IMG/VR virus record: IMGVR_UViG_3300010938_000006
Coordinates: 64,001 to 114,940 of that record
Reading direction: 5' to 3' (one strand)
Length of the DNA stretch: 50,940 nucleotides
DNA from: a virus
Below, piece after piece: positions 1 through 50,940 of this stretch. Below the pieces are notes generated by a model. The model saw nothing but the letters and a program-made list of their open reading frames with translations. It did not search any database and had not been told where the DNA came from. Position 1 is the stretch's first letter, and every line of letters starts with the position of its first letter. Both the position numbers and the translations under genes were made by a program.

Positions 1-38
1 ATACCAATCAAGAACTAAGAACTTTAGAATTAGCGTAA
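1..38 (+). CDS. 3' end of an upstream gene (partial)
   Basis: Only the tail of the gene lies in the window. The frame starting at base 3 reads TNQELRTLELA and stops at TAA (36-38), followed at once by a second TAA. A transcription terminator begins 11 bases later, which fits the end of a transcription unit or a boundary between two late genes. Nothing can be said about function. Confidence 0.4.
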   Translation, partial: TNQELRTLELA

Positions 39-49
39 TAAAATAATTA

Positions 50-79
50 GGGAAGGTCGAGGAGCCTTCTCTTTTATTT
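50..79 (+). terminator. Rho-independent terminator
   Basis: GGGAAGG (50-56) pairs with CCTTCTC (65-71), seven pairs with one G-U, around an eight-base loop, and is followed by TTTTATTT (72-79). It lies between the end of the upstream gene and the 80-residue gene that begins at base 92. Partial read-through is possible because the downstream late genes show no promoter of their own here. Confidence 0.7.
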
Positions 80-91
80 ACGAGGGGAATT

Positions 92-334
92 ATGTTTGAA
101 TCAAAATTTAACGAAGAAGATAAGAAAAATTTTATTGATTTTCTAAACATGATTGCAAAACATGCTCAATTTGAGATGAATACTCAAGAAATAATTCAAT
201 ATTTTAAATTACTATCTCATATGCAAACTAAAATGCTTCCTAAAATAGAAGCTAATATTTTAGAAGTTAAGCGTATAGTTCATTCTGAAGATCAAGCAGA
301 AACTGCTCAGTCTACTTCAGAAATTAAAGAGTAA
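92..334 (+). CDS. Small helical protein, unknown function
   Basis: 80 residues, rich in charged and helix-forming residues, with no cysteine cluster and no membrane segment. The start is supported by a strong GAGGGG ribosome site (82-87) at good spacing. It is the first gene after the terminator and five bases before the next gene, so it belongs to the late structural unit. A chaperone or small virion role is possible from the position, but the family is not recognised. Confidence 0.7.
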   Translation: MFESKFNEEDKKNFIDFLNMIAKHAQFEMNTQEIIQYFKLLSHMQTKMLPKIEANILEVKRIVHSEDQAETAQSTSEIKE

Positions 335-339
335 GCCAA

Positions 340-648
340 ATGTTTACCCCTTTAGACGGTCCAGCTACGCAAGGATCATTGTCTGTTACAGCTTCAACTG
401 TACAAGAAGCTAAAACAGGTGCATCTAGATTAACTGAAAGACAAGTAGTTACTATTCAGTCAGACAAAGATCTTTATGTTTATTTTGGAGATAGTACTGC
501 CTCTGCTCCATCAACTACAACAGTTCAAGCAAATGGTTTTCGACAATATAAAGATAGTATACAAAGTTATGAAGCTGGAGATAAACAGCCTATTTATATA
601 TTATCTGTATCAGGTACAGCACAAGTAAAAATTTCAGAAAGAGCTTAG
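340..648 (+). CDS. Small beta-rich virion protein (probable)
   Basis: 102 residues rich in Thr, Ser and Val with alternating beta pattern; the end (YILSVSGTAQVKISERA) resembles short beta-sandwich proteins that phages place beside head or fibre genes. This is a similarity of style and context, not a recognised family. It ends in TAG (646-648) one base before the next ATG (650), so TAG acts as a true stop here. Confidence 0.65.
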   Translation: MFTPLDGPATQGSLSVTASTVQEAKTGASRLTERQVVTIQSDKDLYVYFGDSTASAPSTTTVQANGFRQYKDSIQSYEAGDKQPIYILSVSGTAQVKISERA

Positions 649-649
649 T

Positions 650-1447
650 ATGGGTAGAAGGGATCTTATAACTCCAGTATCAAAACAAGTTCCATTTGAT
701 GCTACCACTGGACGTGGATTCGATGCCTCTACGGAAGTTCAAAGCGCTTTAGAACACTTACGAGATCATACGGTTTATGTTTCTAATTCCACAACTACAA
801 CAGCAAGCGGCAATTTAAATTTAACTAACACAGATAAAAATCTTCAATATTTAACTGGAACAGCCACAGGATATTCTGTAGTATTACCTAATGCTACAAC
901 GCTTACTAAAGGCGCTCATTATCAGATTATTAATACTAGTAGTCAACCAGTAAACACTAAAAATAATGCTGGCGAACTCCTTCAAATTGTAAGTCAAACT
1001 TCTATTGGATACTATTGGCTACAAGATAATAGTACTGCTGCAGGTACATGGGTTTACTGGCAAGTAATTACTAATACTGCCACAGGCATCGTGAGATATA
1101 ATTTAATCAGCGCAACTAATTTTAATACCACATCCACCTCAGATGTCCCTATTACAGGCTTTACCTTGACTCCACAAGCTGGCACATACGCTATCTGGTA
1201 TAATGCCAAATCATTTCTAACCACAACGCCCAAAGCACATTGGTGGACTATTTATAAAGCTGGATCAGCCATCACAGACTCTGAAAGACAGCAAGATACT
1301 GCGCACTCTAACCAGGAGATGGTAGATACCACCATGACAATTACTCAGGTAAATGGATCACAAGCATTAGATGTCAGAGTCCGCACCGAAAACGGTACAT
1401 TGACTATCAGACAAAGAAGTCTTTTATTAATTCGCTTAGGAACGTAA
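650..1447 (+). CDS. Virion surface or fibre-like protein with jelly-roll-like C-terminus
   Basis: 265 residues. An N-terminal segment of about 35 residues is followed by a Thr/Asn-rich beta region (about 45-150, with the phrase SVVLPNATTL typical of phage appendage proteins). The C-terminal part (about 165-265) has GFTLTPQAGTYAIWYNAK, which looks like the core of a C1q/TNF-type jelly roll. Such proteins are usually head decorations or short fibres. It is packed between two other putative virion genes. The function is inferred from composition and context only. Confidence 0.6.
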   Translation: MGRRDLITPVSKQVPFDATTGRGFDASTEVQSALEHLRDHTVYVSNSTTTTASGNLNLTNTDKNLQYLTGTATGYSVVLPNATTLTKGAHYQIINTSSQPVNTKNNAGELLQIVSQTSIGYYWLQDNSTAAGTWVYWQVITNTATGIVRYNLISATNFNTTSTSDVPITGFTLTPQAGTYAIWYNAKSFLTTTPKAHWWTIYKAGSAITDSERQQDTAHSNQEMVDTTMTITQVNGSQALDVRVRTENGTLTIRQRSLLLIRLGT

Positions 1448-1448
1448 G

Positions 1449-2240
1449 ATGACAACATACAATTACACAATTAATCCATTTAATATTGATAGATTGACTA
1501 AAGAAATTAAAGATAGTGCAATTGCCGTAGTTTTAGATAATATTACTTCCTTAGGTAATAATGTAGATATAATTTTTCGAGCAGAATTAAGTAATACAGA
1601 TCAAACTTTATTAAATGAAATCATTGAAAATCACTCGGGCGAAGCATTATCAGAAGAAACTTTAGTCACCGAAGTAAAAATTGTTGAAGATCTTGTCCCT
1701 AAAGATACTGATGGATCACCGCTTAATCGAGTAAAAATTACTAAGTCGGGATGGCACTACCAATTACATTCTATTGAATTTTCTACGTCAAAAAGAGCAA
1801 TAGATCATTCTAAACACGTCAACGGATCAGACATTGGCTTTTGTGTAATGAAGTGTTATGATGAGAATGATGTAGAAATAACCGAAGATAACAATTTAAC
1901 TGCTGCTGTAAAAACGGTTATAACTTGGGAAGCTACCCATGATATTGATTTAATAGGAGCAATGTTTTTTCAAGCTACTATTCCTTCCGTAGATATTAGA
2001 ATGTGGACTATTGGAATACCAGACGTTGCTGCAGAATATGGCGGATCTAAGCCATTTGTTACTGGCGGACTTAATCTTAAATTTTTAAATGCAAATAAAG
2101 CTTTATCAATTGACGGTAGAGCCCCAAAAACACTAACTTATAATACTACATATCATACAAATAAATTTGCTATGATTTTTAAACATCCAGCAGGTACTAT
2201 TCATCCTATGATGGTAGTATTTGAGTTGTTTAAGGCGTAA
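1449..2240 (+). CDS. Putative virion protein, unknown
   Basis: 263 residues, beta-rich in the C-terminal two thirds, with no motif I can name. The N-terminal 100 residues are acidic and probably helical. It starts one base after the preceding gene and its stop lies one base before the next ATG, so it is co-translated with the late cluster. A head-associated or appendage role is likely from position only. Confidence 0.6.
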   Translation: MTTYNYTINPFNIDRLTKEIKDSAIAVVLDNITSLGNNVDIIFRAELSNTDQTLLNEIIENHSGEALSEETLVTEVKIVEDLVPKDTDGSPLNRVKITKSGWHYQLHSIEFSTSKRAIDHSKHVNGSDIGFCVMKCYDENDVEITEDNNLTAAVKTVITWEATHDIDLIGAMFFQATIPSVDIRMWTIGIPDVAAEYGGSKPFVTGGLNLKFLNANKALSIDGRAPKTLTYNTTYHTNKFAMIFKHPAGTIHPMMVVFELFKA

Positions 2241-2241
2241 T

Positions 2242-2739
2242 ATGGCTAAAATAATTGTTGGTTTTTCTTTACCTAATAAATGGAAACCGTATTCTTGGTT
2301 GATTCAAACTTTACTTGGCACAAAATATAGCCACGTATATATTAAAATATATTCAGAAAAATTTCAAAGAAACCTAATTTACCAAGCAAGTAAAACTATG
2401 GTAAATTTTATGGGAACTGAAATTTTTCTTAAAGACAATATAATTTATGAAGAGTTTGAAATAGAAATATCAGAGGAAAAACGAACACAATTATTACAAT
2501 TTGCTATAGATAATGCTGGAAAACCTTACGGTTTTAAAGCAGCTATTGGTATGGGTTTAGTCAAAATTTTATCATTTATTGGAATAAAAGTTAAAAATCC
2601 TTTTAGAGACGGCACATATTCTTATGTATGCTCTGAAATTGTAGCATATATTTTAGAGCAATTTAATGATGCAAATTTTGGTACAGAAATAGACGAAATT
2701 ACTCCTCCTGTTGTTTATAATTATTTGAAATCTAGGTAA
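2242..2739 (+). CDS. Permuted NlpC/P60 (YiiX-like) papain-fold protein
   Basis: 165 residues. The pattern TKYSHVYIK with His31, then YVCSEIVAYIL with Cys130, and a proline-containing tail is typical of the circularly permuted NlpC/P60 (YiiX/LRAT-like) cysteine-hydrolase fold. Members cut peptides, amides or acyl bonds; in phages they are linked to cell-wall or lipid processing. I chose the ATG at 2242, preceded by AAGGCG; a TTG seven codons earlier would overlap the previous gene. The next two genes include a holin-like protein, so a lysis or envelope role is plausible. The substrate is unknown. Confidence 0.65.
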   Translation: MAKIIVGFSLPNKWKPYSWLIQTLLGTKYSHVYIKIYSEKFQRNLIYQASKTMVNFMGTEIFLKDNIIYEEFEIEISEEKRTQLLQFAIDNAGKPYGFKAAIGMGLVKILSFIGIKVKNPFRDGTYSYVCSEIVAYILEQFNDANFGTEIDEITPPVVYNYLKSR

Positions 2740-2765
2740 ATAGTATTCATCTTTAAGGAAACAAA

Positions 2766-2957
2766 ATGAGCAAGATTAAAGACAAATTAGATATAGCACT
2801 AAAATTAGCTGAAAGTATTGCTTGTGATACTAAAGATATGAAGACTTGCAAAATTGATACTGAGGTTGGAAAAGGAATTTCTAATGGAAAAGTTACCAAT
2901 AAACGAAAGATTAGCCTCACTAGAAGCAAAGGTAGAGATACTTTTAGACCTTCTTAA
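2766..2957 (+). CDS. Small protein overlapping the holin-like gene
   Basis: 63 residues with a good AAGGA ribosome site before the ATG. The first 40 residues (MSKIKDKLDIALKLAESIAC) look like a genuine helical protein, but the last 25 overlap the next gene in another frame for 74 bases and are basic and low in information. It may be a real small gene with a long overlap, or a gene whose original end was lost. No family recognised. Confidence 0.5.
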   Translation: MSKIKDKLDIALKLAESIACDTKDMKTCKIDTEVGKGISNGKVTNKRKISLTRSKGRDTFRPS

Positions 2958-3144
2958 AGAAATTAAAGATGATTTAAAAGATAATCCAACTAAAGAAGAT
3001 TTAAATAAACTAGAAGATAGAATTAAAGTTTTAGAACAAGAAGACAAAAAACATACTTGGAAGATCGCAGCGGCTAGTGGAACCTTATCGGTTATAGTCA
3101 CTGCAATAACGGCTATAGTAGTAAAGCTTCTAACGCAAGGATAA
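2884..3144 (+). CDS. XhlA-like holin candidate
   Basis: 86 residues. An N-terminal coiled coil (INERLASLEAKVEILLDLLK and following acidic helix) leads to one C-terminal membrane segment (about 62-83, SGTLSVIVTAITAIVVKLL). This layout, including the phrase SLEAKVEILLDLLKEIK, matches the XhlA/haemolysin-associated membrane proteins that act as holins. I chose the ATG at 2884, with AAGGA before it; a TTG 30 bases upstream is less likely. The neighbouring NlpC/P60-like gene supports a lysis role, though the M15 endolysin lies 33 kb away. Confidence 0.6.
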   Translation: MEKLPINERLASLEAKVEILLDLLKEIKDDLKDNPTKEDLNKLEDRIKVLEQEDKKHTWKIAAASGTLSVIVTAITAIVVKLLTQG

Positions 3145-3146
3145 CA

Positions 3147-3902
3147 ATGGCTGGAGTAATTTCGCCAGTAGCAGGCACAAGAATTGAACCGACAGATAGT
3201 TATAGTTTCGTTCGTGGCACCACTGCTACGTTCAAGATCACTCTAACTAACGGTGGAATGCCTACAACTGTAGACAGTATGACTTCTCCTATAGCTAAAA
3301 TTATTGAACCTAAACACCTTTCTACTTCTGGAATATATCCTAATGTTATTGCTACTATTATTGGAACATTAGTTCCTGGTCAGCAATATGAATATCAATT
3401 TCAATGGAATATACCAGCTAATTTAGTGGGTTCTGATGAATATATTGTCAGTTATGAAGGAGTAATAGGAGCCGTTACTTATAATTTTGGTGATGAATTC
3501 TTTGCTATTAACGTTCAACCTTCTACTATAGGTTTAAAACTGCCGGCATATGCTACAGTAGATGATGTTAGAAAAAAGAAGTTTAATATAGATGATTACT
3601 TACCCCAGGCTATAAGAGCAGATTTAACCGCTAGAAATAATCTAATCGAAGATCATTTGCGGGATGCTTCTAAACGTTTAAGAGAAGAATTAAACCTCAG
3701 CAAGGCTAGAGGTAATAGCGAGAACTATAGATTATTTGCTATTTATTATACGGTTTATACTTTAATGTTAGCTTCTAGAGGCGAAGACGGTTCTTCTGTT
3801 AGCGAATCTAACTTAGCATTTTGGCGTACAGAATGGGAACGAATCTTAGCCCAAGAAAAGAGAGAAGGAGTACTTCAGGGTATTCCAATGGGTAGGGGAT
3901 AA
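3147..3902 (+). CDS. Head-tail connector or neck protein candidate
   Basis: 251 residues in two parts. Residues 1-130 form an Ig-like beta domain (PGQQYEYQFQWNIPANL). From about 135 a helical domain begins (YATVDDVRKKKFNIDDYLP, then LRDASKRLREELNL), like the all-helical gp6-type head-tail connectors. Its position before the sheath fits a neck role. The stop overlaps the next ATG by one base (TAATG at 3900-3904). Identification is by architecture only. Confidence 0.5.
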   Translation: MAGVISPVAGTRIEPTDSYSFVRGTTATFKITLTNGGMPTTVDSMTSPIAKIIEPKHLSTSGIYPNVIATIIGTLVPGQQYEYQFQWNIPANLVGSDEYIVSYEGVIGAVTYNFGDEFFAINVQPSTIGLKLPAYATVDDVRKKKFNIDDYLPQAIRADLTARNNLIEDHLRDASKRLREELNLSKARGNSENYRLFAIYYTVYTLMLASRGEDGSSVSESNLAFWRTEWERILAQEKREGVLQGIPMGRG

Positions 3903-4960
3903 TGTTTAAAGTAGAGCTTACAGCTAATTTTGATAAATTAGATCTTATTACTAAAGAAAAACTAAAAGAAGACGTAAGAAAAGAATTAATTTGTGATGGA
4001 TTAAATGACACTTTACAAAATTCTTTAAAGTTTCTTAAAGCTGAAGTAGAACAAGCTCTAAATAGTGAAGTCCGATTTAAAACAGTTATAGAAAACTCTG
4101 AAGATATTCAAGATTCTTTAGCTGTAAATATCCCTAAGACTCATAAAGATGTCATAAAAGAATTATTTGGAGTAGACTTAGACAAAGTTAATCCAAACGT
4201 AGATTTTACTAGATACGGTCAATCTAACATAGTTCTTTTGAATAGTAATAGAGCTATTTTAAAAATGGACGAATCTATTTTTAGTGACTCTTCACAAAGT
4301 TACGAAAAAGCAGTTAAATTCTTTCAAGAAGCAATTTTTATTGATTTGAGTGGTCAAACACCTAGGTATTTTTATGCTGACCCTAAACTTAATATACAAC
4401 AATGGGTAAAAGCATTTTGTTCTAGAGATGTCGGAGTAACTCCTAGAACGCAGAAAAGATTTACTAGTTTTCAAGCTAAAGGCGAATCTGAGTGGCGACT
4501 TAAACAAGAAGGCGTTAAGCAGATTAATAAGAACTCAGTAGATATTTCTGGAGTAATTGACCTTATTTTAAAGGGAGATTACGAAACAGCATCGAACGCT
4601 TTAAAATCTAAGCCTTACAGTAGATTGAATTATTACGTAGACCAAAAAATTCAACAATTTAAAAAAGGCCAAACAGTCACTACGGATTTTGCTATCTATA
4701 ACAGCATACTAGCTTTTGTTAGGGGTATGCACTTTGAAAAGATAGTGACAGATAAAATGGTGACATACAGATTAGTTTCTAACTATACCGAAGCTGATGG
4801 AACTAACGGGGCTTATAAACATTTCTTTGACGAATTAGACTCAAAGCTATCTATATGGTTTTTAATCAATGAAAAAGAATGGTTTTTCGACCTAATAGAT
4901 AAAGCAGAGAAGATAATTCGGAGATATCAAAGGGCTAAGAATGAGTCGCCAAATATTTAG
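3902..4960 (+). CDS. Putative neck/tail completion protein
   Basis: 352 residues, mixed helix and strand, Lys-rich, without a motif I recognise. The beginning (MFKVELTANFDKLD) resembles minor tail or HK97 gp10-like proteins, which start with a short beta strand and then helices. It overlaps the preceding gene by one base and the following one by 20 bases, so it is part of a translationally coupled neck cluster. It ends in TAG. Confidence 0.5.
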   Translation: MFKVELTANFDKLDLITKEKLKEDVRKELICDGLNDTLQNSLKFLKAEVEQALNSEVRFKTVIENSEDIQDSLAVNIPKTHKDVIKELFGVDLDKVNPNVDFTRYGQSNIVLLNSNRAILKMDESIFSDSSQSYEKAVKFFQEAIFIDLSGQTPRYFYADPKLNIQQWVKAFCSRDVGVTPRTQKRFTSFQAKGESEWRLKQEGVKQINKNSVDISGVIDLILKGDYETASNALKSKPYSRLNYYVDQKIQQFKKGQTVTTDFAIYNSILAFVRGMHFEKIVTDKMVTYRLVSNYTEADGTNGAYKHFFDELDSKLSIWFLINEKEWFFDLIDKAEKIIRRYQRAKNESPNI

Positions 4961-6398
4961 AGATATAGAAGAAGCTTTAGCCCGCCAAGTAAGGCGTATA
5001 ACTTTTCATCAAGATAGAACGGTCAGTAGGACTGTTCTTCAAGATACATTCGACCCCTTTACGGGGGAATTAGTACAAATGCCAGTAGAGCCAAGTTTCT
5101 ACGATAGCTCTGCTGATGCAAATAACATACAGTATCCACACTTTTTCATTCGTTTACTAAAAACTAGAGAAGATAGATTTTCTGGCAGGGAAGTTTCATC
5201 TTATGGACAAGAGTTTTGTAAACAACCGGACGAAACAAGTCCAAAAGCTTACGAAATAGTTTTTGGAGAATCTGATGGAGTGATTAATCTAGTAGGAAAC
5301 CAGTTCCAAACAGGATCATTTCAAATCAGTAAAGTTCAACCCGGCTATTTACTAAGAACCTTAAATGGGAATAATAAAGGTACTTATAAAATAAGCTCTG
5401 TAACGATTAGCAACGTAGGACAACATATAATAACCGTGTCAAATGATCTGGTTAGTGATTTACCAGCAACATTGTTTGATGTGGCAACAAGGACACTTGT
5501 GTTCACATCTCCTGTTGATCTTAATACGGTCAAAATTGGAGATAATTTCGTAGATTTTGCGGCTGTTTCTTTCCCAATAACCGCAATAAATATAAGCAAT
5601 GCTTCCATAGTATTAGGCGGAGTAGATACCCCAGACCTAAGCGAAGATAGTAAAATAAGTAGAAGTCCCAACGCCTTTCCAGTAACAGATGTTACTCCAG
5701 TAAGGTTTGTTGTATTAGATCCTTCTAAACCTATTTTAGTAGCTTCAAATTATGGAACAATCCAAGCTTATAGTTCTTTTTCAGGAGTTAATGCTCAGGT
5801 TCCTATAGATTCTTACTATCTAATTAGGATAGATTCTAAAGAACGTGATACGCACATAGATGTGTTAAATAGGGTTTGGGAAGAATTCAATCCCCCAAGA
5901 ACTGGACTACCAGTCATTGTCAGAAGTGCTGAATCTGCAGAAACCCTCTTATCTGTAGACGTAACGTCGGGTGGCAGCTCAACGATTAATGTTTCCAGCA
6001 ATGCTGATTTTAACTTAAATGACCCTATCTACATATTTGATGATGTTTCACCTACTAAGAGTGATTCAGATGTGTATGAACGGCCTTTTTCAACAAAGGT
6101 TATAGGTAAAGTCTCAACTAACCAATTAGTGTTAGCGGACACTGTACCAGATACCTATAAAGTATCTAATAAAACCCGAATAGTAAGTAATGCTGAATTT
6201 AAATTACTAATGTTTAACTTCGTAGATCATAATACAAGAGACGTAGAAGGGGCTCAGTACTGGATACATGAGTTTACTTTCTGGGTACAAATGTGGGTTG
6301 ATAGAAACGAAGCACCAGAAATTACTTCAGTAATTCAAGACATCTCTACTCCTATTGAAGACATAGACAGAAATATCGTTCTTGTTGAAGATCCATAA
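4941..6398 (+). CDS. Structural protein upstream of the sheath (neck/tail terminator region)
   Basis: 485 residues, beta-rich after the first 100. About residues 183-228 (RTLVFTSPVDLNTVKIGDNF) carry a divergent copy of the beta-domain that recurs in the sheath and baseplate proteins. The N-terminus (RQIFRDIEEALARQVRRITF) is helical and the C-terminal 60 residues (YWIHEFTFWVQMWVDRNEAP) are conserved-looking. It lies just before the sheath, where neck and tail-terminator proteins are usually encoded, but it is longer than those. Function inferred. Confidence 0.5.
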   Translation: MSRQIFRDIEEALARQVRRITFHQDRTVSRTVLQDTFDPFTGELVQMPVEPSFYDSSADANNIQYPHFFIRLLKTREDRFSGREVSSYGQEFCKQPDETSPKAYEIVFGESDGVINLVGNQFQTGSFQISKVQPGYLLRTLNGNNKGTYKISSVTISNVGQHIITVSNDLVSDLPATLFDVATRTLVFTSPVDLNTVKIGDNFVDFAAVSFPITAINISNASIVLGGVDTPDLSEDSKISRSPNAFPVTDVTPVRFVVLDPSKPILVASNYGTIQAYSSFSGVNAQVPIDSYYLIRIDSKERDTHIDVLNRVWEEFNPPRTGLPVIVRSAESAETLLSVDVTSGGSSTINVSSNADFNLNDPIYIFDDVSPTKSDSDVYERPFSTKVIGKVSTNQLVLADTVPDTYKVSNKTRIVSNAEFKLLMFNFVDHNTRDVEGAQYWIHEFTFWVQMWVDRNEAPEITSVIQDISTPIEDIDRNIVLVEDP

Positions 6399-6417
6399 AA
6401 ATTGGAGAGGAAAATAA

Positions 6418-7857
6418 ATGTCATTATTAAACACTAATATTGGTCCTGAAAGAGTTCAGGTATTTGATGTGCCTATTGGTACTGTTCAAATTCCTGGAGT
6501 TCCTACTTCAGTGACCGCTTTTCTAATCGGGACGACTCAAGTTGGCGCACCTGTCAATACCCCGACAAAAGTGACTGATCTAGCCGCTTTTGAAGAGCTT
6601 TTTGGAGGACCAGATGAGGTTCTTTATGAAGCTTACTATGCAGTTCAAGGCTTTTTTGATAATGCCGGAACTGGCAACACTGCTATTATAGTTAATTGTG
6701 GTTCAGCGCCTACCGCTGCGGATTTCGTTGGAAATGCTTCTGCTGGTACAGGTCTTCGTGCTCTTGATGCCGAAGATATTCTCGGACTAGTTTGCGTTCC
6801 TGGTCTACCGCTAAATATGGCTTATATCGTTCACGCCGCTCTTATTGATTATACTGAAACTGTTCGTGCTGAATTTGGTGCGACTCTTTCAACGTCATAC
6901 TCACTACTAGCAATGCCAGAAGTTATCACTAAAGCAAATACTGATGTACAAGTTATGTCTTTAACTGTTGCGTCTGTTGCTTCTTTAGTTGTGACTTTAA
7001 GCGGAACTCCCAACCTTTCCACCATCACCGCTGGAATGATTGTTAAAAAAGCTGGAGTTTTCGTTGGCACTATTACTGCTGTAAACGATGGAGCGGATCA
7101 ATTAACTTTAACGTCAGTTGGCACTATTGCTGCGTCTGATACTCTTACTGTTCATGTACCTTCTGCTATTACGTATAAGGATTCTGTTGTTAATAATCCT
7201 TCTCGTGTTGCGGCTTGGTATTTTAACCCTGTTCTCGTACTAGATCGTAGCTCTTCTGCTGCTCCTGGTGCGGTTATTGCGGTTGATCCTATTGGTCATG
7301 TTGCGGGCATTATGGCTCGTATGGATGCCAATATCAGTATTGGTGGACCTTCGCATGCTCCTGCCGGTATTAAATTTGCTGGTATTGCGGGAATCACTGG
7401 TCTTTCACTCACTATTTCAGAACGAGTGGATGCCGGTCCTCTTCGCTCAGCGTTTATTAACCGAATCACTTCCTTCCCTGGTGCTGGAAATATTATATTT
7501 GGTGGATATAGTGCTGGTGGTTCAGCGGTTACGGCTGATGAACAACTTATTCAGGTTATGCGAACTCTACAATATATTAAAGGTTCACTTGAGCGTGGTC
7601 TACGAGGTTTCCTCTGGGAAAACTTCTCACCGGCTACCCAAGAACAAATTCATCGGGCTATTGAATCATTCCTAAGGAATAACATTCATCTATTCCCGGC
7701 TGGATTACCTGAATCACAGCAATTTAAAGTGGCAGATGTAACCCCCACTCAGGATGATCTAGATGTTGGCCTATTAAAGGTTCGTGTTTTAGTGAAACCT
7801 AATAAAGCTGTTCGATTCATTGAAGTGGCCTTAGAATTCCCATTACCTACGGCTTAA
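6418..7857 (+). CDS. Tail sheath protein
   Basis: 479 residues. The N-terminal VPIGTVQIPGVPTSVTAFLI and the C-terminal domain (about 375-479, with LRGFLWENFSPATQEQIHRA, then a strand ending VEVALEF-like) are those of contractile-tail sheath proteins. Residues about 178-250 are an inserted beta-domain (VTLSGTPNLSTITAGMIV) that also occurs in baseplate and fibre-region proteins and probably decorates the outside of the sheath. A GGAGAGGA ribosome site precedes the ATG. Arg is mostly CGN while neighbours use AGA, which fits very high expression. The tube gene follows 20 bases later. Confidence 0.95.
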   Translation: MSLLNTNIGPERVQVFDVPIGTVQIPGVPTSVTAFLIGTTQVGAPVNTPTKVTDLAAFEELFGGPDEVLYEAYYAVQGFFDNAGTGNTAIIVNCGSAPTAADFVGNASAGTGLRALDAEDILGLVCVPGLPLNMAYIVHAALIDYTETVRAEFGATLSTSYSLLAMPEVITKANTDVQVMSLTVASVASLVVTLSGTPNLSTITAGMIVKKAGVFVGTITAVNDGADQLTLTSVGTIAASDTLTVHVPSAITYKDSVVNNPSRVAAWYFNPVLVLDRSSSAAPGAVIAVDPIGHVAGIMARMDANISIGGPSHAPAGIKFAGIAGITGLSLTISERVDAGPLRSAFINRITSFPGAGNIIFGGYSAGGSAVTADEQLIQVMRTLQYIKGSLERGLRGFLWENFSPATQEQIHRAIESFLRNNIHLFPAGLPESQQFKVADVTPTQDDLDVGLLKVRVLVKPNKAVRFIEVALEFPLPTA

Positions 7858-7877
7858 TCGGTTAAAGGAGTATAAAT

Positions 7878-8450
7878 ATGGCAAGAAGTTGTGCAGTTGA
7901 CCCTATTGAAAAATTTCGCTTTTCAGTATCTTGGTCTTCTGATGCTGGTTCCGAAGGTACTGCCTTAGTTCGATTAGGCTTTCATGACATTCAGTCACCG
8001 AAGCGTACTACGAATAAAGGTACTTACCGTGAAGGAATTGATCCTGATATTAACCAGCTATTTGCTGGTCTTAGTAGCATGGAAGATGTCACGCTAAGTC
8101 GTGGTGTCGTCATTCAAGATCCGAACAATGAGTTCTATAAATGGGCGAGTGCTATTCATAATCCTGGTAAAGGACATGATAGCCGCTTTGCTCTACATGC
8201 TCGTCCTGTGAACTCAGGTGCGAATCAGTACAGAAAAGATATTACTATTAAAGCGCTTGATCGTGAAGGCAATGTTGCTCGCCAGTGGACGCTATATAAT
8301 GCATTTCCTGTGAATTTCGTTGCGGCTTCAGATTTTAACGCTGCGGAAGACGGAGAAAAGTCTTTAGAAAGCCTAACGTTAGGCTACGAAGATTTCCGAG
8401 AAGAAATTCCCGGTTCAAGTGCTCCTGTTCCCGTAAGTTCATCTTTATAA
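7878..8450 (+). CDS. Tail tube protein 1 (major)
   Basis: 190 residues of the T4 gp19-like tube family: DPIEKFRFSVSW start, IKALDREGNVARQWTLYNAF core and LESLTLGYEDF end. It directly follows the sheath, has the AAAGGAG ribosome site, and shares the sheath's CGN-rich codon use, so it is the likely major tube subunit. It is followed at once by a strong terminator, which would keep sheath and tube transcripts more abundant than the downstream genes. Two paralogues follow. Confidence 0.92.
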   Translation: MARSCAVDPIEKFRFSVSWSSDAGSEGTALVRLGFHDIQSPKRTTNKGTYREGIDPDINQLFAGLSSMEDVTLSRGVVIQDPNNEFYKWASAIHNPGKGHDSRFALHARPVNSGANQYRKDITIKALDREGNVARQWTLYNAFPVNFVAASDFNAAEDGEKSLESLTLGYEDFREEIPGSSAPVPVSSSL

Positions 8451-8458
8451 TATAATAC

Positions 8459-8503
8459 GAGGGGAAAGGATTGGTTTTTCCCGGTTCTTTCCCCTCTTTT
8501 TTT
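8459..8503 (+). terminator. Strong rho-independent terminator after sheath-tube
   Basis: GAGGGGAAAG (8459-8468) pairs perfectly with CTTTCCCCTC (8487-8496), a ten-base stem with an 18-base loop, followed by seven T (8497-8503). It lies between tube gene 1 and tube gene 2. It probably sets a high sheath/tube level relative to the rest of the tail operon; the T run ends 12 bases before the next ATG. Confidence 0.88.
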
Positions 8504-8514
8504 ATTTGTGGATT

Positions 8515-9198
8515 ATGGCAAGAAGCTCATCTGAAGACCCTATTGAAAAATTTAGATTTAAAGTGGAAATATTTTCCATTGATTTGCTTGCGACTGGAGA
8601 CTTAAGCCAAAGCGCAGCTAATGCTGCCTTTAGTGGACTAAGGAATCTTATAGTTCCTACTCTTACTAGAGCAGGTTTTAGTGAAATAGTTCTTCCCGAA
8701 GTCACGGTTAATACCATAAGTTATAGGGAAAATATAGATAATCAAAGATTTAGCAAAGGCCCTGGATTAGTAAAGTACGACCCTGTTGTTTTACGTAGAG
8801 GCGCTACTAAAAGTCGGGAGTTGTATGAATGGTATAGATTAGTAAACAACGATACTTCATTACTAGGAGCAGCACAAGAAATAGGTGGAGACGCTACTGT
8901 ACCAGGCCAAAGTGAGAATTTTAGAAAAGAGGTTCTTATAACCTCTATAGATCGAGAAGGTAATACCGTTAAGCAATGGATGCTATTTAATGCATACCCT
9001 GCTAAGTATAAAGGCGGTAATGACTTAAACGCCCAATCAGAAGAAAAGCTAGTAGAAGAATTAACTATTGAATATGAATTCTTTTTAGAACTAGATAGTG
9101 GTGGATTGGCAGTTGAATTGGAAAAGGATGCGGCTATTGCGGGAGCGAATACAGCAGCTAACATAGCAGCAAAAGTAAATCTACCCTTTACGAGGTAA
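8515..9198 (+). CDS. Tail tube paralogue 2
   Basis: 227 residues. The start MARSSSEDPIEKFRF is nearly that of tube protein 1 and the core ITSIDREGNTVKQWMLFNAY is the gp19 signature. It has about 40 extra residues: an insertion near 20-45 and a C-terminal Ala-rich tail. Arg codons are mostly AGA, so expression is probably lower. A start three codons upstream lacks support; MAR- matches the paralogues. It may form one end of the tube, a special ring, or a baseplate-proximal adaptor. Confidence 0.85.
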   Translation: MARSSSEDPIEKFRFKVEIFSIDLLATGDLSQSAANAAFSGLRNLIVPTLTRAGFSEIVLPEVTVNTISYRENIDNQRFSKGPGLVKYDPVVLRRGATKSRELYEWYRLVNNDTSLLGAAQEIGGDATVPGQSENFRKEVLITSIDREGNTVKQWMLFNAYPAKYKGGNDLNAQSEEKLVEELTIEYEFFLELDSGGLAVELEKDAAIAGANTAANIAAKVNLPFTR

Positions 9199-9201
9199 TA
9201 T

Positions 9202-9729
9202 ATGGCTAGGCCATCAAGCAAAGACCCTTTAGACAAATTTAGATGGATTGTAGAAGTAGATGGCTTTAGCAGATTAGGCTTTACCTCAGTAGAAGTACCA
9301 TCAGTTAGCATTAATGTGAAGAATTATGCTGAAGGTGGAAGTCATTTGTTTCCTAGAAAGATTATTGATGGAGTGACATATTCTCCAATAGTTCTTCAAA
9401 GAGGAGTTACTTCAGATAGAAGCTTTCATGAATGGGCCGCAGGATTCATAGATTTACTTCATAATGTAGACGGAGTCGCAGGTTATAGACGTAACCTAGT
9501 TATTAAACATTTAGATAGATTAGGTAGAGTAGTTAGGGAATATCGTATTTATGATGCCTTTCCTAGCGAATATAAACCGGCTTCAGATTTTGCCGCAGAT
9601 TCAGATGATACGTACAGTTTAGAAAGAATAACTCTAGAATATGAAAGTTTTGAAGTTATTGTTCCTGGACAAGAGAACAATGCATTCAACATTAAAGATT
9701 TAGCAAAACGTTTAATTAGAGGCACTTAA
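9202..9729 (+). CDS. Tail tube paralogue 3
   Basis: 175 residues, MARPSSKDPLDKFRW start, core IKHLDRLGRVVREYRIYDAF and end LERITLEYESFEV, again the gp19 tube fold. It follows paralogue 2 by three bases. Shorter than the other two, with a basic C-terminal tail (IKDLAKRLIRG). It uses AGA codons like ordinary genes. A likely role is a minor ring at the tube tip or top; which end cannot be told from sequence. Confidence 0.85.
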   Translation: MARPSSKDPLDKFRWIVEVDGFSRLGFTSVEVPSVSINVKNYAEGGSHLFPRKIIDGVTYSPIVLQRGVTSDRSFHEWAAGFIDLLHNVDGVAGYRRNLVIKHLDRLGRVVREYRIYDAFPSEYKPASDFAADSDDTYSLERITLEYESFEVIVPGQENNAFNIKDLAKRLIRGT

Positions 9730-9748
9730 AATTTTAATACGAGGAAAA

Positions 9749-10360
9749 ATGAAAAAATGTACTAAATGTTTTGAATTAAAAACTAATGAAAATTTTTACA
9801 AAAAGAAAAATAGTTTAAGGTCAGAATGTATAGTATGTTCAAAAGCATATAATAAATCGTTTAAAATTAAAAATCCTAATTATTCTAAAAATTATGAAGA
9901 GCAAAACAAAGAAGTTATTAAACAAAGAAAAGCAGATTATTGGCTAAATAATAAAGATAAGTATCAAAAATATAGAGATCTTAATAAAGAAAAATTAAGA
10001 ATTTATTATAAAAATAGAGCTAGACAAAAAAGAAAGTCAGATATTAATTTTAGATTGACTTTAAGTTTACGTTCTAGATTGAATAAAGCAATTAAAAGAC
10101 AACAAAAAGCTGGGTCTTTCATAAAAGATTTAGGATGTTTTATAGAAGAATTAAAACAACATCTACAGTCCAAATTTCAACCAGGAATGACTTGGGAGAA
10201 CTACGGTAAATGGTATATTGATAATATTAGACCATTAAGTAGTTTTAATTTAGAAGATAGAAAAGAATTTATTTTAGCATGTAACTATAATAATTTACAA
10301 CCTTTGTGGGCTAAAGACAATTTAAGAAAAAGTAATAAAATTTTACAAGAGGAGATGTAA
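9749..10360 (+). CDS. HNH-like (His-Me finger) endonuclease, probable homing type
   Basis: 203 residues. An N-terminal zinc finger has Cys4, Cys7, Cys27 and Cys30, followed by a basic helical linker and a C-terminal region with WYIDNIRPLSSFN and NNLQPLWAKDNLRKSNK, the phrase of phage HNH nucleases (usual form W-x-I-D-H-I-x-P-L-S-S-F). Here the usual DH is DN, which may weaken catalysis. It is very Lys- and AT-rich compared with the tail genes around it, has its own GAGG ribosome site, and sits between tube and chaperone genes, which suggests a mobile insertion. Confidence 0.75.
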   Translation: MKKCTKCFELKTNENFYKKKNSLRSECIVCSKAYNKSFKIKNPNYSKNYEEQNKEVIKQRKADYWLNNKDKYQKYRDLNKEKLRIYYKNRARQKRKSDINFRLTLSLRSRLNKAIKRQQKAGSFIKDLGCFIEELKQHLQSKFQPGMTWENYGKWYIDNIRPLSSFNLEDRKEFILACNYNNLQPLWAKDNLRKSNKILQEEM

Positions 10361-10361
10361 A

Positions 10362-11123
10362 ATGTTAGTTATGCTACCAAACGGCTTGCTCGATGGGCAA
10401 GACCATTTTAATATAGCTGAGATTGACGAATTGCGAGGCAAGCAACAAAACTATTTGGTCGATAAAGAACTAGTAGTCGGAAATATAGGACACTTACCTA
10501 AAATTCTAGCGGATATGATTCTTTCGCTTCAAACGAAAGAAGGAGTTCACTGGAAAGGGGACATGAGTGAAGCTATTTATAAGCTTCCTTCTGGAGATCT
10601 AGAAACTATTCTAGTTAAAGTTCGTGAGAATACTTACGGACCTAAGTTCTATCATGAAGCAGAGTGCCCTCACTGTCAACATATCAATAAAAATTTACGC
10701 TTAGATTTAGACAAACTAGAGATTAAATATTACCCTTTAGAGCAAATGCTTACTAAAAAAGTTGTGCAATTGCCTAAAGCTAAAGTGGAAGTTGAGCTTA
10801 AGCCTATTTACCTTAAAGACCTTTTTGAGGTTGTTAAGATTACTAAGAATAAGCACGACGCTCTAGTTACTTCATTGATGGCCGTGTCCATCAAGAGAAT
10901 TGGAGATAACACTAAGATTGATAGTAGTTCTATCGAAAAGATAACTGCTAGCGATCTAATGCATCTTCAAGAAGAAATGTCAAAGGTTACTTTAGAAGGA
11001 AGCATTGATACTAATATTCAAATTGACTGCTCCAAATGTGAGAAAGAATTTGAAATTAAGTTGAATTGCTTTGATCCCTCTTTTTTCGACCATACCAAGG
11101 GCTCCAAGAGTACGACTATATAA
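10362..11123 (+). CDS. Tail/baseplate-hub assembly chaperone (zero-frame product)
   Basis: 253 residues with two CxxC pairs (Cys102/105 in CPHC and Cys223/226 in CSKC) that can form a zinc ribbon, in the position just before the tape measure where tail assembly chaperones are encoded. It resembles the gp26/gp51-type hub chaperones of T4-like phages. Codons 240-242 (TCT TTT TTC) contain a slippery heptamer, and a longer -1 product is predicted (separate entry). The zero-frame product ends 11 codons after that site. Confidence 0.75.
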   Translation: MLVMLPNGLLDGQDHFNIAEIDELRGKQQNYLVDKELVVGNIGHLPKILADMILSLQTKEGVHWKGDMSEAIYKLPSGDLETILVKVRENTYGPKFYHEAECPHCQHINKNLRLDLDKLEIKYYPLEQMLTKKVVQLPKAKVEVELKPIYLKDLFEVVKITKNKHDALVTSLMAVSIKRIGDNTKIDSSSIEKITASDLMHLQEEMSKVTLEGSIDTNIQIDCSKCEKEFEIKLNCFDPSFFDHTKGSKSTTI

Positions 11124-11281
11124 GCCACGAAGTAGATCTCTTGGATGATTATGTGTTCTTCGGGCAGACATATAGATGGCCTCCTAGTGAGATAGATGCA
11201 ATGAGATGGTCAGTTAGAAAGACCATTAAGCAAGCATATAAAGATCATATGTCTAAGGTAAACAGTAAATCAAATGGCTAA
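10362..11281 (+). CDS. Tail assembly chaperone, -1 frameshift fusion product
   Basis: At T TTT TTC (11081-11087) a -1 slip after Phe242 opens a frame of 64 more codons (11087-11278, stop 11279-11281), giving about 306 residues. The extension begins RPYQGLQEYDYISHEVDLLD, contains YRWPPSEIDAMRW and ends in a basic tail; it fills the otherwise empty 150 bases before the tape measure and overlaps its start by eight bases. This is the gpG/gpGT arrangement known in many tailed phages. The site and frame are seen directly; use of the site is inferred. Confidence 0.8.
11081..11145 (+). promoter_or_regulatory. -1 ribosomal frameshift signal (slippery heptamer and hairpin)
   Basis: The heptamer T TTT TTC (11081-11087) is in the right phase for the X XXY YYZ rule. 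Fifteen bases downstream, TCCAAGAG (11103-11110) pairs perfectly with CTCTTGGA (11138-11145) across a 27-base loop, a possible stimulatory structure. The zero-frame stop (11121-11123) lies inside the loop. Confidence 0.75.
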
Positions 11282-13373
11282 TAAATCTCTTGACATAGTA
11301 ATAAAAGTTAGAGACGCTGCTACTGATAAACTAAGGGAAGTTCAAAAATCCCTTAAAGATACTGGAAAAGCGGCACAAGATGCTTCTACCGATTTTACTA
11401 AGTTCAATAGAGTTTTATTCTCTGCTACGGCCTTTATTGGTACCTTTCAACGAGCTTTTACCAGTATTGGTGCGAGCATTGAAAAGGGAGCAGAGTTCGA
11501 CAGACTAAGCACACAATTTGAAAGAGTTCTAGGTCCAAGAGGAACGTTCTTTCAGAACGTAAAAACTCTAACAGATAACTCTATAGATCAATTTACGGCC
11601 ATGCAGGAGGCGATTTCTCTTAAATCTGCTGGCATAGTAAAAAATGGTACTCAAATTGCAGACCTAATTGCTAAAGCTGGTACTGCGGCTAAGATGGCTG
11701 GTAAGTCTTCAGAAGAAGGCATTACTCACGTATCTAAGTTCTTAAAAGATGGGTCTATTTCTCATCTAGAGTTCTTAAATTTAATATCTAGAACTAATCC
11801 AGAGCTACAAGCTCAATTGTCTATTCTTAAGGCAACTGGCGGAGTTTTAGGCACTGTTATAGAAACTCAACAAAAGCTAAGAATTGGTACGGCTTTACTA
11901 GATGCGGCTACAAAAGGATTTTTAAAAGGGCAACGAGATTTATTAGATGTAGTAAAAGATTTAAAGCAATCCTTTACTTTATTTAGAGCAGAAGTCGGCC
12001 TTTTCTTAGGAACCGCTTTAGGTGGATTAGTTGATAAAGTAACAGAAGTTGTAACAAAGTTTACTGATTTCTTAGGAAATATCAGAAAAACTGATAAAAA
12101 CTTCATAACCTTTACGAAAAACGTTATTTTAGTAACTTCTGCACTTACAGGTTTTATTGCAGTTTTAGGCACCTTAAGATTAACTTTATTAGCTTTATCT
12201 TCTATCGGTATTGGTATTCCTCAATTTATAGCTTTAATTGTAGCTGTAGGATTAGCCTTTAAAAATACTGATAAAGCTATTGATGGAGTTATTGGTAAGT
12301 TAAAAGGATTTTTTGAAGTATTTCGAGGGGTTGTACAGTTAATAAGTAATTTAGACCCCGCTACTGGCATTTCTAAGATGGACAAAAGTCTTCATGACTT
12401 CTTAAAGAAGCAAGGACTCTTAGAAATAACCCTATTATTCGCTAAAATGGCTTCTGTTGTAAAGGCAGTGGTCAAGGATATATCTGAAGCCTTTGATTGG
12501 CTAAGCAACAAAATAGGCAAGTTCTTCGATATGTTAAAGAACTTCCTAGGAGACTTTAAAAGTCTTTGGAGCAATTTTTGGGTGTCTGAATCTTTGACAC
12601 CAGTTGGTAAGTTTGCTCGTGCTGCTGCAGTTGTCCTTGGTGGTATTTTAGCATTTAAGGCTATGAAGGGTATTGGTGATCTATTATCCAAAATACCTGT
12701 AATAGGTAAACTATTTGGTGGTGGTGGTTCTAGAGGTGATAGTCCTCAAAATCCATTATATGTTCAAAATGTCAATGGTTTAGGGGGCTTAGGCGCTCTA
12801 GATTTTGGCGGAGTAATGGGAGATCTAGAAAAAGGTAAGCTAGTCAGTACTTTATCTGGTTTAGCTGTAACTTTAGCTAGGTTTGCTCCATTAGCATATT
12901 TATTGGCTACCGCTGGTGGTGTAATTCAAAATATCTTAAACCCTGAAAATGCTCCCAGTTCTGATGAGATTATAAATCGTGGCGTTATAGGTAATTTGAT
13001 GCATCCTGGCGATTTTGCTTACGCTTTTGGTAGAGATGTATTAGGAGACATAGCTGGTAATTTATTAGAAAACAGCGTGTTTAATCCTTATAAAACTGCT
13101 ACCGTTATTCCAAGTATGCCAGAGGATAACCAAAAGAAACTAAATATTCTTAATAAAGTTCAATCTGATTTAAGAGCAGTTGATGTCGCTAGAGCAGATT
13201 TAATGGTTGATGCTATTGCTAGAGCATTTAAACAAACTTCAGACGCTGGTAATAATATTTCATCTAGAGAATGGGTAGATATATTTAAAGTTGCTTTAGA
13301 TAATTCTGTCGTTCTATCAAATATTGATAAAGGTGTTAAGGATAAATCGCTAGGTAGTTCTAGTAGAAGGTAA
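11274..13373 (+). CDS. Tape measure protein
   Basis: 699 residues. A helical N-terminus (KSLDIVIKVRDAATDKLREV) is followed by long helices and a hydrophobic stretch (about 283-330, NVILVTSALTGFIAVLGTL onward), then further amphipathic helices; this is typical of tape measures. At about 0.15 nm per residue the tail would be near 100 nm. It follows the frameshifted chaperone and precedes the baseplate genes, the standard order. The start overlaps the chaperone extension. Confidence 0.9.
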   Translation: MANKSLDIVIKVRDAATDKLREVQKSLKDTGKAAQDASTDFTKFNRVLFSATAFIGTFQRAFTSIGASIEKGAEFDRLSTQFERVLGPRGTFFQNVKTLTDNSIDQFTAMQEAISLKSAGIVKNGTQIADLIAKAGTAAKMAGKSSEEGITHVSKFLKDGSISHLEFLNLISRTNPELQAQLSILKATGGVLGTVIETQQKLRIGTALLDAATKGFLKGQRDLLDVVKDLKQSFTLFRAEVGLFLGTALGGLVDKVTEVVTKFTDFLGNIRKTDKNFITFTKNVILVTSALTGFIAVLGTLRLTLLALSSIGIGIPQFIALIVAVGLAFKNTDKAIDGVIGKLKGFFEVFRGVVQLISNLDPATGISKMDKSLHDFLKKQGLLEITLLFAKMASVVKAVVKDISEAFDWLSNKIGKFFDMLKNFLGDFKSLWSNFWVSESLTPVGKFARAAAVVLGGILAFKAMKGIGDLLSKIPVIGKLFGGGGSRGDSPQNPLYVQNVNGLGGLGALDFGGVMGDLEKGKLVSTLSGLAVTLARFAPLAYLLATAGGVIQNILNPENAPSSDEIINRGVIGNLMHPGDFAYAFGRDVLGDIAGNLLENSVFNPYKTATVIPSMPEDNQKKLNILNKVQSDLRAVDVARADLMVDAIARAFKQTSDAGNNISSREWVDIFKVALDNSVVLSNIDKGVKDKSLGSSSRR

Positions 13374-13375
13374 TT

Positions 13376-14152
13376 ATGCCTATAAAGAAAACTGATAAAC
13401 CAATATCATTTAATAATATTGCTAATCAGCAAAATTATCCTGCTACAGCGCAAGCTGGTGAAAGTGGTCGCAGAATTGCTAATTTTCAATCTGCAGCTAT
13501 TTTTGCAGTAGACTCCAAAGGTAAAATTCTTAAACATGTGAGTGGCATCTTTTTACTTAATCCCGAAAGTTGGGAAGATAATAAAACAGCTAATTGGGTG
13601 CAACAGAGCATTCCTGGACAAAGTGACCCTGTTTTACAATGGGTTTCTTCAGGTGCTAGAACAGTAGCCTTTGATGCCTTAGTCACTAATGACACATCAA
13701 ACTTTGATTTTTTCGCAGATAAACTAGGTTCAAACGGAGAGAAATCTGTTATAGATAACAGTTTGCAAGCTGTTGCTTCTATTGCAACTAAGTTCTTTGC
13801 TGTAGCGAATCCGGCTAAGCGAAATTATACCAAAACATCTAATGCTGAAAGTTTGGATATTTCAGAACGACTAAACTATTATCGTTCATTTTTATATCCG
13901 CAATACAACGATCAAAAGAATCCTAAAAGTCTTTTGAATAGTCCTCCTCTAGTAGTTCTAGTGGTGGGAAGTTCATTAACTAATATTAAGTATGCTGATA
14001 AAATCAGTAATAATGATGAAGTGTGGGTTCTAACAGATCTTAAAATAAAGATTACTAAACAACTACCAAATTTAGCTCCTATGGAAGCAGTAGTTAGTTT
14101 TCAATTAATGCAATACAATATTAAGTCATTTAGTAGATCTAGATTCCTATAA
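13376..14152 (+). CDS. Tube-initiator / CIS-tube-like baseplate protein
   Basis: 258 residues. The phrases IFLLNPESWEDNKTANWV, SIPGQSDPVLQWVSSGARTV and LTDLKIKITKQLPNLAPMEA follow the pattern of contractile-injection-system tube/hub adaptor proteins that precede a LysM protein (Pvc7-like; T4 gp48/gp54 role). These sit between the hub and the first tube ring. The next gene is the LysM/gp53-like protein, as expected. Confident about the class, less about the exact equivalent. Confidence 0.65.
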   Translation: MPIKKTDKPISFNNIANQQNYPATAQAGESGRRIANFQSAAIFAVDSKGKILKHVSGIFLLNPESWEDNKTANWVQQSIPGQSDPVLQWVSSGARTVAFDALVTNDTSNFDFFADKLGSNGEKSVIDNSLQAVASIATKFFAVANPAKRNYTKTSNAESLDISERLNYYRSFLYPQYNDQKNPKSLLNSPPLVVLVVGSSLTNIKYADKISNNDEVWVLTDLKIKITKQLPNLAPMEAVVSFQLMQYNIKSFSRSRFL

Positions 14153-14159
14153 GGAAGTT

Positions 14160-14477
14160 ATGGCTAATTTTAAATCTTTAACTAGATATACTGGCGGGAC
14201 AGCCGTAAAAAATAGGTCAGAACAAAACTTCTTAGTTCTTAGACAACCTCTAGAATTAGCTAAAGATGAAGGTGACATATTTGTTACCATTACTAAAGAC
14301 TTAGAAAATAGACCTGATTTAGTGGCTTCTAAAACGTATGACAATCCTGATTTGTGGTGGGCTATATATGAATTTAATGGCATACGAGATCCACTATTCA
14401 ATTTGAGAGCTGGGCAAATTCTACGAATTCCTAAAATAGAAAGAGTTCTAGAAGCTATTTCTAAATTAGAGAGTTAA
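14160..14477 (+). CDS. LysM/gp53-like baseplate wedge protein
   Basis: 105 residues. The segment SKTYDNPDLWWAIYEFNGI and then LRAGQILRIPK is the LysM-like core of T4 gp53-type baseplate proteins: the short helix after NPDLWW and the GQILRIP strand are conserved. These proteins bind the hub or join wedges. A GGAAG ribosome site precedes the start, and the hub gene begins one base after the stop. Confidence 0.8.
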   Translation: MANFKSLTRYTGGTAVKNRSEQNFLVLRQPLELAKDEGDIFVTITKDLENRPDLVASKTYDNPDLWWAIYEFNGIRDPLFNLRAGQILRIPKIERVLEAISKLES

Positions 14478-14478
14478 T

Positions 14479-16077
14479 ATGTTAAGAGAATACAGTAATT
14501 TTAAAACTCCATATTATGAGATTAAAGTCGGGGATTCCATAGGCAATCGTATGGTTAGCTTACCTCATCAGATTTTACGTCTTATTGAAAAAGTGGAAAT
14601 TACTGAAGCTCTAGAACAAAATAAGATTTATACTGCTAGCATCGTAATAAATGAGGGTTCAAGAGAACCTGCTGCTAGGAGTGCATTTTCCGGGACTGAA
14701 GGGCTTTATCAAGTTCCAAATGGTGGAAATGAAGCTGACGCAAGTATAGCTGGCAGTTTCACTAATAGAACTGGATTAATTTTTGATCTTAGATTCAGCG
14801 GAAACAAGGGGATTACGTTTACCACTGCTTCTGAATTAAAGAATTCTAAGGTCGGAGCCCAAACTGAAACTGAAGTTCAGGCAGGTACTACGACTAGATA
14901 TCATAAGAGAGAGAATGTTAAGCCCACTTTTTTATTTCAAGCTAGAAACCTAGTATCTATAACTTGGGGATATAAAGAAGATCCCGCAACGGTTAGATCA
15001 ATAGTTTTACGTATATTAATTATTAACACTGAATTTCCAGAAATGGGAATGCCTAGAACTACTATAGTTTGTCAAAGCGAACGAGTGGCAATCGATGCAC
15101 TAGTTCCTAGAAAAGGTGTAGCTTTTGGAGATACAGTTGTTAATAGTAATGGGGTTCAATCTAAAAAAGATATCCCAGTTTCCAAATTACTAAACGACAT
15201 TTGTGATAAACTTAGTATTGATAGAATTATCAGTCCTATTTTTTCAAACGAATTATTAGACAAAGATAGAGAAAAATCTTGGACCTCTTCTGAGAGTTTT
15301 GACCAATTTCTTAGAAGGTTGGCTGAAAATCATAGTGCTTATTATGACTTTATATTAAGTCCTAAAACACTTAAACCAACGTTAATTTTTATAAGAAAAT
15401 CAGATTTTGAATCAAAAACGTTACCTATTCCGCAAGAATATTTAACATACAAATCTCCGCAAAGTATTATAAAGAGTTTATCAATTAGTGCAGATTTTGG
15501 AATGATTCAAGGTGCTGCAAATGCTGGCATGGACGATAATGGTAATATTATTAATACTGCTACAGAAGATGGTCAAGTAGAGATATCTTTATTTGCTGGT
15601 GAAAAACACGTAGATTTAAGTCCACTTGGCAGTAATCCAGTACCTTTAGCTCAAAGCATTGCTTCACAAATTGCTACTAGTGGAGTTACTGGAAGATTAG
15701 AAGTTATACCTAATAATCAAGGTGAAGGCGCTTTTACGGAAGACGCTAAAGTTAAAGCTAGAGCGGCTGTAGAAAGTGCTGTTAAACTAGATATGCAAAC
15801 ATTAGGTTATACTCGGTTTACTCCTGGGGTAGTGAATATTCAAGGTATAGGGGTTAGATATAGTGGAAGATATAGATTAATTTCTATAGCACATACCCTA
15901 GATAGTAGTGGATATCATTGTAAAATAACTGGAACTACTTACACAGATTTTGCTGGATTCTCAGTAGGAGATACAGCTAAAGGTATAGATAATAAAGAAC
16001 AACAAGTTTCTGCACAGTTATTTAAAGGTAAACCTACTACTTTGGACAATTTTAGAAAATTCATTTACCAGAAGTAA
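14479..16077 (+). CDS. Baseplate hub protein (gp27/gpD-like)
   Basis: 532 residues. The order of domains fits gp27/late-control D hub proteins: an N-terminal beta domain (YYEIKVGDSIGNRM), an interior with SWTSSESFDQFLRRLAENHS, which is the usual hub phrase for the second tube-like domain, and a C-terminal beta part (INIQGIGVRY-like, SGRYRLISIAHTLDSSGYHC). It lies immediately upstream of the spike gene. It forms the trimeric ring onto which the spike and the tube assemble. Confidence 0.85.
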   Translation: MLREYSNFKTPYYEIKVGDSIGNRMVSLPHQILRLIEKVEITEALEQNKIYTASIVINEGSREPAARSAFSGTEGLYQVPNGGNEADASIAGSFTNRTGLIFDLRFSGNKGITFTTASELKNSKVGAQTETEVQAGTTTRYHKRENVKPTFLFQARNLVSITWGYKEDPATVRSIVLRILIINTEFPEMGMPRTTIVCQSERVAIDALVPRKGVAFGDTVVNSNGVQSKKDIPVSKLLNDICDKLSIDRIISPIFSNELLDKDREKSWTSSESFDQFLRRLAENHSAYYDFILSPKTLKPTLIFIRKSDFESKTLPIPQEYLTYKSPQSIIKSLSISADFGMIQGAANAGMDDNGNIINTATEDGQVEISLFAGEKHVDLSPLGSNPVPLAQSIASQIATSGVTGRLEVIPNNQGEGAFTEDAKVKARAAVESAVKLDMQTLGYTRFTPGVVNIQGIGVRYSGRYRLISIAHTLDSSGYHCKITGTTYTDFAGFSVGDTAKGIDNKEQQVSAQLFKGKPTTLDNFRKFIYQK

Positions 16078-16080
16078 TAT

Positions 16081-16899
16081 ATGTTTCAAGTAAAAGACCA
16101 GAATTTAGGTAGTACAAAATTTGTAGGTAGAGCGAGAGCTAAAGTCACGGATAATAGAGATCCTTTACAAAAGGGTCGTATTAGAGTTAACCATCCTGTA
16201 TTGGGAATTACTGGTTGGATTCCATATCTAAAAACTAATTCGGTCTTTGATCCGCCTTCTATAAATGATATCGTGTATGTAGAAGCTGATGCTGGATATT
16301 ATACTCATCCAATAGCATGGGGTAATGTTACTAGAGGACCAGATAATGCTCCAAATTTAAATCCAGTATTTCGGCGAGAAGTGCCGACTAATAGAGGATT
16401 TCATACTCCTGGTGGACACACTATAGAATTAGATGACGGCATAGCACCAATCACTCAGGTACCTCAGGATACAAATACTACAGCAGAAAATAAAGGTATA
16501 AGAATAACCAGTTCAGGTAATAATAAGATCCATATAATTGAAGATACCGTTACTGGTAGCCAACATATTTTAATTCAAGATGCAGGCGGTAATTTAATAA
16601 AATTAGATTACCAAAATAATGAGTTAAAAATAAATGCTGTAGGAAAAATGATTTCTACTGTCGGTGGAAATCAAGAAGAAACAATTTCAGGTAAATTACA
16701 GATCACTGTGACTGGAGATATTGATATAAGTACTAGTGGAAAAACCACTATTAACTCTAGTGGAGAAACCGTAGTTAATGGATCTACCATAAAACTTAAC
16801 GGTTCTACAGGGGAAGTACTAACTAACATTACAGATCCTGTAATTGATTTAATTTATGGAACTCCTACTATAGGAGTACCTACAGTTAAAGCAGGTTAA
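16081..16899 (+). CDS. Baseplate spike protein (gp5/gpV/VgrG-like)
   Basis: 272 residues. An N-terminal OB-fold (about 12-105; DPLQKGRIRVNHPVLGITGW, then NDIVYVEADAGYYTHPIAWG) is followed by GFHTPGGHTIELDD, the conserved step into the spike, and a C-terminal beta-helix with TVTGDIDISTSGKTTINSSG. There is no lysozyme domain, unlike T4 gp5. The protein is the membrane-piercing tip of the tail. Confidence 0.9.
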   Translation: MFQVKDQNLGSTKFVGRARAKVTDNRDPLQKGRIRVNHPVLGITGWIPYLKTNSVFDPPSINDIVYVEADAGYYTHPIAWGNVTRGPDNAPNLNPVFRREVPTNRGFHTPGGHTIELDDGIAPITQVPQDTNTTAENKGIRITSSGNNKIHIIEDTVTGSQHILIQDAGGNLIKLDYQNNELKINAVGKMISTVGGNQEETISGKLQITVTGDIDISTSGKTTINSSGETVVNGSTIKLNGSTGEVLTNITDPVIDLIYGTPTIGVPTVKAG

Positions 16900-16902
16900 T
16901 TT

Positions 16903-17487
16903 ATGGCTCTATCAGCATCTACATTAGGGAGCTTAATAAGCGCTAATTTGACATCTGATGGAGCTATTGGGATTAAAAGAGATACCTTTTCTTTAGCATT
17001 AGCAGAAGGTATAATAGAGCATATAGTAGGCAAAGCTTTTGTTACTGCAGACGTTGGTTCTGGTACAGGCGGCATAGGTTTAGGAACTGGTATTACTGGT
17101 TTATCTGCGGCTAATATGGCAACAACAGCTTTAGGCTTAATGACCACACAAGGTCCAAAAGCACCGACGTTTATGCTACAAATAATGACAGCAGTAGTAA
17201 GTCATTTATCTTCTAATGCAACGTTAACAACGGTAAATCCTTCTGTAGGAGTTGGCGTTGGTACAGTTGTTGTAGGATCTATAGCGGTAAATGCCTCTGC
17301 TTTAGCTTCGAGCATACAAAGTAAATTAGTCGCCGACGGCGCACAAGGATCAATGTTAGGTAATATATCTTTAGCAATAGCTACTGGAATAGCTACAGAA
17401 ATTATAACTGCTGGAACAGGCACTGTAGTAATTTCTGGTATAGCCAATTTGCCTAGTGCGGGTTCTGGAACAGGAGTAATAAGCTAA
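16903..17487 (+). CDS. Baseplate-region protein with internal duplication, unknown
   Basis: 194 residues, Ala/Gly/Thr-rich, no charged core. Two related halves are visible: residues about 3-60 (SASTLGSLISANLTSDGA, LALAEGIIEHIV) and about 130-185 (NASALASSIQSKLVADGA, LAIATGIATEII). Each half ends in a Gly-Thr-Gly-rich stretch. It lies between spike and gp25, so a baseplate or spike-tip role (possibly at the PAAR position) is possible, but the PAAR motif is absent. Stop overlaps the next ATG (TAATG). Confidence 0.7.
   Translation: MALSASTLGSLISANLTSDGAIGIKRDTFSLALAEGIIEHIVGKAFVTADVGSGTGGIGLGTGITGLSAANMATTALGLMTTQGPKAPTFMLQIMTAVVSHLSSNATLTTVNPSVGVGVGTVVVGSIAVNASALASSIQSKLVADGAQGSMLGNISLAIATGIATEIITAGTGTVVISGIANLPSAGSGTGVIS
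16909..17455 (+). repeat. Two diverged copies of a ~55-codon unit
   Basis: Within the 194-residue gene, codons about 3-60 and 130-185 encode similar sequences: S/N-A-S-x-L-x-S-x-I, then a DGA/DGAQG turn, then LALAEGI / LAIATGI. The copies have diverged at the DNA level, so the duplication is old. The region between them is Gly/Ala/Thr-rich. Confidence 0.6.
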
Positions 17488-17900
17488 TGGCAAACATTAC
17501 TTCAAATGATGAAAGTTTAAAAATAAGGTTAGGTTCAGACCTAATGTTTCCTATTTCAGGGGATTTTAAGTCAGTAAGCGGATTAGACTTACTTCTTCAA
17601 GATATACAACAATTACTACTAACTATTCCCGGTGAACGAGTTAATAGACCAGATTTTGGATGTAATTTAAGAGATCAAGTCTGGGAAAATATGGATGCTG
17701 CAGAAGTTAATGGCGCTGGAGCAATAAGACAAGCTCTAGAGAATTTTGAACCTAGAATAACTATTCTAGATGTAAACAGCACTTCTAATTACAATACTGG
17801 ATTAATTACTTTTAATATTCAATTTATAGTTAACGACTCTGATAGATCAGTAAATTTAATTTTTCCCTTTAGAGTAGGAACAGCGTTATCATTCGCTTAA
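17487..17900 (+). CDS. Baseplate wedge protein (gp25/GPW-like)
   Basis: 137 residues. It has the gp25/gpW core: LLTIPGERVNRPDFGCNLRD, IRQALENFEPRITILDV with the conserved EPR, and a terminal strand (NLIFPFRVGTA). gp25 joins sheath and wedge and starts sheath polymerisation. It overlaps the previous gene by one base and precedes the gp6/J gene, as in most contractile systems. Confidence 0.92.
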   Translation: MANITSNDESLKIRLGSDLMFPISGDFKSVSGLDLLLQDIQQLLLTIPGERVNRPDFGCNLRDQVWENMDAAEVNGAGAIRQALENFEPRITILDVNSTSNYNTGLITFNIQFIVNDSDRSVNLIFPFRVGTALSFA

Positions 17901-17913
17901 TTAAGAGGAAATA

Positions 17914-20900
17914 ATGGCCAATACTACAAACAAAGATATTGATTATATAGTTAAAGACTTTAATTCTACTGTTGACGCTCTTGTTACGTTTGCAACAGTG
18001 AATTATGGTTCTGATACTAGTGCCAATAGACTTTGGACCAATTTCAACGTGGATTCTTTTTCACGAAATTGGCTAGAGATTGTTGCTTATGTGTCTGATC
18101 TTTTCTTCTTTTATTTTGATAATCAAGCTACTCAATCTTATTTGCAAACTGCTACTATCCGTAGCGCAATTAAGAATATAGCTGAGCAATTTGGATATAG
18201 TCCTGCTAGTGCTACTAGTGCTTCAGGTATAGCACAATTTACTATTAATGCTGCTGGGACTGTTCCTAGAGGCTTTAGAGTGAGGGCGACAAACGGTGAA
18301 GAGTTCTACCTTACTTCGGATATTGTTGCTGCTATTGCTGGTACTTATAGCGGTTCAATGCTACAAGGCGTTATCAAAACTGAACAATTTACTTCCCAAG
18401 GTCTTCAGAATGAGGAGTTTGACCTCATTGGACCAAATGTAATCAAAGATTTGACTAATTTAAATCCACTAGACATTACACCAAAAGTCACGGTAAACGG
18501 CAACGCCTATACTTTAGTTGATACGTTTATCAGAAATAATGGGACTGATACTGCAGCAATCTCAGACTCTTTAGGTAATATCGTAGGCGGTGGTGGTCGG
18601 GTATTTACTGTTAATGAACGTCCAGAAGGCACTCCATTTATTAGATTTGGTGATGGTATTTTTGGAAGAAAGCTCCAACCTGGAGAACTAATCAGTATTT
18701 CTTATCGTACTGGCGGCGGAACTGTCGGTAATATTGGTAAACAAACTCTCACTACTCTTGTTGATTCTAGTCCCATTGTTACGTCAGTTACAAATGATGC
18801 TGACTTTTCAGGTGGTGCTGATGAACAAACTATTGAGCAATTAAGAGAGCTTATTCCTGCTAGCTTGCGCACTCTAGAAAGAGCAGTAGCAGAACAAGAT
18901 TATTCTGATATTCTAATCGCTAATTTCCCACAAGTTTTAGCTGCATCTACAGAAATAAATAATGATGATCCTGCGGTGGACATCAATATTTATGTAGTGC
19001 CGTCAGCAAATACTATTACTAATATCAGCGATAATGCTGTATTAAAGAATACTCTTACTAATTTTATTGATAGGCGTAAAACTGTCACAGTACAATTCCA
19101 AATTTTAGATGCCTTTGGTGTAGATACCTTAGTATCTGTAGAAATTTTCTTAGATGATACTACTAGTAAAAGTACTGTACTCGAAACCGTTCAATCTTCT
19201 ATTGAAGACTTCTTTAGTTTAACTACTGGTGGAGTTAATGGGGCTGGTATAGGATTTGCAGAAAACGTCCTATTAAAAGATATATCAAATTTAGTAGAAT
19301 CAGTCTCTGGAGTCGAACGTTTTGAAATAAAACGATTGACTTATAGACCTCGTATAGAACAAGATATAGTAGAACTAGTTACTAGCTATAATAATAGCAA
19401 TGTTACAGTATTCCCTAATGTGTCTGAATCTGAATGGTTGGTTGGGGCAGCAGGAAACGTTTCAGAAAATCCTGGAGATATCTTATTTAGTAATAGCGGA
19501 CTAGTATCTTATACTTATACCAGTCTAACAGGTGTTGTTCAATATAGTACTTTTGTAAATTTATCTTCAGTAGCTCCTGGAGACTATTTTCAAGATGGGG
19601 CAGGGGCTCAATTTATAATTCTAGCCGTAGATAACAGCAACAATAATTTGACTTTAAATTCAGGACTCACGGTTAATACTACTGTTAACGATAGTACCGA
19701 TGGCTCTGTTGTAAACGGTTCCACTTCATATAAGTCTTTTAAAGTGTTTAAAAAGACCAATGCCGTGGCTACAAACCTATCAATTAATAGTATTACTGAT
19801 AACAATTTAGATCTTTCAGTAAAAACTGGTATAGGTGTTGCTATTGCTCCCAGAACACTATTAGATAACTCTAGTATTTTTATTCCTAGTGAATATGCTA
19901 CTGGAGAATTCTTCTTAGTAGACGGAGCTAGTAATATATGGACTATTTTGAGTAATGATAGCAATACTATCAATACTTCAATTACTGCAGTAAATGACGC
20001 ATCAGTAACTAGTATTACGGCAGGATCTTATAGAATTGTTAAAAACTTTAGTAATAAGCAGGTGATTTTCAATGATAGTATTTTCACTATTCAATACAAT
20101 AGTCATAATACCATATTTTCTACTGGAGCACAGTTTGGTAATATTGGCACTATTGGCGACCCATTTCAGTTAAGTGAAACTCAATCTAATATTGGAAATC
20201 TAGGAATTGATTTAGATCTAATTTCTTATGATTCTAGTACTGGAAGAATTAAGTTAAATGGTTCTCCAGACCTAGCTGGTGTCAGCGCTAAATGGGATCT
20301 AGTAGATTCTAATGGACAAATTTTTAACGTTGTGGGTATTGATAATAGAGCACAACCGTTTACTTTGTATGATATAGGAAACCAAAGCGATCAGTTTACT
20401 TTAACAGGAACTGGTTTAGGTTTACAAGCGGCACAAGGATTTCAAGTTCCAAGTACTGAAACTTATTCAGTAGTTAGTTTATGGCTAAAACGTGAAGGTA
20501 ATATTACTGGAAACGTCGTTGCTAATATAACTACTGATTCAGGTGGATTACCTAACTTGGGTGGTATTATTGCTACTTCAAATCCTATAGCAGTTTCTAC
20601 TATAAATAATTCATCTTTTGCAGAAGTTACTTTCTTTTTTACGACACCTCCTACTTTGACAGCTTCTACGCAATATCATTTAGTATTAAGTAGCGATGCA
20701 GCTTATTCAGCTTCTGAAGCAAGCGGCGTCACGGTATTCAGTAATACTGGATTAGTTGGGTTTACTTATAGTGCTATAACAGGAACTGTTCAATATGCTG
20801 CAGCAGTAAACTTATCTTCAGTACTACCTGGAAACTTCTTTCAAGATGGCGCAGGAAATTTATTTAGAATCTTGGCTGTGGATGATGCAGCAAATGTCTT

Positions 20901-21405
20901 AACTTTAGATGTAGGACTTTCTGTTAATAATACTGTTAATGATCCTTCTGATGCTTCTGTTCTTAAAAATGATAGGGTATTTATAGCGATCGATAATAGT
21001 GCTCCCTCTTATGCAAATGGGGGATTCTCTCAATATGACGGATCTACTTGGTTTGCAGTAGCAAATACAGACGCTGTATTCTCAGTAAAAGGCACAAAAA
21101 ATATTACTGTAAATAGTAATTTAACTCCTACTATAGAGCCTGGAGCAACATTATCAGAACGATATTATGATGATGATCAAGAGATATCGTTCGTACTAGG
21201 TGTGTCTGGAGGTTTAGTAACTTCTGCGACAGATGTTAATGCTTTAGGTAGAGGAACCGTATCAGGTAATCCAAATAGTGATGTAGATAATTTTGTATTT
21301 AGAACTTCTAGATACGCTGATGATATTGTCAATTTAAGGTTAAATGAAATACCTCAAATTGTTTCATCAGATATAAGCTTATCAATATTTGGTGGAGTAG
21401 ATTAA
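17914..21405 (+). CDS. Baseplate wedge protein (gp6/baseplate J-like) with long beta extension
   Basis: 1163 residues. Residues 1-500 are the J/gp6 part: FSRNWLEIVAYVSDLFFFYF, TATIRSAIKNIAEQFGYSPA, IRFGDGIFGRKLQPGELISI and ERAVAEQDYSDILIANFPQV. The rest is an added beta-rich region with two close copies of one domain (about 524-599 and 940-1017; VNLSSVxPGxxFQDGAG, AVDxxxNxLTLxxGL) and a more distant third (about 766-820). gp6 forms the iris around the hub; the extension may carry fibres or decorate the baseplate. Confidence 0.88.
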   Translation: MANTTNKDIDYIVKDFNSTVDALVTFATVNYGSDTSANRLWTNFNVDSFSRNWLEIVAYVSDLFFFYFDNQATQSYLQTATIRSAIKNIAEQFGYSPASATSASGIAQFTINAAGTVPRGFRVRATNGEEFYLTSDIVAAIAGTYSGSMLQGVIKTEQFTSQGLQNEEFDLIGPNVIKDLTNLNPLDITPKVTVNGNAYTLVDTFIRNNGTDTAAISDSLGNIVGGGGRVFTVNERPEGTPFIRFGDGIFGRKLQPGELISISYRTGGGTVGNIGKQTLTTLVDSSPIVTSVTNDADFSGGADEQTIEQLRELIPASLRTLERAVAEQDYSDILIANFPQVLAASTEINNDDPAVDINIYVVPSANTITNISDNAVLKNTLTNFIDRRKTVTVQFQILDAFGVDTLVSVEIFLDDTTSKSTVLETVQSSIEDFFSLTTGGVNGAGIGFAENVLLKDISNLVESVSGVERFEIKRLTYRPRIEQDIVELVTSYNNSNVTVFPNVSESEWLVGAAGNVSENPGDILFSNSGLVSYTYTSLTGVVQYSTFVNLSSVAPGDYFQDGAGAQFIILAVDNSNNNLTLNSGLTVNTTVNDSTDGSVVNGSTSYKSFKVFKKTNAVATNLSINSITDNNLDLSVKTGIGVAIAPRTLLDNSSIFIPSEYATGEFFLVDGASNIWTILSNDSNTINTSITAVNDASVTSITAGSYRIVKNFSNKQVIFNDSIFTIQYNSHNTIFSTGAQFGNIGTIGDPFQLSETQSNIGNLGIDLDLISYDSSTGRIKLNGSPDLAGVSAKWDLVDSNGQIFNVVGIDNRAQPFTLYDIGNQSDQFTLTGTGLGLQAAQGFQVPSTETYSVVSLWLKREGNITGNVVANITTDSGGLPNLGGIIATSNPIAVSTINNSSFAEVTFFFTTPPTLTASTQYHLVLSSDAAYSASEASGVTVFSNTGLVGFTYSAITGTVQYAAAVNLSSVLPGNFFQDGAGNLFRILAVDDAANVLTLDVGLSVNNTVNDPSDASVLKNDRVFIAIDNSAPSYANGGFSQYDGSTWFAVANTDAVFSVKGTKNITVNSNLTPTIEPGATLSERYYDDDQEISFVLGVSGGLVTSATDVNALGRGTVSGNPNSDVDNFVFRTSRYADDIVNLRLNEIPQIVSSDISLSIFGGVD

Positions 21406-23399
21406 TGGCTTTAATTAGGAATTTAACATCTTCCCCTTTTACTTCTAATCAAATTAGTTTAAATTGGGACCAACCCTCAGGATTTGGGTCAAGTGACGAT
21501 GAAATTATCGTTACTAGGACTATTACTCATTTTCCTATGGAGTTGTATAATACATCATTTCCTAATAAGGCAACTGACTCTAGACCTATAGAAATATTCA
21601 GAGGAAGGGTTATAACGGGTTTAGACGCAGGTACTGTCTCAGTGTCAATGAGCACTTTAACAGATACTTCAGCGGCTTTTCCTACTAACCCTTCTCTCAA
21701 GGGTAGATTACTACGAGATCAAAATAGTCAGGTATTCAAAATTTTAAGTAATACCTCTACTAGTATTACAGTAGAAACAGGTACTCCTGCTGTTGGAAAA
21801 TATGTAGTTTTAGCAGATTTTCCTTCAGAAGTACGTATTCAACAAAATTTTGAATTGGATATTAGAACTACAGCAAACTATAATTCTATTTCAAATTTAG
21901 TGGAAAATGTTGGCGGCATCCTACAAATAGTTAACTTTGATGCCAACGAACTAGATAATTTAATCTTTAGAGATGGTGCTGGAACTAGATTTATCATAAA
22001 GAATAATAACAATAGTACTATAAACTTCTACGAAAATTTCAACTTTAGAAATGAAAATTTAGTAACATTTACTTATAACACAGTAACTGGAGTTATACAG
22101 TTTGACAGCGCTGTTGATTTGAGTAATGTTTCTGCAGGAGATATCTTTAAAGATACTTCTAATAATAAATACGTTATTCTTACTGTTAGTGATGCTATGG
22201 ATTTTATAACCATAGCGGTAAATAAAAATGTGGACACTACTGCTCCTACTTTAAGTGAACATGGAGCTATAGTTGCTCCTGAAGTTCCTGTAGTTGGTTC
22301 AGGTATGGCTATTTTTAATAGTTATACTAATAGTCAGTTAAAACCATATATTGATACTTATAAAACAGAAGCGGAAGCCTCCTCAAGAACTGGTTCTGGT
22401 TTATTAGATGACACTTTTTATTACTACACAGGATTTATTAAAAAAGTAGGAGTTAATGTTGCACAAGCAGATTACGCTACCTACGATAGTGCTAGTTCAA
22501 CTCAAACAGTAGCTTTAAGTTTAAGAAATCGTCAATTTGGAGATTTACTTTATTCTTTATGGCCAAGTTTACATAGAGAATTAGATACTACAGAAGATTT
22601 ATATGATTTAATGCAAGTATTTGGATTTCAAATGAGTGAGATCCATTCTTTGATTGAAACTTATAAATTACAAAATACACACACAGTCTTTACAAATGCT
22701 TTAGAAGCTCTAGCAGATCAAACTGGACTACCTTCAGTTAGTTATGCTATTGGAGCAGATACTCTACGAAGAATATCAAATGATATGATTTCGGCGTGGA
22801 AACTTAAAGGTTCTAAAGAAGGTATTGCGTTATTTATTAGAATTATTACTACATGGGATGTTACAAATGGTACGGGAGATTCCAGTGGATCTATTGAAGA
22901 CTTCCTACCAAATATTGAAGCTCTACGATTTTTTAGCGCTAGTTTGGGAAGTTTAAATACTAGAATAACTCAAACCAGCCCTTTTGTAACCGGAGGAAGA
23001 TTTGCTAGATCTTTACCAGGAGTAGTAATTCCAGGATTCTTTTCTTTTAGAGAATTCGTTATAACCATTCCAAATGTTGCTCTTTATATTGGAGAAAGCA
23101 CTGCTTATACAGTTTCAAGTGATACTACTACGATGACTGATAGTGCTGCCAATTTTGGAACAGATGATAGTTTAGTTGGAAATTTCTTATTGCCCAATCA
23201 AGAAGAAGTAAATGATCTTTTTGAAATTGTAGCAAATACGGCTACTACAATCACGGTAAAAGGCACTATCATTAATAGAACGATAGGCGGAAATTATGCC
23301 GTATTATCTCCGCTAAATGCAAATAGATTCATAATTTTGAACCGATTATTGCCAGGTTATATCCCAGTTAAAACTCGTGCTGGGTTCATATTTACCTAA
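21405..23399 (+). CDS. Tail protein I (gpI)-like baseplate protein
   Basis: 664 residues. The N-terminus is fibronectin-III-like (SSPFTSNQISLNWDQPSGFG), followed by beta-domains related to those in the gp6/J protein (about 75-135 and 215-278). The core (about 365-480; FGDLLYSLWPSLHRELDTTE, LADQTGLPSV, LKGSKEGIALFIRIITTW) is the gpI pattern, which links the wedge to the fibres. A third beta-domain lies near 565-635. The start overlaps the gp6/J stop (TAATG). Confidence 0.75.
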   Translation: MALIRNLTSSPFTSNQISLNWDQPSGFGSSDDEIIVTRTITHFPMELYNTSFPNKATDSRPIEIFRGRVITGLDAGTVSVSMSTLTDTSAAFPTNPSLKGRLLRDQNSQVFKILSNTSTSITVETGTPAVGKYVVLADFPSEVRIQQNFELDIRTTANYNSISNLVENVGGILQIVNFDANELDNLIFRDGAGTRFIIKNNNNSTINFYENFNFRNENLVTFTYNTVTGVIQFDSAVDLSNVSAGDIFKDTSNNKYVILTVSDAMDFITIAVNKNVDTTAPTLSEHGAIVAPEVPVVGSGMAIFNSYTNSQLKPYIDTYKTEAEASSRTGSGLLDDTFYYYTGFIKKVGVNVAQADYATYDSASSTQTVALSLRNRQFGDLLYSLWPSLHRELDTTEDLYDLMQVFGFQMSEIHSLIETYKLQNTHTVFTNALEALADQTGLPSVSYAIGADTLRRISNDMISAWKLKGSKEGIALFIRIITTWDVTNGTGDSSGSIEDFLPNIEALRFFSASLGSLNTRITQTSPFVTGGRFARSLPGVVIPGFFSFREFVITIPNVALYIGESTAYTVSSDTTTMTDSAANFGTDDSLVGNFLLPNQEEVNDLFEIVANTATTITVKGTIINRTIGGNYAVLSPLNANRFIILNRLLPGYIPVKTRAGFIFT

Positions 23400-23414
23400 T
23401 AAAAGAGGGCGTTA

Positions 23415-25589
23415 ATGCTTAAGTTTAATACTATTCGTACCGCAAGATATCTACGAAGTCGATTCGTAGAGGGTAAATTCTTACTTGCGTCAGAAGGTAC
23501 TGACATTCAGCTTGAGATTATAGACTTACTTCGACGTACCATTAAATCAGATTTAGGTAATATCTTCATTGGGGACGCTTTTAAATTAGAACGTATTTCA
23601 GCTACACAAGTATTAGTAAGAAAAGGAGACGCTTGGTATGAAGGTCTTCCTTTTTCTATGCGTTCTAGTAAAGATGAACTAATTTCTGGCTCAGTTCTTA
23701 CTAACGGCATTTTACCTCCAGGAGTAACTATAACTGATTACTCTACTGGAGAAGGTAAGTTACTAACTTTTAGTATAGGTACTACTCCTGCCAATACGTA
23801 CAAAATAATCATAACTGCAAGTGAAGAAGCAGTTACTGATGTTCAAGATCCGTTTTTAAAGAATGTTACTATTACCGAGTCTACTGGCCAAAAGATTCGT
23901 TTAAACTACAAAATCAATGTAGTTTTAAATTCCATTCAAACCGAAACTCCTATTCCATATATGGGAGAAACTGGAGCTTATAACGCTGCCAATTTAATTA
24001 ATCAAGTTATGATTACTCCTACGGCTAGTGGAAATGGTGAATTGCTTGCTACCAATCTTATTGCTGGCTCAAGTATTGACGGTCGTGATTTAGAATTAGT
24101 TTTCAGAAATGATCCCGCTATTGGTGGTGGAAACCCCATGCCCATTACTACAGCACATCAAGAAGCTTTTTTTAATGGTAAGTTAATTGATAGTCGTGGC
24201 ACTGAGTATCATATTAATGCTATCTTTTTAGATGCAGATACTACTAAAACTGTTATTCGTATTGATAAAGAATTTGGTCAACCAGATCCTCAAATCATCA
24301 ATACTGTCCCTTTTTATATTAAGAAAAAGGATGTATATGTTGCTGATGATAGTTCTGGAGTGCCTAATGGATTCTTATTTCTACCTTTAGGAACAATTGA
24401 ATGGACTTCTAGTGGTATTACTCACAATTCTAAAGTAGTTGATAGTAGATCACGTATTGTTTTAGAAAAAGATTTTCAAAATATCTCTAATCAAAAATTT
24501 GATATTAAAGTTGTTTTAGGATCAGGAACAGTACGTTTTAATCAAAGTGGCAGCCCTTTAGCTTTAAATTGGACTGGACCTTTCCAATTAATTAATCCTC
24601 ATAGCTCTTTGATTCAAACTATTGCGTCAAATAATGTTCCAATGGTAGATCTAGGTTCATTAGCTTATGAAATGAATTTTTCTGGCGGAGCAATAGAACG
24701 TGGAAATCTTGCTGTTACAGTTTCTTCTGCTGGAGCTAATACAATTTTATCTGGATCTCCAGATTTATCTACAGTTAGATTAGGTAATGTTATTCAAGAC
24801 TCTGGCGGCAACGTAGCTGTTATAACAGCTATAAATGATATAACTGATACTTTAACTGTCAATCCTTCACTAGTATCTACAGGGGCAGCGGTAATTTATA
24901 AAGATTCTTTTGGTCCTGGTTACGTACCTTCAACCGAAAATACTTTTATTCTAGCTACTAGAAAAGGTAATTTCGTTTATGGGTCATTTCCTGTGGCCAC
25001 AACCGATTTTTCAAGCGATATACGTGGTATAGAAGCCGAACCTCTGCACGATAGAATAGGCACTTTAACTGATGTTATTGGTGATGAACAAGAAGATCGT
25101 TCATTATATATGCGTTCAGCCAACACTGTATCGTGGACTGGTGGAAACAGCTTTGTTTGGACAGCAGATATTCTAATTCAAATAATTAATACAAAAAGTG
25201 GTACTGTAACAGAACATTCAATACCTGCAGGTTCTTTTACCTTAATTGATGGTGAAAGTGTTTGGGTATCTATTAATAGAACCGCCGCATCAGAAGTTTT
25301 GACTTATAATAAGTCTTCGATCACTCCTATTCCTGCTCAATCACAAGCGAATAAAGATGTATTAGTTTTATTCCGTAGGGTAGGTTCTGATCTTCAAATC
25401 CCAATTTTAAAACAAATGATAGTGTCTCCTAATACAGCTTTTTACCTAGGAGCAGTAGCGGGTACGTCATTCGATCTAACGCAAATACTAACCTCATCAG
25501 AGCAAACCATGGTAATCAATGGAGTTGTTAGTAACGTTAAAACCGGCAGTGTTTTAATTAGTAATGACGGTAATATACTTTTAGCTTAA
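23415..25589 (+). CDS. Fibre-proximal baseplate/tail protein
   Basis: 724 residues, beta-rich. The N-terminal 100 residues (LKFNTIRTARYLRSRFVEGK) resemble proteins that attach fibres to the baseplate in large myoviruses. Residues about 430-492 contain the recurring beta-domain (ILSGSPDLSTVRLGNVIQDS), very like the one in the sheath. It lies between gpI and the fibre genes. No enzymatic motif is visible. Several CGT Arg codons in the first third suggest fair expression. Confidence 0.65.
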   Translation: MLKFNTIRTARYLRSRFVEGKFLLASEGTDIQLEIIDLLRRTIKSDLGNIFIGDAFKLERISATQVLVRKGDAWYEGLPFSMRSSKDELISGSVLTNGILPPGVTITDYSTGEGKLLTFSIGTTPANTYKIIITASEEAVTDVQDPFLKNVTITESTGQKIRLNYKINVVLNSIQTETPIPYMGETGAYNAANLINQVMITPTASGNGELLATNLIAGSSIDGRDLELVFRNDPAIGGGNPMPITTAHQEAFFNGKLIDSRGTEYHINAIFLDADTTKTVIRIDKEFGQPDPQIINTVPFYIKKKDVYVADDSSGVPNGFLFLPLGTIEWTSSGITHNSKVVDSRSRIVLEKDFQNISNQKFDIKVVLGSGTVRFNQSGSPLALNWTGPFQLINPHSSLIQTIASNNVPMVDLGSLAYEMNFSGGAIERGNLAVTVSSAGANTILSGSPDLSTVRLGNVIQDSGGNVAVITAINDITDTLTVNPSLVSTGAAVIYKDSFGPGYVPSTENTFILATRKGNFVYGSFPVATTDFSSDIRGIEAEPLHDRIGTLTDVIGDEQEDRSLYMRSANTVSWTGGNSFVWTADILIQIINTKSGTVTEHSIPAGSFTLIDGESVWVSINRTAASEVLTYNKSSITPIPAQSQANKDVLVLFRRVGSDLQIPILKQMIVSPNTAFYLGAVAGTSFDLTQILTSSEQTMVINGVVSNVKTGSVLISNDGNILLA

Positions 25590-25608
25590 TTTTTAAGGAG
25601 TTAACAAA

Positions 25609-27708
25609 ATGGCATTTCATAAAGATGAAGCGGGACTTAGTTTACACGCTTTACACGCCTTTACCTTTGCCACTGCTGTAGAACGAGTAGCCGGTACCGG
25701 ATACACTATCACAGCGGCAGATATCGGTAAAGTTGCTAAACAGACTGATGCTAATAGATTTTATCTACTAGTTAATAATAGCCCTCTTACTTGGAGCGAA
25801 GTGACTGCTCCAGGGGGTAGTGGTGGAATCAACTATATTTCTAATGATGGCGCTGAAGATAGTGCTGCTAGTTGGAGTGCTTATGCTGATGCTGCAGCCG
25901 CATCTCCTGATGATGGAACTGGTGGATTTCCTAATATCACTATTACTAGAACTACTTCCAATCCACTTCGTACTAATGCTTCATTTTTAATTACTAAAGA
26001 TGCTGTAGACCGTCAAGGTCAAGGTGTTTCTTTTGATTTTACTATTGATCGAGCTGATGAAGCTAAACCTTTATCTATTGAATTTGATTATGAACCTCTT
26101 TCTGGTTTTGTAGCTGGAAGCGATTCTACTAATTCTGATTTAGTTGTTTATATTTACGATTTAGATTATTCTACTTTAATTCAACCTGCTCCTTTTAAAC
26201 TAGTTGGTGGAGTTGGAGCGAAACATAAGTTTTTAGGAGAATTTCAATCTAGTGCAGCTTCTGGTGGAGCTAATGCTAGAAAATATCGTTTAATTCTTCA
26301 TATTGCTACTACAAACGCCGCTCCTTGGACGTTTAAGTTCGATGGAGTACGAGTTGGACCTAGAGTTACTAATTACGGAACTCCAATTACTGATTGGCAA
26401 ACCTATACTCCGGCTTTTACTGGATTTGGGACAGTATCAGTACATTCAATGCAATGGCGACGAGTTGGCGGGAATGTCGAAATTAAAGGAACATTTACTA
26501 CTGGAACGACTACTGGAGTTGAAGCAAGAGTTGGCCTTCCTTCAGGATTAACTACATCCGATACTTCAGTAATTTCATCAATACAAGTTTGCGGTAATTG
26601 GGCTTCAAGTGTGGCAGGTGCTGCAGGTTTAAGTATGCTCGTGGAACCTTCTAAAACCTATGTAACTTTTGGATCACAAAATGCTGGTAATGGAAGCATG
26701 TTTTCTATTACTGGATCACAAATTAATAGCAATAATGCTCTTTCAATTAAAGTAAGCGTTCCAATCGCTGGGTGGTCTTCTAATTTAGAAATGTCAAATG
26801 ACACTTCTACTACGATAGTGTCTGTAGAAGCATTTAAAACCTCAATCAATGGTACACAAAATGTTTCTCCGGGTCCAGCAGTAAAAATTATATTTGGGGG
26901 TACTAATCATGATACGCATTCTGGATGGTCTACTGTAAATAATAGATATACTATTCCAGTAGCAGGATTATACAGCTTTACTATTAATTTGTGCCTTTCA
27001 AATGCGGTTTCTAATGGTAACGTATCTGTCCTGTTACATAAAAATGGTTCTCCAATAAAACAAGCCCAAGCTGTAATACAAACGGCAGGAAATGCTGGAG
27101 CTAATCCTGTTTTTATTGATAAAGCTATGGCGGGAGATTACTATGAAGTATTTTTAGCCACCACTGCCACTGTAGATGTTTGTAGCGCAGCAACAGTAAC
27201 TGGCGGATCTACTTTTAGCGTAAAAAAAGTTTCTGGTCCTGCACAAATTGCTGCTTCAGAAATTGTTGTAGCAAGATATACCTCTGGTAATACTCAAACA
27301 ATAGTAGGTGCCGATGACTCTGCAGCAGCGATAAGAAATTATGAAACCAAAGTAATCGACACTCATAATGCTGTAACAACTGGAGAATCAGTGTGGAAAT
27401 TTACTGCTCCTGTTAGTGGTTTATATAGAGTTACGGCTCAAGGTGAGTCTGCCTCTGGTGGTGGCTGGGATACCACAGAAAAATGGGCTCTTAGATTATT
27501 TAAAAATAGTACGGCTTATTCATATTTAGGTATCGATTATTCAGAAGGAATACATACAAATAGGTTGTGTGCCGCTGGTACAGATATCGTTTCTCTAAAA
27601 GCTGGAGAATATATTGATATTAGAATTGAACAAACTTGTCAATCTTTATTAGGAACAGGCAATAATCACCAAGTTAATTACGTAAATATTGAAAAAATTA
27701 AACAATAA
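25609..27708 (+). CDS. Tail fibre protein with two C1q-like domains
   Basis: 699 residues. Order: an N-terminal segment with TAADIGKVAKQTDANRFYLL, a beta region (about 80-260), a fibre domain with QTYTPAFTGFGTVSVHSMQW, and two C-terminal jelly rolls (about 413-545 and 560-699) marked by YTIPVAGLYSF and FTAPVSGLYRV, the C1q signature. The C1q-type heads are probable receptor-binding parts. It is the first of three consecutive fibre genes. Confidence 0.8.
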   Translation: MAFHKDEAGLSLHALHAFTFATAVERVAGTGYTITAADIGKVAKQTDANRFYLLVNNSPLTWSEVTAPGGSGGINYISNDGAEDSAASWSAYADAAAASPDDGTGGFPNITITRTTSNPLRTNASFLITKDAVDRQGQGVSFDFTIDRADEAKPLSIEFDYEPLSGFVAGSDSTNSDLVVYIYDLDYSTLIQPAPFKLVGGVGAKHKFLGEFQSSAASGGANARKYRLILHIATTNAAPWTFKFDGVRVGPRVTNYGTPITDWQTYTPAFTGFGTVSVHSMQWRRVGGNVEIKGTFTTGTTTGVEARVGLPSGLTTSDTSVISSIQVCGNWASSVAGAAGLSMLVEPSKTYVTFGSQNAGNGSMFSITGSQINSNNALSIKVSVPIAGWSSNLEMSNDTSTTIVSVEAFKTSINGTQNVSPGPAVKIIFGGTNHDTHSGWSTVNNRYTIPVAGLYSFTINLCLSNAVSNGNVSVLLHKNGSPIKQAQAVIQTAGNAGANPVFIDKAMAGDYYEVFLATTATVDVCSAATVTGGSTFSVKKVSGPAQIAASEIVVARYTSGNTQTIVGADDSAAAIRNYETKVIDTHNAVTTGESVWKFTAPVSGLYRVTAQGESASGGGWDTTEKWALRLFKNSTAYSYLGIDYSEGIHTNRLCAAGTDIVSLKAGEYIDIRIEQTCQSLLGTGNNHQVNYVNIEKIKQ

Positions 27709-27722
27709 CTTTGGAGTAACCA

Positions 27723-30700
27723 ATGGGAAGAATTTCCATAAGGATCTTTAATAACCCCGATATTGGTGGTTACTACCATCGTAAAGCGGTTAATATATTA
27801 GATTCTGTTACCACTAGTTTACCCACAGGTATAACTATAACCCTTGATGGATATCAGATTACTGATGGTGACAGAGTTCTATTTACCAATCTATCAGACC
27901 CTTCCTTAAATGGTAGGATCTATGAAGCTGATATTGTAGATAAAAAACTTATCTTTAAATTGGCTAGAGATGGTCGTGCGTCTAATGGTGATACCTTGGA
28001 TGGTGATACTACTTACGTATACTTCGGTTCACATAAAGGTGAACTATGGACGTATGACGGCGGCACTTGGATACAATTAGATGTTGATATTCTAGAATCA
28101 GATGATATCAAACGTGATGGTTCAGCGCCCCCATTAGCCGATATTTCTTGGGACGGATATAAATTAACGGATTTGGGCGCTCCTACTAATCCTAATGACG
28201 CTGCTACAAAAGCTTATATTGATGCTGGTATTTCTGGTATCACTGAGCAAGTTCAAGATACCGTTGCGGCTTTAATTCAAAATGGAACGGGATTAAACTG
28301 GACTTACAATGATACTCTTAATACATTAACTGGCAACGTCACTCTTTCTCCTTTTAACACTACTGATTTAGCTGAAGGATCTAATTTATATTATACAGAT
28401 GAACGAGTTGATGATCGTGTATCAACTTTAATACAGAATGGTACTGGTCTAACTTGGACTTATAATGATGGATTAGGTACTTTACAAGGTAATGTTTCCT
28501 TATCTCCCTTTTCTACTTCAGATCTAGTAGAAGGTTTAAATCTATATTATACTCAAGCTAGATTTAATATAGCTTTTGCAGCTAAAAGCACTACTGATTT
28601 AGCAGAAGGCAGTAATCTTTACTATACCGATGAGCGAGTTGATGATAGAGTTGCAGCATTAATTATTGACGGTCCAGGTATTACTTGGACTTATAATGAT
28701 GGTGCTGGAACACTTCAAGCCTCTTCTTCTCTTGCAGGATTCGATACTGATGATCTTGCTGAAGGAGCCACAAATCTATATTTTACTAATGAACGTGTAG
28801 ATGATAGAGTAGCGGCGTTAATTCAAAATGGTACTGGTATCCAATGGACTTATAATGATGGTGCCAATACTCTTCAAGCTAATGTCTCTTTGTCTGCATT
28901 TTCAACTTCAGATTTAGCAGAAGGTTCAAATCTTTATTATACTGAGGAACGAGTCGATGACCGAGTTTCTACATTAATACAAAATGGAACCGGTCTAACT
29001 TGGACTTATAATGATATTCTTAATACTTTTACTGGTAATGTCAGTTTAGCATCATTCAGTACTACTAATCTTGCTGAAGGCAGCAATCTATATTTTACTG
29101 ATGAGAGAGCGCAAGATGCCGTCGGCGCTGCGCTACTTAATAGCTCATCTTTAACTTGGAGTTATAACGATACAGCTAATCAAATTAGTGCAGTTGTTGT
29201 TGCTTCAGGTATTACCCACGGAAATTTATCAGGACTTTCTGCGGACGATCACCCTCAATATGTACTATTAGCGGGTCGTGCTGGTGGACAAACCGTTAAT
29301 GGTGGTAATGCTGCTAGTGAAAATTTAGTACTAACCTCCACTTCTAATCCTACCAAAGGTGAGATTCAATTAAGCGATTCAGTGCGTATTATGGGCACTG
29401 GCCGTAATCTTCTTTGGAACGTCGATGCAAACGGTAACATAGGTGCTATAACAGTTAACAGACCTAATAAAGCTTATTTAGCTACTGGATTAGGTATTGC
29501 TGGCGGCGACCCTGATGGTGAAGATAGGATTAAAGTCGCTGGTTCTAGTTCAGATAGACAACTAATCGTTATTAGTAACTCTAATAATGCTGGTGAAGCT
29601 GGACATAAAGCAGTTAATGATACTGCTGGAGCAGTTAGATTAGTGACTTTAGGTTCTGCTCATGTTACTTCTGGCCTATTACAGGCTAATGAAGCACTAC
29701 TTATGTCTGATTCTGGCCTTGCCAATGGACTAATAGTTGCGGCTAGCGGTAAGATAAGTTTGGCAGTTGGCGGAACCGCTGCTGCTAATGAAGTTTTAAG
29801 ACTATCAGGCAGTACTGTTTCTTTAATGAAAACTGCTGCTGCTCACCTATTGTGGAACACTGATGCTTCTGGTGATGTTGGTGCTTCTGGAGCAAATAGG
29901 CCCAATAATCTATTTTTAGCAAATAATGCTACTATTGGCGCTCAATTACTAGCTTCTGATGGAACGGTAGCATTACCTTCTATGGCTTTCTCTGCTGACC
30001 CAGATAAAGGTTGGTATAGGGACGCTAGTGCAAGAATGGCTCTATCTTATGATGGAGTTAGACATTCATATCAACATATTTCTGGTGGTATTCCATTATT
30101 TACATTTGATTCTCCTGTTAATTCAAGAGGTCAAATACAAATAGCTGATAATAGTGCTGCTCTATATTTAGTTGCTTCTGCTAGTTCAGGAACTGGAGCC
30201 GAATTTAGACTTCATGGGTCTACTCATCTTTCTTTTGCTTCTGTTACACAATTTGTTACTAATAACGTTGTAAGTGGTTCTATTTCGTCTACTTCCGTAT
30301 GGACTCTAGGTGCTGCTAATAGCGTTGCTTCTCATTTAGTTAATGGCGAGAAATTAATTCTACAAAATACTGGTGCTGGTGGAGGTGCTACTGATGCTTT
30401 CTTCCACGCTAAGAATACCAATACGGGTTCTGATGCGCACGCTGGATTAATTGTAGAAGCAGAAGGTACTGGCGGAGATTCTTATATTCAGTTCGATTTT
30501 ACTAATGCGGCCACTGACTGGTCCATTGGAATGAAGCGAACTACTGGGAATTATCATGTAAGTAATTCTACTGTTTTAGGAACCAATGATTATTTCTTAG
30601 CTACTACTGCAGGAAAACTAGTATTAGGTTTAGTTGGTGGAACGCAAGTTCACGAACTAAATGGCTCCTTGAGTATATTTGGAGCTAATAACCTATTATG

Positions 30701-31148
30701 GAATACTGATGGTGGCGGCAATATTGGAGCCCCTGGAGTTAATCGCCCAGATAAAATTTATGCTAAGAGCCAGATTATACTTGGTTCATTTACTTTAGAT
30801 CCCACAGAACTAGGATACATTGATGATGCTGAAGGGTTAACGTCAGTTACTCTTGTTGATAATACGGCATCTAATACTTTAGTCGCTGCTTGGGCACATG
30901 CTAGCTTTAGCTCTATTCGAGTTGAGTACTCTTTAAGTAGAGGCGCTGGAATTAGAGAAACTGGCACGATATTAATTGCTACGGACGGTATTACTGCTAC
31001 ACATAGTAGAGTTGGTGCTCCGCTAGGTTCTAATGGAGTCACGTTTGACGTTGATATTTCTGGCGCAAACGTAAGACTACTTTATACAACCACTAGCACT
31101 GGTACTAACGCTACTATGAAGTACAAGATTCTTAAATGGTTAGCTTAA
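27723..31148 (+). CDS. Long tail fibre with tandem repeats
   Basis: 1141 residues. Residues about 179-495 are six tandem repeats (see repeat entry). They are followed by HGNLSGLSADDHPQYVL, a well-known phage fibre motif, and three copies of a LLWNxDxxGxIG...NRP unit at about nt 29406, 29844 and 30690. The C-terminus is beta-rich and ends TMKYKILKWLA. It lies between two other fibre genes and is probably a distal or middle fibre part. No tail-fibre assembly chaperone gene is visible nearby. Confidence 0.85.
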   Translation: MGRISIRIFNNPDIGGYYHRKAVNILDSVTTSLPTGITITLDGYQITDGDRVLFTNLSDPSLNGRIYEADIVDKKLIFKLARDGRASNGDTLDGDTTYVYFGSHKGELWTYDGGTWIQLDVDILESDDIKRDGSAPPLADISWDGYKLTDLGAPTNPNDAATKAYIDAGISGITEQVQDTVAALIQNGTGLNWTYNDTLNTLTGNVTLSPFNTTDLAEGSNLYYTDERVDDRVSTLIQNGTGLTWTYNDGLGTLQGNVSLSPFSTSDLVEGLNLYYTQARFNIAFAAKSTTDLAEGSNLYYTDERVDDRVAALIIDGPGITWTYNDGAGTLQASSSLAGFDTDDLAEGATNLYFTNERVDDRVAALIQNGTGIQWTYNDGANTLQANVSLSAFSTSDLAEGSNLYYTEERVDDRVSTLIQNGTGLTWTYNDILNTFTGNVSLASFSTTNLAEGSNLYFTDERAQDAVGAALLNSSSLTWSYNDTANQISAVVVASGITHGNLSGLSADDHPQYVLLAGRAGGQTVNGGNAASENLVLTSTSNPTKGEIQLSDSVRIMGTGRNLLWNVDANGNIGAITVNRPNKAYLATGLGIAGGDPDGEDRIKVAGSSSDRQLIVISNSNNAGEAGHKAVNDTAGAVRLVTLGSAHVTSGLLQANEALLMSDSGLANGLIVAASGKISLAVGGTAAANEVLRLSGSTVSLMKTAAAHLLWNTDASGDVGASGANRPNNLFLANNATIGAQLLASDGTVALPSMAFSADPDKGWYRDASARMALSYDGVRHSYQHISGGIPLFTFDSPVNSRGQIQIADNSAALYLVASASSGTGAEFRLHGSTHLSFASVTQFVTNNVVSGSISSTSVWTLGAANSVASHLVNGEKLILQNTGAGGGATDAFFHAKNTNTGSDAHAGLIVEAEGTGGDSYIQFDFTNAATDWSIGMKRTTGNYHVSNSTVLGTNDYFLATTAGKLVLGLVGGTQVHELNGSLSIFGANNLLWNTDGGGNIGAPGVNRPDKIYAKSQIILGSFTLDPTELGYIDDAEGLTSVTLVDNTASNTLVAAWAHASFSSIRVEYSLSRGAGIRETGTILIATDGITATHSRVGAPLGSNGVTFDVDISGANVRLLYTTTSTGTNATMKYKILKWLA
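28264..29205 (+). repeat. Six tandem ~52-codon fibre repeats
   Basis: The unit contains IQNGTGLTWTYND, a short Gly/Asn stretch, SLSPFSTSDLAEG and NLYYTDERVDDRV. W(T/S)YND occurs six times and NLY(Y/F)T six times. Copies differ at the DNA level but keep the protein pattern, which fits a repeating triple-beta or coiled shaft that can change length by recombination. Confidence 0.85.
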
Positions 31149-31160
31149 TAGAGGAAAAAT

Positions 31161-34100
31161 ATGGCTGGTAATCAATCTTTTTATATAGATACTACATTAG
31201 AGAGCAAATTACTATTGCTCAAAAGTAGCGTAGCTGATTTTACTCCATTGAAGCTACAAGCTCAGACATCTACTAGCATTGTCAGATTGATGATGCAGAA
31301 TAGTGATGCCTCACGCTTTATGAGTCTCATATGGGATTCTGCAGGTGGAGCTGAAGTTCTAAATATAACGGGAGATTCTCAAACTCCTGCTCAGTTTTTT
31401 AGAACGGGCGATGTTACGTTAACTTCTACACTTACAAATCAACTTAGAGTTAAAAGTAAGTTTTTAGTACTAAATAGTGCTGGCAGTGCTGGTGCTTTTA
31501 GTGAAGTTAATACTGGTACTGGAGATGGTGGTGTTGTTATCTCTGGTGAAAATGGTTCTGGTGGATTGGCCGCTCAACTTTGGTTATACGGTCCTACTTC
31601 TGGCGCTCCAAGTGATATTCGATTTAGACAGAATGGAGTCGATACTATAATATTTTATGGTTCTGTTACTCCTCGTAGAATGGTTTTGGGTCAACCCGGA
31701 GATACGAATCAACACACTATTTATGGTAGTTTTGATACTCTTAACCCTCAATCTGGCACAGTTCAATGGAGTTTTAGAAAAGACGTAAATGCTGGAGATA
31801 GTACTAATATAGCTCAAATAGCTTTGGGCAATAGTGGATCTAACCAAGGACATTTAAGAGTTGGTTATACTAATGCTGCGGCAGCAGGTTCTCCTTCTGC
31901 TCAATTTGCGTTTGATCCTAGAAATAACGCAGATACTACCAATATTAATGCTGGTAGATTACTTTTTCAAAAAGTAGCCGGCAATAATGGCGCTCAAGCT
32001 CTTATCCAAACCTCTACTACTAGTGGTACGTTAACAACTGCCATTAGTATTAATGAAGCTCAACTAGTAACTTTGGGAGCCCCAGGCACAGACGTAGCCC
32101 ATTCAATTAATGGCGGATTAGAATTAATTACTGCTACTAAAGGTATTGCAGTAAATGATACTAATACTACAACTAATATAATGGTAATTAAAAGAAATCA
32201 GGATGCTACAACTAGATTTCTATTTGTAAATAATGATAATGGAGTTTCTTCTCAAGCTAGATTAAGTATAGCTGCGGGCGCTGGCGATATTAATATTTTT
32301 GGTACTTCTGTAGCAGGTGGAGCAACAAATAGAATAGAAGCTGATGCTACCTTTACTGGCGGCATGATTATTTCCCAATTAGGAAATAATTCTATGGTTC
32401 TAAGGACCAACAGTACTGATGCTCTTACTATTCAAGGTAATCAAACTGTTATTGTTGCTAGTAGTTTAAGGGTTGGGACTGGTGGTTTTGGAGCTTTTGG
32501 TGCTGTTTCTGGAGCCCATCAAGCTTTTTCTTCAAGTCTTTCTACAGGCACATCTACTACTAATAGTATTGTAGGGGTAGGAGCTTTTGTTAATGATGGA
32601 ATCAATAATAAACGAATAAGTTTATTTGCTGATCATTTAAATCAAAGTGTTGGTATTGTTTACTCAGCTTCCTCTGGTGGACCGGCTTTTTATATTTCCA
32701 ATGCTTTTACTGGTAAGGTTCCATTAAGTTTTAGTGCTACTGATTTAGTTACCATAGGTGGTACTGGAGTAACTCAAACGCATTTAATTCGGAGCCGTGG
32801 TCTTGCGACTACTGATGCTCCAAGTGGATCAAGTACTGGTTTTAGTGCTGTTCATGATTCTGATACTGCTGGTTCTAGTGCTGCATTTGCTGCTCAAGTA
32901 GCAGGTTCTTCTGCTGGTGATCCAGTAATGGCCTTTGTGGTCGCTGGTCAAAATGCTTTTGCAATGGGCATGGACAACGATGATTCTGATCAATTTAAAA
33001 TTTCATTAGGTACTACTTTAGGTACTACTGATTATCTTAAATTAAATACTAGTGGTCAATTTACTTTCGGAGCTTCTGGTAACAGTAATCAGCATACAAT
33101 TAATGGTCCAGTTAGAATTAGTAACGTTTCTGGCCCCATACTAGAACTATTAGATGGCGGAACTTTTGGAACTAATGCTGATCCTTATATATCCTTCAGA
33201 GATTCCTCTGTTGAAGGCGGTAGAGTTGGGTTTACAAGCGCAGCTACTAATACTCTTCAACTTAGAAATATTATCTCTGGCGGCGGTTTAAGTTTAAGTA
33301 CCAATAACCAAGAACAGTTATTTTTATCTGATTCCACCACAGGACATGATGCTAGTTATGGCGTTATTAACCAAACTATGCGGTATAAGGGCAGCCTTTT
33401 TATTGGTCGTTCTGCTACTGAATACCCATACGTAGGATTTAATGCTCGCAGTAAATCTGGAGCTAATACGTATGATTATGATAGTGCAGATACAGCTAGT
33501 ATAATTCGTTTTGATGATGGTGGATTTAGATTTCGTGGTACAGCTACCATAGGTACTATTGGCGGCGCAATTACTTTTGTTGATAATATGTTTCTCAACA
33601 AAAATGGCGTGCTAATGATTGGTACAACCACGGCAGCAGCTTCTACCCCTTATGTTGATTTTGTAAGAGGTACAGCCGGTACTGCTTCTGGAATAGGTCA
33701 TATTAGATTATCTGATATTACTACGGATGCTACTGGTAAACAAACTGCTATTTCCTGGCGTCATACTACGAATGCTGAAGAAGATCATGCAATATTTTAT
33801 GCTTCTGGCGCAGATCTTTATTTAGGTGGTGGTTTATCTGCTTTAAATGCTGTTAGTACTTTACGATTTTATACTGGGGCTACTTCTACGACCACTACTG
33901 GTTCTGAAGCAATGCGTATTTCTAGCGGTCAGGATGTATATATTGGTACTACGTCTAACCAAGGTGGGCATACCATTGAAAAATTAAACGTATATAATAT
34001 TACTGGAGCTACTGCTCCTGGCACTAATTCCTATGCTAATATTTCTTCGTTTTTAGATATGAACACTATGAATGCTATGACCTCTGGTACTAATTCTAGT

Positions 34101-35270
34101 ACTATGTATATTAGTATGCGTAGAAATCTAAGTTCTCAAGTAGCTAACGTTACTGATACTGGAGCTAGTGGCTTATCTACTATATTTGCTGAAGCAAGGA
34201 TTAGTACTGCTCCTACTTTTAGTTATATTAATACCTCTACTCCTGGAGTTGCAGTTCTACGAATTGCTGGTCCTGTATTAGCTGGCGGCGGCACCACTTC
34301 TATTACTAACTATAATGGTATTAGAATTGACAGTAACTCAGCAGCGACCGGCACTAATAAATACGGTTTATTTATTGATGACCATTCTGGTGCTACTAAT
34401 AACTGGTCAATTTGGACTACAACTGTAGGTAGTGTTAGATTTGGTAATACTTTACGAATAGGAGATATTTCTGGTGTCTTATCGTTAGATAATGAGCAAA
34501 TTTCTGTACGACGTTTATTACAGTCTGGTGATTTATCGTTAGGTAATATTGCTGGCCAATTTGAGTACAATAATACTAATGATGCTGCAGTTACTAGTTC
34601 AGCTACTCAAGCTTCATTAGGAGCTATTTATCGTAGAACTATTACTACTAGTATTACTGATAGTGCAACAGCAAGTTATTTTGGATTAGGCGCAAATTTT
34701 GTCTATACTGTTTCTTCTGGACAAACTTATACTAATACTTCTGAAATATACGCAGCTATTTTAGCAGGATCTCCCAGTTTATCTGGAGGGGGATCACTTG
34801 CTATTACTCATTATTCTGGATTACTAGTATCTTCTAGTTCTATTAATACTGGTACTAATAAATATGGTATTAGAATTAATGATCAAACTGGAGCTACTAA
34901 TAATTTTTCAATATATACTGGCTCAGCTAAGTCTTCTTTTGGAGCAGCTATTGCAACTCGTAAAGGCGCAGATTTTACTTCTGTGTCTTCTACGGCGAAC
35001 TTTCCAAGTGCTCAGGGTTATTATAGAGTTGTTGGTTCTACGGCTATGACTATCCAAGGTATTGCGGCTGGTATTGACGGCCAAGTTATCAGAATTTATA
35101 ATAATTCCGGCCAAAATATGACTTTTGCACATCAAAACGGTTCAGCTTCTGCCAACGATCGAATCATTACCATGCTCGGCGCAGATGTTTCTACTGTCGG
35201 CGATGGATTTGCAGAATTAATTTATGATATCACTCAAGAACGTTGGGTGTTAATGTACGTCACTCCATAA
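31161..35270 (+). CDS. Very long tail fibre/receptor protein
   Basis: 1369 residues, Ser/Thr/Gly-rich beta structure throughout. Short His-rich steps (NQHTIYGSF, AHSINGGLEL, NQHTINGPVR, GGHTIEKLNV) recur every few hundred residues. A domain is duplicated near the C-terminus: TGTNKYGLFIDDHSGATNNW and TGTNKYGIRINDQTGATNNF. The last 90 residues (IYNNSGQNMTF, LIYDITQERWVLMYV) are a common fibre tip. It is the last gene of the tail operon and the best candidate for host-range determination. Confidence 0.85.
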   Translation: MAGNQSFYIDTTLESKLLLLKSSVADFTPLKLQAQTSTSIVRLMMQNSDASRFMSLIWDSAGGAEVLNITGDSQTPAQFFRTGDVTLTSTLTNQLRVKSKFLVLNSAGSAGAFSEVNTGTGDGGVVISGENGSGGLAAQLWLYGPTSGAPSDIRFRQNGVDTIIFYGSVTPRRMVLGQPGDTNQHTIYGSFDTLNPQSGTVQWSFRKDVNAGDSTNIAQIALGNSGSNQGHLRVGYTNAAAAGSPSAQFAFDPRNNADTTNINAGRLLFQKVAGNNGAQALIQTSTTSGTLTTAISINEAQLVTLGAPGTDVAHSINGGLELITATKGIAVNDTNTTTNIMVIKRNQDATTRFLFVNNDNGVSSQARLSIAAGAGDINIFGTSVAGGATNRIEADATFTGGMIISQLGNNSMVLRTNSTDALTIQGNQTVIVASSLRVGTGGFGAFGAVSGAHQAFSSSLSTGTSTTNSIVGVGAFVNDGINNKRISLFADHLNQSVGIVYSASSGGPAFYISNAFTGKVPLSFSATDLVTIGGTGVTQTHLIRSRGLATTDAPSGSSTGFSAVHDSDTAGSSAAFAAQVAGSSAGDPVMAFVVAGQNAFAMGMDNDDSDQFKISLGTTLGTTDYLKLNTSGQFTFGASGNSNQHTINGPVRISNVSGPILELLDGGTFGTNADPYISFRDSSVEGGRVGFTSAATNTLQLRNIISGGGLSLSTNNQEQLFLSDSTTGHDASYGVINQTMRYKGSLFIGRSATEYPYVGFNARSKSGANTYDYDSADTASIIRFDDGGFRFRGTATIGTIGGAITFVDNMFLNKNGVLMIGTTTAAASTPYVDFVRGTAGTASGIGHIRLSDITTDATGKQTAISWRHTTNAEEDHAIFYASGADLYLGGGLSALNAVSTLRFYTGATSTTTTGSEAMRISSGQDVYIGTTSNQGGHTIEKLNVYNITGATAPGTNSYANISSFLDMNTMNAMTSGTNSSTMYISMRRNLSSQVANVTDTGASGLSTIFAEARISTAPTFSYINTSTPGVAVLRIAGPVLAGGGTTSITNYNGIRIDSNSAATGTNKYGLFIDDHSGATNNWSIWTTTVGSVRFGNTLRIGDISGVLSLDNEQISVRRLLQSGDLSLGNIAGQFEYNNTNDAAVTSSATQASLGAIYRRTITTSITDSATASYFGLGANFVYTVSSGQTYTNTSEIYAAILAGSPSLSGGGSLAITHYSGLLVSSSSINTGTNKYGIRINDQTGATNNFSIYTGSAKSSFGAAIATRKGADFTSVSSTANFPSAQGYYRVVGSTAMTIQGIAAGIDGQVIRIYNNSGQNMTFAHQNGSASANDRIITMLGADVSTVGDGFAELIYDITQERWVLMYVTP

Positions 35271-35277
35271 TAAATAC

Positions 35278-35306
35278 TTGACTTATATATATATAAGTGT
35301 TATATT
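35278..35306 (+). promoter_or_regulatory. Sigma70-like promoter with extended -10
   Basis: TTGACT (35278-35283), a spacer of exactly 17 bases that is a TA repeat, and TATATT (35301-35306) preceded by TGT, an extended -10. It starts seven bases after the fibre stop and faces the small gene at 35373. It is the clearest host-type promoter I could find on the + strand. Confidence 0.75.
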
Positions 35307-35308
35307 GC

Positions 35309-35337
35309 TAAGTAGCGGGTCAAAAGCTCGCTACTTA
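35309..35337 (+). promoter_or_regulatory. 5' leader hairpin
   Basis: TAAGTAGCG (35309-35317) pairs with CGCTACTTA (35329-35337), nine pairs, and can extend inward with three G-U/G-C pairs to a five-base CAAAA loop. It sits at or just after the expected start of transcription and lacks a T run, so it is more likely an mRNA-stabilising leader than a terminator. If transcription starts near 35313 the outer pairs are lost. Confidence 0.5.
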
Positions 35338-35372
35338 AGTAAATGAATTCATAAACTTAAACGAGGAGATAT

Positions 35373-35750
35373 ATGAAACTAGGTATGTTAGTTAACCCTG
35401 ACTTTTTAGAGTCTCTTGGAAGTCTTCTAACGAAGGAACTTCCTCCGAAGACTGCTTTCAAGCTAAAGGGTTCTTTTAAACGAGTTCAAGAAGAAATCAA
35501 AAAGTACGAAGAAGTCCGCCAAGAAAACCTAAAGAAACTTGGTAAAAAGGACGATAAGGGCGAACTTATTACCGATAAAGAAGGTAAAGTTGAGTTTGAG
35601 CCCGGAGCTTACGAAGAAATGGTCAATAAACTCAAGGATTTACAAGATCTAGAGGTTGAGATTCCTTCGGTGAAACTTGATGAACTCGGTTCAAAGATAG
35701 ACATTTCCGTAAAGGATTTGGCTCTACTTGAAGGACTTATTGTAGAATAA
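35373..35750 (+). CDS. Small phage protein from its own promoter, unknown
   Basis: 125 residues, highly charged and helical: LPPKTAFKLKGSFKRVQEEI, then a Lys/Glu helix, a Gly/Asp turn and PSVKLDELGSKIDISVKDLA. This layout matches a phage family I have seen often (LPxKTAYKL..., ...LG...DISPxDL) whose function is not known. Strong GAGGAG ribosome site, own promoter and CGN/GGT-leaning codons suggest high expression. It separates the fibre genes from the endolysin. Confidence 0.75.
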   Translation: MKLGMLVNPDFLESLGSLLTKELPPKTAFKLKGSFKRVQEEIKKYEEVRQENLKKLGKKDDKGELITDKEGKVEFEPGAYEEMVNKLKDLQDLEVEIPSVKLDELGSKIDISVKDLALLEGLIVE

Positions 35751-35776
35751 GCCCTATATTCGTTATATTCGTTTAT

Positions 35777-35812
35777 ATAGGCCTTAGGTATGAAATACTA
35801 CCTAGGGCCTAT
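35777..35812 (+). other. Long inverted repeat (hairpin without T run)
   Basis: A 14-base stem, ATAGGCCTTAGGTA (35777-35790) with TACCTAGGGCCTAT (35799-35812), one G-U pair, loop of eight bases. No T run follows (CATTCCTCC), so ordinary termination is doubtful. The arms GCCTTAGG and CCTAGGGCC are the same as those of the terminator at 36934. It may be an RNA-processing or stability element between two late genes. Confidence 0.6.
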
Positions 35813-35888
35813 CATTCCTCCAACTAATCAAATACAAAGCAGAATTTAAGGAAATATAGGGTATTTCTACGCCTATCGAGGTATAAGT

Positions 35889-36350
35889 ATGTTAATTAAT
35901 TGGAAAGATCCAAAGTGTAAAATAAGTAAACACTTTACAGTACACGAAGCTCTATGGCTACCGTCCTGGCAAGTTTACCATATTCCATCAGAAGAAGAAA
36001 AAGCAAATATTATCAAAACTGCAGAAAAGATGGAATTAGTTAGAGAGTTTTTTGATAAGCCTGTTAATGTTAATTGCTGGATACGGCCTAGGTCAGTCAA
36101 CTGTCCAGATAAAAAAGCTTATCATGGTAGAAATTATAACGCTTTTGTTGGTGGGGCTCCTGGCTCTGCCCACACAGAAGGGCTAGCTGTCGATTTTACA
36201 GTTAGTACTGTAACTGCCAGCGATGCAAAAGATATGTTAAAAGATAACCTAGAAGCTTGGAATATTCGTATGGAGAATATAACTGGTAACTGGGTTCATA
36301 TAGATTTAAGACAGCCTCTGCCTGGTGGCAAAAGATTTTTCAAACCGTAG
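35889..36350 (+). CDS. Endolysin, peptidase M15 family
   Basis: 153 residues, a single M15 (VanY/Hedgehog-like) zinc peptidase domain without a wall-binding domain. Zinc ligands are His95 and Asp102 (SAHTEGLAVDF) and His137 (GNWVHIDL). SKHFTVHEALW at the N-terminus is the usual M15_3 start. It would cut the peptide side chain of peptidoglycan at the end of infection. The leader has a CGAGGTATAAGT ribosome region. No signal peptide, so a holin or other export route is needed. Confidence 0.85.
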   Translation: MLINWKDPKCKISKHFTVHEALWLPSWQVYHIPSEEEKANIIKTAEKMELVREFFDKPVNVNCWIRPRSVNCPDKKAYHGRNYNAFVGGAPGSAHTEGLAVDFTVSTVTASDAKDMLKDNLEAWNIRMENITGNWVHIDLRQPLPGGKRFFKP

Positions 36351-36364
36351 TAGGACGCTACTAC
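36347..36364 (+). other. Hairpin overlapping the endolysin stop
   Basis: GTAGTAG (36347-36353) and CTACTAC (36358-36364) form a seven-pair stem with a four-base loop, covering the TAG stop of the endolysin gene. It lacks a T run. It may affect mRNA ends or coupling to the next gene. Confidence 0.4.
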
Positions 36365-36402
36365 TAATATACAATATTACTATATAGTTAAAGGAATAAA
36401 CA

Positions 36403-36900
36403 ATGGCTCGACAAATGAAATTAGTCAATAAGCTTTCTCGCCGTGAGAAAGATATGCACATGAACCAACGTGGCGCTTACGACCGACGTAATAAACTAGA
36501 AGAGATTATGCAAAAGTCTCTTAAAGTGTTAAAACTTCTACGTAAACCTCAACGACGTATGGATCGTAACTTTGGTATTGATGCTGTCGGTAAAGAACCG
36601 ATGCTTGCGTATGATTTTAAAGCTGCGACTCTAGAACGCTTTGATTATGATGCTGGTGCTCCTACTGATTATGGTATGCGCATTACTTTCTCTTCTTCAG
36701 ATATACGTGAAGCTTCAGGAGTAGCGGTTGGAGATATTGTTGAAATTCGTGAAGGTTCTCTAAAGGGAGTTCACCTTAAAGTGGTGGCTGTTACGGATTC
36801 TACTCATATTCGTATGGAAGATGTTGCTTCTTTTGGAGGCGCAGAAAACAACGTTGATTGTCGTATGCATAATAGCGACGTAAAACGTAGTTACAATTAA
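36403..36900 (+). CDS. Small basic, highly expressed-looking protein, unknown
   Basis: 165 residues. The first 55 are very basic and helical (KLSRREKDMHMNQRGAYDRR, LLRKPQRRMDR); the rest is beta-rich with VGDIVEIREGSLKGVHLKVV, a KOW/SH3-like strand pattern. Almost all Arg codons are CGN, as in sheath and tube gene 1, so strong expression is likely. It may bind nucleic acid or be a minor virion protein; neither is shown. It is the last + strand gene before the convergent terminator. Confidence 0.7.
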   Translation: MARQMKLVNKLSRREKDMHMNQRGAYDRRNKLEEIMQKSLKVLKLLRKPQRRMDRNFGIDAVGKEPMLAYDFKAATLERFDYDAGAPTDYGMRITFSSSDIREASGVAVGDIVEIREGSLKGVHLKVVAVTDSTHIRMEDVASFGGAENNVDCRMHNSDVKRSYN

Positions 36901-36933
36901 GTTTTCTTTTAAGGTAAAATCTTAAAAGGAAGG

Positions 36934-36990
36934 GGCCTTAGGGTTGGTGTGTTCTCCTCGGTACGCCAATTCCTAGGGCCTTTTTATTTT
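36934..36990 (+). terminator. Terminator at the convergent end of the two modules
   Basis: GGCCTTAGG (36934-36942) pairs with CCTAGGGCC (36972-36980), continued inward by GTTGG/CCAAT with a bulge, and is followed by TTTTTATTTT (36981-36990). The stop of the leftward gene (36984-36986) lies in this T run. A further inverted repeat CTTTTAAG/CTTAAAAG (36906-36928) sits just upstream. On the - strand the sequence beyond the stem is moderately T-rich, so it may also stop leftward transcripts. Confidence 0.8.
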
Positions 36991-37502
36991 GTGCTATCTT
37001 CTTTGTTTTCATATAAAAGCTTTTCTACTTTTCCGCCTTTTATACCAAAAATCTTATCCATTTTCTTAGTATAGCAAGGTTTACAGATTCTACGTGTAGT
37101 GTTTTTATTGTATCCTTCGTAAGTAATAGCGAAATATGGTTTTTTCTTTTTGCACACATTACATTTATATGTGGGACTTGGTTGGTGAATAGTCCATACA
37201 CCATTTGGATCTACATTAATATGTTGAGTGTGTCCATTAGAAACACCGATATTCCAATTAATATTACTTTGATTTGGAGTAATAAAACTCAATTTACCCG
37301 TAGAGGTATGATTAATTAATGTGTCAGGATTTACCACAGTTCCAGCGGGCATTTTAATGGTTCCAGTACCACCACTTGTTGTAACCTTATACGTACCTGT
37401 AACTGGAGGAATATAAGGAATATTTCCATTTATAGTATGTTGTATATTAGAACTATAAGATTGATGCCCCGTAGTAGATTTCTTTTTCTTTTTAGTTGCC
37501 AT
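36984..37502 (-). CDS. Protein with C-terminal zinc ribbon, unknown
   Basis: 172 residues from the ATG at 37502. A Lys-rich start (MATKKKKKS) precedes a Thr/Gly/Asn-rich beta region and a C-terminal zinc ribbon (Cys114/117 in CNVC, Cys140/143 in CKPC) followed by a basic helix. A start 24 bases upstream (MWNPWKYV) is possible, but the chosen ATG overlaps the stop of the preceding 46-residue ORF by 11 bases, the usual coupling in this operon. It is the last leftward gene before the terminator. Confidence 0.65.
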   Translation of the reverse strand: MATKKKKKSTTGHQSYSSNIQHTINGNIPYIPPVTGTYKVTTSGGTGTIKMPAGTVVNPDTLINHTSTGKLSFITPNQSNINWNIGVSNGHTQHINVDPNGVWTIHQPSPTYKCNVCKKKKPYFAITYEGYNKNTTRRICKPCYTKKMDKIFGIKGGKVEKLLYENKEDSTK

Positions 37503-37632
37503 GACGTATTTCCACGGATTCCACATATTCTGTATCTTTTAATTCCACTTCAATTTCTATAGTATTTCTAGAATCTTCTTCATAAGGATCTGTAGTTAAA
37601 TACCAATATAATTGATGTAACCAATCAAACAT
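37492..37632 (-). CDS. 46-residue acidic small protein
   Basis: MFDWLHQLYWYLTTDPYEED begins a 46-residue acidic ORF rich in Glu and aromatic residues, ending VEIRHGN. It lies between two other coupled small genes and overlaps the next start by 11 bases. The ribosome site is weak (AGAGA). Function unknown. Confidence 0.5.
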   Translation of the reverse strand: MFDWLHQLYWYLTTDPYEEDSRNTIEIEVELKDTEYVESVEIRHGN

Positions 37633-37649
37633 TAATCTGTCTCTGGACG

Positions 37650-37772
37650 TTATTCTTTTTCTCTATCTTCTATTTCTTGAATACATTCCGTACAAATTTG
37701 CTCATAATTGCTACTTGAAAACCAAAAGAATGGTTTACCACAACAAGTACAATCTACAGGATAAATACCCAT
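37650..37772 (-). CDS. 40-residue zinc-ribbon microprotein
   Basis: MGIYPVDCTCCGKPFFWF starts a 40-residue ORF with CTCC and, 15 residues on, CTEC, a minimal zinc knuckle, then an acidic tail. Its ATG overlaps the stop of the 82-residue gene (TAATG at 37774-37770). The compact Cys pattern and coupling make it a real gene despite its size. Role unknown; such microproteins often bind host or phage proteins. Confidence 0.65.
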   Translation of the reverse strand: MGIYPVDCTCCGKPFFWFSSSNYEQICTECIQEIEDREKE

Positions 37773-38020
37773 TACTTAACCTTCTTGCGCTTCTTTGGTT
37801 CTGGCGGCGCACCCATAACTACTTCAGTAGCTCCATTATGACCATGGATAGCTAGCACATCATCAACATTGTTATATATCCCCATGCTAGTGTGAAAAGA
37901 AGTCCATTCCATAATAGCTTTGCCACTGGGAAATACGACTCCACGAGCAACAATACCTGTACCAGATGTACCACTCACATCGACTTTACGAAGCAAGTAG
38001 AATTCTTTAAATTTATCCAT
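37772..38020 (-). CDS. Conserved small phage protein (SGTSGTG / IHGH type)
   Basis: 82 residues. The pattern FYLLRKVDVSGTSGTGIVAR, then FPSGKAIMEW and VLAIHGHNGATEVV, is a family widespread in tailed phages (D-x-SG-x-SGTG ... W ... IHGHxGxT). Function is not established. It has a basic tail (PKKRKKVK) and a GAGGAA ribosome site. Confidence 0.75.
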   Translation of the reverse strand: MDKFKEFYLLRKVDVSGTSGTGIVARGVVFPSGKAIMEWTSFHTSMGIYNNVDDVLAIHGHNGATEVVMGAPPEPKKRKKVK

Positions 38021-38093
38021 CGATGTTTTCCTCTTCTAAGGTATATTTTAACATTAAATAGGGATCTTTTCTAGTCCATTTTGATTCATTCAT
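38013..38093 (-). CDS. Possible 26-residue peptide
   Basis: An ATG (38093) directly after the TAA of the 39-residue gene opens 26 codons (MNESKWTRKDPYLMLKYTLE and six more) and overlaps the next gene by eight bases. No ribosome site is evident, so it would depend on coupling. It may be a spacer rather than a gene. Confidence 0.3.
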   Translation of the reverse strand: MNESKWTRKDPYLMLKYTLEEENIDG

Positions 38094-38213
38094 TTATGTA
38101 TAGAATTCAGATACTTGCTCGCCACCACCATCTAAATACCAACCAATATAATTTTCCATCTCTTTTTTAGTATTAAATCGTAGTTCTAATTTAAAGTAAT
38201 GTTTGTTTTTCAT
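38094..38213 (-). CDS. 39-residue phage protein (GWYLDGGGE type)
   Basis: MKNKHYFKLELRFNTKKEME is followed by NYIGWYLDGGGEQVSEFYT. The GWYLDGGGE phrase is found in small phage proteins of unknown role. Start at 38213, stop TAA at 38096-38094. It overlaps the end of the frameshifted gene upstream by 23 bases. Confidence 0.6.
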   Translation of the reverse strand: MKNKHYFKLELRFNTKKEMENYIGWYLDGGGEQVSEFYT

Positions 38214-38465
38214 GATCCCAATGCCTTCCATCATAAAACTCAAATCCTAAACCAAATTCAGAATTATAAATTCAATTGTAATGCCTGGATGGTCACATTT
38301 TCTATTGATATAAGTGTTAAAAGATAAACTAAAATTAAATTTATGGTAAAAATTGATTTCTAATGTTTTGTACTTTGTAAAAGAAAAGCATATACTTGAA
38401 CGATGTTTGCCGCTAGTATTAAAACTAGCCCACAAGTTCTTTGTTAGGGTTATCTTCTTGCGCAT
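38191..38465 (-). pseudogene. Frameshifted small phage gene (CDHPGI ... FYDGRHWD type)
   Basis: The ATG at 38465, with TTGGAG before it, opens a frame overlapping the thyX end by 41 bases and reads TKYKTLEINFYHKFNFSLSF and CDHPGITIEFI. Then the frame must move by -1 between 38271 and 38259 to read EFGLGFEFYDGRHWDHEKQ and stop at 38191. The two parts together match a small phage family with CDHxG and FYDxRHWDxE. No canonical slippery site is present, so it is either broken, a base is missing, or the call is an assembly error. Function unknown. Confidence 0.6.
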
Positions 38466-39099
38466 TAGTCCACTCCAATGCTTTAGCAATTGTTGGAAAT
38501 TCTTGAATAAAAATCTCTTTTGCACGTAAAGCAATATCTCTATGTTCTTTTTGAGTTCCTACTTCTGACCGTAGGTTAATATAATGAATCCAATCTCTTA
38601 GTGTACCGTGCATATATACCTTGGTCCCAGTACTCATAGGTAATAGAAACCTGGCACATTCTTTAGCTATACCTTTATCGGTAGCTTCATAATAGAGTTT
38701 ATAAGCTAATTGGGTAACTTGTTCTTGGGCTCCTAAAAACCAATCATTAAGATCATCAGACAAATCATTAACACTATTTTGACGATTCTTTTCGTCTTGT
38801 CTACGAGCCTCATAATACTCAAAATCTTGAGAATCTACTTTACTGTATCGTTGACTAAATTCTTGAAAATGAAAAGAACGATGACGGATAATTTGAGCAG
38901 ATATAGCTCTAGAGGTTCTAATTTCTAAACACATGGTAGCCATTTCAAAAGGACTCCAGTGTTTATGAGTAATAAGATACTTTAACAATCTATCTTTATC
39001 GGGATTATCTTGATTAGGACTAGATACTCTAGCCATGTATACAATAAGCTTTTCAGCTTTTTCAGTACGATGGATTAAGTTGACGTGCGCTTCATTCAC
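38425..39099 (-). CDS. thyX: FAD-dependent thymidylate synthase
   Basis: 224 residues from GTG 39099. It has the ThyX motif RHR-x7-S (residues 72-82; [15 protein letters not shown]), an N-terminal [14 protein letters not shown]-like region and [16 protein letters not shown] before the motif. It makes dTMP from dUMP with methylene-tetrahydrofolate and FADH2. The start overlaps the end of the preceding small ORF by eight bases; no ATG is available in this frame. It works with the RNR and dNMP kinase of the same operon to supply thymidine nucleotides. Confidence 0.93.
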
Positions 39100-39328
39100 G
39101 ATATAAAATTTCTGTTATAGATAAATCTTTTACTTTTACTACTAATCCATCGCCTATAATATGATCAGTAATTGTTGCTAATCTTGTTACGATCATGCAA
39201 TTACAAAAGGGCCTTTCTGGTTCGCTTTTTGGATTTAGTAGACTCTAAACCTTTTCTGTTTTGTAGAAATCAAATATTTGTTTGCATCTAATACAAATAT
39301 ATCTTGAATTAAGATCTATTTCATCCAT
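39092..39328 (-). pseudogene. Zinc-ribbon small gene with in-frame TAG
   Basis: From ATG 39328 the frame reads MDEIDLNSRYICIRCKQIFD, FYKTEKV, TAG (39247-39245), then SLLNPKSEPERPFCNCMIVT and 29 more residues to TGA at 39094-39092. CIRC lies before and CNC after the stop, so the two halves of one zinc ribbon are split by the TAG. Without it the product has 78 residues. Only the downstream part (from ATG 39196, 34 residues) could be made separately. It overlaps the thyX start. Read-through, mutation or sequence error are all possible. Confidence 0.6.
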
Positions 39329-39532
39329 ACAACAAATTACAAATAGATGAATCTACGTAGTCATCATTAGTATCTAAAAAAAAGCGAATGTTGTATCTAT
39401 TGAATATCTATCGTCTATTACTATAAGACCTGAACAACTTTTACACAGTTTAGTTGTGTTCCAATTATATTCAAATCCTTGGCTATTAGGAGAATAATGG
39501 TAAAAGAACTTACTTTGACACTTTTTGCAGGT
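39321..39532 (-). pseudogene. Disrupted zinc-ribbon gene with frame change at an 8-base run
   Basis: An open frame inside and after the kinase 3' end reads TCKKCQSKFFYHYSPNSQGF, LCKSCSGLIVIDDRYSID, TTFAFF and then TAG. A -1 step at the run of eight T (39383-39376 on the - strand, in phase T TTT TTT) continues as LDTNDDYVDSSICNLLYG to TGA at 39323-39321, overlapping the next gene by eight bases. No start codon remains upstream (TGA at 39535-39533). It looks like a decayed gene; the phase of the T run would also suit -1 frameshifting. Confidence 0.5.
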
Positions 39533-40232
39533 TCAATGTCTTAAGTATTCCGTCGATTTTACCATACAATTCTTCCAGCGTTCCTTTATTATCTATAGTA
39601 TAGCTGAATCCCTCATATCCGTCAAGATCACGTTCGGAAGGATCTGTAGAATTCGCTGAATTAAATCGGTTAATACGAATGGTTACGATATTTTTGAGGG
39701 TTTTTTTAAGCCCTTCGATTTCGCTACGATAACGAAGGTCAGGGATAACGAAACGATTAGTGATGTGCGGCTGACTATCAAATCGAATAAATTGAGAAGC
39801 CGCATTAATCCAAAAATCAGGAGTAACAACTCTATTAGTACTGCCCTTTAGAATAGCTAGTGAACGAGGGCAATGATAAAGTTGTTCTTGAGTATAATTT
39901 CCAGCAGTTCCAAATAAACCTACAAAGTTGCTCTCTCCAGTGTAGGTATAGCTGTCGGGATGTTTACCAGCAGCATTTACAAACTCCTTAAAAAGGAATT
40001 CGCAGAGATTACGGGTAAAGGCATCTTTGGGTTGAATAGGATATTTCTTAATTGCTGATTCTTTAAATTCAGGATTATCAAAATGAGTGCGTTCAATCTC
40101 GTATTCAATTGAGGCAGAATCCTTAAGAGGATCAGCAAAGCTAACTCGGGTAAATCCATATTGATTTACCAAATGTTCAGCAATAGTGTCTTTACCAGAA
40201 CGTTTATAACCAGATATAGCAATAACTTTCAT
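39510..40232 (-). CDS. Deoxynucleoside monophosphate kinase
   Basis: 240 residues from ATG 40232. A P-loop (GYKRSGKDT, residues 8-16) and the later VIPDLRYRSEIEGLKK match the T4 gp1-type dNMP kinases, which phosphorylate dNMPs to dNDPs. The ATG overlaps the TAA of the 57-residue gene (TAATG), which decides the start over one four codons upstream. Its 3' end overlaps a disrupted zinc-ribbon frame. With thyX and the RNR it forms the DNA-precursor set. Confidence 0.85.
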   Translation of the reverse strand: MKVIAISGYKRSGKDTIAEHLVNQYGFTRVSFADPLKDSASIEYEIERTHFDNPEFKESAIKKYPIQPKDAFTRNLCEFLFKEFVNAAGKHPDSYTYTGESNFVGLFGTAGNYTQEQLYHCPRSLAILKGSTNRVVTPDFWINAASQFIRFDSQPHITNRFVIPDLRYRSEIEGLKKTLKNIVTIRINRFNSANSTDPSERDLDGYEGFSYTIDNKGTLEELYGKIDGILKTLNLQKVSK

Positions 40233-40405
40233 TAAAATACCCATCCTATAAATACGTTATAAGAATGAGTGAGGATTTGGGCTAAGATTACGCCCACAGC
40301 CACCACAATGATATCAACAGTCGTATAAATACTAAAAAGTTTCTTTTTGTAGGTAGTACGAGTGCGCTTATTTGGAAATTTTAAAATATCAGCTATTCTT
40401 TCCAT
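40232..40405 (-). CDS. 57-residue membrane protein
   Basis: A basic N-terminus (FPNKRTRTTYKKKLF) precedes one membrane segment (about 26-45, TTVDIIVVAVGVILAQIL). Positive-inside topology puts the N-terminus in the cytoplasm. AAAGG ribosome site. Overlaps the kinase start by one base and the previous frame by 17 bases. Role unknown. Confidence 0.65.
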   Translation of the reverse strand: MERIADILKFPNKRTRTTYKKKLFSIYTTVDIIVVAVGVILAQILTHSYNVFIGWVF

Positions 40406-40614
40406 TTTTCTTAACCTTTCTTAATTTTGACCAATCCATTTGCTTTTTAATAATTCTACTTTGACGTACTTTCAATTGTACTATACCGCATTGTTTCCAG
40501 CAAGTTCTTTTTTTTCTTAAGAGATTTAACTGATGGATATACATGGAGAATACACTCTTCCATTTCATAATCCCAGTCTACTCCGTAAACATAAACTTTT
40601 ACTTTTTTGTTCAT
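40389..40614 (-). pseudogene. Small gene with frame change at a run of eight A
   Basis: From ATG 40614 (TAATG with the previous stop) the frame reads MNKKVKVYVYGVDWDYEMEE, CILHVYPSVKSLKKKK and then runs into a poor tail to TAG at 40456. Skipping one base of the A8 run (40515-40508) gives RTCWKQCGIVQLKVRQSRII and KKQMDWSKLRKVKKNGKNS to TGA at 40389, a coherent 74-residue protein that reaches the next gene as all neighbours do. So the A run is probably one base too long, either truly or in the sequence. Confidence 0.55.
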
Positions 40615-40841
40615 TAGTAAGGAGATTTTACCGCACTAGATTCATTATTGCCGTAAGAACCGTCTAAAAGGCAACGTTTCTTTTCTTCTAAAGCAGACAT
40701 TTCATTATACTTTTGACTAATCGCTTTATCTAAATCAGCAGTAACTTTACGACGCTTGTCTTCAAGTTCAGTAAGTTCTTTACGAAGTTCTAGCAATTGA
40801 TCAATGATTTTAATAGCTTCTTTTTTAGTATTAGCATCCAT
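40614..40841 (-). CDS. 75-residue coiled-coil protein
   Basis: A single long helix (IIDQLLELRKELTELEDKRR, then ISQKYNEMSALEEKKRC) with heptad pattern. AAAGGA ribosome site directly at the previous stop. Unknown function; may dimerise or act as an adaptor. Confidence 0.65.
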   Translation of the reverse strand: MDANTKKEAIKIIDQLLELRKELTELEDKRRKVTADLDKAISQKYNEMSALEEKKRCLLDGSYGNNESSAVKSPY

Positions 40842-40844
40842 TTT

Positions 40845-41297
40845 CTATCCTTTAAGATTTACTGTTTTAGTACAGGGACAATTTTTATGATGTTCTTCTC
40901 TGTATATAAGATCGACACAAGCTTTAATAATTTCTTTACCTAAATCTTCGGCTCCCTTTTTACCAAATTTACACGCATCACTAATAGCAGGAATATCGTG
41001 CGAGAATACAACTTCTGCTATATTCTTTACACTATCTTTAAAATTATTGTGAAGAAAAGTATCAGTACCTTTAGGCGTTCTAAAATGCGCCACAAACATT
41101 CCTGAAGAATCTTCTCGATCAATGCCAAAAGAATAATCAGGATTATCACAAAGTCTATCATGTGCTTTAACCATCAACTCTACAGTCAATCTACGGTCTA
41201 AGTCACTGAGTTTATTAAGTTCTTCTGGAAGTGAATCACACCAGGCATAACAATCACCTTTACAAGGTTCATACTTAAATCTGAATAATTTCCGCAT
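40845..41297 (-). CDS. Conserved-looking Cys-rich protein, unknown
   Basis: 150 residues. The start MRKLFRFKYEPCKGDCYAWC has three spaced cysteines (12, 16, 20) and the end has CPC, so a metal site is possible. The middle (VKAHDRLCDNPDYSFGIDRE, FVAHFRTPKGTDTFL) looks strongly conserved, as in a phage family of unknown role. AGGAG ribosome site. It lies between peptide deformylase and the coiled-coil gene. Confidence 0.65.
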   Translation of the reverse strand: MRKLFRFKYEPCKGDCYAWCDSLPEELNKLSDLDRRLTVELMVKAHDRLCDNPDYSFGIDREDSSGMFVAHFRTPKGTDTFLHNNFKDSVKNIAEVVFSHDIPAISDACKFGKKGAEDLGKEIIKACVDLIYREEHHKNCPCTKTVNLKG

Positions 41298-41305
41298 CTT
41301 AACTC

Positions 41306-41800
41306 CTATTTAATACCTAGTAATTTATAAGCCATTCTGCGATTTTGTCTATTGGTCTTCTCTAAATAAGACTTTCCATCTAAGTGTTCCATTTCATGGA
41401 GTCCACAACGAGCTTCAATGTCTATAAGAACCCCTCTAAAAGGCTCTCCTTTGCGATTAAAGGCGTCTACAATCACTTTTTCTGGTCTAGATATGGGTAC
41501 GTATACTCCAGGAGTACTAAGGCAGCCTTCTTGGTCCATTTGAAGGTTATCATCCACTTTAACTATAGTAGGATTGATAAATTCCACAATACTACTTTCA
41601 ACCTTACCCTGTTCCTGCATTATAAAGACTCTTTTATCAGACCCAACTTGATTTGCGCTAATTCCAATTCCATTACATCTTACCATAATGTCCTTCATGG
41701 CGTCAAGTAATTCATATAATTCTTCATTAAATTCAGTAACTTCCACGCAAGGTTTATTAAGAGCAGGATTAGGAAAATACACTAATTGATATTTATTCAT
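41306..41800 (-). CDS. def: Peptide deformylase
   Basis: 164 residues with all three motifs: GIGISANQ (44-51), EGCLS (91-95, metal ligand Cys93) and HEMEH (135-139, ligands His135 and His139, catalytic Glu136). It removes the formyl group from new proteins. Phage copies known from marine myoviruses are short at the C-terminus, like this one, and are thought to speed maturation of phage or host photosystem/membrane proteins. Start overlaps the previous gene by eight bases; AAAGAG ribosome site lies inside that gene. Confidence 0.93.
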   Translation of the reverse strand: MNKYQLVYFPNPALNKPCVEVTEFNEELYELLDAMKDIMVRCNGIGISANQVGSDKRVFIMQEQGKVESSIVEFINPTIVKVDDNLQMDQEGCLSTPGVYVPISRPEKVIVDAFNRKGEPFRGVLIDIEARCGLHEMEHLDGKSYLEKTNRQNRRMAYKLLGIK

Positions 41801-42041
41801 GATAAAGACTCTTTTGCAAAGTAGTTTCTTGAAGTAATTCGTAAAACTTTTCTAATTTTTGATATACTAAAGGATTAGTAATATCATATAGTTCCGTTTT
41901 GTAAGAAGCTTCAGTAGGAGAAATAGACAATTTATTTAGATGATATAATTCTCCATCTTTTTGAAGACCCTTTTCATACCAATCATATGATATAAGGTCC
42001 ATTAATTCTGCAAATGTATTAATTTTATATCTTTTCATCAT
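41793..42041 (-). CDS. 82-residue protein, unknown
   Basis: Mostly helical, aromatic-rich, acidic-neutral: YKINTFAELMDLISYDWYEK near the start and YQKLEKFYELLQET near the end. Two ATGs in a row (42041, 42038) are possible starts. It overlaps both the deformylase start and the end of the RHH-like gene. No family recognised. Confidence 0.6.
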   Translation of the reverse strand: MMKRYKINTFAELMDLISYDWYEKGLQKDGELYHLNKLSISPTEASYKTELYDITNPLVYQKLEKFYELLQETTLQKSLYHE

Positions 42042-42222
42042 TTAAACTTTGGTCTTTTAAAGCTTGTTCGTAAGCTGTCTTAATACCTAAAACTAAAAAA
42101 TATTTAGCAGCTTTTGAAGGTTTGCCCTTAAAATTAGGATCATATTTGGTAAACTAACTGAATAGATCTTCTACTTCTTTTGGTATAGTAAGGCTTACCT
42201 TATTAGATTTACTTTTTGTCAT
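42025..42222 (-). pseudogene. Ribbon-helix-helix-like gene with in-frame TAG
   Basis: From ATG 42222 the frame reads MTKSKSNKVSLTIPKEVEDL, FS, TAG (42156-42154), then FTKYDPNFKGKPSKAAKYFL and VLGIKTAYEQALKDQ to TAA at 42027-42025. KVSLTIPKEVEDL followed by a PSKAAKYFLVLGI helix is the RHH (Arc/CopG) pattern, typical of small DNA-binding regulators. The TAG falls in the first helix. Without it the protein has 65 residues. Start and end overlap both neighbours, as for intact genes here. Confidence 0.65.
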
Positions 42223-42547
42223 AAAGAGAGTTTACCATAATATTGTCTTTAAGCCAAATCTTTTTACCGTGACCATTGTCAACTAGTTTAAAATTAAGCT
42301 TTTTATATTTCCACGTCAACTCTACTACTTTATGAAAAAAGTATTTATAGTCTGGCACATCTAAAGGTGAACCATCTATCCAATAAATTGATATTAATTC
42401 TCTTTGTCCAAAATCTTCTTTGACTTTCTCAAATACATCTTTAATTCGATCAAAAAATTCTAATTCAGAACAGGTTTCATGACTATCACATGAAGGACAA
42501 TCTAAATAATAAGACCATAGAGTTATGTATTTATATAGTTTACGCAT
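42209..42547 (-). CDS. 112-residue protein, unknown
   Basis: Start at ATG 42547, sharing TAATG with the previous stop; a TTG two codons upstream is less likely. MRKLYKYITLWSYYLDCPSC leads to HETC, a possible metal cluster (three Cys within about 12 residues). The rest is mixed helix/strand, with FKLVDNGHGKKIWLKD near the end. Not recognised. Confidence 0.65.
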   Translation of the reverse strand: MRKLYKYITLWSYYLDCPSCDSHETCSELEFFDRIKDVFEKVKEDFGQRELISIYWIDGSPLDVPDYKYFFHKVVELTWKYKKLNFKLVDNGHGKKIWLKDNIMVNSLYDKK

Positions 42548-42999
42548 TACCAAAAAAGTAAATCGCTAAGGTTGTTGTCGGTGTGTATTTTTAGTTTGAA
42601 TTGAATGTAATCTTGAACTGGAAAGGGCAGTACTGCTTTAGTATTGTCCATAGTATGGCCACTAAGATGTCCGTATTCTAAATCTAAAAAATGAAATACA
42701 TGAACACCCACTTGAAATGAGTACTCGATGTATCTGAATTGGCCACCACCATAAGTTGGACTATTGTCTGTAATACTAAGTATTTGATTGTTAAAATAAA
42801 GATAGGATAGTTCTGTGTTAATGATTACGCCTAATCTATAGCTTAGATGTCTATCTGGTAAACCGTTTTCGGTTATATAAGCAAACCTTGGTTCTTTAGT
42901 ATAAGCTCCACCAAATATCGTCAATTCTTTTAGAGTTAGGAGTTTGGCGGCACTAGTATTTGGTAGAATCAAAGCTAGTAATAACAGTAATTTTAGCAT
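42547..42999 (-). CDS. Exported beta-rich protein, unknown
   Basis: 150 residues with a clear signal peptide (MLKLLLLLALILPNTSAAK, cleavage after Ala near 18). The mature part is beta-rich with FRYIEYSFQVGVHVF, then LEYGHLSGHTMDNT and VQDYIQFKLKIHT. The H-x-S-x-H pattern and alternating strands suggest a periplasmic or outer-membrane protein; a PagL-like or other barrel is only a guess. Envelope modification or superinfection exclusion is possible. Confidence 0.6.
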   Translation of the reverse strand: MLKLLLLLALILPNTSAAKLLTLKELTIFGGAYTKEPRFAYITENGLPDRHLSYRLGVIINTELSYLYFNNQILSITDNSPTYGGGQFRYIEYSFQVGVHVFHFLDLEYGHLSGHTMDNTKAVLPFPVQDYIQFKLKIHTDNNLSDLLFW

Positions 43000-43325
43000 T
43001 GCTCATCTTTCATTAGAACTTCAATAGGAAATTTACGAATATTGATTCCTAGAGTTTGAGCCATAGCTACTTCTTGTTTCATACCAGAAGTTTCAGGTCC
43101 AAATACCCAAATCTCATCACATACCTTAAGATATTGAATACCAACAGAAATACCTAAAGCTCGTTGATGTTCATTATTATCATCAAGGCCAATAAAGGGA
43201 AGATATAGATGAGGGGCATAAGGAGCATAACCCATATCAATAGCCATTAGGCAAGCCTTTTTAGTACGACGAACATTGCCTTCAATATCACCACGAAATG
43301 GAGAACAAACAAATACTCGTTTCAT
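42993..43325 (-). CDS. Nucleoside deoxyribosyltransferase-fold protein (DUF4406-like)
   Basis: 110 residues from ATG 43325 (AAGGA eight bases before). RVFVCSPFRGDIEGNVRRTK, GYAPYAPHLYLPFIGLDDNN and EIWVFGPETSGMKQEVAMAQ are the family motifs. The fold binds nucleotides; most phage members have no proven activity but may act in nucleotide salvage or NAD/nucleotide metabolism. It ends inside the start of the exported-protein gene. Confidence 0.75.
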   Translation of the reverse strand: MKRVFVCSPFRGDIEGNVRRTKKACLMAIDMGYAPYAPHLYLPFIGLDDNNEHQRALGISVGIQYLKVCDEIWVFGPETSGMKQEVAMAQTLGINIRKFPIEVLMKDEQC

Positions 43326-43326
43326 A

Positions 43327-43542
43327 TTATTCATCCTTATCGTTATTGTTTATAAATTCTAGCAAATCATTCAAATTCTTAATATCTTTAAGTATACAAT
43401 AATATTTAGATTCTAACTTTTCTTTTAAAGTGTAAACAATATTGCCTACAGCATAATTTCCAGATATTTAGGCTTTATATGGCCCTTCATTGGTGTGTCT
43501 ATACGCTTTGTATAAAGCTTCTTCTATGATGGAATGTTTCAT
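43327..43542 (-). pseudogene. Small gene with in-frame TAA
   Basis: From ATG 43542: MKHSIIEEALYKAYRHTNEG, PYKA, TAA (43470-43468), then ISGNYAVGNIVYTLKEKLES and KYYCILKDIKNLNDLLEFI to TAA at 43329-43327. Without the stop the product has 71 residues and ends two bases before the next gene, like its neighbours. No family recognised. Mutation from CAA is the simplest explanation. Confidence 0.6.
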
Positions 43543-43545
43543 ACA

Positions 43546-43842
43546 TTATTTTTCTTCTGGACAAGTTACTTTTAAAGAATATACTCTTTCTACAGTATCA
43601 AACAATCCATCTGTAGACATTGTGTATGCATTTTTATACTCTAACTACCAAGTATATAAATATTTCTTTTTGCCTACATTTTCTATTTTGATTACAGTAG
43701 GTTTAAAGTTCGTTACTTCCCATATTTCAGAGTTTTAGTCGACGGTATCGGAATAACACTCTCCTACTTGTCTTAGAGATTTTGTAGTAGTATTAGTACA
43801 TCCTACAATAAATAAAACACTTAGAATCAGTAGTTTATTCAT
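43546..43842 (-). pseudogene. Lipoprotein gene with in-frame TAA and TAG
   Basis: From ATG 43842 (TAATG with the SLOG stop): MNKLLILSVLFIVGCTNTTT, a signal peptide with lipobox IVGC (Cys15), then TAA at 43737-43735 after TVD, NSEIWEVTNFKPTVIKIENV, TAG at 43647-43645 after YLYTW, and LEYKNAYTMSTDGLFDTVER to TAA at 43548-43546. Apart from the two stops it is a normal 97-residue lipoprotein. The ORF on the other strand is its shadow. If translated only to the first stop it gives a 35-residue lipopeptide. Confidence 0.65.
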
Positions 43843-44246
43843 TATCCTTGTCTCATAATAATTTCATACACTGGTTTATTAGCTTTGTGCATTTGCTCTT
43901 TTATATTAGCAGAACCCCTGCTTTCTCCATCCCAAATCAATAATAGTGCGTCTGCATATTCAGCCATTTGACCATTGCGGATGGGGCCTGCGGCCTTACC
44001 ATGCTCTTCCCAATCAGCCTCAAAAACTTTTAATTCTAATTGCTTAGCTTGAAAACTACTAGCAGTAGCCGCTGGATTTTTAAAGTGAACGTTAAATGTT
44101 TGTACGTAATTCTCTCCAGAACGGTCAACTCCATGGGCACCGCCACTCACAATCTCCGTAGGTTCAAGTTTAAACATCTGTAAAGTTTCGTGAATAAAGT
44201 TATCAGACAGATTTAAATCTCGTGATCCTATTATAATAAGTTTCAT
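43842..44246 (-). CDS. SLOG-family protein (DUF2493/YspA-like)
   Basis: 134 residues. LIIIGSRDLN, EIVSGGAHGVDRSGE and EHGKAAGPIRNGQMAEYADA with LLLIWDGESRGSAN are the DprA/SLOG Rossmann motifs of the YspA/DUF2493 group. SLOG proteins bind nucleotides or nucleotide signals; some take part in defence or stress signalling, many phage copies have no known role. Start overlaps the RNR stop (ATG/TGA). Confidence 0.8.
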   Translation of the reverse strand: MKLIIIGSRDLNLSDNFIHETLQMFKLEPTEIVSGGAHGVDRSGENYVQTFNVHFKNPAATASSFQAKQLELKVFEADWEEHGKAAGPIRNGQMAEYADALLLIWDGESRGSANIKEQMHKANKPVYEIIMRQG

Positions 44247-47131
44247 AGTTCTATCTCACAAATATTTCCACTGCAGGCAATCTGCTGTAGCCTGTTAGTA
44301 TTATCCTCTGTTTCTAGTACTTTTGTCAAGTCTATATTCTTAACTAGTTGAGATAATTCAGAATATTTCTCTTTTGTTATCTCTTCAAATGGGGCTTGTT
44401 GGTAAGTTCCCCCATCGTAAGGTAATAGAGAAATACCTGAATAAGTGTGTCTTTCCGCCCACATAGCTTCTCTAAGGTTATCCCATTCATGATCTTTTAC
44501 TGAAATAGTGCAACTTACGTTATGTAGATTCTCACCAGAACGGTGCCCAACCTTTACCCAATAACGGTTATATTTAATAGCTCTATTGAATAGATCTAAA
44601 GCAGTCTCCTTATCTCTTAAAAGGGCCTGTAATGGGCTCTCTTGAGGTATAGAAACTACAACCCCTGTAGCTGAACTAACGTCTTCTTCTACCAGCCCTG
44701 GAATCGCTTTAGCGAGGTATCCGGCCAAGGCGTCGTCTTTATTCATCCTTATTCGTCTAATATAATAGGGGCTGTGACGAGAATGAATGCCAGAGCTAGA
44801 CCCAAGCACACAGGAAGAGGAACCTTCTGGTTTAACAGTAGTAGTACGAGCAGCAAGGTTAATACCAAGTTTCTTAGCGTATTTCTCATTAACCTCTTTA
44901 ACAAGCTTCGCTCCCTCAATAAGCCACTTAGGGGATACAATGCTCCCAGTATCAGCAATGCCAGTAAAAGATACCCCAATCAAAGCCTCTCTTTCTGTAG
45001 TATCTTTCCACACTTGTCTAACAAATGGGAAATCAGTATAAGCTGCTTGTAGGGTACCAATAAGGGTTGCTGAATAAACTCTCTTTAGAAACTCTTTCTT
45101 AGAATCTACCCCAGTTTGATTTATAGTAGTTAAGTTACAGAATTGATTAGGATTAAGTGCTATTTCGTGACAATTATGGGTTATCACTCCAGAATCAATA
45201 AAAGCGTGAGTATCATCGTATACTGTAATATCATATACATCCTGTATGTCATATTTACAGTCGATATCAACTATCGTTACATAATCTTTTCTACGGTAGG
45301 TATTCTTACTAATATGAGTATCTAGCAAGGTATTTTTGTACTTAGATAAAAAACCAAATTTTTTAAACTGGCCAGCGTAAATGTTTAATTTAAAATGCGT
45401 TCTATTGTTTCTAACTTTATTATCTTTAGCTACATAATGCTTAGCATTATTGTGTATTGTTAAAGAAGAGTATACTCCAAATTCCTTAAAAATTCTAGAT
45501 AGGACTTCTAATATAGGTTTGTGTATGGAATATAACTCTACACTATTATTACGTCTAACAGACCCATCGGCAGTAAATAGAGCTTTAATAAAACCTAACT
45601 TAAAATCCTTAGATTTACCATATAGCCAAGTAATATTGGATTTATCTGTAGACATACCACAGGATAGTAATTTTTCGGCTAGTGATTTTTTATGTGAGGA
45701 AAAGTATACGCATGTTTCTGATTTTTGTTCGTGAGGTTTTGTTTGTACCTCTAGCAAAGTTTCGAAATATTCTACAACATCAAATTCTTTATTACCAAAA
45801 CACATGCCCACATTATATCCAGTATGATCCGTTCTATTAGAAAACCATCCATCACCATGAATCCAACCACAAATAGTACCTAATTCATATTCTTGTAAAT
45901 TCTCTACATACGTATGATCATAAATCGCTTTCTGGCTGGTTTTCAAGTGATCTCCAATTTTTAACTCATCTAGACGTTTCCACTCTCCATCCCTAGTCAT
46001 GTGTAAATGATTCTCTGTTCCATATAAAGATGTACCATCAGACAGAGTAACCTTATAGATATTCCGTTGCTCTCCAGTTTTAAAAGGTTTGGTAGCATCT
46101 TTAAATTTACCGTCCGTGCCCATAACTTTTAAAAAATCTTGTTTTAGGGCCTGTTCAAAAGTTATATAACCTTTATCAGTCAATATCGTAGAATATATAG
46201 GTTTACATGGATTAAATCCCCAATCATTATTATTAGTCCAACTAAATCCAGGTTCTCCGCTACCGCTTTGTTTACAAATATCAAAAATATGATTAAATTC
46301 TTCTTTGTCCATTGTTCTATTAAGTACAGCACTATTATTAGAACGTGCTCTATATGGGTGCTTAATCCACCATTCTCCACTTTTACATTTGAGCATTTCT
46401 TCGTCATTACGATCAAACAGCGATATTAAAGCCGCTCTACGAATACCACCAGCCAACACGCAATCAGAAGCAATACAAATAATATCATGTACTTCTAAAG
46501 GAGTAAGTCTACGTCCTCTAGCTGCCTTAAGTTTAGTCTCTACTTGATTAAGCATATACTTTAGAGGTTCTGGCCCAGGAGCTTTAGCGCCAGAAGTAAT
46601 AAGATAAGTACCCTTAGGCCTGATATCACTAAAATCAAATAGAGGTCTAATTTTGTTAAAGAAATAAGATTCCATTAACATATCCAAAGATTGTGCCCAT
46701 CCTTGAATAGAATCGTGTACTTTAAAAATACCTTCTTCTCGGGGCTTTCCAATAATAGGTAATTGATTAATATGCTGTTTTTGAACAGAGTAACCAACTC
46801 CTACTCCTGAAAGTAGAAGAAATAGAATCTCTCCAAAAGCTCTGGAATCATTAATAGGCAAATAACTACAATTATATTGCCTAGCGTTATTCTTTAATAT
46901 AGCATCTCCTGAGAACTGTAAAGCTCTCATACTAGGCATAATCTTTAATTCGTGAACTAATTGATAGGCTTTGATGATATCTCTAGATAGTTTAGGAAAT
47001 CTATCTAGATGCATGGCCATGTTACGATTTATAGTTTCTTCAAAGGTTTCTCTACGACCTAGGTTGGGTAGGTGTTTGGCGTAGGTACGAAAAGCTACAA
47101 TATCTGAAAGTAGCTTATTTGATGAATTCAT
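44243..47131 (-). CDS. nrdJ: Class II (adenosylcobalamin-dependent) ribonucleotide reductase with intein
   Basis: 962 codons; after removal of a 345-residue intein the exteins give 617 residues. N-extein 1-308 has NCSYLPINDSRAFGEILF and the ASDCVLAGGIRRAAL loop; C-extein starts CHEIALNPNQFCNLTTIN, the catalytic NPCxE/CNL motif of RTPR-type enzymes, and later TVKPEGSSSCVLGSSSG. The C-terminal ACSGNICEIEL holds the redox shuttle Cys pair. It makes deoxynucleotides without oxygen, given B12 from host or medium. It is shorter than bacterial RTPR. AGAGG ribosome site. Confidence 0.92.
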   Translation of the reverse strand: MNSSNKLLSDIVAFRTYAKHLPNLGRRETFEETINRNMAMHLDRFPKLSRDIIKAYQLVHELKIMPSMRALQFSGDAILKNNARQYNCSYLPINDSRAFGEILFLLLSGVGVGYSVQKQHINQLPIIGKPREEGIFKVHDSIQGWAQSLDMLMESYFFNKIRPLFDFSDIRPKGTYLITSGAKAPGPEPLKYMLNQVETKLKAARGRRLTPLEVHDIICIASDCVLAGGIRRAALISLFDRNDEEMLKCKSGEWWIKHPYRARSNNSAVLNRTMDKEEFNHIFDICKQSGSGEPGFSWTNNNDWGFNPCKPIYSTILTDKGYITFEQALKQDFLKVMGTDGKFKDATKPFKTGEQRNIYKVTLSDGTSLYGTENHLHMTRDGEWKRLDELKIGDHLKTSQKAIYDHTYVENLQEYELGTICGWIHGDGWFSNRTDHTGYNVGMCFGNKEFDVVEYFETLLEVQTKPHEQKSETCVYFSSHKKSLAEKLLSCGMSTDKSNITWLYGKSKDFKLGFIKALFTADGSVRRNNSVELYSIHKPILEVLSRIFKEFGVYSSLTIHNNAKHYVAKDNKVRNNRTHFKLNIYAGQFKKFGFLSKYKNTLLDTHISKNTYRRKDYVTIVDIDCKYDIQDVYDITVYDDTHAFIDSGVITHNCHEIALNPNQFCNLTTINQTGVDSKKEFLKRVYSATLIGTLQAAYTDFPFVRQVWKDTTEREALIGVSFTGIADTGSIVSPKWLIEGAKLVKEVNEKYAKKLGINLAARTTTVKPEGSSSCVLGSSSGIHSRHSPYYIRRIRMNKDDALAGYLAKAIPGLVEEDVSSATGVVVSIPQESPLQALLRDKETALDLFNRAIKYNRYWVKVGHRSGENLHNVSCTISVKDHEWDNLREAMWAERHTYSGISLLPYDGGTYQQAPFEEITKEKYSELSQLVKNIDLTKVLETEDNTNRLQQIACSGNICEIEL
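45173..46207 (-). mobile_element. LAGLIDADG intein in the RNR
   Basis: 345 residues (RNR codons 309-653). Splicing features are present: Cys1 after NP, block B GTENHLHM, block F VYDITVYDDTHAFIDSG, terminal HN and Cys+1 of CHEIAL. Two LAGLIDADG blocks, LGTICGWIHGDGWF and LGFIKALFTADGSV, mark a homing endonuclease. The insertion splits the catalytic NPC motif. All splice residues look intact, so splicing and homing are probably active. Confidence 0.93.
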
Positions 47132-47150
47132 GACGCCTCTCTAAATTTTA

Positions 47151-47360
47151 TTATTGTACAACTTTTTGTCGAGCTAGTTTCTTTTGGTACTTTTTATTGC
47201 GCTTTAGAGCTTCTTTACGATCTTCTTCCATACGTTTAAAGAATTGCTTTATGAACTTAACGTCTCGAATAAAATGACGATTTTGAAACTTACAATTACA
47301 ACGAAATGACTTACCGTCTTTAGTTTCTTTTGAAGCTTCACAACTAATATCAATTTTCAT
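47151..47360 (-). CDS. 69-residue basic protein
   Basis: Basic, with three Cys in the first 25 residues (ISCEASKETKDGKSFRCNCK) that could bind a metal, then a strongly basic helix (MEEDRKEALKRNKKYQKKLA). Overlaps the preceding stop by 11 bases. Possible nucleic-acid binding; unknown. Confidence 0.6.
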   Translation of the reverse strand: MKIDISCEASKETKDGKSFRCNCKFQNRHFIRDVKFIKQFFKRMEEDRKEALKRNKKYQKKLARQKVVQ

Positions 47361-47637
47361 GATTAATCCTCTTAGTACTTGGGTTACGTGGAATCTTAGT
47401 TACATATCGTTCATTGAACGTTCCATATATTATAAACAATACGTAGCTTTCTGTCCAGGCATAAAAACTTACTAAGTGTTTTTCTTGTCCGTAAGTTTTG
47501 TAGGTCCAATCGGCCTCAATTATATCTTCGTCAACTAAGTTTTCTAGTTGATTTCTAAGAGTATCGGGTTCGCCATCATCAGTAGTTACTATATCTAATG
47601 CATCTAAAAGATCATCTGTAAGATTTGCGAAATCCAT
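47350..47637 (-). CDS. 95-residue acidic protein, unknown
   Basis: Start taken as ATG 47637 (GAGGA seven bases before); a GTG lies just upstream. MDFANLTDDLLDALDIVTTD is an acidic helix and LVSFYAWTESYVLFIIYGTF is a hydrophobic beta pair. It overlaps the following gene. No known family. Confidence 0.6.
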   Translation of the reverse strand: MDFANLTDDLLDALDIVTTDDGEPDTLRNQLENLVDEDIIEADWTYKTYGQEKHLVSFYAWTESYVLFIIYGTFNERYVTKIPRNPSTKRINHEN

Positions 47638-47640
47638 CAC

Positions 47641-47970
47641 TTATTCCTCTTCTCGTAAATATCTTTGGTATTCTTCATCTAATTGTTCTCGATAATCATG
47701 AAGATGCGCCCTAATATTAATACGCTCTTCTTTTACCCCTTGATTAAATCCCTGAGCCCAAGAAGTATTTATCTTATGAATAGGCTCATTTATAGGAGGC
47801 AATTTACTTTCAAATTCCGTAATTAAATAGTGCATTAATTCATGAACTTCTTTAATCCATCTAGCTTTACTAGATTTAGATAGCATATTCCAATCATAGC
47901 TTTTACCAGTTTTGGTATAGGCGTACTCTTGAAAATAGTCCTTAGCTATCTTTATTAATTCGTTATTCAT
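47641..47970 (-). CDS. 109-residue helical protein, unknown
   Basis: Helical throughout, aromatic-rich; WIKEVHELMHYLITEFESK contains H-x3-H but no complete metalloprotease motif. WAQGFNQGVKEERINIRAHL lies near the end, which is acidic. Overlaps the upstream small membrane gene by four bases. Confidence 0.6.
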   Translation of the reverse strand: MNNELIKIAKDYFQEYAYTKTGKSYDWNMLSKSSKARWIKEVHELMHYLITEFESKLPPINEPIHKINTSWAQGFNQGVKEERINIRAHLHDYREQLDEEYQRYLREEE

Positions 47971-48146
47971 TCAAACCATGCGGAAGCTGCAGCTACGATT
48001 ATTAATAGCTGTAAAGATATAAGTATACCAACAAATGTGGTGAGAAGCAATTGTTTTATAAAGTAATTTCTTTGTTGTCTACGTTGTAGTCTATCTCGTC
48101 TGAGTTTAGACTGTTTCTTAAAATTTACTTTAATTATATTATTCAT
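47967..48146 (-). CDS. 59-residue membrane protein
   Basis: A basic N-terminus (KKQSKLRRDRLQRRQQRN) precedes one membrane segment (about 33-55, LLLTTFVGILISLQLLIIVA). Start ATG 48146; a GTG 24 bases upstream would add MKLESIFS. The upstream bases GGAGAGTATTTTCTCC can fold into a small hairpin that may cover the ribosome site. Unknown role. Confidence 0.6.
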   Translation of the reverse strand: MNNIIKVNFKKQSKLRRDRLQRRQQRNYFIKQLLLTTFVGILISLQLLIIVAAASAWFE

Positions 48147-48172
48147 GGAGAAAATACTCTCCAGTTTCACTT

Positions 48173-48412
48173 CTATATTTTAGAGTTTGTAGTTCCATAC
48201 TTTTTTTGCGCTTTTATGAAATTCTCTAATTGTCGTAAAAAAGATTGTTTTTCAAACCTTGGCCAAGCTTTAGTATCTAATTTTATAAAAATTTCTGATT
48301 CTTTTACTGTAATCTCTGGTGTATTGTTTATAGATACTTTAACAATAAAATTATCTTTTTCTTCTTCTATAATTATTTGGTTTCCTGAATTAGGGAATAA
48401 ATATGTGGCCAT
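48173..48412 (-). CDS. 79-residue protein, unknown
   Basis: Beta-rich first half (NQIIIEEEKDNFIVKVSI), Trp and Lys-containing second half (KAWPRFEKQSFLRQLENFI). Ends in TAG. Shares TAATG with the preceding stop. No family recognised. Confidence 0.55.
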   Translation of the reverse strand: MATYLFPNSGNQIIIEEEKDNFIVKVSINNTPEITVKESEIFIKLDTKAWPRFEKQSFLRQLENFIKAQKKYGTTNSKI

Positions 48413-48744
48413 TATTTATCGTTCCAATAATCTTCAGCCTCTTTAGGCGTCTGATTTTTAGATTTCTCTTCAATCTTACTACGTTGATTTTCTAATTGTA
48501 CCAAAGCTGTATTAAGATTGTCTACTTCTTTTTTCAAAAGAGTATTATCTTTAAGCTTTTCTTTAATCTCAACTTCAATTAAATCAGCTTGTTTATGGGT
48601 ATCAGCCAACTCAATTTTAGCTTTAAGAGCATTATTCTGACGACTTTTAAGGCTAATAATGTAAACCAGAATACCAATAATGGCTCCTAGTACGTCCACA
48701 ACTTTACCAAATATGCCACCAAAGAATTCTTTAATCTTGTCCAT
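48412..48744 (-). CDS. Membrane-anchored coiled-coil protein
   Basis: 110 residues: one N-terminal membrane segment (about 13-32, GKVVDVLGAIIGILVYIISL) then a long coiled coil (ALKAKIELADTHKQADLIEV and onward). The layout suits an inner-membrane spanin or a holin-associated protein, but direct evidence is lacking. It overlaps the 59-residue gene by 14 bases and opens the run of membrane proteins that continues to the window end. Confidence 0.6.
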   Translation of the reverse strand: MDKIKEFFGGIFGKVVDVLGAIIGILVYIISLKSRQNNALKAKIELADTHKQADLIEVEIKEKLKDNTLLKKEVDNLNTALVQLENQRSKIEEKSKNQTPKEAEDYWNDK

Positions 48745-48910
48745 ATTCTTCCTTATATTTTAATTGTTCTTTATATTTTATCAAAAAATCTGACAATGAT
48801 ATTCCTAATTCTCTAGCAGCCCTAACTTTGCTTATTCTGTCTTCAGCCGCACAGGTAACTATTAACCATTCTATCCAATTAAGATTTAACTTGTTAATAT
48901 CTAAAGGCAT
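48731..48910 (-). CDS. 59-residue possible helix-turn-helix protein
   Basis: MPLDINKLNLNWIEWLIVTC, then AAEDRISKVRAARELGISLS, which reads like a short HTH (VRAARELGISLSDFLIKY). ATG 48910, two bases after the nuclease stop. Overlaps the next start by 14 bases. Regulatory role possible. Confidence 0.55.
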   Translation of the reverse strand: MPLDINKLNLNWIEWLIVTCAAEDRISKVRAARELGISLSDFLIKYKEQLKYKEEYGQD

Positions 48911-48911
48911 A

Positions 48912-49439
48912 TTAAGGTTTAGTAACTGCCCGTTTTATCTTAAGTCCGTTTTGATTGATTCTCACTTCCTCATAAAAGACTTTACCTAGTGTTACAGCAT
49001 TCTTGATGATCTTTTGTCTTTTACTTTCTTGAGCATTACCGCTTTTAACTTCTAAAAAGATAATCTCTGCGTTTTCAAAGTCAAAGTATATGTAATCGAT
49101 AGGAGAACCAAGGTGCCTTAAGTTTTGAGAATCATAAGGGAATTGACTTAGAATAGGAAGAATATTTTCACTAATCATACCCATCTTAGTCTCACTAGAC
49201 TTTTTTTGGGATAATATCTTCGAATTCTTTCCTACTTCTTTATCCAATTCTCTTTTTAATTCATCATTAACTGTAACTAGTAGATTTTGAGTCTCTTTTA
49301 ATTGATTATTCTTAGTTTCTATAGTTACAATTTCGGTTCTAATATCATGAAGTTCATCATTTAGCTTAGCATTAAGTTTATACTGAATATATACAGCATA
49401 ACATAAACCTAATATAGCTAATGTTGCTATGATTTCCAT
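48912..49439 (-). CDS. Membrane-anchored PD-(D/E)XK nuclease-like protein
   Basis: 175 residues from ATG 49439 (TAATG with the previous stop). One membrane segment (about 3-20, IIATLAILGLCYAVYIQY), a coiled coil (30-90), then a nuclease-like domain: LGSPIDYIYFDFENAEIIFL, EVKSGNAQESKRQK. PID...FLEVKSG and the following QK resemble the Holliday-junction-resolvase-related Endonuc_Holl family (D and EVK active residues). It may cut branched or foreign DNA near the membrane. A start 26 codons upstream is unlikely. Confidence 0.7.
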   Translation of the reverse strand: MEIIATLAILGLCYAVYIQYKLNAKLNDELHDIRTEIVTIETKNNQLKETQNLLVTVNDELKRELDKEVGKNSKILSQKKSSETKMGMISENILPILSQFPYDSQNLRHLGSPIDYIYFDFENAEIIFLEVKSGNAQESKRQKIIKNAVTLGKVFYEEVRINQNGLKIKRAVTKP

Positions 49440-49852
49440 TACTTCACTTGCTTTATTGCGTAAGCACCTAAGACAACAGCTAAAATACCAAGTGCAAAAA
49501 ACCCTGCATCTCTCCAACCTCTGCTAGATTCAGATGCTATAAGTTTTTCAGTACTATCAACAGCTTTATCTTGCCATAAGGTAATTTGCTTGTCTTTAGA
49601 AGCGTTGATGCTTTCTAGATTTAGATTATACTTGTTAAGACTATCGATTTGTTTATCTTTAAGAGCGATTTCTTGAAGCAAGAAATCATAATCTTGAATC
49701 TTAATACGAACTTCTAGTTCCTTTTCAGGACTGAATAAATATCCAGTACAAGGAGAGGGATCATTGGTCTTGAGGTAACTCACAGACTTTTGACATCCCT
49801 CCCCATATCCTAATTGGCTAACTATCAGGAAAAGTACTAGTAATTTCTTCAT
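49439..49852 (-). CDS. Exported coiled-coil protein with C-terminal membrane segment
   Basis: 137 residues: signal peptide (MKKLLVLFLIVSQLGYG), Cys-containing head (CQKSVSYLKTNDPSPCTGYL), a coiled coil (about 45-105) and a membrane segment (about 113-133, AGFFALGILAVVLGAYAI). This topology fits a spanin-like or membrane-complex subunit with the coiled coil in the periplasm. The Cys pair may form a disulphide. Not a proven family. Confidence 0.6.
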   Translation of the reverse strand: MKKLLVLFLIVSQLGYGEGCQKSVSYLKTNDPSPCTGYLFSPEKELEVRIKIQDYDFLLQEIALKDKQIDSLNKYNLNLESINASKDKQITLWQDKAVDSTEKLIASESSRGWRDAGFFALGILAVVLGAYAIKQVK

Positions 49853-49853
49853 A

Positions 49854-50753
49854 TTATTTTACGCTCTTAAGATATTCCATCAGATCTGTAGTAGAAGTAG
49901 CAAATTGACGTTTCTCGTAAACTGCTTTAATAATACGTTCTTTGACTTTAATAATATCCGTTTGAGAATGATCTTTCTTTTCAATATCAGAAAAATCAAT
50001 ACTAATTGGAAAAGCTATTAGAGGACATTCTGACCATTGAAGTTTAACATTTCCAAAAATAGTCATAATAGTCTCAGTATAGGTTCCCTTTAGGCTATTG
50101 TCACAGGTTACTAAGATTACTTTATCTGCCACATTCTTTTCGATGGCTTCTTGTCCACTAACCCATAGTTCATCTTTAATCATGGCTCGATAAGTATCAA
50201 AATCTAACTTCATTCTATCAGCAACAGTTTGATCCATTTGACGAAGAATGCCTTTCCAAAGTTTTTGACGTGATTCAAATTCTCCAGGAGTTTGGCCTTC
50301 CAATCCCATATATGCTCTATGAGACATCATAACTCCCGTAGGAGTAACATAACGATCTCCTAGATTTTGAGCAATTTGAAATCCCATAGAAGCCGCAAAG
50401 TTAGAAACAGTCTTAACTTCCCTAGGTAAGGCTTTAAGAGTATTGATTAAATCCATTCCAGCCATAATACTTCCACCAGGAGTATCTAGGAATAGATACA
50501 ATGGTGTCTTGGAATCATCTAAAGCATTACTTAATTCCAATGCTTTACGAGCCGTAGCACTAGCTGAACGATCCGTAACAACATTACGAAAAACAATAGT
50601 ATTCTTTTTTGAAAGAACTAGAACATCTTTACGAAAATGAGTAATTTTTGTACTCTTACGAACAGTTGAGTAACTAATTAGTCCAACCGTTAGGGTTAAG
50701 ACTACTAAAGCTGCTGCATTATTTTTTACAGTGTTCTTAATAGAGTTAAACAT
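49854..50753 (-). CDS. Membrane-anchored ClpP/SppA-like serine protease
   Basis: 299 residues. A membrane anchor (about 12-30) precedes a ClpP/crotonase-fold protease: LYLFLDTPGGSIMAGMDLIN, Ser122 in NFAASMGFQIA and His145 in GVMMSHRAYMG, the usual order of nucleophile and base. There is no ClpX-type partner in view. It has the best ribosome site in the operon (AAAGGAG). Possible roles are envelope-protein processing, virion maturation or anti-host action; phage heads are more often matured by soluble relatives. Confidence 0.8.
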   Translation of the reverse strand: MFNSIKNTVKNNAAALVVLTLTVGLISYSTVRKSTKITHFRKDVLVLSKKNTIVFRNVVTDRSASATARKALELSNALDDSKTPLYLFLDTPGGSIMAGMDLINTLKALPREVKTVSNFAASMGFQIAQNLGDRYVTPTGVMMSHRAYMGLEGQTPGEFESRQKLWKGILRQMDQTVADRMKLDFDTYRAMIKDELWVSGQEAIEKNVADKVILVTCDNSLKGTYTETIMTIFGNVKLQWSECPLIAFPISIDFSDIEKKDHSQTDIIKVKERIIKAVYEKRQFATSTTDLMEYLKSVK

Positions 50754-50940
50754 TTATTCTCCTTTAGTATTATCGATGACCGTTCCCTTGGCCCTAGTAA
50801 ATTTACGACCCCAATAAAGACCGGCGGTAGCGTAAAATAGTTCCATTAGAGAAGCAGTAGATTCAGTAACCTTAGCTAATTCTAACCCATTAGCAACTAA
50901 AACAGCCAAGAAAGCAACAACAACCATAGTTAAGCTGACG
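50754..50940 (-). CDS. Small membrane protein, 5' end outside the window
   Basis: The last 61 codons are visible: VSLTMVVVAFLAVLVANGLE is a membrane segment, then MELFYATAGLYWGRKFTRAK and a polar end. The phrase LFYATAGLYWGRKF is common in small phage membrane proteins, some annotated as holins. The stop (50756-50754) lies inside the ribosome-site region of the protease gene. Confidence 0.55.
   Translation of the reverse strand, partial: VSLTMVVVAFLAVLVANGLELAKVTESTASLMELFYATAGLYWGRKFTRAKGTVIDNTKGE

Follow-up and report, generated by a model that had tools for sequence, protein, structure and literature searches.

Single stop codons or frame slips within the coherent frames of dispensable genes, with intact homologues elsewhere, characterize prokaryotic pseudogenes as presented in two studies (PMC522871, PMC11078800). 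In-frame TAG codons also occur in the frames of code 15 phages (TAG to Gln), such as phAss-1 (PMC10607447) and crAss-like phages (PMC9523058); phAss-1 has TAG within 41 ORFs, most of which are virion genes, and encodes three suppressor tRNAs (PMC10607447). A third class of described systems comprises transcriptional slippage and dnaX-type programmed frameshifting at runs of A.

The phage locus considered here shares with the first class the form of its lesions, but these are concentrated on one contig whose stop density is about 20 times that of other viral contigs. A search of one literature collection for dense pseudogenes in phages turned up no paper, and what we describe is most likely a known kind of event, gene decay, at an unusual density.

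Results

The window is a stretch of 50,940 nucleotides, corresponding to bases 64,001-114,940 of a 114,940-base IMG/VR record of an uncultured bacterial virus; coordinates below zero denote the part of the record to the left of the window. Because the contig encodes tail sheath, tail tube, baseplate wedge and tape measure genes, it belongs to a contractile-tailed phage; its late module lies on the plus strand, and its early arm contains well over 100 small genes of narrow distribution. Relatives reached through the terminase include G001, with a near-identical late module, and the divergent contigs G011, G012, G013 and G002 (terminase 73-78% identical in amino acids).

All seven small genes examined between 38.2 and 43.8 kb form coherent minus-strand frames broken by a total of five in-frame stops (three TAG, two TAA) and three frame changes (Table 1), as the preliminary description had proposed. 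Both ends of the read-through frames keep the tight start/stop overlaps with intact neighbors that had been reported, and the long neighbors that had been called clean (thyX, the kinase, the deformylase and the ribonucleotide reductase) do have unbroken frames. The breaks, which had been placed within 5.6 kb, are in fact spread through the early arm, where a frame model finds at least eight more stop-split genes beyond the window.

Table 1. Broken genes and intact neighbors on the contig, in window coordinates
Feature	Position	Strand	Lesion	Evidence
Broken small gene downstream of thyX	38191-38465	minus	frame change near 38257	homology across break
thyX	38425-39099	minus	intact	PHROG thymidylate synthase, 1.3e-66
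Small cysteine-containing gene	39092-39328	minus	in-frame TAG 39245-39247	frame and overlaps
Zinc-ribbon-like small gene (CxxC...CxxC)	39321-39565	minus	frame change, 8-base run 39376-39383	
Deoxynucleoside monophosphate kinase	39510-40244	minus	intact	PHROG 7e-39; homologues in G011, G012, G013
Broken small gene	40389-40614	minus	frame change in 8-base A run (plus-strand T 40508-40515)	
Peptide deformylase	41306-41800	minus	intact	PHROG 5e-35
65-codon gene, ribbon-helix-helix regulator by eye	42025-42222	minus	in-frame TAG 42154-42156	
Nucleoside 2-deoxyribosyltransferase-like gene	42993-43334	minus	intact	PHROG 3e-23
71-codon gene, orphan	43327-43542	minus	in-frame TAA 43468-43470	
98-codon lipoprotein-like gene (signal with LFIVGC), orphan	43546-43842	minus	in-frame TAA 43735-43737 and TAG 43645-43647	
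Ribonucleotide reductase, 962 aa	44243-47131	minus	intact	PHROG 1e-129, match in two stretches (intein-like insert)
Macro-domain gene	-51161 to -50703		TAA inside domain	PHROG match 2-136, E=1e-19; Mx1 macro protein 2-129
HNH gene	-35385 to -34840		TGA	
TAA-split gene	-26200		TAA	uninterrupted homologue in relatives
Gene with Gln-rich context	-24586 to -24098		two TAA	
Small HNH_2 gene	-23900 to -23709		TAA	
Prepilin-like gene	-17244 to -16627		TAA	
Stop-split orphans	-51779, -36352, -34291, -25290		stop	frame model

Coding frames extend beyond the breaks at 42025, 43327, 43546 and 39092 more than chance would allow. The downstream halves of these genes are coding-like when compared with their off-frame counterparts (tail probabilities of 0.0016 for 42025, 0.009 for 43327, 0.03 and 0.002 for the two breaks of 43546, and 0.025 for 39092), and the probability that they stay open after shuffling is similarly low (0.01, 0.0035, 0.04 and 0.017, and 0.004, in the same order). 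The weakest of the seven is 39321-39532: only 18 codons follow its break, and it lacks an in-frame start unless read-through extends to a further TGA at 39533-39535, in which case an ATG at 39565 is a possible start. By eye, the 42025 protein resembles a ribbon-helix-helix regulator, but it gave no family match and the structure model of its read-through form gave no fold match; that model has helices at residues 15-27 and 37-64, and the stop, at residue 23, lies either at the end of the first helix or in the interval that separates the two. The structure model for 43327 was of poor quality.

Homology provides the strongest evidence for the breaks. The joined product of 38191-38465 aligns across its break with an uninterrupted frame in a relative (G013:29365-29709; 40% identity over 70 aa, E=3e-11), and that of 40389-40614 does so with uninterrupted frames in two (G011:81033-81317, E=1e-8; G013:28787-29137, E=5e-4), such that both frame changes are confirmed at the level of sequence homology. 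The preliminary description had named a lack of counterparts for the downstream halves in related phages as a result that would count against it; where the comparison was possible, its outcome left the proposal standing. Together with the TAA-split gene at -26200, three broken genes thus have uninterrupted versions in G011 and G013, and the macro-domain and HNH genes also have uninterrupted homologues elsewhere. In the macro-domain gene, the Pfam and PHROG matches, and likewise the Mx1 homologue, extend across the TAA; at the site of the HNH gene's TGA, Trp is found in two homologues and other residues in two more. Searches with 39092, 39321, 42025, 43327 and 43546 (39321 less widely than the others) found no usable homologue, including none among phages for 39092-39328.

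To gauge how unusual such breaks are, we scanned blindly for frames with a model that permits skipping of stops at a cost, its codon model having been trained on the contig and its relatives; a first version was dropped because errors served as cheap gene joins. At one threshold the scan made 12 stop calls on the contig, of which 11 are credible: a stop at -41003, called as splitting a 541-aa gene, was rejected as lying between two adjacent genes. The 11 credible stops in 115 kb compare with three in 583 kb of 38 other IMG/VR viral contigs, most of them GC-richer than this one (about 20-fold, p=5e-7), and with five calls, some of them false, in about 410 kb of relatives of similar composition (p=8e-5). 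A stricter threshold left eight stops here (seven without the false call) and none in the 583 kb. Blind frame-change calls, from a noisy detector, showed no excess (8 per 115 kb here vs. 41 per 583 kb in the controls), and therefore only the density of in-frame stops is statistically anomalous. To that extent the pattern is as unusually dense as had been suspected.

The stops are also unevenly placed. Genes with no homologue in the relatives, a status that depends on how divergent those relatives are, account for 33% of codons but hold 10 of the 11 credible stops (p=1e-4), and the late module, with 15,557 codons (43% of the total), holds none (p=0.002). This distribution is the footprint of selection.

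Discussion

The explanation that we consider probable is that these are recently inactivated accessory genes, broken by nonsense and slip mutations under weak selection and present at high density. Accessory-gene decay was also the reading favored at the outset, and it is now supported by the control contigs, the orphan location of the stops, their avoidance of the late module and the uninterrupted copies in relatives; the mixture of lesion types (TAG, TAA and TGA stops, and frame changes both in homopolymers and elsewhere) argues for it as well. Under such a process, many small early-arm genes of this lineage would each have gained a nonsense mutation or a frame slip, and these mutations would have escaped purging because the genes are of little import in the present host or setting. 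The breaks look recent, since the downstream halves retain coding character and most of the broken genes carry one break. Their number may stem from a population bottleneck or from a recent move of the lineage to another host or habitat. We infer that the phage itself carries the breaks, that it no longer makes the products and that relaxed selection accounts for the pattern. Several points run counter to this explanation: most of the broken genes are orphans, whose joined frames are therefore not backed by an intact counterpart; the blind frame-change calls do not exceed those in the controls; the searches found no close strain over the region, which leaves a small probability of errors or population variants; and the density is unexpected for a compact phage genome.

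A possible, though unlikely, alternative is that the stops and indels are consensus or assembly errors absent from the real genome. Two of the three frame changes in the window sit in 8-base A/T runs, and the early arm has no second independent assembly among the contigs searched: G001 covers none of the broken genes, searches of viral contigs with the kinase, the ribonucleotide reductase and a 763-aa early gene found no near-identical strain over the broken region, and a DNA-level search of INPHARED for such a strain gave no match, nor did genome contigs contain a terminase relative. If error were uniform, however, it should strike conserved and late genes according to their length, and the breaks avoid conserved genes, for which reason uniform error is disfavored. 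Intact genes of at least 100 aa contain 26 homopolymers (A/T of 7 or more, G/C of 6 or more), three being A/T runs of 8. Substitutions that create stops are, moreover, not a usual fault of finished assemblies, and G001, which represents the late module only, matches the contig over 41.6 kb without a substitution, the differences being a 52-bp deletion and a scaffold gap. (The 52 bp missing from G001 lie at contig 58953-59004, window -5047 to -4996, immediately beyond the end of a 618-aa gene.) Systematic error is likewise disfavored.

There is a small chance that not all of the seven are broken genes and that some are instead ordinary small ORFs in their own right, or gaps without coding function. 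The segment 39092-39196 contains an ATG of its own, the case for 39321 is weak, the first part of 38191 has no codon-usage signal, and the call at -41003 demonstrates that the same method can mistake two adjacent genes for one. But homology spans the break in both 38191 and 40389, and the method yields only zero to three stop calls, depending on threshold, in the 583 kb of other contigs.

About as improbable is that full proteins are made after all, through tolerated or regulated read-through (e.g., by a host ochre-type suppressor) or through transcriptional slippage at A8/T8. What is securely in excess is indeed stops, for the most part TAA and TAG, and the sequence downstream of them retains coding character; since, given the codon usage, about 27% of random nonsense mutations should yield TGA, the shortage of TGA lends mild support: none of the 11 in the stricter stop set is TGA, with a probability of about 0.03 that is no longer significant once the TGA candidates in the HNH gene and at 39533-39535 are included. 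These two candidates also weigh against read-through, as does the single credible tRNA of the contig (L083:1720-1792, minus strand, contig 21720-21792), which has a CAT anticodon and a CCA end; no suppressor tRNA was found on the contig, which may be incomplete. With intact copies present in relatives as plain uninterrupted frames, programmed read-through is unlikely.

Each premature TAA or TAG is one C-to-T step from a Gln codon, as had been noted, but this holds for any TAA or TAG (from CAA or CAG) and is uninformative about mutational or recoding bias. The breaks share no common context and belong to several lesion classes. A T directly after the stop codon generally makes for strong termination, and TT follows four of the five TAG breaks (window 42154, 43645, -36187 and -34084), with TAGTTT occurring three times; noticed post hoc, this may point to a mutational context. 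At true gene ends the usage of TAA, TAG and TGA is unremarkable, and read-through, if efficient, would also permit stops in long genes, where there are none.

In-frame TAG is shared with the code 15 phages, among them phAss-1 and crAss-like phages, but, unlike in phAss-1, the virion genes here are clean, the stops include TAA and probably TGA along with TAG, and the contig supplies no suppressor tRNA. In stop-recoded genomes, in-frame stops are expected across long and structural genes, of which the late module has no instance. The A8/T8 frame changes recall slippage and dnaX-type frameshifting, but a -1 step on A AAA AAG at the A8 run enters a frame with stops and not the homologous one, and relatives keep the gene in one frame, with no break, where a programmed site would be retained. 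Also improbable is that the stops disable the early accessory genes only in part: the host, or its state early in infection, would translate TAA and TAG as sense often enough to be useful, with the small early genes serving as conditional read-through products and the core staying clean.

To return to gene decay: if the breaks are real, the contig captures a phage lineage in the course of shedding its accessory set, with an unusually high load of fresh pseudogenes, and it offers a natural test of dispensability among early genes. As a caution, gene callers will report the fragments of such broken genes as new small proteins.

Two further observations concern other parts of these genomes. Runs of C11 and G10 occur at window -14400 and -13693, in a gene-poor stretch of this AT-rich genome. 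In the relative G013, at 25127 and 25166, the end of a tail-fibre gene is repeated with two in-frame TAA codons and resembles a fibre remnant.
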